Source: an uncultured Sphingomonas sp. (GTDB lineage Bacteria > Pseudomonadota > Alphaproteobacteria > Sphingomonadales > Sphingomonadaceae). From it: DNA of 64,000 nt. This document shows positions 1 to 64,000 of this stretch, piece after piece; position 1 is the first letter of the stretch, and the number at the start of each line of letters is the position of its first letter. The DNA lies in NCBI GenBank assembly GCA_913775975.1, contig CAJYLQ010000037.1, positions 62,001 to 126,000 on the forward strand, given 5' to 3'. Position numbers and translations under genes: made by a program. The notes under the pieces were generated by a model. The model worked only from the letters and a program-made list of their open reading frames with translations. It had not been told where the DNA came from and ran no database searches.

Positions 1-1062
1 CTGCCCCAGCAGTTCCCGATGGATGTCGGCGTGGGCGTGCGCCGCCGTGATCGCGACGGCGACGGTCCGGCCGCGCTCCTCCGCGACCGGACCGTAGATC
101 TCGGCCAGCGCCTCCAGCATGTCGGGCAGGTCGACGCGGCGGAAGCTGTCGCGCGCCAGCCCCGCCTCCGCCCGGCGGATGCTGAGCGCCGTCTCCACGA
201 TCGCCAACAGCCGGTCGCCCTCCGCATGGGCCGCCTCGACCGCGCCGACGGCCAGCATGGGGTCCGCATCGGGCGCCGCCAGCGTGGCGCGCGCGCGTTC
301 CAGCGAGGACCGCATCCGCGTGATCGGCGACTTCAGGTCGTGCGCCAGCGCGTCCGTCGCCAGTCGCAGTCCGTCGACCAGGCCGGCGATCTGGTCCAGC
401 GTCAGGTTCACCGCCCGGCCGAGCGCGGCAAAGGCGTCGCGGCCGGGATCGGGGGGCACGCGGCGCGACAGGTCACCGGCGCGGGCGTGGGACAGCGTGT
501 CCACCACCTCGCGCAGCCGGTCGGTGAAGATCCGGGCGGACAGCCATGCCGTCGCACCCGCGAACAGGATCGCCAGCAACAGCGCGACGAGGCTGGCATC
601 GCCGAACACCTGCGTCGCGCGCTCCTCCCCCTGATCGACGACGCCGGTCAGCAGGCGCGCGCCGTCGGGCAGCGGCGTGATGCGCACGCGCGTCATGTCC
701 GGCGCGATGTGGTTCGTGCGCTGCACCGGGATGATCGCGGTGTCCGCCTCCTGGTCGAGGCCGGCGGGCCAGTGGGCCAGATTGCCCGTGATCCGCCCGT
801 CCGGCGCGCGCAGCAGCATCACCGCGCCGCGCGTGATCGTGGTGGTGGAACGGGTCAGCACCGTTCGCTCCAGCCCCGCCGTCCCGTCACGGCCATATAC
901 GGCGAGCAGGTCGTCGCGCAGCACGTCCGCCATCCGCGCAGTCTGCTGCGTCATCTCCCAGCGTAGATACACGCCGATGCCGACCATCAGCACCGTCGCC
1001 GCCGTGATCTGAAAGGCGAAGACGAGGCCCGCGAGGCGCAACGTAGTGGATGCGACCCGCAT
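1..1062 (-). CDS. Sensor histidine kinase (partial, runs off left edge)
   Basis: Minus-strand reading from ATG at 1062 (MRVASTTLRLAGLVFAFQITAATVLMVG...) gives TM segments, a HAMP-like region and a dimerisation-like stretch (DALAHDLKSPITRMRSSLE); follows a response regulator on the same strand. Confidence 0.88.
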   Translation of the reverse strand, partial: MRVASTTLRLAGLVFAFQITAATVLMVGIGVYLRWEMTQQTARMADVLRDDLLAVYGRDGTAGLERTVLTRSTTTITRGAVMLLRAPDGRITGNLAHWPAGLDQEADTAIIPVQRTNHIAPDMTRVRITPLPDGARLLTGVVDQGEERATQVFGDASLVALLLAILFAGATAWLSARIFTDRLREVVDTLSHARAGDLSRRVPPDPGRDAFAALGRAVNLTLDQIAGLVDGLRLATDALAHDLKSPITRMRSSLERARATLAAPDADPMLAVGAVEAAHAEGDRLLAIVETALSIRRAEAGLARDSFRRVDLPDMLEALAEIYGPVAEERGRTVAVAITAAHAHADIHRELLGQ

Positions 1063-1076
1063 CGGCTGCCTGCGTC

Positions 1077-1763
1077 CTACCGTTCTGCGCCCAGACGATA
1101 GCCGACGCCGCGCACCGTATGCAGCAGCGGCCGGGAGAACCCCTCATCCACCTTCTTGCGCAACCGGCTGACATGGACGTCGATCACGTTCGTGCCGGGA
1201 TCGAAATGATAGTCCCACACGCCTTCCAGCAGCATCGTGCGCGTCACGACCTGCCCGGCATGGCGGAGAAGGAATTCGAGCAGCCGGAACTCGCGCGGCT
1301 GAAGCTCGACATTCTGACCTGCGCGCTTCACGCGGCGCGACAGCAGGTCCATCTCCAGATCGTCGCACGACAGCACGGTTTCCGCCGCGGCGGCCGATGC
1401 GGCGGCGCGGCGCATCAACAGGCGGATGCGCGCGATTAGCTCGGCGAAGGTGAAGGGCTTGGCCAGATAGTCGTCGGCACCGCTGGTCAGCCCCTTCACC
1501 CGATCCTCCGGCGCGCCCAGGGCGGACAGCAGGATGACGGGCGTCGCGATGCCCGCGCCGCGCAGCGCCGCCAGCACCGCCATCCCATCCATTCCCGGCA
1601 GCATCCGGTCGAGAATGATGCAGTCGTGGCTGCCGTCCGTCGCATGGAACAGCCCGTCGCGGCCCGTATCGGCGCGATCGACGACGAAGCCATGCTCTTC
1701 CAGGCTTTTCGCGATGAAGTCGGCAGTGGCGCGATCGTCCTCGATCAGCAGGATCTTGCCCAA
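1077..1763 (-). CDS. OmpR/PhoB-family response regulator
   Basis: MGKILLIEDDRATADFI...DCIILDRMLPGMDGMAVL receiver plus winged-helix C-terminus (RTMLLEGVWDYHFDPGTNVIDVHVSRLRKKVD). Confidence 0.95.
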   Translation of the reverse strand: MGKILLIEDDRATADFIAKSLEEHGFVVDRADTGRDGLFHATDGSHDCIILDRMLPGMDGMAVLAALRGAGIATPVILLSALGAPEDRVKGLTSGADDYLAKPFTFAELIARIRLLMRRAAASAAAAETVLSCDDLEMDLLSRRVKRAGQNVELQPREFRLLEFLLRHAGQVVTRTMLLEGVWDYHFDPGTNVIDVHVSRLRKKVDEGFSRPLLHTVRGVGYRLGAER

Positions 1764-1930
1764 AAGAAGCGGCCTCCGGTCAGCGGCGAGGAGCCGGGGC
1801 TAGCACGTTCCGCACTGCCAGCCCAAGGGCCTGTCGCCCGGGATCCCACGATCATGACCGATCCGTCATGATCCGGCCATGCCCCCGCAGCCTGTGCCCT
1901 GCCAAGGGGATAGCGGCTGAAGGAGTGACC

Positions 1931-2767
1931 ATGACCCCATCCCCGACGACCCTGCCGGATCGGGCCGCGCCGCGCCGCGCCCGACGTGGCCGGGTCTTGG
2001 GCGTCGCGGTCGTGCTGTTGCTGCTGTGTGCTCCGCTCCTGGAATGCTGGCGGCTCGGCTACCCCTATGGTCCGGTGTTCAGCGACGTGCCGGCCGGGGC
2101 GCCCGCCTCTGGCGGCGCGACGCATACGGCGGCGGTGTTCCTGTCGGGCGACCTGGGGTTCAACACCGGCATGGGGCCGCGCATCGCCGAACGGCTGGCG
2201 CGGCAGGGGATGCCGGTCGTCGCGATCAACTCGCTGGCGGCCTTTGCCGGGCGGGGGTCGCCCGAACAGGCGGCGCAGCTGCTGTCGCAGGCGGTGCGTC
2301 GTGCCACCGGGCGGCCCGGGATCGATCATGTGCTGCTGATCGGCCAGTCGTTCGGCGCCAACATCATCCTGGCGGGCGTGCCGCACCTGCCGCGTGACGT
2401 CGCGGCACGGATCACGCTGATCGAGCTGGTCGTGCCGACCGACACCATCGCGTTTCGCGCGACGCCGGCCGGGTTGTTCAGCGGCAGCGACGGCGCGGCG
2501 CTGCCCTATGCTCGCGCGGTGCGCAATACGCCGGTGCTGTGCATCCACGGCAATCAGGAAACGGGCAGCCTGTGCCCGGAGTGGCATCAAGCCAATGTGG
2601 CCTCGATCGGCCTGCCGGGGGCGCATCTGCTGCGCCGGGATTCGGCGCTTGTCGCGGCGGTGCTGTTACGCGCCTATATGGAAAGTCGGACCCCGCATGG
2701 GGGCGCGGCATCTGCCGCTCCGATCATCCAGCCGACGCCGGCCGTCCGGCATCGCGCCGCTGCGTAA
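1931..2767 (+). CDS. VirJ/AcvB-like periplasmic hydrolase
   Basis: AVFLSGDLGFNTGMGPRIAERLARQGMPVVAINSL and LLIGQSFGANIILAGVPHLP (GxSxG nucleophile elbow); resembles the ORF at 5946. Confidence 0.8.
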   Translation: MTPSPTTLPDRAAPRRARRGRVLGVAVVLLLLCAPLLECWRLGYPYGPVFSDVPAGAPASGGATHTAAVFLSGDLGFNTGMGPRIAERLARQGMPVVAINSLAAFAGRGSPEQAAQLLSQAVRRATGRPGIDHVLLIGQSFGANIILAGVPHLPRDVAARITLIELVVPTDTIAFRATPAGLFSGSDGAALPYARAVRNTPVLCIHGNQETGSLCPEWHQANVASIGLPGAHLLRRDSALVAAVLLRAYMESRTPHGGAASAAPIIQPTPAVRHRAAA

Positions 2768-2778
2768 AGGAAGTGCGT

Positions 2779-3276
2779 ATGTTTAAAAGGGAAAGCGCGG
2801 CGCCGCGCAAGTTCATTGGGAAGGGCAGGGGACGTTCTGCGCGCGCCCTCGCACGCCACGGGGCCCTTGCCGCAATGGCGACGATGGGGCTGGCCGCGAC
2901 CACTGGCGCTGCGGCGGCCGCGCCGGCGATTCCCGACGCCCTGTGGCTCAACCCCTTTCGAAGCGTCGTCGTGCGGACCGGCCCGTGCGGCGAGCGGCTG
3001 TGCGGCTGGGTCGCCTGGGCCAATGCCAAGGCGGAGGCGGACGCGCGCGAGCACAAGATCGAGCGGCTGGTCGGCACGATGCTGCTGGAGAACTATCGCC
3101 CCAGCGGCGCGATAACGTGGCGGGGCACGCTGTATGTCCCCGACATGGACAGCCGCTTCTCGTCGGAGATCACGCTGATCTCTCCCAACGAGATGAAGGT
3201 GAAGGGGTGCATCCTTGGCGGCCTGTTCTGCAAGTCGCAGATATGGACGCGCGTGACGGAGTTGCCGCGTGGCTGA
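2779..3276 (+). CDS. DUF2147-like secreted protein
   Basis: N-terminal signal-like segment; LWLNPFRSVVVRTGPCGERLCGWVAW...GCILGGLFCKSQIWTRV pattern. Confidence 0.75.
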   Translation: MFKRESAAPRKFIGKGRGRSARALARHGALAAMATMGLAATTGAAAAAPAIPDALWLNPFRSVVVRTGPCGERLCGWVAWANAKAEADAREHKIERLVGTMLLENYRPSGAITWRGTLYVPDMDSRFSSEITLISPNEMKVKGCILGGLFCKSQIWTRVTELPRG

Positions 3277-5944
3277 ACGCCTCGCTCGCCTGTCCCGCTA
3301 TCGCGGAGCGATCACGGCGCTGGTCGCCGTGTTCCTCGTCGCGCTGGGACTGGCGGCGCTGGATCGCCTGACGCGGGAGATCCATTATGCCGACGTTCGC
3401 GCGGTCATCCACGGCCTGCCGTCATGGCGGCTGGCGCTGGCGCTGGGCTTTACCGCGCTGAGTTATCTCGCGCTGACCTTTTACGACGTGCTGGCGCTGC
3501 GCATCATCGGGCGCCCGCTACCCTGGCGGACGGCGGCGCTCGCCTCGTTCACCAGCTACACGCTCAGCCACAATCTGGGCCTCGCGCTGTTGACCGGCGG
3601 CTCTGCCCGCTACCGCGTCTATTCGGCGGCGGGGCTGGACGGGCCTGACATCGCGCGGATCATCGGTATCGCCAGCGCCGCGTTCTGGGCTGGCGTCGCC
3701 ACCGTCGCGGGTGCGGCGCTGCTGCTGCACGAGGGCGCGCTGGTGCTGCCTGCCTTGACCCTGTCCGAATCCCTGTCCCATGGCTTGGGCCTCGCGACGC
3801 TGCTCGTGGTCGGGGGCCTGATCGCCGCCTCCGTACGAGTGCGGGGGCCGCTGCGCCTCGCGGGGATGACGCTGCCGTTGCCGCGCCTCAACCACGCTAT
3901 GGGGATGCTCGTCATCTCCATCCTCGATCTCGTCACCGCCAGCGCCGCGCTGTTCGTCCTGATCCCCGCCGCCGCGCCGACGCTGCTGCCCGCCTTCGTC
4001 CTCGCCTATGCGCTGGGGATCGTCGCGTCCGCGGTCACGCATGTGCCCGGCGGCATCGGCATCTTCGAGGCGATCGTGATGAGCGTGCTGCCCGGCGATC
4101 CGGCGGTGCTGCTGGCGGCGCTGGTCGTCTATCGCATCGTCTATTACGTGCTGCCGCTGGCGGCGGCGATCCTGCTGCTGGCCGTGAAGGAGGGGTTCCG
4201 CGAGCGGACGGCGGTGCGCCGCCTGTCGCACGCGCCCGCGATCATCTCCCAGGTTGCGCCGGTCGTACTGGGCACAGCCACCTTTTGCGGCGGTGTCGTG
4301 CTGCTCCTGTCCGATGCGCTGCCGGCGCTCGGCTATCGCACGCGCGTGCTGGCGCGGTTCATGCCGCTGCCGTTCATCGAGGCGAGCCATATCGCCGCCA
4401 GCCTGGTCGGCACCGCGCTGCTGCTGCTGGTGCCTGGCCTCTACCGCCGGCTGGATGCGGCGAACCTGGCGGCGCGGGTGCTGCTGCTGGCGGGCGCCGT
4501 CTTCTCGCTGGTGAAGGGCATCGATTACGAGGAGGCGATCGTCTGCCTTACGATCGCGGGGCTGCTCCACTGGACGCGCGGCGCCTTCTACCGGAAGACC
4601 GCGCTGACCGCCGCGCCGCTGCCGGCCAGCTGGAGCGCGTGTGTGGCGATCGCGCTGGCGGTGGCGGCCTGGACCGGCTTCTTCGCCTTTCGCCGCATCC
4701 CCTATTCGGATGCGCTGTGGTGGCAGTTCGCGGTCCATGACGACGCGCCGCGATTCCTGCGGGCGATGCTGGCGGTGGCGGTGATGCTGGCCGCGATCGC
4801 GGTATGGCGCGCCTTCGCCCCTGCGCCGTCCTCCGCCGTGCCGGTCCGGTCGCCGGGGCGCGAGGCGCTGGACGCCGCGCTGGCCTGCGCCGACCGGACC
4901 GACGCGATGCTGGCGCTGACGGGGGACAAGCGCTTCCTGTGGTCGGACGACGGCACCGCCTTCGTCATGTACCAGATCGCCGGGAGTAGCTGGGTGGTGA
5001 TGGGCGACCCGGTCGGCCCGCGCGACGCTTGGCCTGACCTGTTGTGGCAGCTGCGGGAAAAGGCGGACGCGGCGCAGGGACGGCTCTTGTTGTACGAACT
5101 GTCCGCCCCCGCGCTGGAGCTGGCGATCGGCATGGGCTTGCAGATCATCAAGTACGGCGAGGAGGCGATCGTCGACCTTACCGACTTCACGCTCGCGACG
5201 CCGCAGCGGCGATCGGTCCGGCGCGCGGCGCAGGCGGCGGCGAACAAGGGTGCGACCTTCCGCATCCTGCCCGCCGCCGAGGTGCCGGCGATGCTCGACA
5301 CGCTGCAGGCGGTGTCCGACAGCTGGATGGGCGAGAAGGGCCGCCGGGAGAAGGGCTTCAGCCTAGGGCGGTTCGACCGGGATTATCTGGTCAATTTCGA
5401 CATCGCGCTGGTGATGCTGGGCGACGAGGTGATCGCCTTCGCCAATCTGTGGCTGACCGCCAACCGCAACGAGGCATCGGTCGACCTGATGCGTCAGCGC
5501 GCCGACGTGCCGCCGGGGACGATGGATTTCCTGTTCACCCAGATCATGCTGTGGGCGCAGGCGGAGGGCTATCGGCGCTTTTCGCTGGGGATGGCGCCGC
5601 TGTCGGGCATCGCGGACCGGCGCCTCGCCCCGGCCTGGGCGCGGATGAGCGCCTTCGTCTTCCGCCACGGCGAGCGGTTGTACGGATTTCGCGGCCTGCG
5701 CACCTACAAGGAAAAATATGCGCCGTCGTGGGAGGCGCGCTATATCGCGGGCCCGCGCGGACTGGCGCTGGCGGGGGCGATGCACGATCTGTCGCGGCTG
5801 ATCGGCGGGCGGGTGCGCCGGTTGCGCCACGCGTCCGTACCGCCGCCGATGCCGCCGCGGGTCCCCGATCCGTCCTTATCCGATACCGTGCCGCCGCCGA
5901 TCAAGCGCGGGATCGGCCGCCCCCCTCTTGCGATGGTGCTGTGA
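3269..5944 (+). CDS. mprF: Bifunctional lysylphosphatidylglycerol flippase/synthetase MprF (LpiA-like)
   Basis: 891 aa; long multi-TM N-terminus and soluble DUF2156-type C-terminus (GDPVGPRDAWPDLLWQLREKAD..., FSLGMAPLSGIADRRLAPAWARMSAFVFRHGERLYGFRGLRTYKEKYAPSWEARYIAGP). Confidence 0.92.
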   Translation: MAERLARLSRYRGAITALVAVFLVALGLAALDRLTREIHYADVRAVIHGLPSWRLALALGFTALSYLALTFYDVLALRIIGRPLPWRTAALASFTSYTLSHNLGLALLTGGSARYRVYSAAGLDGPDIARIIGIASAAFWAGVATVAGAALLLHEGALVLPALTLSESLSHGLGLATLLVVGGLIAASVRVRGPLRLAGMTLPLPRLNHAMGMLVISILDLVTASAALFVLIPAAAPTLLPAFVLAYALGIVASAVTHVPGGIGIFEAIVMSVLPGDPAVLLAALVVYRIVYYVLPLAAAILLLAVKEGFRERTAVRRLSHAPAIISQVAPVVLGTATFCGGVVLLLSDALPALGYRTRVLARFMPLPFIEASHIAASLVGTALLLLVPGLYRRLDAANLAARVLLLAGAVFSLVKGIDYEEAIVCLTIAGLLHWTRGAFYRKTALTAAPLPASWSACVAIALAVAAWTGFFAFRRIPYSDALWWQFAVHDDAPRFLRAMLAVAVMLAAIAVWRAFAPAPSSAVPVRSPGREALDAALACADRTDAMLALTGDKRFLWSDDGTAFVMYQIAGSSWVVMGDPVGPRDAWPDLLWQLREKADAAQGRLLLYELSAPALELAIGMGLQIIKYGEEAIVDLTDFTLATPQRRSVRRAAQAAANKGATFRILPAAEVPAMLDTLQAVSDSWMGEKGRREKGFSLGRFDRDYLVNFDIALVMLGDEVIAFANLWLTANRNEASVDLMRQRADVPPGTMDFLFTQIMLWAQAEGYRRFSLGMAPLSGIADRRLAPAWARMSAFVFRHGERLYGFRGLRTYKEKYAPSWEARYIAGPRGLALAGAMHDLSRLIGGRVRRLRHASVPPPMPPRVPDPSLSDTVPPPIKRGIGRPPLAMVL

Positions 5945-5945
5945 C

Positions 5946-6737
5946 ATGTCGTCCCTGACCCTTCCCGCCGCAGAGCCGCGTCACACTGCCGTCCCCACTG
6001 CCGGAAGCCGCCCGCCGTCCCGCTGGCAGGTCTTGGCACTGGTCGCGGCGATCGTGACGCTCGCGGCCACCGCCACGGCGGCGGGGGTGGCGGCGCTGAT
6101 GGCGGGGGGGAACCTTCAGATCATCGGCCCGCCGCCCGGCCATGCGCAGACCGTCGCGGTGTTCGTGTCGGGTGATGCGGGGTTGAAGTTCGGCATGGGC
6201 AAGCCGGTGACGCGCGCCCTGTCCGCGCGCGGCCTGCCGGTGTTCGGCGTCAGCTCCCCCGCCGTCTTCCGCACGCGCAAGACGCATGACGAGGTCGTCG
6301 CCATCGTCGCGGATGCGATCCGTGCCGCGCTTGCCACGACGGAGGCGAAACGGATCGTGCTGATGGGCCAGTCCTATGGCGCCGACATGGTTTCGGTCGC
6401 GGCGCCCGATCTGCCTGCGGATCTCAAAAGCCGGATCGCGGCGATCGTGCTGGTGGTGCCGGGCAAGACCGCCTTCTTCCGTGCCGACGCACTCGGCTTC
6501 GCCTATCGCGGCAAGCCGGATGCGGAGCCGGCGGCGGGGATGCGCACCGTCGATTGGACGCCGGTGATCTGCGTCTATGGCGTGAAGGAAGATGACAGCC
6601 AGTGCCCGCTGTTGGCCGGCAGCCCCGCCCGGCTGATCCCGCTGCCCGGCGGCCATTACCTGGATCATGACGAGGACCGGCTGATCGGCGCGCTGGTCGA
6701 ACAGCTGCACGCGATCGACCCTACGCTGTTGCCGTGA
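5946..6737 (+). CDS. VirJ/AcvB-like periplasmic hydrolase (second copy)
   Basis: AVFVSGDAGLKFGMGKPVTRALSARGLPVFGVSS, IVLMGQSYGADMVSVAAPDLPADLKSRI. Confidence 0.8.
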   Translation: MSSLTLPAAEPRHTAVPTAGSRPPSRWQVLALVAAIVTLAATATAAGVAALMAGGNLQIIGPPPGHAQTVAVFVSGDAGLKFGMGKPVTRALSARGLPVFGVSSPAVFRTRKTHDEVVAIVADAIRAALATTEAKRIVLMGQSYGADMVSVAAPDLPADLKSRIAAIVLVVPGKTAFFRADALGFAYRGKPDAEPAAGMRTVDWTPVICVYGVKEDDSQCPLLAGSPARLIPLPGGHYLDHDEDRLIGALVEQLHAIDPTLLP

Positions 6738-6871
6738 CCGCACCCTCGGCAACGCGCCTGCAGTAGATGACGAAAGCGTAATCGGCCCCCCATCGCGCCC
6801 GCAGGGCTTAGGCGCTAAGGCGACGATCCGGTTCGCGGCGGCGGCGTCGCGTCGATAGGGCATCTCACGTC

Positions 6872-9800
6872 ATGCGCGCACCCGTTTTCTTCGATCCGAC
6901 CGGCCGGCGCGGGCGCTGGTCGAAGCGTATCGTCGCGGTGCTGATCGGGCTGGTGGTGGTCGCCGCGCTCGCCTTTGCGACGACGGTGTTGCTGGTCCCG
7001 CCCGGCAAGGATCTGGCGCTGCCGCTGCGCCAGCCCCGCGCCGCCGCACTGCGCGGCTCGCCGCCCCGGCGCGGATTGAACGCGTGGCTACCGCGCAAGC
7101 AGTCGGCGAGCCCGCACACGCCGCTGTCTGTGGGCTTCTACGTGCCGGGCAACGATACCAGCATCGCCTCGCTGCGTCGGCATATCGGCTCGCTCGACTG
7201 GGTGGTGCCCGCGACGATCAGCGTCGCCGGCCCGAATCACGCCGTCAGCGTCGAGGACGATCCGCGCTTCGCACGGATGATCGCCGCGCTGAAGGCGTCG
7301 AAGCGGATGCCCAAGATCCTGCCGATGGTGCAGAATTACGGCAACGACAATTGGGACGGTGCGGGCGCGGCGGCACTGCTGCGCGACCGGGCGGCCAGCC
7401 GGGCCTTCGCGACGCGCCTGGGTGCGATGGTCCGCGACGGTCACGATGCCGGATTGGTGATGGATTTCGAGTCGCTGCCGCCCTCCGCGATGCGCGGCTA
7501 TCTCCTGTTCCTGCGCGACCTGCGCGCCGCGCTGCCGGTCGGATCGCAGATCGCGCTGACCGTGCCGGCCGGCGACGCCAGCTGGCCGCTCGCCGCCTTT
7601 TCGCGGGTCGCCGATCGCGTGATCTTCATGGCGTACGACCAGCATTGGCAGGGCGGATCGCCCGGCCCGATCGCCGCGCAGGACTGGTTCGTGAAAGAGG
7701 TCGCCGCCGCGCGCCGCGCGATCGGGCCGGACAAGCTGGTCGTGGCGCTGGGCAGCTATGCCTATGACTGGCATGGCGGCGAAACCGACGCGCTGACGAT
7801 CGAGGAGGCGTGGCTGGACGCACACGACAGCAGCGCCAAGGTCGTGTTCGATCCGGTCAGCGGCAATGCCGGATTCGCGTTCGAGGATGACGGCCAGCAT
7901 CACAGCGTCTGGATGCTGGACGCCGCCAGCAGCTGGAACGAGATGCAGGCGCTGAAGCATCTGGGGATCGACGACGTCGCGCTCTGGCGGCTGGGCAGCG
8001 AGGATCCCGGTTTCTGGGAAGACCTGCGCGCCTTCCGCACCGGCGGCCTGCCCGATCTGTCGCACGTTCCCGCGCTGCTCAACACGGATGTCGAGGGATC
8101 GGGCGAGATCCTGCGCATCACCGCGTCGCCGGTCGACGGCCGCCGCCGCCTGTCGATCGACCCGCACGGACTGGTCCGGGCGGAGGTATATGATCAGCTG
8201 CCCACCCCCTATGTCGTCCGCCGCGCGGGCGGGGCCGATCCGAAGCGGATCGCGCTGACATTCGACGACGGACCCGATGGCGACTGGACGCCGAAGATCC
8301 TGGACGTGCTGGAGGCGAACCGCGTCCCTGCGACGTTCTTCGTCGTCGGCGAGAACGCGCTGGAGCATCCCGCGCTGCTCAACCGCATCATCGCGTCGGG
8401 CGGGGAGATCGGCAACCACAGCTACACCCACCCCAATATGGCCAATTCCTCGCCCGGGGCGACCCGGCTGGAGCTGAATGCGACACAGCGTCTGGTGGAG
8501 GCCTATACCGGCCGGGCGATGACGCTGTTCCGCGCGCCCTATTTCGGTGACGCGGAGCCGACCACGACGGACGAGCTGTTGCCCGCGCTGACCGCGCAGC
8601 AGGCGGGCTACACGGTCGTCGGCCTGCACGTCGATCCCAACGACTGGCAGCGGCCGGGCGCCGACGCGATCGTCCGGCAGGTGCTGGATCAGGTGCATCG
8701 CGCCACGCCGGAAAACACGGGCAATATCGTGCTGCTGCACGACGGAGGCGGCGATCGATCCGAAACCGTAGAGGCGCTGCCCCGGATCATCGCGGCGCTG
8801 CGGGCGGAGGGCTATCACTTCGTCACCGCCTCGCAGCTTGTCGGCCTGCCGATGGATCAGGCGATGCCGCGCGTGACGGGCGAGGATCTGCTGGCGGTCC
8901 GGATCGACGTCGCGACCTTCATCGTGCTGGCCGGCATCGTGATGGCGATCGGCTGGATCTTCTATGTCGCGATCGTGCTGGGCGTGGCGCGCGCGGTCAT
9001 CATCGCCGCGCTCGCCTGGTGGCAGAGCCGCCGCGTCCGCCCGGAACCGCCGACCTTCACCCCGTCCGTCTCGGTCATCATCCCGGCGTGGAACGAGGAA
9101 CGGGTGATCGCCGCCTCGGTCGCCCGCGTGCTGGCGAGCGATTATCCCGACCTGCAGGTGATCGTCGCCGACGACGGCTCGCGCGACCGGACCAGCGCGA
9201 TCGTGACGGAGCAGTTCGCGAACGATCCGCGCGTGACGCTGCTGACGCTGGTCAATGGTGGCAAGGCGGCGGCGCTGAACCGCGCGCTCCTCCAGGCGAC
9301 GGGCGAGGTGGTGATCGCGCTGGACGCCGACACCCAGTTCGAACCGCTGACGATCCGCCGGCTCGCGCGCTGGTTCGCCGATCCGCGCATCGGCGCGGTG
9401 GCGGGCGACGCCCGGGTCGGCAACCGCGTGAACATCGTCACGCGCTGGCAGGCCATCGAATACATTACCTCGCAGAATCTGGAGCGGCGCGCCTTCGCCG
9501 GGTTCGACGCGATCACCGTGGTGCCGGGCGCGGTCGGCGCATGGCGGCGCGCGGCACTGGATGCGGTCGGCGGCTATCCCGAGGATACGCTGGCGGAGGA
9601 TCAGGACCTGACCATCGCCGTCCAGCGCGCGGGCTGGCGCGTCACCTACGACCCGCGCGCGACCGCGTGGACGGAGGCGCCGGAAAGCTTCAAGGCGCTA
9701 GCAAAGCAGCGCTATCGCTGGGCGTTCGGCACGCTACAATGCCTGTGGAAGCATCGCGCCATCCTGCGCACCCGCAAACCCGCCGGGCTGGCGCTGGTTG

Positions 9801-10177
9801 GCCTGCCGCAGGCCTGGGTATTCCAGATCCTGTTCGCCGCCGTCTCGCCGATCATCGATCTGGCGCTGGTCGTCTCGACGATCACGACCGTGCTGCGCAT
9901 CACCCAGCATGGCTGGGCGCAGACGCAGGGGGACGTCAGCCTGATGGCGCTGTACTGGGCGATTTTCACCGCCGTGGACGTCGTGTGCGGCTGGGTGGCA
10001 TACCGCCTCGACGGGGGCCGTGCGCGTTATCCGGCGCATCTGCTTGTCGCGCAGCGGCTGGTCTATCGCCAGATCATGTACTGGGTCGTGCTGCGCGCGA
10101 TCGCCTCGGCGATCGGCGGCTGGGTCGTCGGCTGGGGGCAGCTGGACCGCACCGGGCGCGTCACCACGCCGGGCTGA
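6872..10177 (+). CDS. Multidomain GH18-like / polysaccharide deacetylase (NodB) / GT2 glycosyltransferase fusion
   Basis: 1101 aa; GH18-like part (VMDFESLPPSAMRGYLLFLRDLRAAL), NodB part (IALTFDDGPDGDWTPKILDVLE...GNHSYTHPNM), GT2 part (SVIIPAWNEERVIAASVARVLASDYPDLQVIVADDGSRDRT...QRYRWAFGTLQ). Confidence 0.92.
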   Translation: MRAPVFFDPTGRRGRWSKRIVAVLIGLVVVAALAFATTVLLVPPGKDLALPLRQPRAAALRGSPPRRGLNAWLPRKQSASPHTPLSVGFYVPGNDTSIASLRRHIGSLDWVVPATISVAGPNHAVSVEDDPRFARMIAALKASKRMPKILPMVQNYGNDNWDGAGAAALLRDRAASRAFATRLGAMVRDGHDAGLVMDFESLPPSAMRGYLLFLRDLRAALPVGSQIALTVPAGDASWPLAAFSRVADRVIFMAYDQHWQGGSPGPIAAQDWFVKEVAAARRAIGPDKLVVALGSYAYDWHGGETDALTIEEAWLDAHDSSAKVVFDPVSGNAGFAFEDDGQHHSVWMLDAASSWNEMQALKHLGIDDVALWRLGSEDPGFWEDLRAFRTGGLPDLSHVPALLNTDVEGSGEILRITASPVDGRRRLSIDPHGLVRAEVYDQLPTPYVVRRAGGADPKRIALTFDDGPDGDWTPKILDVLEANRVPATFFVVGENALEHPALLNRIIASGGEIGNHSYTHPNMANSSPGATRLELNATQRLVEAYTGRAMTLFRAPYFGDAEPTTTDELLPALTAQQAGYTVVGLHVDPNDWQRPGADAIVRQVLDQVHRATPENTGNIVLLHDGGGDRSETVEALPRIIAALRAEGYHFVTASQLVGLPMDQAMPRVTGEDLLAVRIDVATFIVLAGIVMAIGWIFYVAIVLGVARAVIIAALAWWQSRRVRPEPPTFTPSVSVIIPAWNEERVIAASVARVLASDYPDLQVIVADDGSRDRTSAIVTEQFANDPRVTLLTLVNGGKAAALNRALLQATGEVVIALDADTQFEPLTIRRLARWFADPRIGAVAGDARVGNRVNIVTRWQAIEYITSQNLERRAFAGFDAITVVPGAVGAWRRAALDAVGGYPEDTLAEDQDLTIAVQRAGWRVTYDPRATAWTEAPESFKALAKQRYRWAFGTLQCLWKHRAILRTRKPAGLALVGLPQAWVFQILFAAVSPIIDLALVVSTITTVLRITQHGWAQTQGDVSLMALYWAIFTAVDVVCGWVAYRLDGGRARYPAHLLVAQRLVYRQIMYWVVLRAIASAIGGWVVGWGQLDRTGRVTTPG

Positions 10178-10197
10178 TCCAGATGCGTTGACTTGCC

Positions 10198-10211
10198 CGT
10201 TAGCGCTAACG
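10198..10211. promoter_or_regulatory. Perfect 14-bp palindrome CGTTAGCGCTAACG, candidate LacI-family operator
   Basis: Exact self-complementary sequence about 25 bp before the GH43 start codon; core resembles operators of sugar-responsive LacI-family regulators. Confidence 0.65.
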
Positions 10212-10235
10212 ATAACATGCGCAAAACGGGAGAGA

Positions 10236-11918
10236 ATGATGGCTGGCGAGGGATTGGGAGCGGCGTGGGCGCGGCTGCGGCTGGCGGCACTGGGCCTCTC
10301 GCTGGGTGTCACGCTGCCGGCGGCGGCCCAGACGGCAACCTTCGAGCGCTTCACCTATGACGGCCACGCGCAGGAGCGGGTGGCGGCGGGACCCGGCGAA
10401 TATCGCAACCCGATCCTGTCCGGCTATTATCCCGATCCGTCGGTGACGCGGGTGGGCGACACCTACTACCTCGTCAATTCCAGCTTCGCCCATTATCCGG
10501 GCCTGCCGGTGTTCCGCTCGACCGACCTCGTCAACTGGACGCAGATCGGCAATGCGATCGACCGGCCGGACCAGCTGACGCTGGCGGGGCGGGGGGCGTC
10601 GGAGGCGGTATTCGCGCCGGACATCTCGTGGCACGCGGGCACCTTCTACATCGTCAACACCTGCGTCCGCTGCGAGGGCAACTTCGTCATCACCGCGAAG
10701 GATCCGGCCGGCCCCTGGTCGAAACCGATCCTGCTGCCGTTCGAGGGGATCGACCCGTCCATCTACTGGGAAGGCGACCGCGCCTATATCGTCAACAACC
10801 GCGCGCCCGCCGAGCCGCCCCGGTACGAGGGGCATCGCGCGATCTGGATCCAGGAATATGACTGGCGCGCCGGCAAGATGGTCGGTGAGAGCACGCAGCT
10901 GATCAATGGCGGCGTCGACATCACGAAGAAGCCCGTCTGGATCGAGGGGCCGCACATCTTCCGCCACGATGGCTGGTATTATCTGACCGCGGCGGAGGGC
11001 GGGACGAGCGACAATCATTCGCAGGTCGTGTTCCGGTCGAAGGCGCTGCGCGGCCCCTATGTTTCCTATGCCGACAATCCCATCCTGACGCAGCGCGACC
11101 TGCCGGCGGGGCGCGCCAACCCGATCACCTCCGCGGGTCATGCCACATTGGTGCAGACGCAAAAGGGGGACTGGTGGGCGACCTTCCTCGCGACGCGGCC
11201 CTATGCCGAGGGCCAGTATAATATCGGCCGCGAAACCTTCCTGCTGCCGGTCACGTGGGCGGATGGCTGGCCGCACATCCTGCCGCGTGGGCAGGCGATC
11301 CCCTTCGTGGCGAAGCGGCCCGACCTGCCTGCCGGGCCCGCGCCGAAGCTGCCGACCAGCGGCGATTTCGCCTATGTCGACGAGTTCGATGGCGACCGGC
11401 TGGGGATGGCGTGGATCGGCCTGCGCGCGCCCGGCCAGCCGTTCGCGACGGTGGGCGGGGGCGTCTTGCGCCTGACCTCCGCCGCGCCGCTCGGCGATCG
11501 GCAGGGGACGCCCGCCTTTGTCGGCCGGCGCCAGCAGCATCATGTCGCGACCATCTCCACCACCGTGCGCTTCGTGCCGGGCAAGGATGGTGCGCGCGCC
11601 GGGCTGGCGGCGGTGCAGAGCGACGAATCGAACCTGTTCTTCGGCATCACCCGCATCGCCGGGCGACCGATGGTAGCACTCTACGCTCGCGACAAGGCGC
11701 CGGCGGAAACGCTGGTCGCCAGCGCGCCGATCGACCCGTCCGGCCCCGTCACGTTGACGATCCGCGCGACGGGCGGCACGATGGCGTTCGATTATGCCAC
11801 GCCCGGCACGCCGGTGCGGACGCTGAAGGCGGGCTTCGACGCGACGCTGCTCAGCACGAAGGCGGCGGGCGGCTTCGTGGGCACGGTCGTCGGCCCCTAT
11901 AGCTACACGCCGCGATGA
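10236..11918 (+). CDS. Glycoside hydrolase family 43 protein
   Basis: YRNPILSGYYPDPSVTRVGDTYYLVNSSFAHYPGLPVFRSTDLVNWTQIG; ATG at 10236 follows an RBS-like GGGAG and precedes a signal-like segment. Confidence 0.9.
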   Translation: MMAGEGLGAAWARLRLAALGLSLGVTLPAAAQTATFERFTYDGHAQERVAAGPGEYRNPILSGYYPDPSVTRVGDTYYLVNSSFAHYPGLPVFRSTDLVNWTQIGNAIDRPDQLTLAGRGASEAVFAPDISWHAGTFYIVNTCVRCEGNFVITAKDPAGPWSKPILLPFEGIDPSIYWEGDRAYIVNNRAPAEPPRYEGHRAIWIQEYDWRAGKMVGESTQLINGGVDITKKPVWIEGPHIFRHDGWYYLTAAEGGTSDNHSQVVFRSKALRGPYVSYADNPILTQRDLPAGRANPITSAGHATLVQTQKGDWWATFLATRPYAEGQYNIGRETFLLPVTWADGWPHILPRGQAIPFVAKRPDLPAGPAPKLPTSGDFAYVDEFDGDRLGMAWIGLRAPGQPFATVGGGVLRLTSAAPLGDRQGTPAFVGRRQQHHVATISTTVRFVPGKDGARAGLAAVQSDESNLFFGITRIAGRPMVALYARDKAPAETLVASAPIDPSGPVTLTIRATGGTMAFDYATPGTPVRTLKAGFDATLLSTKAAGGFVGTVVGPYSYTPR

Positions 11919-13468
11919 TGCGGCTGGCGATCCTGCCGCTGGTCCTCGCGCTCGGCGCGGCGGCGCCGGCCCCGCCCTGGCAATCGGACCAGGGGGATGG
12001 CCGCTACGCCAACCCGCCTCTCTACGCCGATTATCCGGACCCGGACATCATCCGGGTGGGGGCGGATTTCTATTTCATCACCACCACCTTCGCCAATGTC
12101 CCCGGCCTGACGCTGATGACGTCGAAGGACCTGGTGAACTGGCGGTTCGTCGGCCATGTGATCGACCGGCTGGAGGGGCGGCCGCAATACGATCTGAAGG
12201 ATGGCGGCGCGTATCGCAGCGGCATCTTCGCGCCCAGCCTGCGTCATCATGACGGCATGTTCTATGTCGCGGTGACGCCCGTCGGGGAGAATACGCGCAT
12301 TTACCGCGCGCGCGATCCACACGGCCCCTGGACGATGAACCGCCTGACGGAGCCGGCCTTCGACCCCGGCCTGTTTTTCGACACCGATGGCCGTGGCTAT
12401 ATCGCGACCTCGATCGGGTCGGACGGCACGATCACGCTGCTCAGCCTCAGCGCGGACCTGCGGCGTATCACCGACAAGCGCGTCATCTATTTCAACAAAG
12501 GTGCCGAGGGATCGAAGCTCGTCCGGCGGGGCGACTATTACTACCTGTTCAATGCCATTCCGTCGAAGCTGGCGCTCACCGTATCCCGTGCCAAGGCGCT
12601 GACGGGGCCATGGGAAACGCGGCCGCAGATCGACGATACCAGCGGCGGCCATCAGGGTGCGATCGTCGACCTGCCCGACGGACGCGACTTCGGCTTCGTC
12701 ATGGTCGATGCCGGGGCGGTCGGTCGGATGACCAATATCAGCCCGATCCACTGGCGGGACGGCTGGCCCGTCTGGGGGACGCCCGATGCGCCCGGCCGGG
12801 TGCCGACGCTCGCGTTGAAGCCGATCCAGGGCAAGCCGGTGACGCTGCTCCCCGCCTCCGACGACTTTGCTGCGCGGGAGCTGGGGATGCAGTGGCAGTG
12901 GAACCACAATCCGCTGCCCGATCGCTGGTCGCTGACCGCCCGGCCCGGCTTCCTGCGGCTGAACGCGGCGCCGGGGGCGGATATCTGGACGGCGCGCAAC
13001 ACGCTGATCCAGAAGGGGCAGGGCCCCGCCAGCCGTGGAGAGGTATCGATCGACGCCGCCGGCATCCGGCCGGGCGACCAGTGCGGCTTCGGCACGTTCG
13101 GCAAGCATAATGGCCATATCGCGATCGGGCGCGACGCGGGGGGCCGGCTGACGCTGACGATGCGCGTCGTCACCGATGTGGCGGACGGCAAGACGACGCG
13201 GCGGACCGAGGATGTCCGCATCGCCGCGCGGCCGGTGGCGGGATCGCGCCTGTTCCTGCGCACCGACATGGACTTTCGCGCCGGTATGGGCCGGGTCGCC
13301 TATAGCGTGGACGGACGCAGCTGGGCCGGCATGGGCGGCGAGTTCCCCATCGCCTATGACTGGCGCACGGGCACGTTTCAGGGGCCGCAATATGCGCTGT
13401 TCTGCTACAATCCGGCCGGCACCGGCGGGCGGATGGACGTCGACTGGTTCCGCCTGAGCCGGCCGTGA
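11915..13468 (+). CDS. Glycoside hydrolase family 43 protein
   Basis: YANPPLYADYPDPDIIRVGADFYFITTTFANVPGLTLMTSKDLVNWRFVGHV; overlaps the preceding GH43 stop. Confidence 0.9.
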   Translation: MMRLAILPLVLALGAAAPAPPWQSDQGDGRYANPPLYADYPDPDIIRVGADFYFITTTFANVPGLTLMTSKDLVNWRFVGHVIDRLEGRPQYDLKDGGAYRSGIFAPSLRHHDGMFYVAVTPVGENTRIYRARDPHGPWTMNRLTEPAFDPGLFFDTDGRGYIATSIGSDGTITLLSLSADLRRITDKRVIYFNKGAEGSKLVRRGDYYYLFNAIPSKLALTVSRAKALTGPWETRPQIDDTSGGHQGAIVDLPDGRDFGFVMVDAGAVGRMTNISPIHWRDGWPVWGTPDAPGRVPTLALKPIQGKPVTLLPASDDFAARELGMQWQWNHNPLPDRWSLTARPGFLRLNAAPGADIWTARNTLIQKGQGPASRGEVSIDAAGIRPGDQCGFGTFGKHNGHIAIGRDAGGRLTLTMRVVTDVADGKTTRRTEDVRIAARPVAGSRLFLRTDMDFRAGMGRVAYSVDGRSWAGMGGEFPIAYDWRTGTFQGPQYALFCYNPAGTGGRMDVDWFRLSRP

Positions 13469-13475
13469 TCGCCCC

Positions 13476-15548
13476 TCAGCCCGTCACCCGGACCGATACA
13501 CGCACCGTGCGCGGGGCGCCGGGATAGATCCAGAGGGGGCTGTAGGAGCTGAGCGCATATCGCGCGTCGAACAGGTTGTCCGCCTCCGCCCGCAACGTCA
13601 GTCGTGGCGACAGCGCATATTCCACCGCCGCCTTCACCTTGACATAGGCGGGCAGGACCAATCCGCTGGCATCGACCGCGCCGGCCCGGTCGCCGACATA
13701 ATTGAGGCCGCCGCTGACCGACAGGCCCCGCCCGCCGGCATCGAGGAACCGGCCAAGCGCGAAAAGCGTGCCGCTATGCGCGGGGACGTTCAGAACGCGG
13801 TTCGTGGCGAATTTCGTGTCGTCGGCGCGGGCGTGCGTCCACGCATAGTTGGCGACGATCTGCCAGTGTGGAGCGACCGTCACCGCCGCATCCGCCTCGA
13901 TCCCATGACTTTTCAGGCTGCCGATCGGGGCGAGGAAGTTGGGATCGACCGGGTCGTTGGTCAGGATGCCCTGCTTCTTCACCCCGAACCACGTCACGGC
14001 AAGGTCGATGCGCGGCCAGCGGCCCGCAACGCCCAGTTCATATCCCTTGCCCTCCTCGGGTGCGAAGCCCTGGCCCTGCCGGTCGGTGCCCGAGTTGAGG
14101 ATGAAGCTTTCCCCCCAGCTGCCGTGCAGCGCGACCGTTTCGGTCACGGCATAGCGGGCGGCGGCGCGGAACTTGACGGGCTGGTCGACCCGGCGGCCGG
14201 TCTGGCCGGTCCGGTTGTTCAGGATGCGCTGGCGATAGGCGTCCAGCCGCACGCCGCCCGACAGCGTCAGCCGGTCGGTCGCCTCCCACAGATCCTGTGC
14301 GTAGAGTGTGCCGGCCCAGCGCTTTTCTCGATTGTTGGTGAAGGGCAGCAGCGTCGGCGGCGTCTGGCCATAGACCGGGTTCAGCACATCGATCGCATAG
14401 GGCGCGGCGGCGCTGGGATTGCGACGCATCCACCGCTCTGCATAGTCGAGCGTGTACCCCTTGATCCCGATCGCGGGCCGGTGCCGGCCCAGCTGGCCGG
14501 ACAGCTCCAGCCGTGCCGAAAGGTCGTCGACCAGGAAGTCGCGCGAGCGCCGCTGCCGCCACAGCGTCGTGCCGCCGACCAGCCGCGACTGATCCGACGA
14601 AAAGCCCTTCAGCGATCCCGTCCGCCACGCGACGCCGCCGTCCAGCCGCCATGACCCGCCAAGGTCGAACAGGCCGGTCAGTTGATGGCGTTCGTTGCGG
14701 AACCGCGTCGTACCGTCATTGGGCTCACCGACGTAGCGGTTGCGCGGCACGGCGTTGGCATCGCCGTTGAGCGCCGGCACGCCCCGGTCAAACAGCGTGT
14801 CGAAGCGCGTGATCTCGCCGACATAGGTGATGCGCACGGCATCGCTGGGTCGCCATGTCAGCGATGGCGCGACGACGCGGCGTTGCAGGCCGACGAAGTC
14901 GCGCCAGCCATCCGAATCCTCCGCCGCCACGACGATGCGGCCCGCGATCGTGCGCGACAGCGGAACCGTGCCGTCCAGCTCCATCCGGCGCGTGTTGAAC
15001 GACCCGTAGAGGAAGGTCGCGCTGGCGGCCGGGACGAAGCCGGGCGTCTTGCTGACCAGATTCACCCGGCCGGCCGGGTCGATATCGCCGAACAACGCGC
15101 CTGCCGGGCCCTTCAGCAGCTCGATCCGCTCGGTCGTGGCGGGATCACGCGGGGGCGCCATGCCGCGATTGGCAAGGAAGCCGTCGACATAATATTCCGC
15201 GCCGCCATCGGGCGTGCCCAGGAACCCGCGGATGGCGAAATTGTCCATCACGCCGCCGCGATTGTTCTGATTGCTGACCCCGCTGACCAGTTCCAGCGCA
15301 TCCGACAGGCGATAGGCGCCGGCGGCGGTCAGGATATCCCGTTCGATCGAGCGGCTCGACTGCGACATCGTCTCGGTCGCGATGTCGGAGGAGATGGTTG
15401 CATCCGCGCTCGCGCGGCGCGTGCCCAGCACGACGATCTCGGTTTCGCCGTCACGCGGTTCGGTGGTGTCGGCCGGCTCCGCAGCGGCGGTCAAGGGCAG
15501 GGCGAGCAGCAACAGCGGGGCGGACAGCACCGGATGACGATGAAGCAC
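13476..15548 (-). CDS. TonB-dependent (siderophore-type) outer membrane receptor
   Basis: Signal-like N-terminus, plug domain (GVMDNFAIRGFLGTPDGGAEYYVDGF...ERIELLKGPAGALFGDIDPAGRVNLVSKTP) and beta-barrel C-terminus; start uncertain (GTG at 15548 or upstream). Confidence 0.9.
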   Translation of the reverse strand: MLHRHPVLSAPLLLLALPLTAAAEPADTTEPRDGETEIVVLGTRRASADATISSDIATETMSQSSRSIERDILTAAGAYRLSDALELVSGVSNQNNRGGVMDNFAIRGFLGTPDGGAEYYVDGFLANRGMAPPRDPATTERIELLKGPAGALFGDIDPAGRVNLVSKTPGFVPAASATFLYGSFNTRRMELDGTVPLSRTIAGRIVVAAEDSDGWRDFVGLQRRVVAPSLTWRPSDAVRITYVGEITRFDTLFDRGVPALNGDANAVPRNRYVGEPNDGTTRFRNERHQLTGLFDLGGSWRLDGGVAWRTGSLKGFSSDQSRLVGGTTLWRQRRSRDFLVDDLSARLELSGQLGRHRPAIGIKGYTLDYAERWMRRNPSAAAPYAIDVLNPVYGQTPPTLLPFTNNREKRWAGTLYAQDLWEATDRLTLSGGVRLDAYRQRILNNRTGQTGRRVDQPVKFRAAARYAVTETVALHGSWGESFILNSGTDRQGQGFAPEEGKGYELGVAGRWPRIDLAVTWFGVKKQGILTNDPVDPNFLAPIGSLKSHGIEADAAVTVAPHWQIVANYAWTHARADDTKFATNRVLNVPAHSGTLFALGRFLDAGGRGLSVSGGLNYVGDRAGAVDASGLVLPAYVKVKAAVEYALSPRLTLRAEADNLFDARYALSSYSPLWIYPGAPRTVRVSVRVTG

Positions 15549-15662
15549 GGATGACGATCCTGTTATGATGTATCGTCGCAACTGTCGGAACGCGGGTGCG
15601 GCGTCAATCCCCATTGGCGGTGTCGGAAGGGGTGGGCGGCGGTCGACCCGCCGCCCACGGAA

Positions 15663-16874
15663 TCAGTCGGTCGCCTTGCCTGACGGCGTGTTGACGCCCA
15701 TCGACTGCAGGTAGCGCTTCACGTTGCGCGCCGCCTGCCGCAGCCGCTGTTCGTTCTCCACCATCGCGATGCGGACGTACCCCTCGCCATTCTCGCCGTA
15801 CCCGACGCCCGGCGCGACCGCGACCTTCGCCTCCGTCAGCAATTGCTTGGAGAATTCCAGGCTGCCCAGATGACGCAGCGCCGGCGGCAGCGGCGCCCAG
15901 GCGAACATGCTGGCGGGCGGGGCGGGTATATCCCAGCCGGCGCGGCCGAAGCTTTCGACCAGCACGTCGCGGCGCTTGTGATAGAGCTGGCGGTTCTGCT
16001 CGACGATATCCTGTGGGCCGTTCAGCGCGGCGCAGGCGGCGGCCTGGATCGGCGTGAAGGCGCCATAGTCGAGATACGACTTCACCCGCGTCATCGCCGC
16101 GATCAGCCGCTTGTTGCCGACCGCGAAGCCGATCCGCCAGCCGGCCATCGAATAGGTCTTGGACAGGCTGGTGAATTCGATCGCGACGTCCTTGGCGCCG
16201 GGCACCTGCAGGATCGAGACGGTCGGCTTGCCGTCGAAATACAGCTCCGAATAGGCGAGGTCGGAGATGATCCAGACCTCGTTCTCCTTCGCCCAGGCGA
16301 CCAGCCGTTCGTAGAAGGCGAGGTCGACCGTCTCGGCGGTCGGGTTCGAGGGATAGTTGACCACCAGCACCGACGGGCGCGGGATGGTGAATTCCATCGC
16401 GCGCTGCAGGCTTTCGAAATAATGCTCATCCGGCGTCGTCGGCACCGCGCGGATCGTCGCGCCGGCGATGATGAAGCCGAAGGTGTGGATGGGATAGGAC
16501 GGGTTCGGCGCCAGCACGACGTCGCCCGGCGCGGTGATCGCGGTGGCGAGGCTGGCCAGCCCCTCCTTCGACCCCATGGTCACGACGACCTCCGTCTCCG
16601 GATCGACGTCGACGCCGAAGCGGCGGCCGTAATAGTTCGCCTGCGCACGCCGCAGGCCGGGAATCCCCTTCGACTGGGAATAGCCGTGCGCGGAGGGCTT
16701 GCTGGCGACCTCGACCAGCTTCTCGATGACGTGCGGCGGCGGCGGCAGGTCGGGATTGCCCATGCCAAGGTCGATGATGTCCTCGCCACCGCTGCGCGCC
16801 TGTGCCCGCATCGCGTTGACCTCCGCGATGACATAGGGCGGCAGACGCTTCATGCGGTAGAATTCGTCGGACAT
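15663..16874 (-). CDS. alaC: PLP-dependent class I/II aminotransferase, AlaC-type
   Basis: MSDEFYRMKRLPPYVIAEVNAMRAQARSGGEDIIDLGMGNPDLPPPPHVIEKL...SLSKTYSMAGWRIGFAVGN. Confidence 0.88.
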   Translation of the reverse strand: MSDEFYRMKRLPPYVIAEVNAMRAQARSGGEDIIDLGMGNPDLPPPPHVIEKLVEVASKPSAHGYSQSKGIPGLRRAQANYYGRRFGVDVDPETEVVVTMGSKEGLASLATAITAPGDVVLAPNPSYPIHTFGFIIAGATIRAVPTTPDEHYFESLQRAMEFTIPRPSVLVVNYPSNPTAETVDLAFYERLVAWAKENEVWIISDLAYSELYFDGKPTVSILQVPGAKDVAIEFTSLSKTYSMAGWRIGFAVGNKRLIAAMTRVKSYLDYGAFTPIQAAACAALNGPQDIVEQNRQLYHKRRDVLVESFGRAGWDIPAPPASMFAWAPLPPALRHLGSLEFSKQLLTEAKVAVAPGVGYGENGEGYVRIAMVENEQRLRQAARNVKRYLQSMGVNTPSGKATD

Positions 16875-16998
16875 GGCTTCCTCTTCGCTGTCGCGTCGCC
16901 CATGTACGCCGTCCGGCGCGGACAGGCCAGTCCATCCCGGCGCTTCCGCTGACGGCCACGCTCCGCTAGGCTGGCGCTATCGATCCGAGGAGAGTGAC

Positions 16999-18747
16999 AT
17001 GGCCGCTTCAGCGCCCGACACCGACGCGCCAGCCCCTGATGCCGGCAGTGATCCGGCGGCCGCCATGCCCAGCCTCGAGGAGATGCAGCACTGGACCTGG
17101 GTGATGGGCCGGATGCAGCAGATGATGATGCAGCAGGGCCTGGCCGCACTGCCGACCGTGCCCGGCATCAACGATCCCGCGACGCTGGAGCGGCTGGACG
17201 ATTTCTGGACCGACAGCCTGAACCTGTGGCAGCGCTTCCTGACCCCGGCGGGGGACGGGGAGGCGGCCCCCGCTTCGCCGCCGCCCGACCGCCGGTTCCG
17301 CGCGGATGCGTGGCGTGAACCGGCGTTCGACATGATCCGCCAGAGCTACGTGATGATCGCCGATCATATGCTGCGCGGCGTCGACGCGGTTGAGGGGATC
17401 GATCCGAAGCAGAAGGAGCAGCTGCGCTTCGCCACCCAGACGCTCGTCGATGCGATGAGCCCCACGAACTTCCCCTGGACCAACCCGGAAGTGATCGCCC
17501 GCACCGTCGAAACGCGCGGCGAGAACCTGATGAAGGGCCTTCAGCACATGATGGCCGACATGGGCCGGGGCCAGCTGACGCATACCGATGGCAACGTGTT
17601 CGAGGTCGGCCGCAACCTCGCCACCACGCCGGGCCAGGTCGTCAAGCGGACCGAGCTGTACGAACTGATCCAGTACGCGCCCGCCACGGAAACGGTGTTC
17701 GCCACGCCGCTGGTGATCTTCCCGCCCTGGATCAACCGCTTCTACATCCTCGACCTGACGCCGGAAAAGAGCTTCATCCGCTGGGCGGTGGAGCAGGGCC
17801 TGACCGTATTCATGGTCTCGTGGCGATCGGCGGATGCGTCGATGAAGGATGTGACGTGGGACGATTATGTCCGCGCGCAGATCGACGCGGTGGAGACGGT
17901 GCGCGCGCTGCTCGACGTACCGTCCGTCCATACCATCGGTTATTGCGTCGCGGGGACGACGCTGGCGGCGACGCTGGCGGTGCTCGCCGCGCAGGATCGG
18001 GCCGAGGCGGTGGCCAGCGCGACCTTCTTCACCGCGCAGGTCGATTTCGCCGATGCCGGCGACCTCAAGCATTTCGTCGATGACGAACAGCTGAAGATGC
18101 TAGCCACGCTGTCGCCGGAGGGGTTCCTGGACGGGCGGTACATGGCCGCGACGTTCAACCTGCTGCGCGGGCGCGACCTGATCTGGAACTACGTCACCAA
18201 CAACTACCTGCTGGGCAAGGATTATGCGCCGTTCGATCTGCTCCACTGGAACGGCGACACGACGAACCTGCCGTCGAAATGGCACCTGTCGTACCTGACC
18301 GACCTGTATCGCGACAATCTGCTGGTCCGGCCGGGCGCGCTCAGCATCGACGGTACGCCGCTCGACCTGACGCGTGTCACCACCCCCGCCTATGTCCAGG
18401 CCGGGCGCGAGGATCATATCGCGCCGGCGGAAAGCGTGTGGAAGGTGACCGGCCAATTCACCGGCCCGCTGCGCTTCATACTGGCGGGATCGGGGCACAT
18501 CGCCGGCGTCGTCAATCCGCCGTCGCTGGGCAAATACCAGTATTGGACGAACGAATCGGGTGCCGGTTCGCTCGCGGAATTCATCGCGGGCGCGACCGAG
18601 ACGAAGGGCAGCTGGTGGCCGGATTGGCTGGCCTGGATTGCCGCCCGGTCAGGCGAGCGCATAGCCGCCGACGGGGCGCGCCAGCCGGGGGAGGGCGCCT
18701 TGCCCGCCTTGTGCCCAGCGCCGGGAGACTATGTTCGCACGCGTTGA
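16999..18747 (+). CDS. phaC: Class I poly(R)-hydroxyalkanoate synthase
   Basis: NPWINRFYILDLTPEKSFIRWAVEQGLTVFMVSWR-type core; lipase-like box GYCVAGTTLA; phasin downstream. Confidence 0.93.
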   Translation: MAASAPDTDAPAPDAGSDPAAAMPSLEEMQHWTWVMGRMQQMMMQQGLAALPTVPGINDPATLERLDDFWTDSLNLWQRFLTPAGDGEAAPASPPPDRRFRADAWREPAFDMIRQSYVMIADHMLRGVDAVEGIDPKQKEQLRFATQTLVDAMSPTNFPWTNPEVIARTVETRGENLMKGLQHMMADMGRGQLTHTDGNVFEVGRNLATTPGQVVKRTELYELIQYAPATETVFATPLVIFPPWINRFYILDLTPEKSFIRWAVEQGLTVFMVSWRSADASMKDVTWDDYVRAQIDAVETVRALLDVPSVHTIGYCVAGTTLAATLAVLAAQDRAEAVASATFFTAQVDFADAGDLKHFVDDEQLKMLATLSPEGFLDGRYMAATFNLLRGRDLIWNYVTNNYLLGKDYAPFDLLHWNGDTTNLPSKWHLSYLTDLYRDNLLVRPGALSIDGTPLDLTRVTTPAYVQAGREDHIAPAESVWKVTGQFTGPLRFILAGSGHIAGVVNPPSLGKYQYWTNESGAGSLAEFIAGATETKGSWWPDWLAWIAARSGERIAADGARQPGEGALPALCPAPGDYVRTR

Positions 18748-18837
18748 TTTGTCAGGTTTGTTGCACTGCACAAATTTACTTGAAACACCTCCGTCACTCG
18801 ATTATGTTGCGTCGCAGCAGATTGGGAGACGGGTGCG

Positions 18838-19767
18838 ATGGCTGCATCAGAGGACAAGCGTACGCGGCGCAAGCCGGCGGCTGCGTCGGTAACGATCCCG
18901 CATGTCGATACGGCGTCCGCCGAATCGGCCCCGCCGCTGCCCGGCCTGCCGGGTGCAAGCGTTCCCGCCCGCCCCGTGCGTCGTACCGTCGCGAAGGCGA
19001 CGCCGGCAAAGGTCGCGACGCCCGCCGCGCCGATTGAGGCCCCCGCGCCGGCCGCTCCGATCGAGGCGGTTGCGACCCCGGTCGTGGCAGCGCCCGTGCC
19101 GATCGCTTCTCTCGCCCCCACGGCGCCCGCCGTTGCCGAAGCTGTCGAGACGGTGACGGAGCAGGCCGAACAGGCGGTGGAAACCGCCACCCAATCCCTC
19201 GCGACCGCAGCGCATGACACGGCCGATGCCGTTCAGGCGCCGATCGCGAAGACCACCGACCTCGCCGTCGAGGCGAGCCGCAAGACCGAAAACGTGGCCC
19301 GCGCCGCGCTTGCCAAACAGGAGACGACGATCATGGATACGGTTCAGAACACCGCCGAGAAGACCCAGGCTTTCTTCGCCGACGCCAATGAGCGCACCAA
19401 GGGCGCGATGGAGAAGGGCGCGAAGCTGTTCCAGGAAATGACCGAGTTTGGCAAGGGCAACGTCGAGGCCGTCGTCGAATCGTCGAAGATCGCCGCGCGC
19501 GGTTTCGAGACGATGGGCCAGGACGCCGCCGCGTACCTGAAGACCTCGTTCGAGGAAGCCAGCCAGGCGCTGCGCACGCTGTCGTCGATCAAGTCGCCGA
19601 CCGAGCTGATGAAGTTCCAGGCCGACTATATGCGCTCGGCGTTCGACGCGATGGTCGCCCAGACCTCGCGCGGGACCGAGGCTTCGCTGAAGCTGGCCGG
19701 TGAGGTCGCGCAGCCGATCTCGAACCGCGTCGCGGTCGCGGCCGAGAAGCTGAAGGTCAACGCCTGA
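18838..19767 (+). CDS. Phasin family protein with long Ala/Pro/Val-rich N-terminus
   Basis: C-terminal phasin-like helices ([49 protein letters not shown]); next to phaC. Confidence 0.88.
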
Positions 19768-19937
19768 TCCGGCGGGATATCCGCCCGGTGGCGGATATCC
19801 GGATCGATCGGGGGCGGCGGGCACCGACGGGTGTGCGCCGCCCCTTTTGCGTGGCGCGCTTTTCCCATGTGGCGGGTCTTGCCGCAGCCGCGTCGGATGC
19901 CATATTCTGGCGACGCATGGACAGGCTGGATCACACC

Positions 19938-20276
19938 ATGGCCGATCACCGTGAGGGTGATGGCGGCGGCGACAATGGCGGCACGGGCATCGACCTGGCC
20001 ACCAAGACGCGGACCCGCACCAAGCAACCCACGCCCTATCGCGTGCTGATGCTGAATGACGACTACACGCCGATGGAGTTCGTAGTGCTGTGCCTGCAGC
20101 GCTTCTTCCGCATGGACATGGAGCAGGCGACGCGCGTGATGCTGCACGTCCACCAGCGCGGCGTCGGCGTGTGCGGCGTCTTTTCCTATGAGGTCGCGGA
20201 AACGAAGGTGGGGCAGGTGATCGATTTCGCCCGCCAGCACCAGCATCCGCTGCAATGCACGCTGGAGAAGGCCTGA
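19938..20276 (+). CDS. clpS: ATP-dependent Clp protease adaptor ClpS
   Basis: [58 protein letters not shown]. Confidence 0.95.
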
Positions 20277-20301
20277 ACGCAGGCCCGCTCGTCGGCGCGC
20301 G

Positions 20302-21036
20302 TCACTCGGCGACCTGCAGCCACTCCAGATCGAACTTCGCGTTCCGGTCGACATAATTGGCGGCGCGCATCAGCTTCGCCTCGTCCACCAGCGTCAGGCG
20401 CCCGGCGGCCCGGGCGATCAGGCCCTGCTCCTCCAGCTGGCGGAGCATCCGGTTCACATGGACGGCGGTCAGCCCGATCGCGTCGCCGATCTCCTCCTGT
20501 GTGATCCCCAGCGCGAAGACGGTGCCGATCGACGGATCGAGTTCGCGCATCCGGTCGCGCAGCTCCAGCAGCAGCGCCGCGACCCGCGCGCGGGCGGAGG
20601 TGCGGCCGACCGCCGCCAGCCGGTCCGTCATCGCGACGCGCACGCGCTGCTCGCTCGCCATCAGCGCCATGGCGAGGCGCGGGCATGACGATACCAGCTC
20701 CGCCAAGACCTGCCGGTCGAACGGGCTGACGGTACAGTCGGTGATCGCCATCACGGTTTCCGGCGCGGTCGCGTAGACCAGCGTCGCCGTCGCGATGATA
20801 TCGCCCGGGAACAGGAATCGCAGAATCTGCCGGCTGCCGTCGTCCAGCAGCACATAGCTCATCATCGTCCCCTCGCGCAGGACGAACAGATCGCTGACGC
20901 GATCATTCTCGCTGAACAGCGCGGCGCCACGGCGCAGCCTGCGCTCGCGCTCTTCCAATCGCCGCAGCATGTCGCGCTCCTGTGCGGTCAACGCGATCAG
21001 CCCGTTCAGCCGCGTGGCCAGCCAACTATCCGGCAC
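20302..21036 (-). CDS. Crp/Fnr-family transcriptional regulator
   Basis: Cyclic-nucleotide-binding-type N-terminus (FVLREGTMMSYVLLDDGSRQILRFLFPGDII) and HTH (TQEEIGDAIGLTAVHVNRMLRQLEEQGLI). Confidence 0.9.
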   Translation of the reverse strand: MPDSWLATRLNGLIALTAQERDMLRRLEERERRLRRGAALFSENDRVSDLFVLREGTMMSYVLLDDGSRQILRFLFPGDIIATATLVYATAPETVMAITDCTVSPFDRQVLAELVSSCPRLAMALMASEQRVRVAMTDRLAAVGRTSARARVAALLLELRDRMRELDPSIGTVFALGITQEEIGDAIGLTAVHVNRMLRQLEEQGLIARAAGRLTLVDEAKLMRAANYVDRNAKFDLEWLQVAE

Positions 21037-21229
21037 GATGTGACATATCTCCCGTTAAACGACGCCGATTAGGCGGTACGGGCCACGAGGCGCATTAAAG
21101 TCGATCAACACGGTGGCGCGTCGTGGGGCGGCGGTGGCACCCACGCATCGGCAACGTCGTCGCGCCTGACCCGCGTGCGGCCGTGCGAGGGTGCTTGCAC
21201 CTTGCCGCCGTCGCGATAGGGGTGGGGCC

Positions 21230-22516
21230 ATGGATCGCATCATCATTCGCGGCGGCCGCCGCCTGTCGGGACGCCTGCCCATCTCCGGCGCGAAGAACGC
21301 GGCGCTGACGCTCATGCCCTGCGCGCTGCTGACGGACGAACCGCTGACGCTGCGCAACCTGCCACGGCTCGCAGACGTGGACGGCTTTGGCCATCTGCTC
21401 AACCAGCTGGGCGCGTCGACCGCGATCGAAGGAACGCGGCCGGAGGATTTCGGCCGGGTCATGACGATCCGCACCGGCAAGCTGACCTCGACCGAGGCGC
21501 CCTACGACATCGTCCGTAAGATGCGCGCGTCGATCCTGGTGCTGGGACCGGTGCTGGCGCGGGCGGGCGAGGCGCGGGTGTCGCTGCCCGGCGGCTGCGC
21601 GATCGGCAACCGTCCGATCGACCTGCACCTGAAGGCGCTGGAGGCGATCGGCGCGGAGCTGGAGATGGCGGCGGGGTATGTCCGGGCGACGGCACCCGGC
21701 GGCCGGCTGACGGGCGGGCGCTATCGTTTCCCGGTCGTATCGGTCGGCGCGACGGAGAATGTCGTGATGGCCGCCGTGCTGGCGAAGGGCGCGACGCGGA
21801 TCGAGAACGCCGCGCGCGAGCCGGAGATCGTCGACCTGTGCCGCTGCCTCGTCGCGATGGGCGCGCGGATCGAGGGGATCGGGACGGAAACGCTGGAGAT
21901 CGAGGGCGTCGACCGGCTGCACGGCGCGACCTATGCCGTGATGCCCGATCGGATCGAGGCGGGCAGCTATGCCTGCGCGGCCGCGATCACCGGCGGCGAC
22001 CTGACGCTGACCAACGTCGCGGTCGACGACATGGGCGCGACGCTGGCGGCGCTGACCGATGCGGGCGTGACGGTGGAGGCGGTGGGGCGCGACGCGGTGC
22101 GCATCGCGGCGGACGGTCCGCTGAAGCCGCTGACGCTGACGACCGCGCCGTTCCCGGGCTTCGCCACCGACATGCAGGCGCAGTTCATGGCGATGCTGTG
22201 CATGGCGCAGGGATCGAGCGTGCTGACCGAGACGATCTTCGAGAACCGCTACATGCACGTGCCCGAACTGGCGCGGATGGGTGCGGACATCACCGTATCC
22301 GGCCGCACCGCGGTGGTGCGCGGCGTCGACCGGCTGGTCGGCGCGCCCGTGATGGCGACCGACCTGCGTGCCTCGATGAGCCTGATCCTTGCAGGGCTGG
22401 CGGCGGAAGGGGAGACGCAGGTCAGCCGCGTCTATCACCTCGATCGCGGCTATGAGCGGCTGGAGGAGAAGCTGTCGGCGGTCGGCGCGGATATCGAGCG
22501 GGTCGGCGACGGCTGA
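21230..22516 (+). CDS. murA: UDP-N-acetylglucosamine 1-carboxyvinyltransferase
   Basis: [45 protein letters not shown]...[15 protein letters not shown]. Confidence 0.97.
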
Positions 22517-24225
22517 TGCATCGCGCGACCGGCATCCTGGCTGCGACCCTCGCCGCGCTGGCGCTCGCCGGCTGCGCCGGGCGGACGCCTGCGCTCCGCG
22601 CGCAAGCGGCGGGGACGCCCATCGAGGTCCATGTCCTCGCCTTCAACGATTTCCACGGCAATCTGGAGCCACCCGGCCTGACCGTTCCCGAAACGGGCGC
22701 GGATGGCGCGACGGTGGAGACGCCCGCCGGCGGCGCGGCGTGGCTGGCCGCGACGATCGCGGGGCTGCGGCAACAGGCGCGGCATACGATCACCGTGTCG
22801 GCCGGCGACCTGACCGGGGCGAGCCCGTTCGTCTCCTCGCAATTCCTGGACGAGCCGACGGTCGCGGCGATGAACCTGATCGGCATCGACCTGAACGCGG
22901 CGGGCAATCACGAATTCGATCGCGGCGCCGACGAGCTGCTCCGCCTGCAGCATGGCGGTTGTGGCAAGCAGGCGATCATCAGCGGCACCGCCATCCCCTG
23001 CCGGCTGGAGCCGTTCAAGGGCGCGAAGTTCACCTATCTGGCGGGCAACACCGTCAAGGCGGACGGTAGCACGCTGTTCCCCGGCACCGCGATCCGTGAG
23101 TTCCGGGAGGGTGGTCGCCGCGTGCGGATCGGCTTTATCGGGCTGACGACGCGTACGACGCAGACGCTGGTCAATCCCGCCGGCCTTCACGGCATTCGCT
23201 TTGGCGACGAGGCGGACACGGCCAACGCGGCGGTGGCGAAGCTGAAGGCGGCGGGCGCGGACGCGATCGTCGTGCTGATCCATGAGGGCGGCGCGCAACT
23301 GGCCGGGCCGAACGACTGTCGGGGTCTGTCGGGCGCGATCCGGCCGATCCTCGATCGGCTCGACCCCCGCGTCGACCTGATCGTGTCGGGGCACACGCAC
23401 CGATCCTACATCTGCGACTATGCGCAGTATCTGCCGGGCAAGCCCTTCCTGCTGACCAGCGCCGGCAAGTACGGCACGCTCGTCACCGATGCGGTGCTCG
23501 CGATCGACCCGGTGAAGCATCGCGTGGTGGCGAAGCGCGCGCGCAACGTCACCGTCCGCGATCGCGACGTCGCCGGCGATGCGAAGGTGGCGGCGCTGGT
23601 CGCCCGCTACGCCGCCGCCGCCGCGCCGCTCGCCGCGCGTCCGTCCGGCCGACTGACCGAGGCGCTGCCCCGGCCGGCGGATGGCGCGGGAATGGCGGAG
23701 ACGCGGCTGGGGAACCTGATCGCCGATTCCGAACTGGCGGCGACCCGGCGGGACGGGGCGGTGATCGCCTTCATGAACCCGTTCGGCATCCGCGCAGGGC
23801 TGACGCCCAAGCCCGATGGGACAGTAACGTTCGAGGATATCTATCGCGTCACGCCGTTCGGCAACATGCTGCAGGTCCGCCGCTATACGGGGGCGCAGCT
23901 GCGCGCGGTGCTGGAGCAACAATTCGACCGCAGGATCATCCTGAGCGTCGCGGGCATGACCTATGCCTATGATGCCGCGCGTCCGGCCGGCTCGCGCATC
24001 CTCGACGTGCGCGTCGGCGGCGTCCCGCTGGACGACCGGGCGAGCTATCGCGTCGCCTTGAGTGATTTCCTGGCCTTTGGCGGCGATGGCTTCTCGACGC
24101 TGGCGGCGGGGGAACTGGTCGCGGGCGGCCCGGTCGATGTCGACGCGCTGCGCGACTATGTCGTTGCGCATTCACCGCTGACACCGCCCCAGACGGGGCG
24201 CATCGCCGACCGCACGGCGCGGTAG
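22516..24225 (+). CDS. Bifunctional metallophosphatase/5'-nucleotidase (lipoprotein-like N-terminus)
   Basis: ALALAGCAG lipobox; VHVLAFNDFHGNLEPPG, NHEFDRGADEL, SGHTHRSY motifs. Confidence 0.92.
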   Translation: MHRATGILAATLAALALAGCAGRTPALRAQAAGTPIEVHVLAFNDFHGNLEPPGLTVPETGADGATVETPAGGAAWLAATIAGLRQQARHTITVSAGDLTGASPFVSSQFLDEPTVAAMNLIGIDLNAAGNHEFDRGADELLRLQHGGCGKQAIISGTAIPCRLEPFKGAKFTYLAGNTVKADGSTLFPGTAIREFREGGRRVRIGFIGLTTRTTQTLVNPAGLHGIRFGDEADTANAAVAKLKAAGADAIVVLIHEGGAQLAGPNDCRGLSGAIRPILDRLDPRVDLIVSGHTHRSYICDYAQYLPGKPFLLTSAGKYGTLVTDAVLAIDPVKHRVVAKRARNVTVRDRDVAGDAKVAALVARYAAAAAPLAARPSGRLTEALPRPADGAGMAETRLGNLIADSELAATRRDGAVIAFMNPFGIRAGLTPKPDGTVTFEDIYRVTPFGNMLQVRRYTGAQLRAVLEQQFDRRIILSVAGMTYAYDAARPAGSRILDVRVGGVPLDDRASYRVALSDFLAFGGDGFSTLAAGELVAGGPVDVDALRDYVVAHSPLTPPQTGRIADRTAR

Positions 24226-24229
24226 CGCG

Positions 24230-24745
24230 TCAGGCGATCCGGTCGGGCACCTCGGCGGCGTCGGCATCGATCGCGGATTGCGGGGCGACCGCCTCCCACG
24301 GGAAGACGAACCAGTCCTTCACCACCGCCCGGTCGATCGTGCGATGCGCATAGTCGACGCGCTCGGCCGAGCCGTGATTGTCGATCAGCGTGGCGAACCG
24401 GATCGCGTCCATCGCCGCGCCTGCCGCGATCAGTCCGGCGCGCAGGCGGGCGATGGTACGCCCCGAATCGTTGATGTCGTCGACGATCACCAGCCGCTCG
24501 CCACCGCGCGTGCGCGTCGCGAGGGCGATGAGCGCGGCGGCGATGCCGTCGCTCTCCGCCCCCGAATAGTCGATCGATATCATCGGCAGGCCGGTCGCGT
24601 GGCTCAGATAAACCGCCGGCACCAGCCCGCCGCGCCCGATCCCGACCAGCGCGTCCGCACGCCACGGATCGGCGGCCAACCGGGCGGCGAGATCGTGGAT
24701 CGCGGCGACGAACGCGTCGTGCGGGATCGGGGTGAAAACCGGCAT
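24230..24745 (-). CDS. Phosphoribosyltransferase family protein
   Basis: ADALVGIGRGGLVPAVYLSHATGLP and RLVIVDDINDSGRTI PRPP-loop motif. Confidence 0.88.
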   Translation of the reverse strand: MPVFTPIPHDAFVAAIHDLAARLAADPWRADALVGIGRGGLVPAVYLSHATGLPMISIDYSGAESDGIAAALIALATRTRGGERLVIVDDINDSGRTIARLRAGLIAAGAAMDAIRFATLIDNHGSAERVDYAHRTIDRAVVKDWFVFPWEAVAPQSAIDADAAEVPDRIA

Positions 24746-26058
24746 CAGATCGCGGCCAGCGCCTGGTCGAAATCGGCGATCAGGTCATCGGCATCCTCGA
24801 CCCCGATCGAGATGCGCACCAGATTGTCGGTGATCCCCAGCGCCGCCTTGCGCGCGTCGGGAACGGACAGGTGCGTCATGCCGGCCGGATGGCTCGCCAG
24901 CGTCTCCGTGCCGCCCAGCGACACGGCGAGCTTGGCGATCGTCAGCGCATCGAGGAAGCGGAACGCCTCCGCCTCGCCGCCCTTCAGGTAGAGGGAGAAG
25001 GTGGAGCCGGCGCCGGTGCAGTGACGGTCGTATATATCCTTCTGCCGGGCATCCTCGATAAAGCCCAGATAGCCCATCCGCTCGACCTTGGGATGATCGC
25101 GGAGGAAGGCACAAACCTTCGCCGCATTGTCGCCCGCGCGGCTCATCCGGAGTTCCAGCGTCTCCAGCGAGCGGAGCAGCATCCAGGCGGTGTTGGGATC
25201 GCAGATCGTGCCGATCGTGTTGCGCATCGCGCGCACCGTGTCGATCACCGCCTTCTTGCCGAGCAGCCCGCCCGCGACGAGGTCCGAATGGCCGCCGGCA
25301 TATTTGGTCAGCGAATAGACAACGATGTCCGCGCCGTGCTTCAGCGGCTGCTGCCACAGCGGGCCCAGGAACGTGTTGTCGATCGCGATCGGCGGCTTTT
25401 CGGCGGCATTGGCGAAGATCGCATCGCGGCTGGCGGCGACCGCCTCCACATCGACCAGCGCATTGGTCGGATTGGCGGGCGATTCGAGATAGATCAGCGC
25501 GACGCGCCCCGATGCCGCCTTCGACAGCACGGCGTCGATCTCCTCACGCGTCGCGCCGGCGGGGAAGTCGAGCCAGTGGACGCCGAACCGGCCCAGCACG
25601 CGGGCGATCAGCGTCTCCGTCGCGGCATAGAGCGGGCCGGAATGGACGATCGTGTCGCCCGGCTTCACCGTCGACAGGAACAGCGTCGCGATCGCCGACA
25701 TGCCGCTGGAAAAGGCGAGCGCGTCCTCCGCCTCTTCCCAGATCGCCAACCGGTCCTCCAGGATTTCCTGATTGGGCCCGTTGAAGCGCGAATAGACCAG
25801 GCCCTCCGCGCCGCCCGGCCGCTTGCCCGTCACGCCCTCGAAATGGCGCTTGCCGGCGGCGGCGTTGGGGAAGACGAAGGTGGAGGTGAGGAAGATCGGC
25901 GGCTTCAGCGAACCCTCCGACAGCGTCGGGTCATAGCCATGGCCCATCATCAGCGTCGACGGCTTCAGCTTGCGGTCGCCGATCCGGTCCGTGCCGGGGC
26001 GCGGGGTTTCGGTGGGCGGCACGCCGGTCAGTTCGGCTTCGGTCGGTTCGGTCATCAT
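24745..26058 (-). CDS. Cys/Met-metabolism PLP-dependent enzyme (cystathionine gamma-synthase family)
   Basis: FNGPNQEILEDRLAIWEEAEDALAFSSGMSAIATLF...VYSLTKYAGGHSDLVAGGLLG. Confidence 0.9.
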   Translation of the reverse strand: MMTEPTEAELTGVPPTETPRPGTDRIGDRKLKPSTLMMGHGYDPTLSEGSLKPPIFLTSTFVFPNAAAGKRHFEGVTGKRPGGAEGLVYSRFNGPNQEILEDRLAIWEEAEDALAFSSGMSAIATLFLSTVKPGDTIVHSGPLYAATETLIARVLGRFGVHWLDFPAGATREEIDAVLSKAASGRVALIYLESPANPTNALVDVEAVAASRDAIFANAAEKPPIAIDNTFLGPLWQQPLKHGADIVVYSLTKYAGGHSDLVAGGLLGKKAVIDTVRAMRNTIGTICDPNTAWMLLRSLETLELRMSRAGDNAAKVCAFLRDHPKVERMGYLGFIEDARQKDIYDRHCTGAGSTFSLYLKGGEAEAFRFLDALTIAKLAVSLGGTETLASHPAGMTHLSVPDARKAALGITDNLVRISIGVEDADDLIADFDQALAAI

Positions 26059-26077
26059 CGTCTCCTGTGGCGCGCCG

Positions 26078-26850
26078 TCAGGTCTTCAGCCCGATCAGCG
26101 CAATCTGCCGCCCGTAATCGGGTTCGCCCCGATGCGTCGCACGGCGATAGCTGTAGAAACGCCCGGGATCGGCATAGGTGTCTAGCCCCAGCGCCTCGAT
26201 CCGCCCGATCCCCGCCACGGCCAGCCTGTGCGCGACATAGGATTCGAGGTCGAAATGGTGATGCCCTTCCCGCGCGGGCGCGAAGAATCGCTCGTTTTCG
26301 GAGTCGGCGGTACAGAAGCGGATCAGGAACGCCTCGTCCACCTCATAGCTTCGGCGGGCGATGCACGGGCCGATGGCGGCGGCGATCCGGCCGCGATCGG
26401 CGCCAAGCCCCACCATCTTCTCGATCGTCGCGTCGGTGACGCCGGCCAGCGCCCCCTTCCACCCGGCATGGGCGGCGCCGATCACGCCGGCCTGAGAATC
26501 CGCGAACAGCACTGGCGCGCAATCGGCGGTCAGGATGCCGAGCAGGATATTCGGCCGATCGGTGACGAGCGCATCGCCGCGCGGCCGATCCTCGTCGCGC
26601 ATCGCGGTCAGCACGCGCACCACGTCGGCGGAGTGGATCTGGTAGAGCGTCGCCAGCGACGCACCCGGCAGCACGGCGGCGATGGCGCGGGCGCGATTCT
26701 CCGCAAGGTCGGGCGGGATCGTCTCCGCGCCGCGCCGGCCCATGTCGAGCCCGGCGGTGACGCCCGTCGATACGCCGCCGCGCCGGCCCAGAAAGCCGTG
26801 CGGCACATCGCCCAGGCTGGCTGCGCGGATCGCCTCTACGGGTTCGGTCA
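26078..26850 (-). CDS. pgeF: Peptidoglycan editing factor PgeF (laccase-domain)
   Basis: IHSADVVRV, ILTADCAPVLFAD, GVIGAAHAGWKGALAGV; GTG start proposed at 26850. Confidence 0.92.
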
Positions 26851-27366
26851 CAGCGTCAGCCTCATCACATGATCCTCGTCGGCATGGCTGCCGACCATGA
26901 AGGCGTAGGTGCCGACCCGCTCGAACCCCTGCCGTTCGTAGAAGCGACGGGCGCGGTGATTCTCGGTGAAGACCGACAGGTACAGGTCCCGCGCGCCGGT
27001 TTCCCGCGCGGTCGCGATCGCCCAGTCCATCAGCGTCTGACCCGCCCCCGTGCCGTGCCACGGCGCGAGCACATAGAGCTGGCGCAACTCCGCCGAGCGG
27101 CCGCGCGGCTCGAAGGGCAGCGATGGCGGTCCCAGCTTCGCGTATGCGACCGCGCGCGGGGCGTCCGCTTCCCGCACCTCGCCGATCCGTACGCGATAGG
27201 CGGGATCGGCGAGCTGCCCGGCCCAGGCCGTCTCGCTATGGTTTTCGAGGAAGGCGGCGAGGTCGTCGGGCCGATACAGGTGCCCGAACGTCTCGGTGAA
27301 GCTGTCCCGCCCCAGGCGGGCGAGGGCGGCGGCGTCCGCCAAACCGGCATCGCGCCAGACGATCAT
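26848..27366 (-). CDS. GNAT-family N-acetyltransferase
   Basis: LRQLYVLAPWHGTGAGQTLMDWAIATARETGARDLYLSVFTENHRARRFYERQGFERVG. Confidence 0.9.
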   Translation of the reverse strand: MIVWRDAGLADAAALARLGRDSFTETFGHLYRPDDLAAFLENHSETAWAGQLADPAYRVRIGEVREADAPRAVAYAKLGPPSLPFEPRGRSAELRQLYVLAPWHGTGAGQTLMDWAIATARETGARDLYLSVFTENHRARRFYERQGFERVGTYAFMVGSHADEDHVMRLTL

Positions 27367-28440
27367 GCGAAGGCCGCCGGTTGCGGCCAGCCGGGCGCGG
27401 TGACGGCCAGCACCTTGAACAGCGCGCCCATCCCCTGCACCAGCCGCTGCCGGTCCGCGACGATCGCCTCCGCCCGGTCGGGCGCGGCGCGGGCGAGCGC
27501 GGCGGCGCGGGCGTCGATGCCCAGCTTCACCAGCCATTCGGCCTGCTCGATCGGACCCCATGCGGTCGCACCGGCGCTCTGCGCGGCGGCGGCCAGCGTG
27601 GTAAAGTCGACATGCGCGGTCAGGTCATGCTCGCCCGGCGCCTCGAAGGGGTTGGCGGCCCCATGCGCGCGGACGGCTTGCAGCGTGTCGCCACACGCCG
27701 GCCCCTCATGGCCATAATCGATCGCGACCAGCGCGCCGCCCTGCGCCGCGATTCGCGCGGCCAGGCTACGCATCACCGCGACCTGCGCGGGCGATACCTC
27801 CAGCACGGATCCGGGCGCCGCATCGCGCAACGGCGCGGGGATTACGTCGTCGGGCACGGGCCGGCCCGCGATCGGCAGGAACAGCGTATCCTGGCAGGCC
27901 ACCAGCCGCTCGTGCCATCCGTCCGCACGGCGCACGAGTTGCCGGATCGGCAGCGCGTCGAAGAATTCGTTGGCGACGACGATCAACGGCGCATCCGTGG
28001 GCAGCGTGTCGACCGAATCATGGAAGGTCGCATGCGGCACCCGTTCGGCCTGCGCGGCGCGCAGCACGGGGCTCGTCTCCACGAAATGGACGGACGGGGT
28101 GAAACCAGCCCTTTCCATCGCGCGCCGCGCGTCGGCCGCCAGCGTGCCGCGCCCCGGGCCCAGCTCCACCCAGTGGCAGGCGGGGTGCCCCGCCCGGTCC
28201 CACAGGTCCGCGCACCACAGGCCGGCCAGTTCACCGAACATCTGGCTGATCTCGGGCGCGGTCACGAAGTCGCCCGCCGCGCCCAGCGGGTCGCGCGTCG
28301 CGTAATAGTGCGCGTTCGCCGCCGCCATATAGTGCGACAGCGAAATCGGCCCCGCGAGCGCGATGGCGCGCGCCAGCCGCTCGGGCAGCGGGCCGTCGGC
28401 GGAACCGTCAGCGGCGGCGGAAGCGGACGGGCCGGTCAGG
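27363..28440 (-). CDS. SAM-dependent methyltransferase, MidA/NDUFAF7 family
   Basis: [53 protein letters not shown]...[13 protein letters not shown]; start approximate because the published ORF reads into lgt. Confidence 0.85.
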
Positions 28441-29314
28441 CGACGCTCTCCGTCCCCGCGATCGGCTCCACGCGGACGCGGCGCTTCGGCGCGCTCAGGA
28501 TCAGGTACAGGCCGCCCGCGACCATCGGCAGGCACAGCCACTGGCCCATGTGCAGTCCCGTCGCCTCCGCGAAGGCCCGAAGCTGGCTGTCCGGCTCCCG
28601 GAAGAATTCGACGGTGAAGCGCGCCAGGCCATAGCCGAGCAGGAAAATGCCCGTCAGCCGCCCCGGCTCGTAGCGCGCGCGCGTCCGCCAGAACGCGACG
28701 GCCATGACCAGCGCCAGCACTAGCCCCTCCAGCGCCGCCTCGTACAGCTGGCTGGGGTGGCGCGCGGAATCGGGCAACGGGAAGGGCACGGTATGCGGAA
28801 AGACGATCGCCCACGGCACGTCCGCCGGCTTGCCCCACAATTCGCCGTTCACGAAATTGGCGAGCCGGCCGAAGAACAGGCCGAACGGCACGCAGCAGGC
28901 GACGTAATCGTGGATGCGCAGCCAGTGGAGCCCGTTTTTGCGCGCAAAGACGATGATCCCCAGCGACGTGCCGATCACGCCGCCGTGAAAACTCATCCCC
29001 CCGTCCCAAAGGCGCAGGATCATCAGCGGGTGCAGCAGCATTTCGGGGGCGTAGAACAGCACATAGCCGATCCGGCCGCCCAGGATGATGCCCAGCGTCG
29101 CATAGAAGACCAGATCGTCGGCATGGCGGCGCGCCATCGGCGCCCCCGGCTGGTCAAGCAGGCGCAGGAGATACCACCAGCCCAGCACGATGCCCGCGAT
29201 ATAGGCCAGGCTGTACCAGCGCAGCGTGAACCAGCCGATGCGAAACACGTCCGGGTGAAGGCCCAGATCCTCGAAACGGATATGGTCGCCGGCAAGGGTC
29301 AGGAGATGGATCAA
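28436..29314 (-). CDS. lgt: Prolipoprotein diacylglyceryl transferase
   Basis: [37 protein letters not shown]...[16 protein letters not shown]. Confidence 0.96.
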
Positions 29315-29381
29315 GGCTTTTCCCCGGTCATTGGCGTCTGCATAGTGGCGGGCAACGATAGAACCAAGTGGAGAGAGATGG

Positions 29382-31082
<1,701 letters not shown>

Positions 31083-31130
31083 CGGCGCGGCGCTTCCCTG
31101 TCGTTCAAAACCGCCCTAGGTCGCTTTTCT

Positions 31131-32039
31131 ATGAACGACACTCCCGAAACGCAGCGGTGCGGCCTCGTCGCCGTGGTCGGCGCGCCCAATGCCGGCAAGT
31201 CGACGCTGGTCAATGCGCTGGTCGGCCAGAAGGTCGCGATCGTCAGCCCCAAGGCGCAGACGACGCGCACCCGGCTGCTCGGTGTCGCGATCGAGGGCGA
31301 TGCGCAGATCCTGCTGGTCGACACGCCCGGCATTTTCGAGCCGAAGCGCCGGCTGGACCGCGCGATGGTGTCCGCCGCCTGGGGCGGGACGGAGGGGGCC
31401 GACGTGCTGGCGCTTGTCGTCGATGCGAAGGGGGGCCTAGGCCCCAAGGTGACGGATATCGCGGAGGCGCTGAAGGACCGGCCGGAACCCCGCCACCTGA
31501 TCCTCAACAAGGTCGATCTGGCCGACAAGGCCAAGTTGCTGATCCATGCCGAGCGGCTGAACGCGCTGGTGCCCTTCGCCGAAACCTGGTTCGTGTCCGC
31601 CCAGACGGGCGACGGGCTGCCGGAACTTAAGCGGGCGCTGGCGAAGACGATGCCGGCAGGCCCGTGGCACTACCCCGAAGATCAGGTGTCCGACGCGACC
31701 GAGCGCGCGCTGGCGGCGGAGGTGACGCGTGAGCAGCTGTATCTGCAGCTGCACGCCGAACTGCCCTATGCCAGCGCGATCGAGACGGAGGCGTTCAAGG
31801 AGCGCGAGGACGGATCGGTCGAGATCCACCAGCAGATCCTGGTCGAGCGGCCGACGCAGCGCGCGATCGTGCTGGGCAAGGGGGGCGCGCGAATCCGCGA
31901 GATCGGAGCGAAGGCGCGGGTGGAACTGGCGGCGATCCTCGACCGGCCGGTTCATCTCTATCTGCATGTGAAGGTTCGTCCCGGCTGGGACGAGGACCGG
32001 ACGCTGTACCGGGATATCGGACTCGACTGGGTCGAGTGA
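31131..32039 (+). CDS. era: GTPase Era
   Basis: GAPNAGKSTLVNALVGQKVAIVSPKAQTTRTRLLG...DTPGIFEPKRRLDRAMV; KH-like C-terminus (ERPTQRAIVLGKGGARIREIGAKARVEL). Confidence 0.97.
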   Translation: MNDTPETQRCGLVAVVGAPNAGKSTLVNALVGQKVAIVSPKAQTTRTRLLGVAIEGDAQILLVDTPGIFEPKRRLDRAMVSAAWGGTEGADVLALVVDAKGGLGPKVTDIAEALKDRPEPRHLILNKVDLADKAKLLIHAERLNALVPFAETWFVSAQTGDGLPELKRALAKTMPAGPWHYPEDQVSDATERALAAEVTREQLYLQLHAELPYASAIETEAFKEREDGSVEIHQQILVERPTQRAIVLGKGGARIREIGAKARVELAAILDRPVHLYLHVKVRPGWDEDRTLYRDIGLDWVE

Positions 32040-32062
32040 CTGGTTGAAGGCGCGATCGGCGC

Positions 32063-32093
32063 GGCCCCTCCCTCGGTCGGGAAGGGGCCGGAT
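32063..32093 (+). terminator. GC-rich hairpin after era
   Basis: CGGCCCCTCCCtcggtcGGGAAGGGGCCG-type stem shortly after the era stop; no clear U-tract. Confidence 0.4.
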
Positions 32094-32099
32094 CCGACC

Positions 32100-32494
32100 T
32101 CAGCGGCAGCGCACCTTGCCGCGATCGATCGAACGGCCGAGCAGGCCACCGGCAGCGCCGCCGGCCAGCGTACCCAGCAGGCCGCCGCCGATCACATTGC
32201 CCAGCACCGCACCGCCGACGCCGCCGACGACGAGGCCCGTCGTGCCATCGTTGCGCTGGCAATAGGCGCGCCCGTCCTGCCCGCGATAGATACGGTCCTC
32301 GCGGCTCAGGCGCCGCTCGCGCGCGTTGCTGCGGCGATAGTCGCGGCGCGGATCCCAATTGTCGTCGTCGCCATGCCAGCGATAATCGGGGCGGTCGCGA
32401 TCATAGCCGCGGTCCTGCGCCACGGCGGCGGTCGGCAGCGCGACGGGGGTTGCGACGGTCGCGACCATCAATGCGGCGATCAGGGCGTTTTTCA
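32100..32494 (-). CDS. Glycine-zipper (2TM) periplasmic/outer-membrane protein
   Basis: Signal peptide (MKNALIAALMVATVATPVALPTAAVA) and GLVVGGVGGAVLGNVIGGGLLGTLAGGAAGGLLG. Confidence 0.85.
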
Positions 32495-32549
32495 TGGGGC
32501 AGGCTCCTCTAGGGGGTGCCGGGCAGAACGCGCGCACAATCGTTTCGGT

Positions 32550-33251
32550 TCAAGTCGCTGGCCGCAGGACTTCCTCTACGAAAGCGGGGACGAGCAGGCC
32601 CGCCGGTCCGATCCGCGTCTCGTCAAACAGCGCGCTGCCAGCGGAGGGTTCCAGGTTCAGCTCCAGCGTCCGCGCGCCGCAGGTGGATGCCAGCCCGACA
32701 AAGCCCGCCGCCGGATAGACCGCGCCCGACGTGCCGATCGACACGAACAGGTCGGCCGCCGCGATCGCGGCCTCGATCCGCTCCATCGCGTACGGCATCT
32801 CGCCGAAGAAGACGATGTCGGGGCGCAGCATCGGCGCACCGCATGTCGCACAAACACTGCCTGGCGGAAGGGCTCCTGGATGAGGGGTGCGCCCCCCGCA
32901 GGCGGCGCACAGGGCCGACCGCAATTCGCCATGCATGTGGATCAGCCGCCGGCTGCCGGCGCGCTCGTGCAGATCATCGACATTCTGGGTGACGAGGAGG
33001 AGGTCGCCCGGCCAGTCGCGATCCAGCCGCGCGAGCGCGTCATGCGCGGCATTGGGTCGCACATCCGCCAGCGCCGCGCGTCGAAGATCGTAGAAGCGGT
33101 GGACGAGATCGGGATCGCGCACCAGCGCCTGCGGGGTGCAGACATCCTCGACGCGGTGCCCCTCCCACAGGCCGCCCGGCCCGCGAAAGGTGGCGATGCC
33201 CGATTCGGCCGAAATGCCCGCGCCGGTGAGGATGACGATGCTGTCGACCAT
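32550..33251 (-). CDS. cobB: Sir2-family NAD-dependent deacylase
   Basis: IVILTGAGISAESGIATFRGPGGLWEGH, VTQNVDDLHERAGS, C-x2-C zinc pairs. Confidence 0.93.
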   Translation of the reverse strand: MVDSIVILTGAGISAESGIATFRGPGGLWEGHRVEDVCTPQALVRDPDLVHRFYDLRRAALADVRPNAAHDALARLDRDWPGDLLLVTQNVDDLHERAGSRRLIHMHGELRSALCAACGGRTPHPGALPPGSVCATCGAPMLRPDIVFFGEMPYAMERIEAAIAAADLFVSIGTSGAVYPAAGFVGLASTCGARTLELNLEPSAGSALFDETRIGPAGLLVPAFVEEVLRPAT

Positions 33252-33309
33252 GACCGCCACGATAGCGCGTCGCTTTGACAAAGCCATCCGGGCCCGGCAG
33301 CGCGGCGCG

Positions 33310-33690
33310 ATGAGACAGGTGGCGGCGGCGATACTGGAGCGGGACGGGCGGGTGCTCGTCGCGCGCCGTGCGCCGGGACAGGCGATGGCGGGCGCGTGGG
33401 AGTTCCCCGGCGGCAAGCTGGAACCCGGCGAAACGCCCGCGGCCTGCATGGTGCGCGAGCTGCACGAGGAACTGGGCATCACCGTCAGCGCCGGGGATGA
33501 GCTGATGCGCGTCGTCCATCGCTATCCCGGCGGCGCGATCGAGCTGATCGCTATCCGTGCGGCGCTGATATCGGGCGAGATCGCACCGACCGTGCATGAC
33601 GCGGTGCGCTGGGTCGCGCCGGCCGATTTGCCGGCGCTCGATCTGCTGCCCGCCGACGTGCCCGTCGCGCGGCGGCTGGCGGAGGGATGA
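33310..33690 (+). CDS. mutT: (Deoxy)nucleoside triphosphate pyrophosphohydrolase, MutT/Nudix
   Basis: Nudix box GKLEPGETPAACMVRELHEELGI. Confidence 0.9.
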   Translation: MRQVAAAILERDGRVLVARRAPGQAMAGAWEFPGGKLEPGETPAACMVRELHEELGITVSAGDELMRVVHRYPGGAIELIAIRAALISGEIAPTVHDAVRWVAPADLPALDLLPADVPVARRLAEG

Positions 33691-33722
33691 CGCGCGGGCC
33701 GCAAGCGCCTATTGGGCGGGCC

Positions 33723-34193
33723 ATGTCCCAGAAATCCCCATCCCCCCAGGCGCAGCGCGGCAAGGCGCGCGCCGCCGCCCGCCTCGCCGCCGTCCAGGCG
33801 CTCTATCAGCATGAGATGGAGGGGACGCCGATCCCCGCGCTGCTCCACGAATTCCATAACCACCGGCTGGGCGCGACGATCGAGGACGCCGACTATGCCG
33901 AGGCGGAGGTCGATTTCTTCGACGACGTGGTGAAGGGCGCGACGGCGCGCGCCGGCGAGATCGACCTCGCCATCGAGAAGAAGCTGGCTTCCGGCTGGAC
34001 GCTGGGCCGGCTCGACAAGCCGATGAAGGCGATCCTGCGCGCGGGCACCTATGAGCTGATGGCGCGGGCGGACGTGCCGGTCGGCGCGGCGATCAGCGAA
34101 TATGTCGATGTCGCCCATGCATTCTACGAAAAGCGCGAGGCCGGCTTCGTCAACGGCCTGCTCGACGCGATCGCCAAGGATGTGCGGGGCTGA
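33723..34193 (+). CDS. nusB: Transcription antitermination factor NusB
   Basis: ARLAAVQALYQHEMEGTP...AGTYELMARADVPVGAAISEYVDVAHAFYEKREAGFVNGLLDAIAKD. Confidence 0.94.
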   Translation: MSQKSPSPQAQRGKARAAARLAAVQALYQHEMEGTPIPALLHEFHNHRLGATIEDADYAEAEVDFFDDVVKGATARAGEIDLAIEKKLASGWTLGRLDKPMKAILRAGTYELMARADVPVGAAISEYVDVAHAFYEKREAGFVNGLLDAIAKDVRG

Positions 34194-34369
34194 TGGGCGA
34201 CGTCGTCAGCCTGAACCGCGCCCGCAAGGCGAAGGCAAAGGCTGACCGCGCCGTGCAGGCGGAGGCGAATCGCGTAGCGTTCGGCCGGACGAAGGCGGAA
34301 AAGGCCGCCGACGCGCAGGCCGCGGCGCGACGCGAGGCGTTGCTCGACGGCGCGAAGCGCGAAGAGTGA
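34193..34369 (+). CDS. DUF4169-like small basic protein (58 aa, absent from ORF track)
   Basis: ATGGGCGACGTCGTCAGC overlapping the nusB stop; MGDVVSLNRARKAKAKADRAVQAEANRVAFGRTKAEKAADAQAAARREALLDGAKREE. Confidence 0.8.
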   Translation: MGDVVSLNRARKAKAKADRAVQAEANRVAFGRTKAEKAADAQAAARREALLDGAKREE

Positions 34370-34418
34370 GCGCGCGCAGCGCGGTGGTTCCCCTCTCGCA
34401 ACGAGCGACGATCCGGGG

Positions 34419-35303
34419 GTGACGGAAGCCGAATTCCTCGAACGCCTGTGCGCACTGCCGCTCCATCCCGGTGCCCACGGACTGCGCGATGATGCGGCAA
34501 CCGTGGCGGGGCTGGTCGTGACCAGCGACACGCTGGTCGAGGGCGTGCATTTCCTGCCCGACGACCCGCCGGGCGATGTCGCGTGGAAATTGGTGGCGAC
34601 CAACCTGTCCGATCTCGCCGCCAAGGGCGCGCTGGTCGAGGGGGTGATGCTCAACTACCCGCTGACCGACCTCGCCTGGGATGCCCTATTTCTAGACGGG
34701 CTGGCGACCGTGCTGGCGGCTTATGACGCGCGGCTGATCGGCGGGGATACGGTTAGCCTGCCCGTCGGCGCGCCGCGCGTGCTGACCGTCACCGCTTTCG
34801 GCCGTGACGCGGCGGCGCCGGTGCGCGGCGGCGCCCGGGCGGGCGATGCGCTGTGGGTGACGGGGACGATCGGCGATGCGGGCGCGGGCCTCGCCATCGC
34901 GCAAGGCGCGGCGGGGCCGGCGGCGCTGCTCGCCCGCTATCGCCGGCCGATGCCACGGCTGGCGGAGGGGCGGGCGCTTGCGCGCCACGTCCATGCGATG
35001 ATGGATGTGTCCGACGGGCTGCTGATCGACGCGGCGCGGATGGCGATGGCGAGTGGGCTCGCGGTGACGGTCGCGCTCGACGCGGTGCCGCTGTCGATGG
35101 ACTATGCCGCATGGAGCGGCGACCGGATGGCGGCGGTGACCGCCGGGGACGATTACGAGCTGCTCTTCGCCGCGCCCGCCGGCTGGACGCCGCCCGTCCC
35201 CGCGACGCGGATCGGCGGCTTCGCGGCGGGTGCCGGGCTGGCGCTGAGCGACGGCGGCGCGCGCGTGGCGCTTCCCGCCCGGCTCGGCTGGCAACACGGT
35301 TGA
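34419..35303 (+). CDS. thiL: Thiamine-monophosphate kinase
   Basis: GLRDDAATV, SDTLVEGVHFLPDDPPGDVAWKLVATNLSDLAAKGA, MMDVSDGLLIDAARMA. Confidence 0.95.
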   Translation: MTEAEFLERLCALPLHPGAHGLRDDAATVAGLVVTSDTLVEGVHFLPDDPPGDVAWKLVATNLSDLAAKGALVEGVMLNYPLTDLAWDALFLDGLATVLAAYDARLIGGDTVSLPVGAPRVLTVTAFGRDAAAPVRGGARAGDALWVTGTIGDAGAGLAIAQGAAGPAALLARYRRPMPRLAEGRALARHVHAMMDVSDGLLIDAARMAMASGLAVTVALDAVPLSMDYAAWSGDRMAAVTAGDDYELLFAAPAGWTPPVPATRIGGFAAGAGLALSDGGARVALPARLGWQHG

Positions 35304-35404
35304 CCGAGGTGACTTGCCAGCGGCCCCGAAAGGCGTAGCTTCGATCCCGTCCGACGCGACCGCCCACGATGGCGGCGCGCGGGGTCAGGAGAAGGAGCGA
35401 CGGG

Positions 35405-37579
35405 ATGACGGCAGTCTACCTCGCCATGGTCTGCGGCGTGCTCGCCGTTCTCTATGGCGTCCTCACCAGCGCGCAGGTGTTGCGCCAGTCGCCGGGCGAC
35501 GCCCGGATGCAGGATATAGCGGCGGCGATCCAGGAAGGGGCGAAGGCCTATCTGGGGCGGCAATATACCACCATCGCGATCGTCGGTGTCGTCGTAGCGG
35601 CCGTGCTGGCGGCGACGCTGGGGTGGCTGTCGACGGTCGGCTTCCTGATCGGCGCCGTGCTGTCGGGCGTGGCGGGCTATGTCGGCATGACCATCTCCGT
35701 CCGCGCGAACGTGCGCACGGCGGAGGCGGCGCGCACGTCGCTGCAGGGCGGCCTGACCACCGCCTTCCGCTCGGGCGCGGTGACGGGGATGCTGGTCGCG
35801 GGGCTCGGGCTGCTCGCGATCGCGGGCTTCTTCTGGTATCTGACGGGGCCGCAGGGCCGTGCGCCCAATGATCGCGAGATCGTCGAGGCGCTGACCGCGC
35901 TGGCGTTCGGCGCGTCGCTGATCTCCATCTTCGCGCGGCTGGGCGGCGGCATCTTCACCAAGGCGGCGGACGTCGGTGCGGACCTCGTCGGCAAGGTCGA
36001 GGCGGGGATCCCGGAGGACGACCCCCGCAACCCCGCCGTGATCGCGGACAATGTCGGCGACAACGTCGGCGACTGCGCCGGCATGGCGGCCGACCTGTTC
36101 GAGACGTACGTCGTGACGCTGGGCGTGACGATGATCTCCATCGCGCTGCTGATCCGCGCCGACGCCGCCGATATGATGCGGCTGATGAGCCTGCCCCTGA
36201 CGATCGGCGGCGTATGCATCGTCGCCTCTATCATCGGCACCTATGCCGTGCGGCTGGGACGCGGCAGCATCATGGGCGCGTTGTACAAAGGGTTCTGGAC
36301 GTCCGCGATCCTGTCCGTGCCGGCGATCTGGCTGGTCATGCAGTGGACGCTGGGCGACATGCGCCGGAACCTGGACGAGTCGGGTTTGCTCAACGCGGAT
36401 ATGATCCCGCCTGTGGGCGATCCGAACAATTTCGATTTGCCGACACAGGCGACGCGTTCGGCGTCACTCGTCTTCAACGGCACCGACCTGTTCTGGTGTG
36501 CGCTGATCGGGCTGGCCGTCACGGGCCTGATCGTTTGGATCACCGAATATTACACCGGCACCGCCTATCGCCCGGTCAAGTCGATCGCGAAGGCGAGCGA
36601 GACGGGTCACGGCACCAACGTGATCCAGGGCCTGGCCATCAGCCTGGAATCGACCGCGCTGCCGACTTTGGTGATCGTCATCGCGGTCATCGCCACCTAT
36701 CAGTTGGCGGGCATCATCGGCATCGCCTTCGCCGCGACCGCGATGCTGGCGCTGGCGGGGATGGTGGTGGCGCTCGACGCCTATGGCCCGGTCACCGACA
36801 ATGCCGGCGGCATCGCCGAGATGGCGGGCCTGCCCGACGACGTGCGCCAGCGGACCGATGCGCTGGACGCGGTCGGCAACACGACCAAGGCGGTGACGAA
36901 GGGCTATGCGATCGGCTCCGCCGCGCTCGCCGCGCTGGTGCTGTTCGGCGCGTACACGACCGACCTCGCGACCTACTTCCCGCGCATCACGGTCGATTTC
37001 AGCCTGTCCAACCCGTATGTCATCGTCGGGCTGCTGCTGGGGGCGCTGTTGCCCTATCTGTTCGGCGCGTTCGGCATGACCGCCGTCGGCCGCGCGGCGG
37101 GCGCGGTGGTGGAGGAGGTGCGCGGCCAGTTCCGCGACAATCCCGGCATCATGGAGGGGACCAGCCGACCCAATTACGGCCGTACCGTCGACCTCGTCAC
37201 CCGCGCCGCGATCCGCGAGATGATCGTACCCTCGCTACTGCCCGTTGCCTCACCCATCGTCCTCTATTTCGTCATCACGGCGGTGGCGGGGCAGGCGTCT
37301 GGCTTCGCGGCGTTGGGCGCGATGCTGCTCGGGGTGATCGTGTCGGGGCTGTTCGTCGCGATCTCGATGACGTCGGGCGGCGGCGCGTGGGACAACGCCA
37401 AGAAATTCATCGAGGACGGCAATCATGGCGGCAAGGGATCGGAGGCGCACAAGGCCGCCGTCACCGGCGACACGGTCGGCGACCCGTACAAGGACACGGC
37501 CGGCCCGGCGGTCAATCCGATGATAAAGATCACCAACATCGTCGCTCTGCTGCTGCTGGCCGCGCTGGCGGCCGGATAG
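35405..37579 (+). CDS. hppA: Membrane-bound proton/sodium-translocating pyrophosphatase
   Basis: [49 protein letters not shown]. Confidence 0.97.
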
Positions 37580-37691
37580 TCCTGAATTGGCCCGGCACGG
37601 GGGCTTGCGCCCGTGGCCGCGGACCGCGATCATCCGCTGTGGGAAAGACGCTGCCGGGGGGCGGCGTTCGAGGATGATCCGGGGGGGGTAC

Positions 37692-39662
37692 ATGCGGAAG
37701 AATGGATGGATGGCCGGCGCCGCCATCGTGGCGGTGCTGGCCGGGGTGTCGGGCACGCTGGCGGCGCAGGTGCCCGCCCCCGGCGCACCGCCCGCTTTGA
37801 CCGGAGCGGGCGCGCCGGCCGCCGATCCGGTGCCGGTCGAGGCCTTTGCGATGCTGCCCGCGCTCGACTCGCCCAAACTGTCGCCCGAGGGGACGCATAT
37901 CGCCGCCAAGGTGGCGATCAAGGGCAAGCAGTACCTCGTCATCCGGTCGCTGTTCACGAACGACCCGCCGGTCGCGTTGGTCGCGGCCGGGGACGATGAC
38001 ATCAACTGGTGGCGCTGGGTCAGCGACCAGTGGCTGGCGGTCGGCCTCGGTGGCACGCAGACTCTGTACGGTGACGATTACTATATCACGCGCACGCTGG
38101 GCGTTTCGGCCGACATGAAGACGAAGCGGACGATCGGCCAGTACGAGGCCGGCCTGCGGGCTGATGACGTCGTCTGGACGGCGCGCGACGGATCGCCGCG
38201 CGTCCTGCTGTCGATGCAGACGGGGATCGAACAAACGGACCAGTTCTACCCTTCCGTATTCGAGGCGGACCTGTCGACCGGCAGAATGAAGCGCATCGTC
38301 GCCGGCCAGCGGGACGTGTATGACTGGTATGCCGATGCCGGGGGCATCGTGCGCGCGGGATACCGGATGAGTGACGAAACCGGCAGCCGGGCGCTGCTGT
38401 ATCGCGCCAACGCCGACGACAGGTTTCACATCGTCGCGCAGCGGCGCAAGAGCGATGCGGCATCGTTTGCCGCGCCGCTGATCTTTCGCGCCGACGGCAG
38501 CGCCGTGACGATCGCCGACGATGACGGTCGCGACGCCGTCTATGCCCAGACGCTGCCCGACCTCGCGCTCGGCGCGAAGCTGTTCGGGATCGATGGCTAT
38601 GACGTCGATGGCGTCATCGCGGGCGAGAAGGGCGACGATCTGGCGGGTGTGAGCGTGACGGACCGGACCTCGCACACCGTCTGGCTCGATGCGACGATGC
38701 GCGAGGTGCAGGACGCGCTCGACAAGTCGGTTGCGCCGCGTCGTGCCTCGATCATCTCCTGGAACCGCGATCGCACGCGTCTGCTGGTGTCGGTCGGCAG
38801 CCCGTCCCAACCCGGTGCCCTGTACTATTACGGTCTGGCGGACGGGAAGATGCAGCGCCTCGCCTGGCAGAACGACGCGCTGAAGGGACGCACGCTCTCC
38901 CCGGTCAGCACGATCCACTACACCGCGCGCGACGGTACGAAGATTGAGGCGGTGCTGACATTGCCGCGCGGTCGCCCGGCCAAGGGCCTGCCCCTGATCG
39001 TGATGCCGCATGGCGGCCCCTTCGCCCGCGATTCGGAGGAATGGGACTGGTGGACCCAGTATCTCGCCGAAAGCGGCTATGCGGTGATCCAGCCCAATTA
39101 TCGCGGCTCTTCAGGCTATGGGACCGCCTTCGCCAAGCTGGGCGAGGGGCAGTGGGGCCTGAAGATGCAGGACGATCTGGACGATGCCGCCCAGCAGATG
39201 GTGAAGGACGGCACCGCCGACCCGAAGCGGATGTGCATGATCGGCGCGTCCTATGGCGGCTATGCGGCGATGCGGGCGGCGCAGCGCGGCGCGCTGTATC
39301 GCTGCGCGGTCTCGTTCGCCGGGGTGTCGGACCTGCAGGCGATGCGCAAATATGACGGGCAGTTCCTGTTCGGGAAGACGCGCGGCGAATGGCTGAGGAA
39401 ACAGGCGCCCGATTTCAAGTCGGTGTCGCCCCGTTTCGGGGCCGCCAGCTTCGCGATGCCGATCCTGCTGGTGCATGGCAAGGCGGACAAGCGCGTGCCG
39501 GTCGCCCAGTCCCGCCTCATGGCGGACGCGCTGAAGGCGGCGGGCAAGCCGTACGAATATCTCGAACAGCCGCTTGCCGACCATCATTTCAGCCGGACCG
39601 AGGACAGGCTGGAATTCCTGAAGCGGATGAAGGCGTTCCTCGACCGGTACAATCCCGCCTGA
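37692..39662 (+). CDS. S9-family serine peptidase (prolyl-oligopeptidase type)
   Basis: Signal-like N-terminus; catalytic region MCMIGASYGGYAAMRAAQRGALYRCAVSFAGVSDL; C-terminal HGKADKRVP. Confidence 0.92.
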   Translation: MRKNGWMAGAAIVAVLAGVSGTLAAQVPAPGAPPALTGAGAPAADPVPVEAFAMLPALDSPKLSPEGTHIAAKVAIKGKQYLVIRSLFTNDPPVALVAAGDDDINWWRWVSDQWLAVGLGGTQTLYGDDYYITRTLGVSADMKTKRTIGQYEAGLRADDVVWTARDGSPRVLLSMQTGIEQTDQFYPSVFEADLSTGRMKRIVAGQRDVYDWYADAGGIVRAGYRMSDETGSRALLYRANADDRFHIVAQRRKSDAASFAAPLIFRADGSAVTIADDDGRDAVYAQTLPDLALGAKLFGIDGYDVDGVIAGEKGDDLAGVSVTDRTSHTVWLDATMREVQDALDKSVAPRRASIISWNRDRTRLLVSVGSPSQPGALYYYGLADGKMQRLAWQNDALKGRTLSPVSTIHYTARDGTKIEAVLTLPRGRPAKGLPLIVMPHGGPFARDSEEWDWWTQYLAESGYAVIQPNYRGSSGYGTAFAKLGEGQWGLKMQDDLDDAAQQMVKDGTADPKRMCMIGASYGGYAAMRAAQRGALYRCAVSFAGVSDLQAMRKYDGQFLFGKTRGEWLRKQAPDFKSVSPRFGAASFAMPILLVHGKADKRVPVAQSRLMADALKAAGKPYEYLEQPLADHHFSRTEDRLEFLKRMKAFLDRYNPA

Positions 39663-39720
39663 TCCGCGACAGCCGGTGCCCGGTCAGCCCCCGGGCGCCG
39701 GCCATGCGTCGGCCCGCCCG

Positions 39721-40914
39721 TTATCCGAACGGCCGGTCGATCGAGGGCTGCGGCTGCGTGAACCAGGCTGCGCCGGTATCGGTGACGTGGAAGTGATCCT
39801 CCAGCCGCACCCCGAAGCGATCGGGCACGACGATCATCGGTTCGTTCGAAAAGCACATGCCCGGCATCAGCGGCGTCCGGTCGCCGCGCACCAGATTGCA
39901 CGGTTCGTGGATCGACAGGCCGATGCCATGGCCGGTGCGGTGCGGCAGGCCGGGCAGGCGATAGTCGGGGCCAAGGCCCGCTGCTTCCAGCACCTGACGC
40001 GCGGCGGTGTCCACCGCCTCGCATGGCACGCCCGGCGCGGCGGCGGCGAAGGCGGCGGCCTGCGCCGCGTGCTCGACGTCCCAGATATCGCGAATATCCT
40101 GCCCGACCTGTCCGAAGGCGTAGGTGCGGGTGATGTCCGAATGATAGCCATGCACGCGGCATCCGGTGTCGATCAGGACGAGCTGGTCCTCCTCCAGCAT
40201 CTGGTCGCCGGGCAGGCCGTGGGGGAAGGCGGTGGCGCGGCCGAACTGCACCGCGCAAAAGAACGATCCCCCGCCGCCGATCGCGTGATGCGCCGCGTCG
40301 ATGAAGCGGATGACCTCGCTGGCGCGGATGCCCGGCGCCAGGATCGCCGCCGCGCGGGCCTGCACCTCCAGCGTCATCGCCTTCGCTTCCGCAAGGCAGG
40401 CCAGTTCGGCGGCGGATTTCACCATCCGGCAGCCGTCGATCACCGACGCGCCATCGACCAGCGGGATGCCGGCGGCACGCAACCGCTCCATCCAGGCGAA
40501 CGGCATCAGCGGATCGACCGCCACGGTGCCCAGCGCGCGGGCGGCGTCGGCGGCGAGGGCGACGGGATCCTCATCCTCTTCCCACAGGCGCAGGTCCGCC
40601 GCGATCGTCAGGTCCGCCTCCAGCGATCCGCGCTCGAAATGCGGACAGATCATCACCGGATCGCCGCGCACCGGCAGCAGCAGCGCCACCATCCGCTCGG
40701 TCGCGCCCCAGGGCACGCCGGTGAAATATCGAAGGGACGCGCCCGCATGGACCAGCAGCGCGCCAGCCCCCATCGCGTCGGCCAGCGCGCGGGCCTTGTC
40801 GATCCGCGCGGCATATTCGGCAGCGGCGATCGGCGGCACGCGGGTGGCGGGCGGGCGGATCGCGGCGAGCTGCGTCGCGGCGTCTGAGGTGCCGATGGTC
40901 ATGGGCGGGCGCAA
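39721..40914 (-). CDS. M24-family Xaa-Pro peptidase
   Basis: LVLIDTGCRVHGYHSDITRTYAFG, GLPHRTGHGIGLSIHEPCNLVRGD, SNEPMIVV. Confidence 0.9.
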   Translation of the reverse strand: MRPPMTIGTSDAATQLAAIRPPATRVPPIAAAEYAARIDKARALADAMGAGALLVHAGASLRYFTGVPWGATERMVALLLPVRGDPVMICPHFERGSLEADLTIAADLRLWEEDEDPVALAADAARALGTVAVDPLMPFAWMERLRAAGIPLVDGASVIDGCRMVKSAAELACLAEAKAMTLEVQARAAAILAPGIRASEVIRFIDAAHHAIGGGGSFFCAVQFGRATAFPHGLPGDQMLEEDQLVLIDTGCRVHGYHSDITRTYAFGQVGQDIRDIWDVEHAAQAAAFAAAAPGVPCEAVDTAARQVLEAAGLGPDYRLPGLPHRTGHGIGLSIHEPCNLVRGDRTPLMPGMCFSNEPMIVVPDRFGVRLEDHFHVTDTGAAWFTQPQPSIDRPFG

Positions 40915-40918
40915 TCCT

Positions 40919-42130
40919 TCAGAAACGGTCGAGGGTGAAAGGGGACAGGTCGACAGGCGGGGTGGCCCCCGTCAACAGGTCGGCGACCAGCTCCCCGGTT
41001 ACGGGGGCCAGCGTCAGCCCCAGATGCTGGTGGCCGAAGGCGTAGAACAGATTGTCCGCGCGACCCGACCGGCCGATCGCCGGCAGATAGTCCGGCAGCG
41101 TCGGGCGCGCGCCCATCCAGCGGCGATAGGGGCCCGCGATCGGCAGGCCCAGCTGCGCGACATGCCGCTCCAGCCGCTCCCATTTTCGCGGATCGGCCGG
41201 CGCGTTTGCGCGGCCCAGTTCCACGAAACCGGCGACCTGGACGGCGTCGGCATAGCGGGTGACGATGATCGAACGGTCCTCGAACACCACCGGCGGCAGG
41301 TCGGCGGGCCAGCGATCGGCAGCGGCCCGGACATGGTAGCCGCGCTCGGCGATCAGCGGCACGCGATGCCCCGCGGCCGCCATCGGCGCGGTAGAGCCGA
41401 TGCCGGCGGCCACGACGATCCGGTCGGCGGCGATTCCGGGAATGACGACGCGTCCGCCCTCCCGCGACAGCGTTGCCGCCCTGGCGATCCGCTCCACCCC
41501 AGCCGCATCCAGCGCCGCGTCGAAGGCGGCGGCCAGCGCATCCAGGTCCGCTACCTGCCCGCTCCCCGCGAACCGGATCGCGCCCGCGACATGGGGGGAC
41601 AGGGTGTGAAGCCGGGCGAGGTCGGCGGCATCGGCCTGCGCGCTGTGGGCGGTGCCGGTATCGGCGGCGGCCCAATGCGCGGCACCAGCGCGCGCGCTGG
41701 CGGCGCTTTCCCAGGCGACAAGATGCCCGTCCTCCCGCAGCAGATCGCCAGTGCCGAGGGCATCCACCAGCCGCCGCCAGGCCGGCATCGCCTCCGTCAG
41801 CAGCGCGCCGAGCGCCGCCGACCCCTTCGCGAAACGGGCCGGCGTACTGGCGCGCAGCAGCTTTGGCGCGAAGGGGAGCCACGCACCCGCCTGCGACAGC
41901 GGTAGATCGAGCGGGCCGCCCAGCGCGAACAGCCGGCGCGGCAGGCTGCGGATGGTGGCGGGGGAGGCAAGGGGGGCGACCTGTTCGGTTGCGATATGCC
42001 CGGCATTGCCCCACGATGCGGCGGAACGATCGGACGCCGGATCCACCAGCATGACCTTTTCCCCCCGCCGGGCCAGCGCGAGGGCGATCGCACGGCCGAC
42101 GACGCCGGCCCCGATGATCGCGATGGTCAT
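40919..42130 (-). CDS. FAD-dependent D-amino-acid / D-hydroxyproline dehydrogenase-like oxidoreductase
   Basis: MTIAIIGAGVVGRAIALALARRGEKVMLVD Rossmann motif; YLPAIGRSGRADNLFYAFGHQHLGLTLAPVTGELVADLL. Confidence 0.85.
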   Translation of the reverse strand: MTIAIIGAGVVGRAIALALARRGEKVMLVDPASDRSAASWGNAGHIATEQVAPLASPATIRSLPRRLFALGGPLDLPLSQAGAWLPFAPKLLRASTPARFAKGSAALGALLTEAMPAWRRLVDALGTGDLLREDGHLVAWESAASARAGAAHWAAADTGTAHSAQADAADLARLHTLSPHVAGAIRFAGSGQVADLDALAAAFDAALDAAGVERIARAATLSREGGRVVIPGIAADRIVVAAGIGSTAPMAAAGHRVPLIAERGYHVRAAADRWPADLPPVVFEDRSIIVTRYADAVQVAGFVELGRANAPADPRKWERLERHVAQLGLPIAGPYRRWMGARPTLPDYLPAIGRSGRADNLFYAFGHQHLGLTLAPVTGELVADLLTGATPPVDLSPFTLDRF

Positions 42131-42175
42131 GCCGTCATATCCTCATCTGCATATCACTTGATTGTCGAGCGCTAC

Positions 42176-42189
42176 TATCGTATACGGTA
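42176..42189. promoter_or_regulatory. Near-palindrome TATCGTATACGGTA in a divergent promoter, candidate GntR operator
   Basis: One mismatch pair from perfect; lies between divergent hydroxyproline genes in a locus with a GntR regulator. Confidence 0.5.
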
Positions 42190-42215
42190 TTCATAAACAA
42201 GTCGCAGGAACCACT

Positions 42216-43133
42216 ATGAGCATCAACTGGACTGGCGTTTTTCCCGCCGTGACGACCCAGGTTCGCGAAGATCTGTCGATCGATATTCCCGACACGCAGC
42301 GGGTTGTCGATGACCTGATTCGCGACGGCGTGACCGGCGTGATCGCGCTCGGCACGGTGGGCGAGAACAACTCGCTGACCTTCGAGGAAAAGGTCGAGGT
42401 GCTCACCGCGATCGTCGAGGCGGTCGACGGCCGCGTGCCGGTGGTGACGGGCGTGTCGGAATACGACACCCGCCGCGCCGCGACCTACGCGCAGGCCGCC
42501 GAGAATGCGGGGGCGACCGGCCTCATGCTGCTGCCGCCGATGGTCTACGTGCCCAAGGCCAAGGAGCTGGCGGCGCATTTCCGCGGCGTGGCGGAGAAGA
42601 CGGCGCTGCCGATCATGCTCTACAACAACCCGCCCGCGTATCGCACGCAGATCGACAACGAGGTGCTGAGCCTGATCGCGGATGTGAAGAACATCGTCGC
42701 GATCAAGGAATCGGCCCCCGACACGCGTCGCTTCACCGATGTGAAGACCGCGTTCGGCGACCGTTTCGTGCTGTTCGCCGGTCTGGACGACGTCGCGCTG
42801 GAAGGCCTGTACCTCGGCGCGCAGGGCTGGGTCTCGGGCCTGACCAACGCCTTCCCGAAGGAATCGGTCGAACTGGTCAATGCCTTCCAGCGCGGCGACC
42901 ATGCCAAGGCGATGGAAATCTATCGCTGGTTCATGCCGCTCCTCCACCTCGATGCGGAGCATGACCTGGTCCAGTCGATCAAGCTGGCCGAGCAGGTTAT
43001 GGGTCGCGGCTCCGAGCGCGTGCTGCCGCCGCGCTATGTGCTTGAGGGTGCGCGCCGGGCCGAGGTGATCGCGATGGTCGAGAAGGCGGCGGCGACGCGG
43101 CCGACGCTGACCCCGGTCGCCAAGGCCGCGTAA
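42216..43133 (+). CDS. DapA-superfamily lyase/deaminase, likely 1-pyrroline-4-hydroxy-2-carboxylate deaminase
   Basis: VTGVIALGTVGENNSLTFEEKVEVL, PIMLYNNPPAYRTQIDNEVL, IVAIKESAPD; role assigned from neighbours. Confidence 0.82.
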   Translation: MSINWTGVFPAVTTQVREDLSIDIPDTQRVVDDLIRDGVTGVIALGTVGENNSLTFEEKVEVLTAIVEAVDGRVPVVTGVSEYDTRRAATYAQAAENAGATGLMLLPPMVYVPKAKELAAHFRGVAEKTALPIMLYNNPPAYRTQIDNEVLSLIADVKNIVAIKESAPDTRRFTDVKTAFGDRFVLFAGLDDVALEGLYLGAQGWVSGLTNAFPKESVELVNAFQRGDHAKAMEIYRWFMPLLHLDAEHDLVQSIKLAEQVMGRGSERVLPPRYVLEGARRAEVIAMVEKAAATRPTLTPVAKAA

Positions 43134-43152
43134 AAGCAGGATGCGCCCTTCC

Positions 43153-43247
43153 CCGTCCGGGGGGAGGGCTTGGGGTGGGGCGCTTCCACACGCGCCGTGT
43201 TTGCGGCAAGGCCCACCCCCGGCCCCTCCCCCCGAAGGGGGAGGGGG
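43153..43247. repeat. GC-rich intergenic palindromic repeat (REP/BIME-like)
   Basis: Imperfect arms GGGGGGAGGGCTTGGGGTGGG / CCCACCCCCGGCCCCTCCCCCC, plus a 10-bp stem CCCCTCCCCC-CGAA-GGGGGAGGGG at 43223-43246. Confidence 0.65.
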
Positions 43248-43271
43248 TTATGGACACCGCGAGACGATCCC

Positions 43272-44270
43272 ATGCGCCACACCTTCTTCTGCATCGATGG
43301 CCACACCGCCGGGAACCCCGTGCGCCTGGTGGCGGGCGGCGCGCCGCTGCTGCGCGGGGCATCGATGTCGGAGCGGCGGCAGGACTTCCTGCAGCGGTTC
43401 GACTGGATCCGCACCGGCCTGTGCTTCGAGCCGCGCGGCCATGCGATGATGTCGGGCGGGTTCCTCTATCCGCCGACGCGCGACGATACCGATATCGGCA
43501 TCCTGTTCATCGAGACGTCGGGCTGCCTGCCGATGTGCGGGCATGGCACGATCGGCATGATTACCTTCGGGCTGGAGCACGGCCTTATCACCCCGCGCGA
43601 ACCCGGCCGACTGAAGGTGGAGGTGCCCGCCGGCGTCATCGACATCGCCTATGAAGCCGATGGCGACAAGGTCACGGCGGTCCGCATCACCAATGTGCCC
43701 GCCTATGTCGCGGCGCGCGGCATCCGCATCGAGGTGGACGGTATCGGCCCGCTCACCGTCGACCTGGCCTATGGCGGCAATTATTACGCGATCGTCGAGC
43801 CGCAGGGCGCGTACAAGGGCCTCGACGCGATGGGCGCGGAATGGCTGGTCGAAATGGGTCGCCGCGTCCGCGCCGCGATGCAGGCGGCGATCGAGCCCGT
43901 CCATCCGCTCGACCCGACGATCCGCGGCGTCAGCCACGTCCTGTGGGCGGACGATCCGCGCGGGGCGGGGGCGGACGGTCGCAACGCCGTATTCTATGGC
44001 GAGGGTGCGATCGATCGCAGCCCGTGCGGCACCGGCACCTCCGCACGGCTGGCGCATCTGGCCGATCGCGGCGTGCTGAAGCCGGGCGATCGCTTCGTCC
44101 ACGAAAGCTATATCGGCAGCCGCTTTATCGGCCGGGTGGAGCAGGCGACGACGCTGGGCGACGTGCCGGCGATCGTCCCCTCGATCGAGGGATCGGCGAT
44201 TGCCACCGGTTTCAACACGATATGGATTGATCGCGCCGATCCGTTCTGGGAAGGTTTCGCCGTTCGATGA
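43272..44270 (+). CDS. Proline racemase family protein, likely 4-hydroxyproline 2-epimerase
   Basis: MCGHGTIGMITFGLEHG and RSPCGTGTSARLAHLADRG carry both catalytic Cys residues. Confidence 0.9.
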   Translation: MRHTFFCIDGHTAGNPVRLVAGGAPLLRGASMSERRQDFLQRFDWIRTGLCFEPRGHAMMSGGFLYPPTRDDTDIGILFIETSGCLPMCGHGTIGMITFGLEHGLITPREPGRLKVEVPAGVIDIAYEADGDKVTAVRITNVPAYVAARGIRIEVDGIGPLTVDLAYGGNYYAIVEPQGAYKGLDAMGAEWLVEMGRRVRAAMQAAIEPVHPLDPTIRGVSHVLWADDPRGAGADGRNAVFYGEGAIDRSPCGTGTSARLAHLADRGVLKPGDRFVHESYIGSRFIGRVEQATTLGDVPAIVPSIEGSAIATGFNTIWIDRADPFWEGFAVR

Positions 44271-44301
44271 CGCAGTCCCGCGTCCTCATCCCGGAGAAAC
44301 C

Positions 44302-44970
44302 GTGATCGTGCCAAGGGCCATCGTCGTCCGTACCCTGTCCGATCAGGTGTTTGAGATCGTTCGGGAGCGTATCGTCACCGGCCGCCTGCGCGACGACGCC
44401 CCGATCCGGCAGGATGCGCTGGCGACGGAACTGGGGGTCAGCAAGATCCCGCTGCGCGAGGCGCTGGCCCGGCTGGAGCAGGAAGGGCTGCTCGTCAGCC
44501 AGGCGAACCGCGGCTACACCGTCCGTCCCATGTCCGCCGAGGAAGCGGACGAGGTCTATGCGCTGCGGCTCGTCATCGAGCCTGCCGCCGCCGCCCGTGC
44601 CGCCGCCGTCGCCAGCGAACCCGCGAGGGAGGAGGCGGTCGCCGCCTTCCATGCGCTGGACGAGGCGGCGAATACCGATCTGGCGCAGGTCGCCATTCGC
44701 AACCGGCATTTCCACACCGCGCTCGTCCGTCCCGCCGGGCGCATCCTGACGACGCAGCTGGTGGAACGGCTCGCGGTCTTGTCCGAACGCTACGTCATCG
44801 CGCATCTGGCGCCCGCTGGCCGCGACGCGCGCGCACATCTCGAACATCGCGAGATGATCGACGCATGGATGGCGCGCGACGAGGCGGCACTGGAATCGCT
44901 GCTGCATCGCCATATAGAGGCGACGCTGCTGGACCTGCGCGCGCAATTTGCCGCCGGCGCAGACCGCTGA
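44302..44970 (+). CDS. GntR-family (FadR/FCD-type) transcriptional regulator
   Basis: LSDQVFEIVRERIVTGRLRDDAPIRQDALATELGVSKIPLREALARLEQEGLL; GTG start at 44302. Confidence 0.9.
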   Translation: MIVPRAIVVRTLSDQVFEIVRERIVTGRLRDDAPIRQDALATELGVSKIPLREALARLEQEGLLVSQANRGYTVRPMSAEEADEVYALRLVIEPAAAARAAAVASEPAREEAVAAFHALDEAANTDLAQVAIRNRHFHTALVRPAGRILTTQLVERLAVLSERYVIAHLAPAGRDARAHLEHREMIDAWMARDEAALESLLHRHIEATLLDLRAQFAAGADR

Positions 44971-45003
44971 CCACAAACGTGGCGGCGACACTTGGGTAAA
45001 GGG

Positions 45004-46422
45004 GAGTACGCCATGTCGATCATCGGACCACGCAAGGCGCTGGGCAGCCATGCGCCAGAGGGACAGGCGCTCGCCAAGACGCTCAGCTGGCCGCACCTGA
45101 TCGCGCTAGGCGTCGGCGCGATCGTCGGCACCGGCATCTATACGCTGACCGGCGTCGGCGCGGACCGCGCGGGGCCCGCCGTGATCCTCGCCTTCGCGAT
45201 CGCCGGCGCGGTCTGCGCCTGCGCGGCGCTCGCCTATGCCGAGCTTGCGACGATGATCCCGGCGGCGGGCAGCGCCTATACCTTTAGCTATACAGCGCTG
45301 GGGGAGACGATCGCCTGGGTGGTCGGCTGGTCGCTGATCCTCGAATATTCGCTCGCCTGTTCGACCGTCGCGGTCGGCTGGTCCGGCTATCTGGTCGGCT
45401 GGATCCAGGCCGCGGGCGTCCATCTGCCCGCCGCATTGCTGTCCGGCCCGCATGGTGGCGGGATCATCAACCTGCCCGCCGTGCTCGTCGCGCTGGCGGT
45501 GATGGGGATGCTGGTCGCCGGCACGCGCGAAAGTGCGACGCTGAACATCATCCTCGTCATCATCAAGCTGGTGGCGCTGACGATCTTCGTCGCCTTCGCG
45601 TTGCCCGCCTTCGACGGCGCGAACCTGCATCCGTTCATGCCCTATGGCTTCGGATCGGAGCAGATCGGCGGCACGCAGCGCGGCGTGATGGCGGCGGCGG
45701 CGATCGTGTTCTTCGCCTTTTACGGCTTCGACGCGGTCGCGACCTCGGCGGAGGAGGCGAAGAATCCCGGCCGCGACCTGACGATCGGCATCGTCGGCTC
45801 GATGCTGCTGTGTACCGCCATCTACATGGCGGTCGCGGTCACGGCGATCGGCGCGCTGCCCTTCCGCCAGCTGGCCGATTCGGCGGAGCCGCTTGCGCTG
45901 GTGCTGCGGTCGCTGAACCAGCCGACCGCCGCGTGGCTGATCGCGCTGGCCGCCGTGATCGCGCTGCCGTCCGTCATCCTGGTGATGATGTACGGGCAGA
46001 GCCGCATCTTCTTCGTGATGGCGCGCGACGGCCTGCTGCCCGCGAAGCTGGCGAAGGTCAGTGCGCGTACCGGCGCACCGACGCGCATCACCGTGCTGAC
46101 CGGCCTGTCGATCGCACTGGTGGCCGGCTTCTTCCGGCTCGACGAGATCGCGGAGCTGGCGAATGCGGGGACGCTGATCGCCTTCGTTTCCGTGGGTGCG
46201 TGCCTGATGGTGCTGCGCCGTACCGCCCCGCAGGTCGAACGGCTGTTCCGCTGCCCGGCGCCCTATGTGGTCGGCACGGCGGCGATCCTGGGGTGCCTGT
46301 ACCTGCTCTGGAGCCTGCCGGCGACGACGCTGATCCGATTCTGCATCTGGAACCTGATCGGTCTGGCCGTCTATTTCGCCTACGGCCGCCGCGCGGCGAG
46401 TGCCCTGCGCGCACGGGCGTGA
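45004..46422 (+). CDS. APC-family amino acid permease
   Basis: [70 protein letters not shown]. Confidence 0.9.
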
Positions 46423-46490
46423 CGTCGGCGCGGGTGGTGCGCATATAACACTGGCGCACCGCCCCGCGCTTTGCTAACCGCACGGGCCAC

Positions 46491-46567
<77 letters not shown>

Positions 46568-46720
46568 GCAACAATCAAGTAAACGCCTGTATTTACGGGT
46601 TTTTTGTCTTGCTGCGGCTGACCGCTCCCTCTCCTACTCCCACATCCGATCGCGGCTACAGCCGAATGCAGGCGAACAACGCCGGTCAAATGATCTGTAG
46701 AAAGAGCCTTTCACGGTAGG

Positions 46721-46975
46721 TCAAAGGTTGAAATCTATCTGCTCGGGCCGAACGTACCGAGGTGCCACGACATAGCCCTCGGCTGCCAAACGGCGCAGCG
46801 ACTCCGCGTGCACCAGCCGGCGCCGGCCGATCTTCACGGTTGTGATCTCGCCGCCCGCGACCAGCTCGTAGAAGGACGTGCGACCAATGCCAATCATGGC
46901 GAGCGCCTCCTTCACCGTAACAGTGAGAGGGTGCGATATGGAATGGGTGCCAGCCGGCTCCCGGATGCTCTTCAT
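46721..46975 (-). CDS. Excisionase/AlpA-like helix-turn-helix protein
   Basis: LTVTVKEALAMIGIGRTSFYELVAGGEITTVKIGRRRLVHAESLRRLAAEG. Confidence 0.82.
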   Translation of the reverse strand: MKSIREPAGTHSISHPLTVTVKEALAMIGIGRTSFYELVAGGEITTVKIGRRRLVHAESLRRLAAEGYVVAPRYVRPEQIDFNL

Positions 46976-47371
46976 AAACCAGACTCCTAGCAGGGAGGCT
47001 GGTGGGCTCTTCGACACCTGCAACGTACGGGGGTTCGACCACGAAGAACAAGTAGCTTTGAGGCCTACAATCGGAGGCTACTTGATCCCGATCGACTACA
47101 AATTTTCTCCACCTCATCAACGGCTTAGCCAATGTGATCGGCTGGGATCAAAAAACTAGTCGCTTGGGATCGGGATGCCGAAGCGCGGAAAAGCGCCATT
47201 TTTCGCACGCGAAGCTTGCGTTCGGTGTGTATATTCCCGCCCGGTCAACCCGCGAAGCCTCGCCACGGTCGTGAGCGGGCTACGATGCGCTATCTGCTCC
47301 GGTGTGGACTGTCTCCGCCGTGAGGCGGCATCTTGTTTGAGCTATCTGCCGCGGATCAGAGTTGTCGCCTC

Positions 47372-47926
47372 ATGGCCCGTCAACTGAAGGTCTTCCGCAC
47401 ACCGATCGGCTTTCATGATGCGTACGTTGCGGCGTCGAGCCGGAAGGCTGCGCTGGAAGCTTGGGGAGCCGACGTGGATCTATTTGCTCGCGGTGCAGCC
47501 GAGCAGGTCACCGATCCGGGTTTGATGGAGGAGCCCCTAGCACAACCGGGTCGGGTGATCCGCAAAGTCCGCGGCACCATGGAGGAGCATCTTGCAGCAC
47601 TTCCCGATGCTCCGAAGCCGAAGCAATCTGCATCCGCTGTCGACGTAAAGCCGTCTCGCTCCGTCAAGAGCGCACCAAGCCATAAACCGAAGCCGCGGCC
47701 GAGCAGGTCGGCTCTGGATGAAGCGGAGACGGCTATCAGGGATGCCGATCAGCGGTTCGACGAGGAGCGCCGTGAACTAGCTGTGCGAGAGGCGGCGTTG
47801 GCGAAGGAACGTAGTGCGTTGGAAGCTGCACACGATCGGCAGATCCGTAAGCTGGACAATGAGCGGGTCGAACACGAGCAAGCGTACAGGGCCGATGTCG
47901 AGAAATGGATCGCCGAACAGGAATGA
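47372..47926 (+). CDS. Hypothetical protein with charged coiled-coil C-terminus
   Basis: 184-aa reading from ATG at 47372; EAETAIRDADQRFDEERRELAVREAALAKERSALEAAHDRQ heptad-like. Confidence 0.6.
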   Translation: MARQLKVFRTPIGFHDAYVAASSRKAALEAWGADVDLFARGAAEQVTDPGLMEEPLAQPGRVIRKVRGTMEEHLAALPDAPKPKQSASAVDVKPSRSVKSAPSHKPKPRPSRSALDEAETAIRDADQRFDEERRELAVREAALAKERSALEAAHDRQIRKLDNERVEHEQAYRADVEKWIAEQE

Positions 47927-47930
47927 TCCT

Positions 47931-48278
47931 TCATTGGCACTCCCCCATGCGATACCGACGCCAATATCGGTCCCACCGTACTGCCGCGCCAGCCGCAATC
48001 ACCGCGCAGGACAGTGACCGTCCGTCAGGCAAAGTGCATCGCGCTACGACCCGGCTGTAGCTACGTCCGGTAGGCTCGCATGTCAGCCGCTTGCCCAGCG
48101 TAAGACCTGACACGATACGGCGGCTCCGATCGGCAGCACTATCGTCGCAGCGATATTCGACGCGACGTGCAGCCGACCGACGACATGGCTCGGCCCTTTC
48201 GAAGTCTGGTGCTTGCACGCCAGCGACCCGGACGCGCTGCCCCGATCTGCACCATAGGGGACCGTCGCCATCGTGCAC
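47931..48278 (-). CDS. SNase-like (thermonuclease family) protein, possibly 5'-degenerate
   Basis: HDGDGPLWCRSGQRVRVAGVQAPDF and YSRVVARCTLPDGRSLSCAVIAAGAAVRWDRYWRRYRMG; no good ATG upstream. Confidence 0.6.
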   Translation of the reverse strand: MHDGDGPLWCRSGQRVRVAGVQAPDFERAEPCRRSAARRVEYRCDDSAADRSRRIVSGLTLGKRLTCEPTGRSYSRVVARCTLPDGRSLSCAVIAAGAAVRWDRYWRRYRMGECQ

Positions 48279-48424
48279 ATGGGTGACAATGCATACGAAG
48301 GGCGGGGCAGGGCGGCGGGCATCCTAGCGCCCTGCCACCAAATCTATGTTCTCACAATGTTCTTGCGAATCATTGTGGGCGGAGAATAGGCTAACAGCCG
48401 CCAAGCGATAGCGCTTCGACGATT

Positions 48425-48643
48425 ATGAGGTTTCTGATGGAGCACGATCTCCAGCTACGTGCGGCTTCGCGCGCGATTTATGACGCCTGCTATCCGTCAG
48501 AGGATTGGGCGCCGTGCCGCTTTGAGGAGGCAGAACGCTACGGCACGGTCCACTATAGGCAGGCCGTGGGCGCAGCGCAGGAAGCGCGGCGTGCGCTGTC
48601 GATGCCATTGCACGAGCAGCTCGCCTTTCCGGGTGCATCGTGA
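48425..48643 (+). CDS. Small hypothetical protein (72 aa)
   Basis: Compact ORF; stop overlaps the next GTG (GTGA). Confidence 0.5.
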   Translation: MRFLMEHDLQLRAASRAIYDACYPSEDWAPCRFEEAERYGTVHYRQAVGAAQEARRALSMPLHEQLAFPGAS

Positions 48644-48939
48644 CCTATCGCAAGGGCGAGCAGCCTGTGCGGGTTCACCTCGATCGTTTCAGCGATTCGC
48701 ACCCGGTGGCAGATATGATGACAACTGGTGACCAGTGGTTCAGAGCCTGGATGGTCTAGAAAGCAACGCCAGTCGCGCGGCTTTCCAAGCTGACCGGTAT
48801 ACCTGCCGCCCGTCTGTACACCATCCATCATGGCGAGCCCATTTCGCGCGCCGAACTTGATGCATTGGCACGGGCTTGGAGCACGACGGCCGGTGATCTG
48901 GAGCGCTCCATCGGCGATCCCGCACTGATCGAAGATTAA
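48640..48939 (+). pseudogene. Small HTH-like ORF interrupted by an in-frame TAG
   Basis: MTYRKGEQPVRVHLDRFSDSHPVADMMTTGDQWFRAWMV*KATPVARLSKLTGIPAARLYTIHHGEPISRAELDALARAWSTTAGDLERSIGDPALIED*. Confidence 0.6.
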
Positions 48940-48940
48940 G

Positions 48941-49270
48941 GTGGCCGAGGACGATCGCACGCACATCGGCGAACGACTCCGCTGCCTTCAGCATTGTGCC
49001 CTACACAGGCGAACGATCAAGCTGACGTGCCCCGCTTGCCGAAAGGAACGGCGTTACGATGCCGTCGCGCTGTGGTGGATGTTCGAGCGCAAACGCTGGG
49101 ATGATCGGCTGCCGGCAGCATATCTTCGGTTCCATTGCGCTGCCTGCATGGCGTCAGGACGGAAGGTGAGGCCGCGGGGAAAGATCACTCGCGACGCGCC
49201 CGATGATGACCAGCCACCGTACCCAGATCAGGCGACATGGCGGCGCTTGGTGTCGCGCTATCGATCGTGA
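48941..49270 (+). CDS. Small zinc-ribbon-like hypothetical protein
   Basis: LTCPACRKERRYDAV...LRFHCAACMASGRKVRP: two CxxC knuckles; GTG start. Confidence 0.6.
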   Translation: MAEDDRTHIGERLRCLQHCALHRRTIKLTCPACRKERRYDAVALWWMFERKRWDDRLPAAYLRFHCAACMASGRKVRPRGKITRDAPDDDQPPYPDQATWRRLVSRYRS

Positions 49271-49335
49271 TGGTTGCCTTAGGCTCGACCCGCCATCGAG
49301 AATGTCCGGGGTTGGTGGAAGGCAGTCGACGACCA

Positions 49336-49797
49336 TCAACAGGCTGGCGGCTGCATAAGCTCTATCGTGACATGATCGGGCCCTGAAACGTAGGCCACGA
49401 AGGTCCCCTTCCTTGGACCCCCCGTAATAGGTAGCGGCCTGCCCTTTGCTTTCCATCCTGCCGCCTCGACGCGGGCAATGGCGGCGTTCATGTCCTTCAC
49501 GGTCAGAGCTAGGTGGGCGGCTCCGATCGATCCCGCGCTATCGGGTACGCTCCCGTTCTGGAAGCCGTTCGAATACTGTAACAGTTCGACCATGTAGCCG
49601 TCGGGTGCCACGACGATTGCCGTCTTGACACTCGGATCAACGGCGCCAGTCACCTGATGCAGGAAGTCGCCACCCATCTCCGATTGACGCTCCAGCGTGA
49701 AACCGAGCGCTTCCGTCCAAAATTGGATGGCTGCGTCCAAAGACGAAACAGCGAAGCCTGTGTGGTCGACGGTAGATACGTTTACGGCATCGGTCAT
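49336..49797 (-). CDS. VOC-superfamily (glyoxalase-like) protein
   Basis: VDHTGFAVSSLDAAIQFWTEALGFTLERQ...AHLALTVKDMNAAIARVEAAG...FVAYVSGPDHVTIELMQ. Confidence 0.88.
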   Translation of the reverse strand: MTDAVNVSTVDHTGFAVSSLDAAIQFWTEALGFTLERQSEMGGDFLHQVTGAVDPSVKTAIVVAPDGYMVELLQYSNGFQNGSVPDSAGSIGAAHLALTVKDMNAAIARVEAAGWKAKGRPLPITGGPRKGTFVAYVSGPDHVTIELMQPPAC

Positions 49798-49885
49798 GGA
49801 CGGAAATGTGCGGCCGATCCAGATTGTCCGCAAGCGGACGATTCCCACCATTGTGGATGCCCCTCTTCGGTGACATTTCAGAGGC

Positions 49886-50482
49886 ATGTGCAACCTCTAC
49901 CGCCTGCCGACAGATAGATGGGAGCTTGCAGCCGCGTTTGACGCCGCGGATGAAGCCGGCACCGATCTCGCAAAGGATTATGTGTCACCCGGCCGTCCTG
50001 GTTTCACGGTCACCAGTACCGACACGGGACGCCAACTTCGAACGATGCGCTGGGGCTTCCCTCCTCCCGCGAATGTCCGCAGTCCCGTGGTCAACGTGCG
50101 GAACTATGCCAGCCCATTCTGGCGATCGGCGTTGAAGAATCCGGAACGTCGTTGCTTGGTGCTGGTAACGAGCTTTCAGGAGTGGAGCGCCGACCCAGAT
50201 CCCTTCACGGGCAAGAAGCGGCCACATTGGTTTTCGGTGCCGTCGCGGCCGATCTTCTCATTCGCTGGCGTATGGCGCCCTACAGAGACAGGGCCAGCCT
50301 ATGCGTTTCTGACCACGGGGTATGAAGGCAACCCCGCCGCGCATCTCGTCGGCGCCGTCCATCCGAAGGCTATTCCCGTCATCCCCCACGACGAGGATCA
50401 GGATCGCTGGTTACACGCTCCGGTTGAGGAGGCCCTGACGCTCGCCACGCCATATCCATCACAACTAATGCGGGTCGATTAG
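49886..50482 (+). CDS. SOS response-associated peptidase (SRAP/YedK/HMCES family)
   Basis: Starts MC (catalytic Cys2); RTMRWGFPPP, VNVRNYASPFW, CLVLVTSFQEWS, VHPKAIPVIP. Confidence 0.9.
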   Translation: MCNLYRLPTDRWELAAAFDAADEAGTDLAKDYVSPGRPGFTVTSTDTGRQLRTMRWGFPPPANVRSPVVNVRNYASPFWRSALKNPERRCLVLVTSFQEWSADPDPFTGKKRPHWFSVPSRPIFSFAGVWRPTETGPAYAFLTTGYEGNPAAHLVGAVHPKAIPVIPHDEDQDRWLHAPVEEALTLATPYPSQLMRVD

Positions 50483-50491
50483 GCCAACCTT

Positions 50492-50770
50492 TTACACGCC
50501 GTAGCGTTTTTTGCCGCCGCTGGTGATGCAATACCGGCCGCCGCGCGGCCCAACGCAGACATTGCCGCCGTTGCAAGGACACTCGCCACTGTCGCTAGTC
50601 CCGCGGCTTCCGTAATAGCTCCGTGGATAGGACGCCCGACGCGCCGGCTTCGCGAACAAGCTTCTAGCGGACCGATACGAACGGCCACCACGCCCCCGCG
50701 CATCAGCGGAATCGGGAGCGACGGAGCCCAGCAATATTGTCGCGATGGCGCTGGCAAGAAATAGCTTCAT
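50492..50770 (-). CDS. Small secreted Cys/Gly-rich hypothetical protein
   Basis: Signal-like MKLFLASAIATILLGSVAPDSADA then GECPCNGGNVCVGPRGGRYCITSGGKKRYGV. Confidence 0.65.
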   Translation of the reverse strand: MKLFLASAIATILLGSVAPDSADARGRGGRSYRSARSLFAKPARRASYPRSYYGSRGTSDSGECPCNGGNVCVGPRGGRYCITSGGKKRYGV

Positions 50771-51032
50771 GTAATCCCCCGGTTTTTCGATCGTCTAGTG
50801 TGAAACGTCCGACAGCGCAGTCGCCAACGTATCCGAAATGGTTGGGCTGCCTCTGGGGGCGTCCGGTATTTTCATCACGATAGCTGCGGCTTTCTGCGTT
50901 TTCGGCTTCTCCCCGTTGAAGCTCACCAGGCGGTCACGTCGATGCCGAGTTGTCATGAACAAGTTGCCATTTGACCGCCGCTGAAGATGGCATAGCCTTC
51001 AGACTCCTGACGATCGCCAAGGAGGATGAAGG

Positions 51033-51233
51033 ATGCGTGGATTCGTTACGGCAGGGTGCGCTCTACTCATGCTGGCGGGCGTGCCGTCTGTAGCTGGAGC
51101 GGCCCCCTGCAAGGACGCCAAGACTGGCAAGTTCATCAAGTGTCCGGACAAGGCACCAGCCAAGCCGGTGCGGTGCAAGGATGCGAAGGGCAAGTTTGCT
51201 AAATGTGGGACGCCCGGAGCCAAGCCCGCTTAA
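51033..51233 (+). CDS. Small secreted protein with duplicated CKDAKxGKFxKC motif
   Basis: Signal peptide; PCKDAKTGKFIKCPDKAPAKPVRCKDAKGKFAKCG. Confidence 0.65.
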   Translation: MRGFVTAGCALLMLAGVPSVAGAAPCKDAKTGKFIKCPDKAPAKPVRCKDAKGKFAKCGTPGAKPA

Positions 51234-51287
51234 ACTAAGACGGCAGCAGGTGGTGCGCGCCAGAGACCACCTCCTGCCGGTTCAATA

Positions 51288-51491
51288 TCAGATTGTGCCG
51301 CTGTGCTTCTCGATCGCGGCCAGCACGTCGTCCTCCGTCCAAGGCCCCTGATTGCCTTGGACAGCGTCTAGCGCGGCAGAGAGGTGGATGGAGGCGACAT
51401 GGGCGCCGATCCGATCCGCCATCGCAAGAGCGTCGATGATGGCCGCCTCCAGGGCGGGGCCTTCCGGACCATGCCTCAGACTGTTGCTCAT
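51288..51491 (-). CDS. Small hypothetical protein
   Basis: MSNSLRHGPEGPALEAAIIDALAMADRIGAHVASIHLSAALDAVQGN. Confidence 0.5.
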   Translation of the reverse strand: MSNSLRHGPEGPALEAAIIDALAMADRIGAHVASIHLSAALDAVQGNQGPWTEDDVLAAIEKHSGTI

Positions 51492-51547
51492 TACAGAGGC
51501 ACCTACCGGGGATGCGCACAGCTTTAAACCTGTATTAAACATCCGGA

Positions 51548-52057
51548 ATGGAACGTTCTGCCTACGATTCTCTGACGCCACGAGAAAAGGACTGCCTCAG
51601 GCTCGTTGCCCAGGGGCTCGAGACGAAGCAGATCGCGGCGACCCTGACCGTAGGCGGCGGTGAAGCAGGCGATCCGCCAAGGCGGCCGACGCCGGATACT
51701 GTCGACGGCTACATAAAGTCCGCCATGCGCAAGCTGGGTGTCAGCCGGCGCCGTGATGCAGCGCGCATCCTCATGGAAACGGAGAACACTGCCCCCCAAT
51801 GGCTGGGGGTCCAGCCGAAGGGGGCAGACCGAGAACCCCCACCACCGCCAGCACCCACCTCAACGCCGAACCAGGGCATGCGCTTCCTGCTTCCCTTTCG
51901 GCGCCGGGATGAGGTGAACAATGAACTCGGCATAGCGACCCGATTGCTCTGGATACCGATGCTCGCGGTTGGGCTCGCCATCGGTTTCGGAATGCTGACA
52001 AGCGGGCTTAAGGTGGCTGTCGATCTGATCGGGTCGACAAAGCTCCTATCACACTGA
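51548..52057 (+). CDS. LuxR-type HTH protein with a C-terminal transmembrane segment
   Basis: LTPREKDCLRLVAQGLETKQIAATL...TVDGYIKSAMRKLGVSRRRDAARIL; TM WIPMLAVGLAIGFGMLTSGL. Confidence 0.85.
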   Translation: MERSAYDSLTPREKDCLRLVAQGLETKQIAATLTVGGGEAGDPPRRPTPDTVDGYIKSAMRKLGVSRRRDAARILMETENTAPQWLGVQPKGADREPPPPPAPTSTPNQGMRFLLPFRRRDEVNNELGIATRLLWIPMLAVGLAIGFGMLTSGLKVAVDLIGSTKLLSH

Positions 52058-52093
52058 CCGATCAGGGGCGCCCAAAGGGGCGGACGGTTCGAC

Positions 52094-52456
52094 ATGACGA
52101 CTGCGAACGATAGCAACCACATCAACGTCATTCCCTCGCTTCTTCGCGAATTCGAGCAGAAGCTGGCGCACGCATATGCTGCGTTCGGAGATCTCGCTGG
52201 CGCCCTGCCGCGAGCTCGCGCAGAGGCAGACATTCCGCAGGTCGTCGGCCACTCGGTTATCACAGCGACCACGGAGGCCGGCCTTGCCGTCAGTACGGCA
52301 ATGGCGCGCATTGCGGGCGTGCATAAGCAGCTGGAAAAGGTGGCGAAGCATTATGGCATTGAGCACGCGGCCGGCGATGTTCGGCCGAAGCCGACGGATC
52401 CTTTCACGTCAGCAGAGCTGCTCATTGCCAGCGTCGAGCAACGGGACGCCGCGTGA
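52094..52456 (+). CDS. Hypothetical helical protein
   Basis: 120-aa ORF, overlaps the next gene. Confidence 0.6.
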   Translation: MTTANDSNHINVIPSLLREFEQKLAHAYAAFGDLAGALPRARAEADIPQVVGHSVITATTEAGLAVSTAMARIAGVHKQLEKVAKHYGIEHAAGDVRPKPTDPFTSAELLIASVEQRDAA

Positions 52457-52902
52457 TCCACATCATCGTGTATTTCGTGCTGTTGGCGCTCACGTGCGGG
52501 TACTCACTAGCGGCCGGAGGTCAGCCTGAGCGGCTGGCCTCCATCGCGTTGGCGATTGCTGTCGTGGCGACATACTTCCTGCCGTTTGATCCGAGCGGCA
52601 GCTTCAGATCTGTTGAAGTCGCGGAGTTGCTGATCGACTTAGCGCTACTGCTCGCGTTCGTCGCGATCTCGGCTTTCGCCAATCGCTTCTGGCCAACATG
52701 GCTTGCAGCACTGCACCTCGTTAGCGTCGGCATCCATGGCGTGAAGGGGTACGAGCCTGATTTACTGCCCACGATCTACGCCGCCGCAATCGGCAAATCG
52801 CAATACGGGCTCCTGATGATCCTGGCTGCCGGCGTGTACCGGCATACGGCACGGATTGCTCGATACGGTAAGGATAAGGACTGGTCGTGGGGAGCGGTAT
52901 GA
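52453..52902 (+). CDS. Small integral membrane protein
   Basis: Several hydrophobic helices; overlaps neighbours on both sides. Confidence 0.65.
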   Translation: MIHIIVYFVLLALTCGYSLAAGGQPERLASIALAIAVVATYFLPFDPSGSFRSVEVAELLIDLALLLAFVAISAFANRFWPTWLAALHLVSVGIHGVKGYEPDLLPTIYAAAIGKSQYGLLMILAAGVYRHTARIARYGKDKDWSWGAV

Positions 52903-53255
52903 CCCAGGTTCTTGAACCCGGTGCCGGCGCCCAGCAGGCGAAGGCAATGAACCTTATCGCACAGCGTCAGCTGCGTACGAAGGTATTCGCGGAAAGCGTG
53001 AATTACATCGGCGAAGCGGGCTGGTACATGTTGCTTGATCTCTATGTCGCATCCACTGCCGGAAAGTATGTGTCGGTCAGCAGCGCATGCTGGGCGTCTT
53101 TCTCACCGCCGACAACGGCGCTGCGGCATCTGGAGCAGCTTAGCCGTGACGGGCTCGTCGAGAGTAGCTCCGATTCGAAAGATGCCCGCCGCCGGATGGT
53201 CAAGCTGACGAGGCGGGGGAAGGAGTTGATGGCGAACTACTTGGACGCAATATGA
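52899..53255 (+). CDS. MarR-like winged-helix regulator
   Basis: SVSSACWASFSPPTTALRHLEQLSRDGLVESSSDSKDARRRMVKLTRRGKELM. Confidence 0.8.
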   Translation: MTQVLEPGAGAQQAKAMNLIAQRQLRTKVFAESVNYIGEAGWYMLLDLYVASTAGKYVSVSSACWASFSPPTTALRHLEQLSRDGLVESSSDSKDARRRMVKLTRRGKELMANYLDAI

Positions 53256-53496
53256 CTTGTAGGCCTGAGCTCGTGCCACGCTGCGAGCTTCAGGTCATTC
53301 TGTTCACGGCACCTTTCGCTTTTTCTTAGCCTGTCCATTTTTGCGCGCTCTCTCGCTGCGGAATCGAGCGCGCTCCAGTTCCCAACCCTCTTCCCAATCG
53401 GCTGCGCCGCGCGAGAGCTGCGTCTCTCCCGCCGAGATATGTGTTCGCTGCCCCAGCAATCGAGATGCCGCGATTTGCAGGGATCCTGCGATCATA

Positions 53497-53880
53497 TCAT
53501 CGACGGCGTAGCGGCGGCAGGTCATCCACCTTGAAGCCGGGCGGTAGCGGCGGGAGCGATCCCCGGCCGCGACGCGAAGGCTTGGCCGGCGCGCCGAACA
53601 GGGCAGTTGGAGCTTCCTTGCGCGCATCCTTCATCAGATCCCCGACAGCTTCCTGCCGATCCTCGCGCGACATCGCGCGCCAGTCACCAGTCTGCACCAG
53701 CTCGTCTAGCCGCGGGTTGGCGATCCGCCCCGTCGCTTCCTGATAGCGATCGTGTTCGACATCGGTCAGTTCGCGGTCGCCGATCTTGCGCTGCGGCTTC
53801 CCTTCTTTCAAAGCATTCCTAAGATTAGCTCGCTTGCGCAACGACTGATCGATTTTCGGCAAATGCGGCAAATTACGTGC
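53497..53880 (-). pseudogene. C-terminal remnant of a larger (phage-like?) protein
   Basis: IGDRELTDVEHDRYQEATGRIANPRLDELVQTGDWRAMSREDRQEAVGDLMKDARKEA is tail-like; upstream part of the ORF is antisense to the 53890 gene. Confidence 0.4.
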
Positions 53881-53889
53881 AATCTGGGG

Positions 53890-54597
53890 ATGAACATGCC
53901 TGATCTTAAAGTGATCCAGCTTCTGCGACCTGATAAGGCAATCGCTGAAATCATTCACTACGCAGGGAGTGAAGTCGCAGCCAAACAAATCCTCATCGAC
54001 GGGCTACGAAGCGGCAAGCTTAATCTGACTGCTCGACATGCATGGGTGACAAATACCGGTGATGTCCGTGATGAATGGGTGCCACGCCAACACGGTGACT
54101 TTCCGTATCAAGAGAATGCCCTCGTCGAATCATCGAATTTTCGTGAGAGCCCCCGGTGGCCGGAAGAGACAAACCACTGGCGTTGGGAGAAGGGAGAATT
54201 CGTCATTTTTCTTGAGGAGGATCTGGAAGGTTGGGGGCGTTTCCACCGTATCTACATGAAAGATGTCGCATTTTATCGCGAAGAGGTTCTGAGTCTGGTG
54301 GGCCGCTCTAAACGAGGTGGAGGGCCAAAGTCTGATCGTGAGCGCTGGGCTATGTTTTGGATCAACGTGCTCTGGGACTTCAGCGACGGCTTTGATTGGA
54401 CGCAATTCGGAAGCCCGTACGAGCTGAAGCAAGCCTTCCTCAGTGCCAACGAGGATGCCGCAAACGAGCCTGGTGCACGTGGCAAAAAGACTATGTTTGC
54501 AGATAGTAACATCGATTTTGCCGTCGAGTTGGCATGGAAGCACCTAGTTAAGCGCGCAGCTCGCGAATCGATCAAGGAGCGCCTCGACCTGAGTTAG
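53890..54597 (+). CDS. Hypothetical protein
   Basis: 235-aa reading MNMPDLKVIQLLRPDKAIAEIIHYAGSEVAAKQILIDGL...; locally lower GC. Confidence 0.6.
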   Translation: MNMPDLKVIQLLRPDKAIAEIIHYAGSEVAAKQILIDGLRSGKLNLTARHAWVTNTGDVRDEWVPRQHGDFPYQENALVESSNFRESPRWPEETNHWRWEKGEFVIFLEEDLEGWGRFHRIYMKDVAFYREEVLSLVGRSKRGGGPKSDRERWAMFWINVLWDFSDGFDWTQFGSPYELKQAFLSANEDAANEPGARGKKTMFADSNIDFAVELAWKHLVKRAARESIKERLDLS

Positions 54598-54641
54598 TGG
54601 GAGTTGCTGATACCTTGTTCGCGGCCGTTCGCCTCAAACCG

Positions 54642-54684
54642 TCCTCACCCGCTGCCTACCAGGCACTCGAGCAGCGGGTGAGGA
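54642..54684. promoter_or_regulatory. Perfect 14-bp inverted repeat with 15-nt loop over the RBS of the HTH gene
   Basis: TCCTCACCCGCTGC-(ctaccaggcactcga)-GCAGCGGGTGAGGA. Confidence 0.8.
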
Positions 54685-54693
54685 GAATGAGAG

Positions 54694-54873
54694 ATGAAAA
54701 AGACCTTCAGCGTCAACGGGGCTGCCCGGACGCTCGGTATTGGCAGAACCAAGCTCTACGAGTTGCTGCACGCGCAGAAGTTAACGAGCATCCGCATTGG
54801 CCGCCGCCGCCTGGTTCTTGCTGAAAGTATCGACAAGCTGATTGAAGCCGCTCGCGTCGAGGAGGGCCGCTGA
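54694..54873 (+). CDS. Excisionase-family HTH protein (59 aa, absent from ORF track)
   Basis: MKKTFSVNGAARTLGIGRTKLYELLHAQKLTSIRIGRRRLVLAESIDKLIEAARVEEGR. Confidence 0.82.
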   Translation: MKKTFSVNGAARTLGIGRTKLYELLHAQKLTSIRIGRRRLVLAESIDKLIEAARVEEGR

Positions 54874-54874
54874 T

Positions 54875-55768
54875 ATGCCCCGCCTCAGCGTCGAGCAGCT
54901 TGCTTTCGATCCAGAGTATGACCCAGCGACAGCGCCAGCTACCGCCATGGCATTCGAGTCGACAGACGCCCTATACGCACTGCGGGATGAGCGAGTGCCG
55001 ATCCTCCGCAGTGCCGCCGCCAACGTCGATGATGGCCACGCGGCAGGGCAGTTCTTGTGCCTGGCTCGCAGGCTTTCAGGGCGCAAAGTCCACCGCACGA
55101 TGGCCGATCCGCTGTACATGCACGAGGCCCGCCGGGCAGTCGGTAGCGGCGTATGGCGGTTGCTGGATCAGACTACCATCGGCAAGACTGCCCGGTTCGT
55201 GACCATCATCCAGCGCGATGCTCAGTACCGGGGGAACGAACCCATCCCGTTCGACCCCCGTCGGCTGAAGGGCTCACTGCAGTCTGCGATGAACCGCTGT
55301 GGGGCTCGCGATGCCGATGGCTTTCTGATGCTGTGGCTGGAGGGCGACTATCATCCACTCACACGAAATGGGCAGGCCCACTGGCACGGGCTTGTCGGCG
55401 GCGGGATGGTGGGGGTGATGGAACGACTCATGGAAACCGACAAGTTCCTCAGCTCTAAGGCGAGCACATTACGACCGCGCTATCGGCCCAACCTCGGCGA
55501 TCCTGTCATCGACCCGATACGGCTCCGGGGCCCATTGTTCGGCCTGCCGCGCCCGATCTTGTATTGCCTGAAGCAACGGTGGTGGGCACGGCCGGTCGAT
55601 GTCACTGCGGCGGACGGGCGATGGTCGTCGTTCGAGGCCAAGGCGAGGCCGATGCCCTGTATTCCGGAAGCCTACAGTCTGCTGTGGCGTGACCAGCACA
55701 GTCTGTCAGACATCACGCTTATGATGGGCGTGTATGTGGGGCGTGAAGGCTTAGCTCTCTCGAAATAG
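54875..55768 (+). CDS. Putative divergent HUH-type Rep/relaxase-like protein
   Basis: Candidate motif 1 ARFVTIIQRD, motif 2 AHWHGLVGG (HxH), motif 3 ILYCLKQRW (YxxK), in canonical order; follows an excisionase-like gene. Confidence 0.5.
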   Translation: MPRLSVEQLAFDPEYDPATAPATAMAFESTDALYALRDERVPILRSAAANVDDGHAAGQFLCLARRLSGRKVHRTMADPLYMHEARRAVGSGVWRLLDQTTIGKTARFVTIIQRDAQYRGNEPIPFDPRRLKGSLQSAMNRCGARDADGFLMLWLEGDYHPLTRNGQAHWHGLVGGGMVGVMERLMETDKFLSSKASTLRPRYRPNLGDPVIDPIRLRGPLFGLPRPILYCLKQRWWARPVDVTAADGRWSSFEAKARPMPCIPEAYSLLWRDQHSLSDITLMMGVYVGREGLALSK

Positions 55769-55939
55769 CGTAACTCGCGTATTCGAATAACTGGGCTGAA
55801 ATGCGTGTAAGTGCCCGGTTGGGCCAGCAAGATATCTGACAGGGCCATCAACGCCCTACTACACCACTGCTAACTAAATGTCACCCTACAATCGCTCACC
55901 TCTCGTGGCGCGGTAATGACCCGTCGCGTCCGCCATTTG

Positions 55940-55984
55940 CCCACATGCGCCAAAATATGTGGGGATAGTGGGGATTGTGGGGAT
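55940..55984. repeat. Three 9-bp direct repeats plus an inverted half-site (iteron-like)
   Basis: TGTGGGGAT AGTGGGGAT TGTGGGGAT at 55958-55984; CCCACAT (55940-55946) is inverted to ATGTGGG (55957-55963). Confidence 0.7.
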
Positions 55985-56010
55985 GACCTCAATCATCCGA
56001 GGACACGATC

Positions 56011-57591
56011 ATGCAAGCATATAACATTTACATCTTTGAAGCCGTCGCCGCTAGCGGCGTCGAATGGTACTTGGTGACCGGTGGAGAATACAGCATTTGG
56101 GTCAATAAAGAAACCGCAACCGACCCGATCAAACTACTGCGCGCCTTAGCGCGGGCGGGTATGCCAATCAGCGACAAAGAGCCAGCAAAGGCTCTTCAGG
56201 CGCGCTGGGAATTGCGCAAACCCTATAATGGCGTGCCCCCGCTCGATCGACCGGGCTCCTCAGGCAATGCTTTCGCGTGGCCCGACGGCGCTGTGGTCGT
56301 GCCCAAAGGGCATCCTGAGCCTGTGACCATTTTCCAGCCCATCAGCCATATGTTCCCCCGTCACGGTACACTGAAGGGTTGGCTGTCGACGGCGGCGACC
56401 TTGCACGACCAGCCGCTCCTGATCTTCGCGATGCTGCTCCCGTTCGCCTCAGCGCTTAAGCGCTTGATCGATCCGATCGAGGATACCCTCTTGGAAATCA
56501 TCGTGCCAACGTACGACATGCTGCCCATTCATCATGCTGTCGCATCAGTGACCGGCGGTTTGAGAGACGGCGTAGCCTATCAGGCGGTGACTTTCCTTGA
56601 GGCGCTGGGGCGCAGTCCCGAGGTCGAGGCTCATGTTGACCAACTTCTTGTTCTGAACGACGCAAGTCTTTTTTTCGCGTCCAGGGGGGCAGCGATGCGC
56701 GCAAATGATGCACGCCAGCTGCTATCGCGGCAGCTGCGAGCGGTTAGCGAGCCGCACTCGCCGTCCCGTATGATCCTGCTGGTCGACGAAACGCCCTTGG
56801 CGGGGCTTGTCGGCGAGGATAGCGACATGGGACGCCTGCTGTCGTCCGGTCGCATGCATACGTTTCGAATACCTCCGGGGCGACCCTTTGGCATATTCGA
56901 ACGCCTGCCAAAGGGTGTGCGGCACCCATACCAATGGGCGAACCAGCTCGAAAAAGAGATGAAAACGAACCGTGGCGTAGCTCATCGACGCTTCATTCGC
57001 TGCCTCGTTGAGAAGCGCGCCGATGATTCGCGCAATCTGCTAGCGATAATCGAACATCGCATGGATCTTTTCGCTTCTAAGGTTCCGCATGACTCGCGGG
57101 ATTCAGCGGTTGTAAGAACGATACGCTTCTTGGGACTTGTCTATGCCGCAGGCTATCTGGCGGAAAACTGGAGCTTACTCCCGTCCAATTGGAAGGTCGG
57201 CCCGCTGCTGAAAAGCGTATTCCAGAACTATTACGCTGCCCCTGGGCCAATTGTCCCGTTTCTTGGTGAGGTAAAGGCGCTCGTCAATCATCCTGACGCC
57301 CTGCACGTTGGGCAGGGGAAGCCGAAACTCAGCAAGAGCGCTCTCGACGCGGGATGCCTCTTCGTCGATCACGGGCGGCACGGGGTAGATGTTGTCATTC
57401 GCAAAAACTACCTTGGCAGATACATCAAGAATGGTCACCGGCGGCTGAATGATCGTGAGGTGGTTGAGTTGCTACAGCGTGACGGCCGGCACCAAACGAT
57501 TAAAAAGCGAAAGATTACCGGCAACGACACCCGCCTTTATGTTTTCCGGCTGCCAATTGACGTTTCGCCAAGCGACAACACCTCGGACTGA
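56011..57591 (+). CDS. Large hypothetical protein, DUF927-like without a recognisable Walker A
   Basis: GTLKGWLSTAATLHDQPLLIFAMLLPFASALKRLI resembles DUF927 cores, but no GxxxxGK[ST] follows. Confidence 0.45.
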   Translation: MQAYNIYIFEAVAASGVEWYLVTGGEYSIWVNKETATDPIKLLRALARAGMPISDKEPAKALQARWELRKPYNGVPPLDRPGSSGNAFAWPDGAVVVPKGHPEPVTIFQPISHMFPRHGTLKGWLSTAATLHDQPLLIFAMLLPFASALKRLIDPIEDTLLEIIVPTYDMLPIHHAVASVTGGLRDGVAYQAVTFLEALGRSPEVEAHVDQLLVLNDASLFFASRGAAMRANDARQLLSRQLRAVSEPHSPSRMILLVDETPLAGLVGEDSDMGRLLSSGRMHTFRIPPGRPFGIFERLPKGVRHPYQWANQLEKEMKTNRGVAHRRFIRCLVEKRADDSRNLLAIIEHRMDLFASKVPHDSRDSAVVRTIRFLGLVYAAGYLAENWSLLPSNWKVGPLLKSVFQNYYAAPGPIVPFLGEVKALVNHPDALHVGQGKPKLSKSALDAGCLFVDHGRHGVDVVIRKNYLGRYIKNGHRRLNDREVVELLQRDGRHQTIKKRKITGNDTRLYVFRLPIDVSPSDNTSD

Positions 57592-57631
57592 GGTTCGCGC
57601 GCTACGGTCATCGTGTCGGACTGCGCGCTTA

Positions 57632-57662
57632 ATGCCGCCGCTTCAGCTTGAAGCGGCGGCAT
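57632..57662. terminator. 31-bp perfect hairpin after the 526-aa gene
   Basis: ATGCCGCCGCTTCA-GCT-TGAAGCGGCGGCAT; 41 bp after the stop; no U-tract. Confidence 0.5.
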
Positions 57663-57917
57663 ACATCATCTCGGAGCCGCCAACCCAGCGCAGGTGGAGC
57701 AGTGGCCCGCAGGCGGAGTTGGGCGTATACAGCGAGCGGACATTTATGGTGGGAAGCGGCCTATCCGCTTTCGGGCGACCAATCGCAATAAGCAGCCATT
57801 TGTTAACCAGCAGGGCTAGGGGCGTGAACGGGGCGTTCCCTCGAACCGTGAGCGGACTTCTGACGTGCCCTTCTGACACTTTGAAACCGGCACGAACCCG
57901 TGCGTCAGCTGGACGGA

Positions 57918-57937
57918 TCACAACCGACCGGTTGTGA
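57918..57937. repeat. Palindrome copy 1: TCACAACCGACCGGTTGTGA
   Basis: 9-bp perfect arms, 2-nt centre; one base different from the copy at 60020. Confidence 0.8.
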
Positions 57938-58010
57938 CACCAGAACCCGCATTCGCCATTCGGACTGCTTTTCTACTTTTTAGAGGCGAACGCTCATTTA
58001 TTCGACCCGG

Positions 58011-58712
58011 CTAAGCTGCGACTAATTCAGCGATCTTAGTCGCGATCGCCGCCATCGACTCTTCGGAGGTGCTTAGCCCGGCCCGCGACGCAAGCAGGAG
58101 GCTGACCTTTTCGAGTTCCTCGTAGGTCGTCCCATGCACGACTGGAACAAGGCGCTCCCGCCGCAGCAGAGCCGAAAGCTCCTTGTCAGCGACACCCTCT
58201 GCCGGAAGCCGGCGTAACATCGCGGGCGTCACCAGCACGATCCCGACACGAGAGTTCACCAGGCCCTTGTCGATCGCCCGCATCATCGGCACGCCAAGGC
58301 CAAGGTCTTTCTCGCTAAACCACACCCGAACGCCGCGCGCTTCCAGCAGGTCATGGAGGTCTTTCGCTGACCCCTGACGATCATCCCAAGCGTGGCACAG
58401 GAAAACGTCTCGAAGGTCAGGCTGTGAAACGGCGAGGCTTTCGACCTCTTCTCGAACCGGTGTCAGCGCCCGTACCTCTTCGGGCGTGTACCACACCCCG
58501 GAACCTGACGGGGACCAGCGCGGCTTTGAGCTGCGCCGCCCGGTGCCTCCCGATGAAGAGGGGGACGGGGTAGGGCTATAGCCTCCGTAGCCGCTGTAAC
58601 CGCCGTAACCGCCGTATCCACCGTAGCCTCTCGACCGACCACCACAGGCAGGACAATCGGCTGCCGCTGCCGCCGAACGATGTCCCCTAGTCGGTGCAGT
58701 ACATCTGGCCAC
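58011..58712 (-). CDS. TIR-domain protein with N-terminal Cys/His motif and GYG-repeat linker
   Basis: DVFLCHAWDDRQGSAKDLHDLLEARGVRVWFSEKDLGLGVPMMRAIDKGLVNSRVGIVLVTPAML...ELSALL; N-terminus RCTAPTRGHRSAAAAADCPACGG then RGYGGYGGYGGYSGYGGYS. Confidence 0.9.
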   Translation of the reverse strand: MARCTAPTRGHRSAAAAADCPACGGRSRGYGGYGGYGGYSGYGGYSPTPSPSSSGGTGRRSSKPRWSPSGSGVWYTPEEVRALTPVREEVESLAVSQPDLRDVFLCHAWDDRQGSAKDLHDLLEARGVRVWFSEKDLGLGVPMMRAIDKGLVNSRVGIVLVTPAMLRRLPAEGVADKELSALLRRERLVPVVHGTTYEELEKVSLLLASRAGLSTSEESMAAIATKIAELVAA

Positions 58713-58814
58713 GGCGACCTCCCCCTTTCTTATTGATCTAAGCCGGCACTGAGATGGTTACATAGAGTTGACCGTTCAACGCGGATTTTACATCCGATTT
58801 GGTGATTTCTATCA

Positions 58815-59513
58815 TCATCGACCGCGACGCTTTGGACGATAGCCGTTCCGTCGTCGCCGCAATCCACGCTCGAACAGCTTATCGTGGAGCAACGCAGTCA
58901 GCCTCGCCTGCCATCCGTCCGTATGCACTACCCGGTCGAAGTGGGCGTCTTGGTCTCGGAGAAGATCAAGACGCGATCGTTGCGATACCGCGCTCCAATC
59001 TTGGTAGAGTAGATAAACCGCGTTGCCGTACTTCAAGTTCTCGAACACAACCAAATCGTCAGAAAATTGAGCTCCGAAATACGATCCGAAGCCGCCTTGG
59101 CCACGGATGTACGCCTTTGGCTGAAAACCCTCGAACAATTGCACCCGCTCTCGCACGTGCTTCTTGAAATCTGGTGCATTCGCGGGGTGCGCCGATCCTA
59201 CCAGCCGCGTCACGACCTCATCAGCAGTACCCGGCGGGAATATCTGCCAATCGAGTGTGACTGTGGAGATGTACTCCTCTCTGCTAGCATTGCTCGCGAA
59301 GACGCCGGTGACCCCGGTGTTTTCTTGGAGCATATTGATCGACCAGAGTAACATCAGGTCGAACTCGGGCATCCCTCGTTCGAGCATCGGAGACAAAGCG
59401 AATTTCACCAGGACCACGTTGCCGCCGCGATCTTCAAGGACGTGCGGCTCCACCGTCATTCCCTGTGGTTCAAAGATCTGATGTTGGTAAACGTCCTTTG
59501 TCCAAGAACGCAT
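58815..59513 (-). CDS. Hypothetical TIR-cassette partner
   Basis: 232 aa, MRSWTKDVYQHQIFEPQGMTVEPHVLEDRGGNVVLVKFALS...FSDDLVVFENLKYGNAVYLLYQDW. Confidence 0.7.
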   Translation of the reverse strand: MRSWTKDVYQHQIFEPQGMTVEPHVLEDRGGNVVLVKFALSPMLERGMPEFDLMLLWSINMLQENTGVTGVFASNASREEYISTVTLDWQIFPPGTADEVVTRLVGSAHPANAPDFKKHVRERVQLFEGFQPKAYIRGQGGFGSYFGAQFSDDLVVFENLKYGNAVYLLYQDWSAVSQRSRLDLLRDQDAHFDRVVHTDGWQARLTALLHDKLFERGLRRRRNGYRPKRRGR

Positions 59514-59570
59514 CGTCCACCCGTTGCGCGGGCCATTACCGAAGTTCGGTGACTCAAAGGTCCATGTCTT

Positions 59571-59852
59571 CTAAACCATCGGCCAGTCTTGGCGCTTGCG
59601 ATCCCAGCCGAAAGCGTTTCGTTCCGACCACTTGCCGGCGTCAGCAGGAGGGGAAACAGGGCCGGATGTAGCGACCTCGCCGTCCTCGATCCGCAAGCCA
59701 ACGTGAGCGTACACGCCAGCGGCGATATCGTCGCGGGACACTTTCTTTGTCGCCGCAACGGCGATCAGGTTGCCGTTGATGGCATCAAGCGAAGCTTGGA
59801 CGCTCGGCGGGACTTTCTGGTAGTTGCCCTTCCAAGGAAAACGTGACGGCAT
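59571..59852 (-). CDS. Hypothetical TIR-cassette partner (93 aa)
   Basis: MPSRFPWKGNYQKVPPSVQASLDAINGNLIAVAATKKVSRDDIAAGVYAHVGL...NAFGWDRKRQDWPMV. Confidence 0.65.
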   Translation of the reverse strand: MPSRFPWKGNYQKVPPSVQASLDAINGNLIAVAATKKVSRDDIAAGVYAHVGLRIEDGEVATSGPVSPPADAGKWSERNAFGWDRKRQDWPMV

Positions 59853-60019
59853 TCGCTCACCCTCCCTGTCATTTTTGGGAACATATGAGTCACATCAAGT
59901 TACGTTAAGCTTCTAACTTGTCATTTATGCATCCCAATAAAAGGAATGACGAATAACATTTTTCCAGCTATATCGCTTTACTACCCCAAAGCGGACGTGC
60001 TAATCCTACCAGTTAGGTG

Positions 60020-60039
60020 TCACAACCGACCGATTGTGA
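60020..60039. repeat. Palindrome copy 2: TCACAACCGACCGATTGTGA
   Basis: Extends to TGTCACAACCG-AC-CGATTGTGACA (60018-60041), one mismatch between arms. Confidence 0.8.
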
Positions 60040-60090
60040 CATTAGTGCTTAGTCTAAGAGACTGAGACCAATCGTCGCAGTCCTACCTGC

Positions 60091-61248
60091 TTAGCCCATG
60101 CTGGCGGGAGGGAAGCTGCTTCGCAAGCGGATAGGAACCACCCGCTGGTCTAGGTAGCCCTCAGTCAGCCCAGCTATTCCTTCGACATCGCGGAGGTTCA
60201 ATCCCAAGGACGCCTCGATCTGCGCGCGCGTGTACACGCCGTGTTCGACAAGCATGCGGAGTCCCTCGGCTAACACCGTCGGCCGATTAACCGGAAACGC
60301 ATCGTCCAGTGGCTCGACCTTGCGGATGCGCTGACTGTTCATTTGACGGAATAAATACGAGAACTGGTTTTCCGAGAGGATGCCAAGATCCCGGCTACGA
60401 TAGGCCATCGATGCGATCGACACTCCCCAACGCGCCTTGAGCGTTTTGAAGTAGGCGATCGAGCTGCCGAGCACCTCCCGGCTGAAGGTTTCCCGCGGCA
60501 GCAGAAACGCGCTGGCGAAGCGGTTAGCCTGCTTCTCGATCATGTCGAGGTTCGAGCTACTCACCTCAACGTCCGGATGAAGGATGAGATGGGCGAGCTC
60601 GTGTGCGAGATTGAACAAGTCGCGTGGACCGCCAGTGACCTCCTCCGACAAGAGCACGATCGGGCGTCCTCCGATCCAGCAACTGACCGCGTCCATGTCC
60701 TGGCATCGCACTGGCTCACGGACCAACAAGATGCCATTCGCCTCCATGTTCGCGGCAAGATTACGGATCGGACCGCGGCCTAGACCCCAGTGGTCTCGCA
60801 ACCGCTCGGCGGCGCACTCAATGTCGTCATTATCGCCGCGCTCCGCCTCGAACTCGAAGCTGGGGAAATTCACCGTAGGCAAGTCGATGAAGCGCTCCAA
60901 CAGCGTGCCGATATCGCCCGCCCACTGCATCCGGCGAACAATGCGCCGACGGTGATGCTGCTCCATGCGTTTCAGGCTGCGGAAGAACGGCGCCCGCGGC
61001 TCGCCTGCCCGTGGCGGCGTGCAGGTAAAAAACGAGATCGGCTGTCCCGTCTCCGCGATAATCTTACTCATCGTTTCACCGCTGGGCGACGCTTGGCCGG
61101 TCTCGAACTGCGCCACCGCTTGCCGGGTAACGCCGATCGCGTCGGCAAACGCCTCGCCGGAAAACCCGCGAGCCTCACGCGCCTCTCTAATTCGTTCTGG
61201 AATCGGCTTAGCTCCGGCCGAGGCCGGAGCGGTACGATCGGTGTCCAT
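60091..61248 (-). CDS. XRE HTH + ImmA/IrrE metallopeptidase domain protein
   Basis: IREAREARGFSGEAFADAIGVTRQAVAQFETGQASPSGETM; zinc motif LFNLAHELAHLILHPD; EKQANRFASAFLLPRETF. Confidence 0.93.
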   Translation of the reverse strand: MDTDRTAPASAGAKPIPERIREAREARGFSGEAFADAIGVTRQAVAQFETGQASPSGETMSKIIAETGQPISFFTCTPPRAGEPRAPFFRSLKRMEQHHRRRIVRRMQWAGDIGTLLERFIDLPTVNFPSFEFEAERGDNDDIECAAERLRDHWGLGRGPIRNLAANMEANGILLVREPVRCQDMDAVSCWIGGRPIVLLSEEVTGGPRDLFNLAHELAHLILHPDVEVSSSNLDMIEKQANRFASAFLLPRETFSREVLGSSIAYFKTLKARWGVSIASMAYRSRDLGILSENQFSYLFRQMNSQRIRKVEPLDDAFPVNRPTVLAEGLRMLVEHGVYTRAQIEASLGLNLRDVEGIAGLTEGYLDQRVVPIRLRSSFPPASMG

Positions 61249-61262
61249 ATCGCTACCTGTAA

Positions 61263-61931
61263 TCAGGCTTTGTGGTCGAAATTCGACTCGTCAGTGTCCT
61301 TGCGCAGCGCCTCCTCGATATGATCACGAAAGCGGAGCACAACCGCCGGGGCGGTCGCCTCTGGCACCACCTCTACAAGGGGACCGAGGCGGCTCAGTAC
61401 GTTAGTCCGGGCGAGCCAGCTATTGCGGCCCGCCTCCGGCATTCCCCAGCAAAGGTGCGAGAGGTCGTGACCGCTCGCCCCAAACGTCAGCCACGCATAC
61501 AACTCAGGCTGAGCGGAAGGATGCAGCGGCACTACGACAGGATCGGTCTCGAATAGTTCAAGTTGATTGCTCAGGCGTTGATCCTGACGGGTCGGGGTCT
61601 CCTCGGGAAACGCAACAGCTCCGTCTGTCCGGCAGATATGGGCGCGGAATCGTCCCGATCGCACCTCAACCCAATGACCTCCGCCAAGCGGCATCCTCGT
61701 CATCTCGGATGCGAAAGGCAGATCGCCGGTTTTACAACTCTCATGCACGCTGAACAAAATCGCTGCTCGTCGAATGTGCCCCCTGATGTCCCCCCCGATC
61801 AGGGATTTTAGGAAGAGCTCATTATCCATCACGTCGCCGGCCAAACGGATCGCTTGGGACACCGAGCGCATCAACATCAGGTCAGTGTCAGCCGGGAACG
61901 CCTCGTCTAGCAGCTCCTGATACGATTCCAT
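61263..61931 (-). CDS. Hypothetical partner of the XRE-ImmA/IrrE gene
   Basis: MESYQELLDEAFPADTDLMLMRSVSQAIRLAGDVMDNELFLKSLIGGDIRGHIRRAAILFSV...; 14-bp gap to the ImmA gene. Confidence 0.7.
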   Translation of the reverse strand: MESYQELLDEAFPADTDLMLMRSVSQAIRLAGDVMDNELFLKSLIGGDIRGHIRRAAILFSVHESCKTGDLPFASEMTRMPLGGGHWVEVRSGRFRAHICRTDGAVAFPEETPTRQDQRLSNQLELFETDPVVVPLHPSAQPELYAWLTFGASGHDLSHLCWGMPEAGRNSWLARTNVLSRLGPLVEVVPEATAPAVVLRFRDHIEEALRKDTDESNFDHKA

Positions 61932-62071
61932 CGTGCACATCCATTCCGATCACGGCAAGCATATTCCCGGGTTTTTCATTCCGCGTCAAGTGGGGCGTCA
62001 AAGACAGCTCACCCTCTCTCAACCGACGGGATCGGCGATCGCCGCGTGTGGCAACGAAATCCGCATCGATC

Positions 62072-62578
62072 TCAGATTAACGCGCTTGGATGGATCTCAA
62101 CGTATCCGGTAGCCGATTTAGCGACGCTCTTGCGGAAGGATGCGACTGCACCTGCACGAACTGCATCGTCGTCTATGATGCAAGCAGTCATCCCGGAAGT
62201 TAACGTCGCACTAAACCACTGGTTCAGCGACTCGCCTGCACAAATGCGCTCCACAGGCAGCTTTCTAATCATAGCGCATTCAATATAATTGACTGACCTT
62301 TCATAGAAGTAAGACATTAAAAAGCGGTGGTCAAAGCGCGGCTTCGGAAATACCGGTACGCCGCGCAAGTCAATGATCGTGGTCACCGCATTCATTATGA
62401 CGGAACGAATGAACCTGTCTTGATCCAGTACGGCAATATCGAGGTACGAAATCGTTGGTATTGAAGTATATGCATGATCGAACAATTCTAATTGTTCAGG
62501 CTCGCTGAGAAACGATTTCCCCTCCCTTTGGGCCAAGCGCCATCCGAGAGGAAGATGATGTACGTTACTGTCACGCAT
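62072..62578 (-). CDS. Hypothetical protein coupled to the deaminase gene
   Basis: ATGCGTGA overlap with the deaminase stop; VTTIIDLRGVPVFPKPRFDHRFLMSYFYERSVNYIE weakly resembles DUF488. Confidence 0.65.
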   Translation of the reverse strand: MRDSNVHHLPLGWRLAQREGKSFLSEPEQLELFDHAYTSIPTISYLDIAVLDQDRFIRSVIMNAVTTIIDLRGVPVFPKPRFDHRFLMSYFYERSVNYIECAMIRKLPVERICAGESLNQWFSATLTSGMTACIIDDDAVRAGAVASFRKSVAKSATGYVEIHPSALI

Positions 62579-64000
62579 CAACAACACCTGCGGTCAGTAC
62601 GGCTGGGACAAGCTTCATGGCTTCCTGCTCAACCAAATCGAGTTCTCGTAGCCGCACGGCATAGTAGGGCTGACCGCCAGAACTGGGTTCATAGGCGCCT
62701 TTGCTACCTTTAAGAGTGGTTCTTTTTGCGAAGAAATCCTCATACATGCGCGGCCCGACTCCGGTGAACGGTGCTACTAGCATATGTGTGTAATTTCCCC
62801 CTGCCGCAGCAGGCTTTTCTCCGGTGATAGCGTCGGAATGAAGTTCATATGCCAAACTTTTCACGTATGGCTCTATAAAATAGACCTCGGAAACACCAGC
62901 CGCGACAAGATGCCTGGCACAGTTATGGCACGGATAAGTGGTAACGTAGAGCGCGGTACCGACGGTAGTGGTGCCGTTACGCGCAGCTGTCATCAGCGCA
63001 CTCATTTCGGCATGTATCGCGCGGCTGTACTCGATAGCATCCTTTATTCCGGGCATCGTTCCAAGGGCCGAGGCGGCCTCCAGCAGGGCCTTCGCTGCTC
63101 GATCGCTTGCTTCCTTGCGCTTATCGGCGTGCAAGTCCTCGCCCATAAAGTGGTCTTTGGGGAACAACTTCTCCGCGATTGGATCGGCGAGACGCTTCGA
63201 CATCCAATTAGCAATTGTGTCGTAAAGCTCGTGCTTTTTGCGGTCGTTATGGCAACCCTTGAATTTTCCTGTCTTGGTGTCAAACTCCCAAGCGAAGCAG
63301 CGGTTGTCGGGCTTTGAATCTTCGTCGTATATCCCACCGCCGAAACGAGGTGGATCGTTCGTTCCGGTCGCGATGACGCTTCCATCCTTCGCGACTAAAG
63401 CGGCACCGACCTGTCGCGACAGGCAGGCCGACTGCAGAGCTGCGGCAGAGGCGTGGTAGATGGCCCTCTCCCCCTTCGTTGGTCGGACCAGGTCTCGGTC
63501 GAGCAGCAGGTTCACAAAGCGCGAGATATCGGCGTTCATAGCCGATCCGCTCTGAGAATTGGCGGTGTTGTCGAGGAAAAAATCAGCAAGATGGAATGCA
63601 TCGCGAACGCGCTGACCATGGGCGTGAATGTCGTCCTTAGAATCGCGATCCATGAATTTTCGGACTTCCTCCCTCGCGGCGCCGCTATACTTGGCTGTTG
63701 ATGTCACATCTCCGATCAGGCGCTCTTCGCGTTTCGATACGTCGCAGTGGACCGCGACCAAGCGGAAGGAGTGGTCATAGACCTTGCGAAGCAAGGTGAC
63801 CTCGGCCGGATGCTTAAGAGAATCGAGGATGAAGGCTAGCTTCCGTTCGCCAGGAGCTGAGTCCCCTCGTTTGGCCTTTAGACGGGCAATCGCCGCAACA
63901 GCCAACGCATGATCGCCGTGCGTCTTGCGGATCGTGTCTCCGCGGTCTTGCATCATGGTCGCAATCGCGAAACGAGACAGACCCTTCCTCGCACCTTCCT
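62571..64000 (-). CDS. Anti-phage dCTP deaminase-like (dCMP/cytidine deaminase fold) protein, 5' end off right edge
   Basis: Zinc motif HAEMSALMTAARNG...YVTTYPCHNCARHLVAAGVSEVYFIEPYVKSLA; frame stays open upstream of 63956 to the edge (EGARKGLSRFAIATMMQDRGDTIRKTHGD). Confidence 0.85.
   Translation of the reverse strand, partial: EGARKGLSRFAIATMMQDRGDTIRKTHGDHALAVAAIARLKAKRGDSAPGERKLAFILDSLKHPAEVTLLRKVYDHSFRLVAVHCDVSKREERLIGDVTSTAKYSGAAREEVRKFMDRDSKDDIHAHGQRVRDAFHLADFFLDNTANSQSGSAMNADISRFVNLLLDRDLVRPTKGERAIYHASAAALQSACLSRQVGAALVAKDGSVIATGTNDPPRFGGGIYDEDSKPDNRCFAWEFDTKTGKFKGCHNDRKKHELYDTIANWMSKRLADPIAEKLFPKDHFMGEDLHADKRKEASDRAAKALLEAASALGTMPGIKDAIEYSRAIHAEMSALMTAARNGTTTVGTALYVTTYPCHNCARHLVAAGVSEVYFIEPYVKSLAYELHSDAITGEKPAAAGGNYTHMLVAPFTGVGPRMYEDFFAKRTTLKGSKGAYEPSSGGQPYYAVRLRELDLVEQEAMKLVPAVLTAGVVDA

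Follow-up and report, generated by a model that had tools for sequence, protein, structure and literature searches.

Organization of the module

The window analysed here is a 64,000-nucleotide stretch of DNA from an uncultured Sphingomonas sp. (contig CAJYLQ010000037.1 of assembly GCA_913775975.1). Towards its right end four genes follow one another on the plus strand: a gene designated V, a gene for a small HTH protein, a gene for a Rep-like protein and a gene for a protein related to DUF927 (Table 1). These genes are accompanied by two perfect hairpins and by a set of short tandem repeats (iterons) in the spacer between the last two genes. The contig is 126.8 kb long and ends 761 bases beyond the end of the window; the assembly comprises 2.79 Mb in 58 contigs and is 84% complete.

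Table 1. Features of the module and of the defence genes to its right (positions in the window)
Feature	Position	Strand	Remarks
V gene	53890..54597	+	No Pfam/NCBIfam match; same direction as the module
14-bp perfect hairpin	54642..54684	.	15-nt loop
HTH_17/excisionase-family DNA-binding protein (AlpA/Xis-like), 59 aa	54694..54873	+	TIGR01764, PF12728
HUH-type Rep-like protein, 297 aa	54875..55768	+	Motif I at 55196, HWH at 55379-55387, Tyr230 (YxxK) at 55562
Rep-helicase spacer, candidate origin region	55769..56010	+	Lacks the AACACT motif present here in 7 relatives
Three tandem 9-bp iterons, NGTGGGGAT	55958..55984	+	Upstream of the helicase gene
DUF927/Cch/SaPI-Rep-related protein, 526 aa	56011..57591	+	VPTYDMLP at 56503, LNDA at 56647
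Second hairpin	57632..57662	.	14-bp perfect stem, 3-nt loop; 40 nt past the helicase stop
ThsB-like TIR	58011-58712	-	PADLOC E 1e-114
RmrA	60091-61248	-	Defence gene
RmrT	61263-61940	-	Defence gene
Anti-phage dCTP deaminase	62571 to past window end	-	Defence gene

Most of this layout had been recognized in an initial annotation made from the sequence alone, which listed a 59-aa HTH protein, a protein with HUH-type motifs, a 526-aa ATPase-like protein, three 9-bp iterons, a 14-bp perfect hairpin and a 31-bp perfect hairpin. The HTH protein, the iterons and the first hairpin are as described there. The second hairpin is perfect and correctly placed, the figure of 31 being its total length in nucleotides and its stem measuring 14 bp. 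The HTH protein matches TIGR01764 (E 9.4e-10) and HTH_17 (PF12728, E 2.1e-8), both above the curated cut-offs, and an HTH of the same kind lies before rep in at least 10 relatives.

Two stretches flanking the module have counterparts in other genomes. To the left of the V gene, window positions 53497-53800 hold the C-terminal piece of a gene that is conserved in another genome, G1064; the DNA identity over 53510-53776 is 72%, and the gene looks disrupted in G1064 as well. To the right of the module, before the TIR gene, lies a dispersed repeat of about 200 bp (57743-57942), pieces of which occur at 70-94% identity in many genomes of the genus, and twice in some. An Rfam scan gave no match for this repeat and nothing above a gathering score.

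The Rep-like protein

The motifs on which the initial annotation had based its assignment of an HUH Rep are found at residues 108 (FVTII), 169-171 (HWH of HWHGLV) and 230 (Tyr of YCLKQ). Motif I (which reads FVTII in the window protein and FTxIP in several other members), HxH and Yxx[KQ] succeed one another as they do in HUH Reps. In 401 genomes of the order and, by profile, in 351 Sphingomonadaceae genomes, 14 further loci were identified at 20-31% identity, four of them added by the profile search; they belong to 13 Sphingomonadaceae genomes. A loose first look with the profile across the whole class returned the window genome only, and nothing outside Sphingomonadaceae. Scans of genome contigs revealed no close relative of the window copy, and searches for relatives in plasmids and phages found none. 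The window Rep has no useful E-value match in Pfam, NCBIfam or PHROGs, and its 14 relatives, taken as single sequences, have no match in these collections.

In the alignment of all 15 Reps, which is shallow, only G149, H171 and Y230 are invariant, while H169 is present in 14 of 15 and absent from the L028 member alone. In that protein (L028:9582-10478) the first His of HxH has been lost (GRH), yet the element has an integrase. The window Rep retains its catalytic-type residues and looks intact.

AlphaFold models were obtained for the window Rep (pLDDT 78) and for the family member at locus L020 (AF2, pLDDT 89, pTM 0.87); HxH is part of a long strand, and a helix further on carries the Tyr. Comparison of the modelled protein with HUH folds, as had been proposed, was supportive but not decisive. 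In a Foldseek search of BFVD with the window model, many top hits were unnamed, and the named ones were mostly microvirus replication initiators together with other Reps. Against PDB, neither model gave a match at E<=0.001, and the HUH Rep domains of circovirus, wheat dwarf virus, AAV and others recur among the weak hits. Profile-profile alignment (hhalign) of the Rep family with seven microvirus VP4 proteins, a single pairwise test with a weak result, gave P=0.0068 and brought motif I and HxH of the two families into register; the controls gave P=0.61 (reversed Rep family) and P=0.14 (helicase family). Motif order, the invariant His and Tyr and the alignment to microvirus initiators all favor the original assignment, and the family is likely to be one of HUH endonucleases of the Y1 Rep type. 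YfjJ/YagK proteins (the inovirus Gp2 family) were also considered as homologues and were rejected (hhalign Prob 0.2; PF11726 absent in 61 family genomes).

The DUF927-related protein

Relatives of the 526-aa protein match DUF927 (PF06048) at E 1e-24 to 1e-16. The window protein has no direct Pfam match and aligns over its full length with these relatives, through which its earlier description as DUF927-like is supported. Searched against PDB, the profile of the helicase family matches 8tch ("Pathogenicity island protein", E 6e-11) and 5dgk ("Active helicase", E 4e-7). DUF927 is present in Cch of SCC elements, a relative of the SaPIbov1 Rep helicase, and SaPI Reps recognise their iteron origin via the C-terminal domain (PMC7581432). 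A C-terminal match to HTH_56 (Cch) is given by the L021 protein alone and is sub-threshold (E 7e-4); the C-terminus of the window protein aligns with those of its relatives.

The term "ATPase-like" holds for the family of the protein rather than for the window copy itself. The GK[ST] of Walker A is kept in 10 of 10 relatives and occurs nowhere in the window protein, which has VPTYDMLP at that site and keeps 0 of 3 conserved P-loop positions; at Walker B, LNDA replaces xDEA. Conservation of the N- and C-terminal parts is close to that seen in the relatives, with 14 of 21 conserved residues retained in the C-terminal part, a figure within the relatives' range. Since both Walker motifs are changed and the terminal parts are kept, the loss of ATPase activity is strongly predicted, and the loss of DNA binding is not. 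The protein may survive as one that binds the iterons (GTGGGGAT).

Hairpins, iterons and a candidate nick motif

Within bases 1-60000 of the window, no spaced perfect stem of 14 bp exists besides the two hairpins of the module, and both fold far better than shuffled sequences (z -5.4 for the first and -5.0 for the second). The first ends 9 nt before the start codon of the HTH gene and overlaps its probable Shine-Dalgarno sequence. It was considered as a family-wide origin and rejected, being present in the window alone and not in the relatives. The sequence of the second hairpin is unique in the assembly and is not followed by a T-run. A hairpin of 10-15 bp is found 7-40 nt past the helicase gene in 7 of 11 homologous modules, and because its place is conserved and its sequence is not, it is less likely to be an origin than a terminator.

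Among random 160-nt stretches from the same loci, about 0.3% contain a tandem repeat as strong as the window iterons. Short, G-rich tandem repeats lie before the helicase gene in the window (p ~0.003), L036 (four copies, p 0.0009), L028 (0.011) and L037 (0.048); at the other seven loci the spacer repeats are individually not beyond chance.

When every k-mer in the 180 nt that follow rep was enumerated at 15 loci, a second element of the spacer emerged. Seven of the 15 loci have the sequence AACACT, with the consensus AACACT(GCA), at positions that fall within a span of 30 nt. None of 150 dinucleotide-preserving shuffles contained a motif as good, and the result holds when only one of the three most similar loci is kept. 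The motif is present at L022 and L027, both of which lack an adjoining helicase gene, and therefore it travels with Rep. AACACT(GCA) is thus a candidate for the Rep nick site, and its conservation provides a nick-site prediction that is directly testable. At the window locus, TAACACTGCA is not matched even when one mismatch is allowed.

Gene context in relatives

The earlier proposal named the absence of these genes from one another's company elsewhere as a finding that would speak against it. The order HTH-Rep-helicase recurs in 10 relatives: of the 13 relatives where the place after rep is visible, 10 have a DUF927 gene immediately there, the exceptions being L022, L027 and L029, where Rep has no adjoining helicase. 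Upstream of the HTH gene, two arrangements are seen. A divergent gene, designated U, is found in nine relatives (including L023, L027, L028, L029, L037 and L039), and the co-directional V gene is found in the window, L026, L038 and, weakly, L020. The V homologues at the matching place in L026 and L038 have phmmer E-values of 2.6e-14 and 6.1e-8, and it is the L026 protein that weakly resembles the one in L020.

Full-length tyrosine integrases with an arm-binding domain are encoded at L022, L025, L028, L029 and L037; L027 has a shorter recombinase. No integrase was recognised in the 20 kb read at L026, L036, L038 and L039, so that mobility rests on part of the family. Transfer RNA genes are close to many of the modules. 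The 3' end of a tRNA gene is the usual boundary of a tRNA-inserted island, and at L026 the homology to 18 of 19 related-genome loci ends within about 6 nt of the 3' end of tRNA-Ser. At L029 a repeated tRNA-Pro end lies beside the U gene; a search for att repeats in L028 found none. The cargo of the relatives varies, with a Hachiman HamB-like gene in L028 and, by reading, type I restriction-like genes in L023 and L027.

The window copy and its neighbors

That no integrase is visible, as noted at the outset, extends to the whole contig: the genome contains seven PF00589 matches, and none is on the 126.8-kb window contig. No tRNA end adjoins the module, no att repeat was found for the tRNA-Arg end of the window, and a DNA search across the genus gave no site at which an insertion of the window module has clean boundaries. 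The tRNA in question is tRNA-Arg(CCG), in window region 46491-47000, where a minus-strand frame after the tRNA resembles another HTH_17/excisionase protein, with no integrase nearby. Elsewhere in genome G982 there are 44-45-nt copies of the tRNA-Arg 3' end, which suggests that it is a used insertion site.

To the right of the module the defence genes listed in Table 1 are all on the minus strand. Within 58011-59513 the ThsB-like TIR gene adjoins one for a 232-aa protein, and no ThsA was recognised. The PADLOC models gave no match to the module proteins themselves.

Proposed function and alternatives

In intact relatives, the small HTH protein would serve as a directionality factor or regulator, and a tyrosine integrase would excise the element from the 3' end of a tRNA. 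The HUH Rep would then nick at AACACT(GCA), about 90-110 nt past the end of rep, and the DUF927/Cch-like initiator helicase would bind the short iterons immediately upstream of the helicase gene and unwind the origin. What was observed is which genes the elements carry and how these co-occur, together with their motifs, integrases and iterons, the positioned motif and one boundary at a tRNA end; excision, nicking, iteron binding and replication of the family elements are inferred from this.

The window module itself is probably the decayed replication module of this chromosomally integrated mobile-element family of Sphingomonadaceae. Decay is argued by the lack of an integrase on the contig, the lack of a recognisable nick site and the dead-looking helicase; an open frame of 526 aa with conserved N- and C-terminal parts would be surprising in a gene that had long been dead, and counts against it. 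The initial annotation had proposed an integrated element, self-replicating or satellite-like. The kind of element was for the most part rightly named, as the same genes lie in integrated, often tRNA-adjacent elements elsewhere, whereas a working self-replicating element is not supported for the window copy, with Walker A, the post-rep motif and, on the contig, an integrase all lacking. Most likely the window copy has lost autonomous replication and survives as a remnant next to defence genes.

Three other readings bear on this conclusion. The window copy might be a functional, non-autonomous element, with Rep supporting rolling-circle replication by means of a host helicase, the P-loop-less DUF927 protein binding the iterons in origin binding or copy control, and an integrase provided in trans or encoded past the contig end, which comes 761 bases after the window. 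The intact catalytic residues of Rep would fit, as would the C-terminal part of the DUF927 protein with its 14 of 21 conserved residues and the three relatives with Rep and no adjoining helicase, two of which keep AACACT. We regard this reading as unlikely, however, as the motif conserved after rep is absent here, neither a tRNA end nor an att repeat adjoins the module, and the search for close relatives gave none that shares the P-loop loss and could thereby show selection. It is very improbable that the three genes are kept for a non-replicative role, such as a part in the neighboring defence cluster or a regulatory unit: the relatives' genes sit with integrases, tRNA ends and different cargo, and no PADLOC model matches the module proteins, even though defence genes come directly after the module and the frames have stayed open with the P-loop replaced and the rest retained.

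The remaining alternative concerns the Rep protein, whose His and Tyr could be conserved for other reasons, for example as the metal or ligand site of a different RRM-like fold. The absence of a significant PDB fold match and of any family-database match, and the L028 member without the first His, would be compatible with such a protein. The order FxT / HxH / Yxx[KQ], the alignment of motif I and HxH with microvirus Reps, the viral Foldseek hits and the replication gene context make it quite unlikely, and an HUH endonuclease is the reading retained here. On that reading, a broader possibility may tentatively be raised, on rather less than even terms, of a hybrid replicon in sphingomonad integrative elements: a family of HUH Reps not described before, with a conserved nick motif specific to it, would be combined with an iteron-binding initiator helicase of the SCC/SaPI type, the latter having turned into an ATPase-dead, iteron-binding regulator in some lineages.

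Comparison with known systems

With SaPI Rep and SCCmec Cch the family shares the DUF927 AAA+ core (in the relatives), the profile matches to 8tch and 5dgk, short iterons at the gene and residence in an integrated element. The SaPI iterons are downstream of the gene (PMC7581432), whereas here they precede it. The partner here is an HUH-like Rep, no primase gene was recognised beside the helicase, and the window copy is without Walker A. Similarity to VP4 of microviruses (Gokushovirinae) consists of the aligned HUH motif I and HxH and the shared named viral fold hits; the sequence similarity is very weak, however, the Rep described here occurs in integrated elements beside a helicase, and no capsid genes were noticed.

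E. coli CP4-57 (intA-alpA-yfjI-yfjJ) and the PICIs of Gram-negative bacteria likewise combine a tyrosine integrase, an AlpA-like HTH protein and replication-type and anti-phage genes in one island. In CP4-57, by contrast, YfjJ shows no relation to the window Rep and yfjI encodes a DUF3987 rather than a DUF927 protein. As regards PICIs and phage satellites, no helper-phage packaging or capsid-interference genes were noticed among the ORFs read. A pairing of an HUH Rep with a DUF927 initiator helicase was not found described in the open-access literature searched. The Rep family provides a handle on often defence-carrying elements of Sphingomonadaceae that are missed by integrase- or phage-based searches. 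Neither Legionella fallonii plasmid III nor the other DUF927 plasmids checked encode a Rep of the window family; plasmid III is a 14.6-kb free circle that carries an HTH gene, a DUF927 gene and an integrase, as in the family described here.
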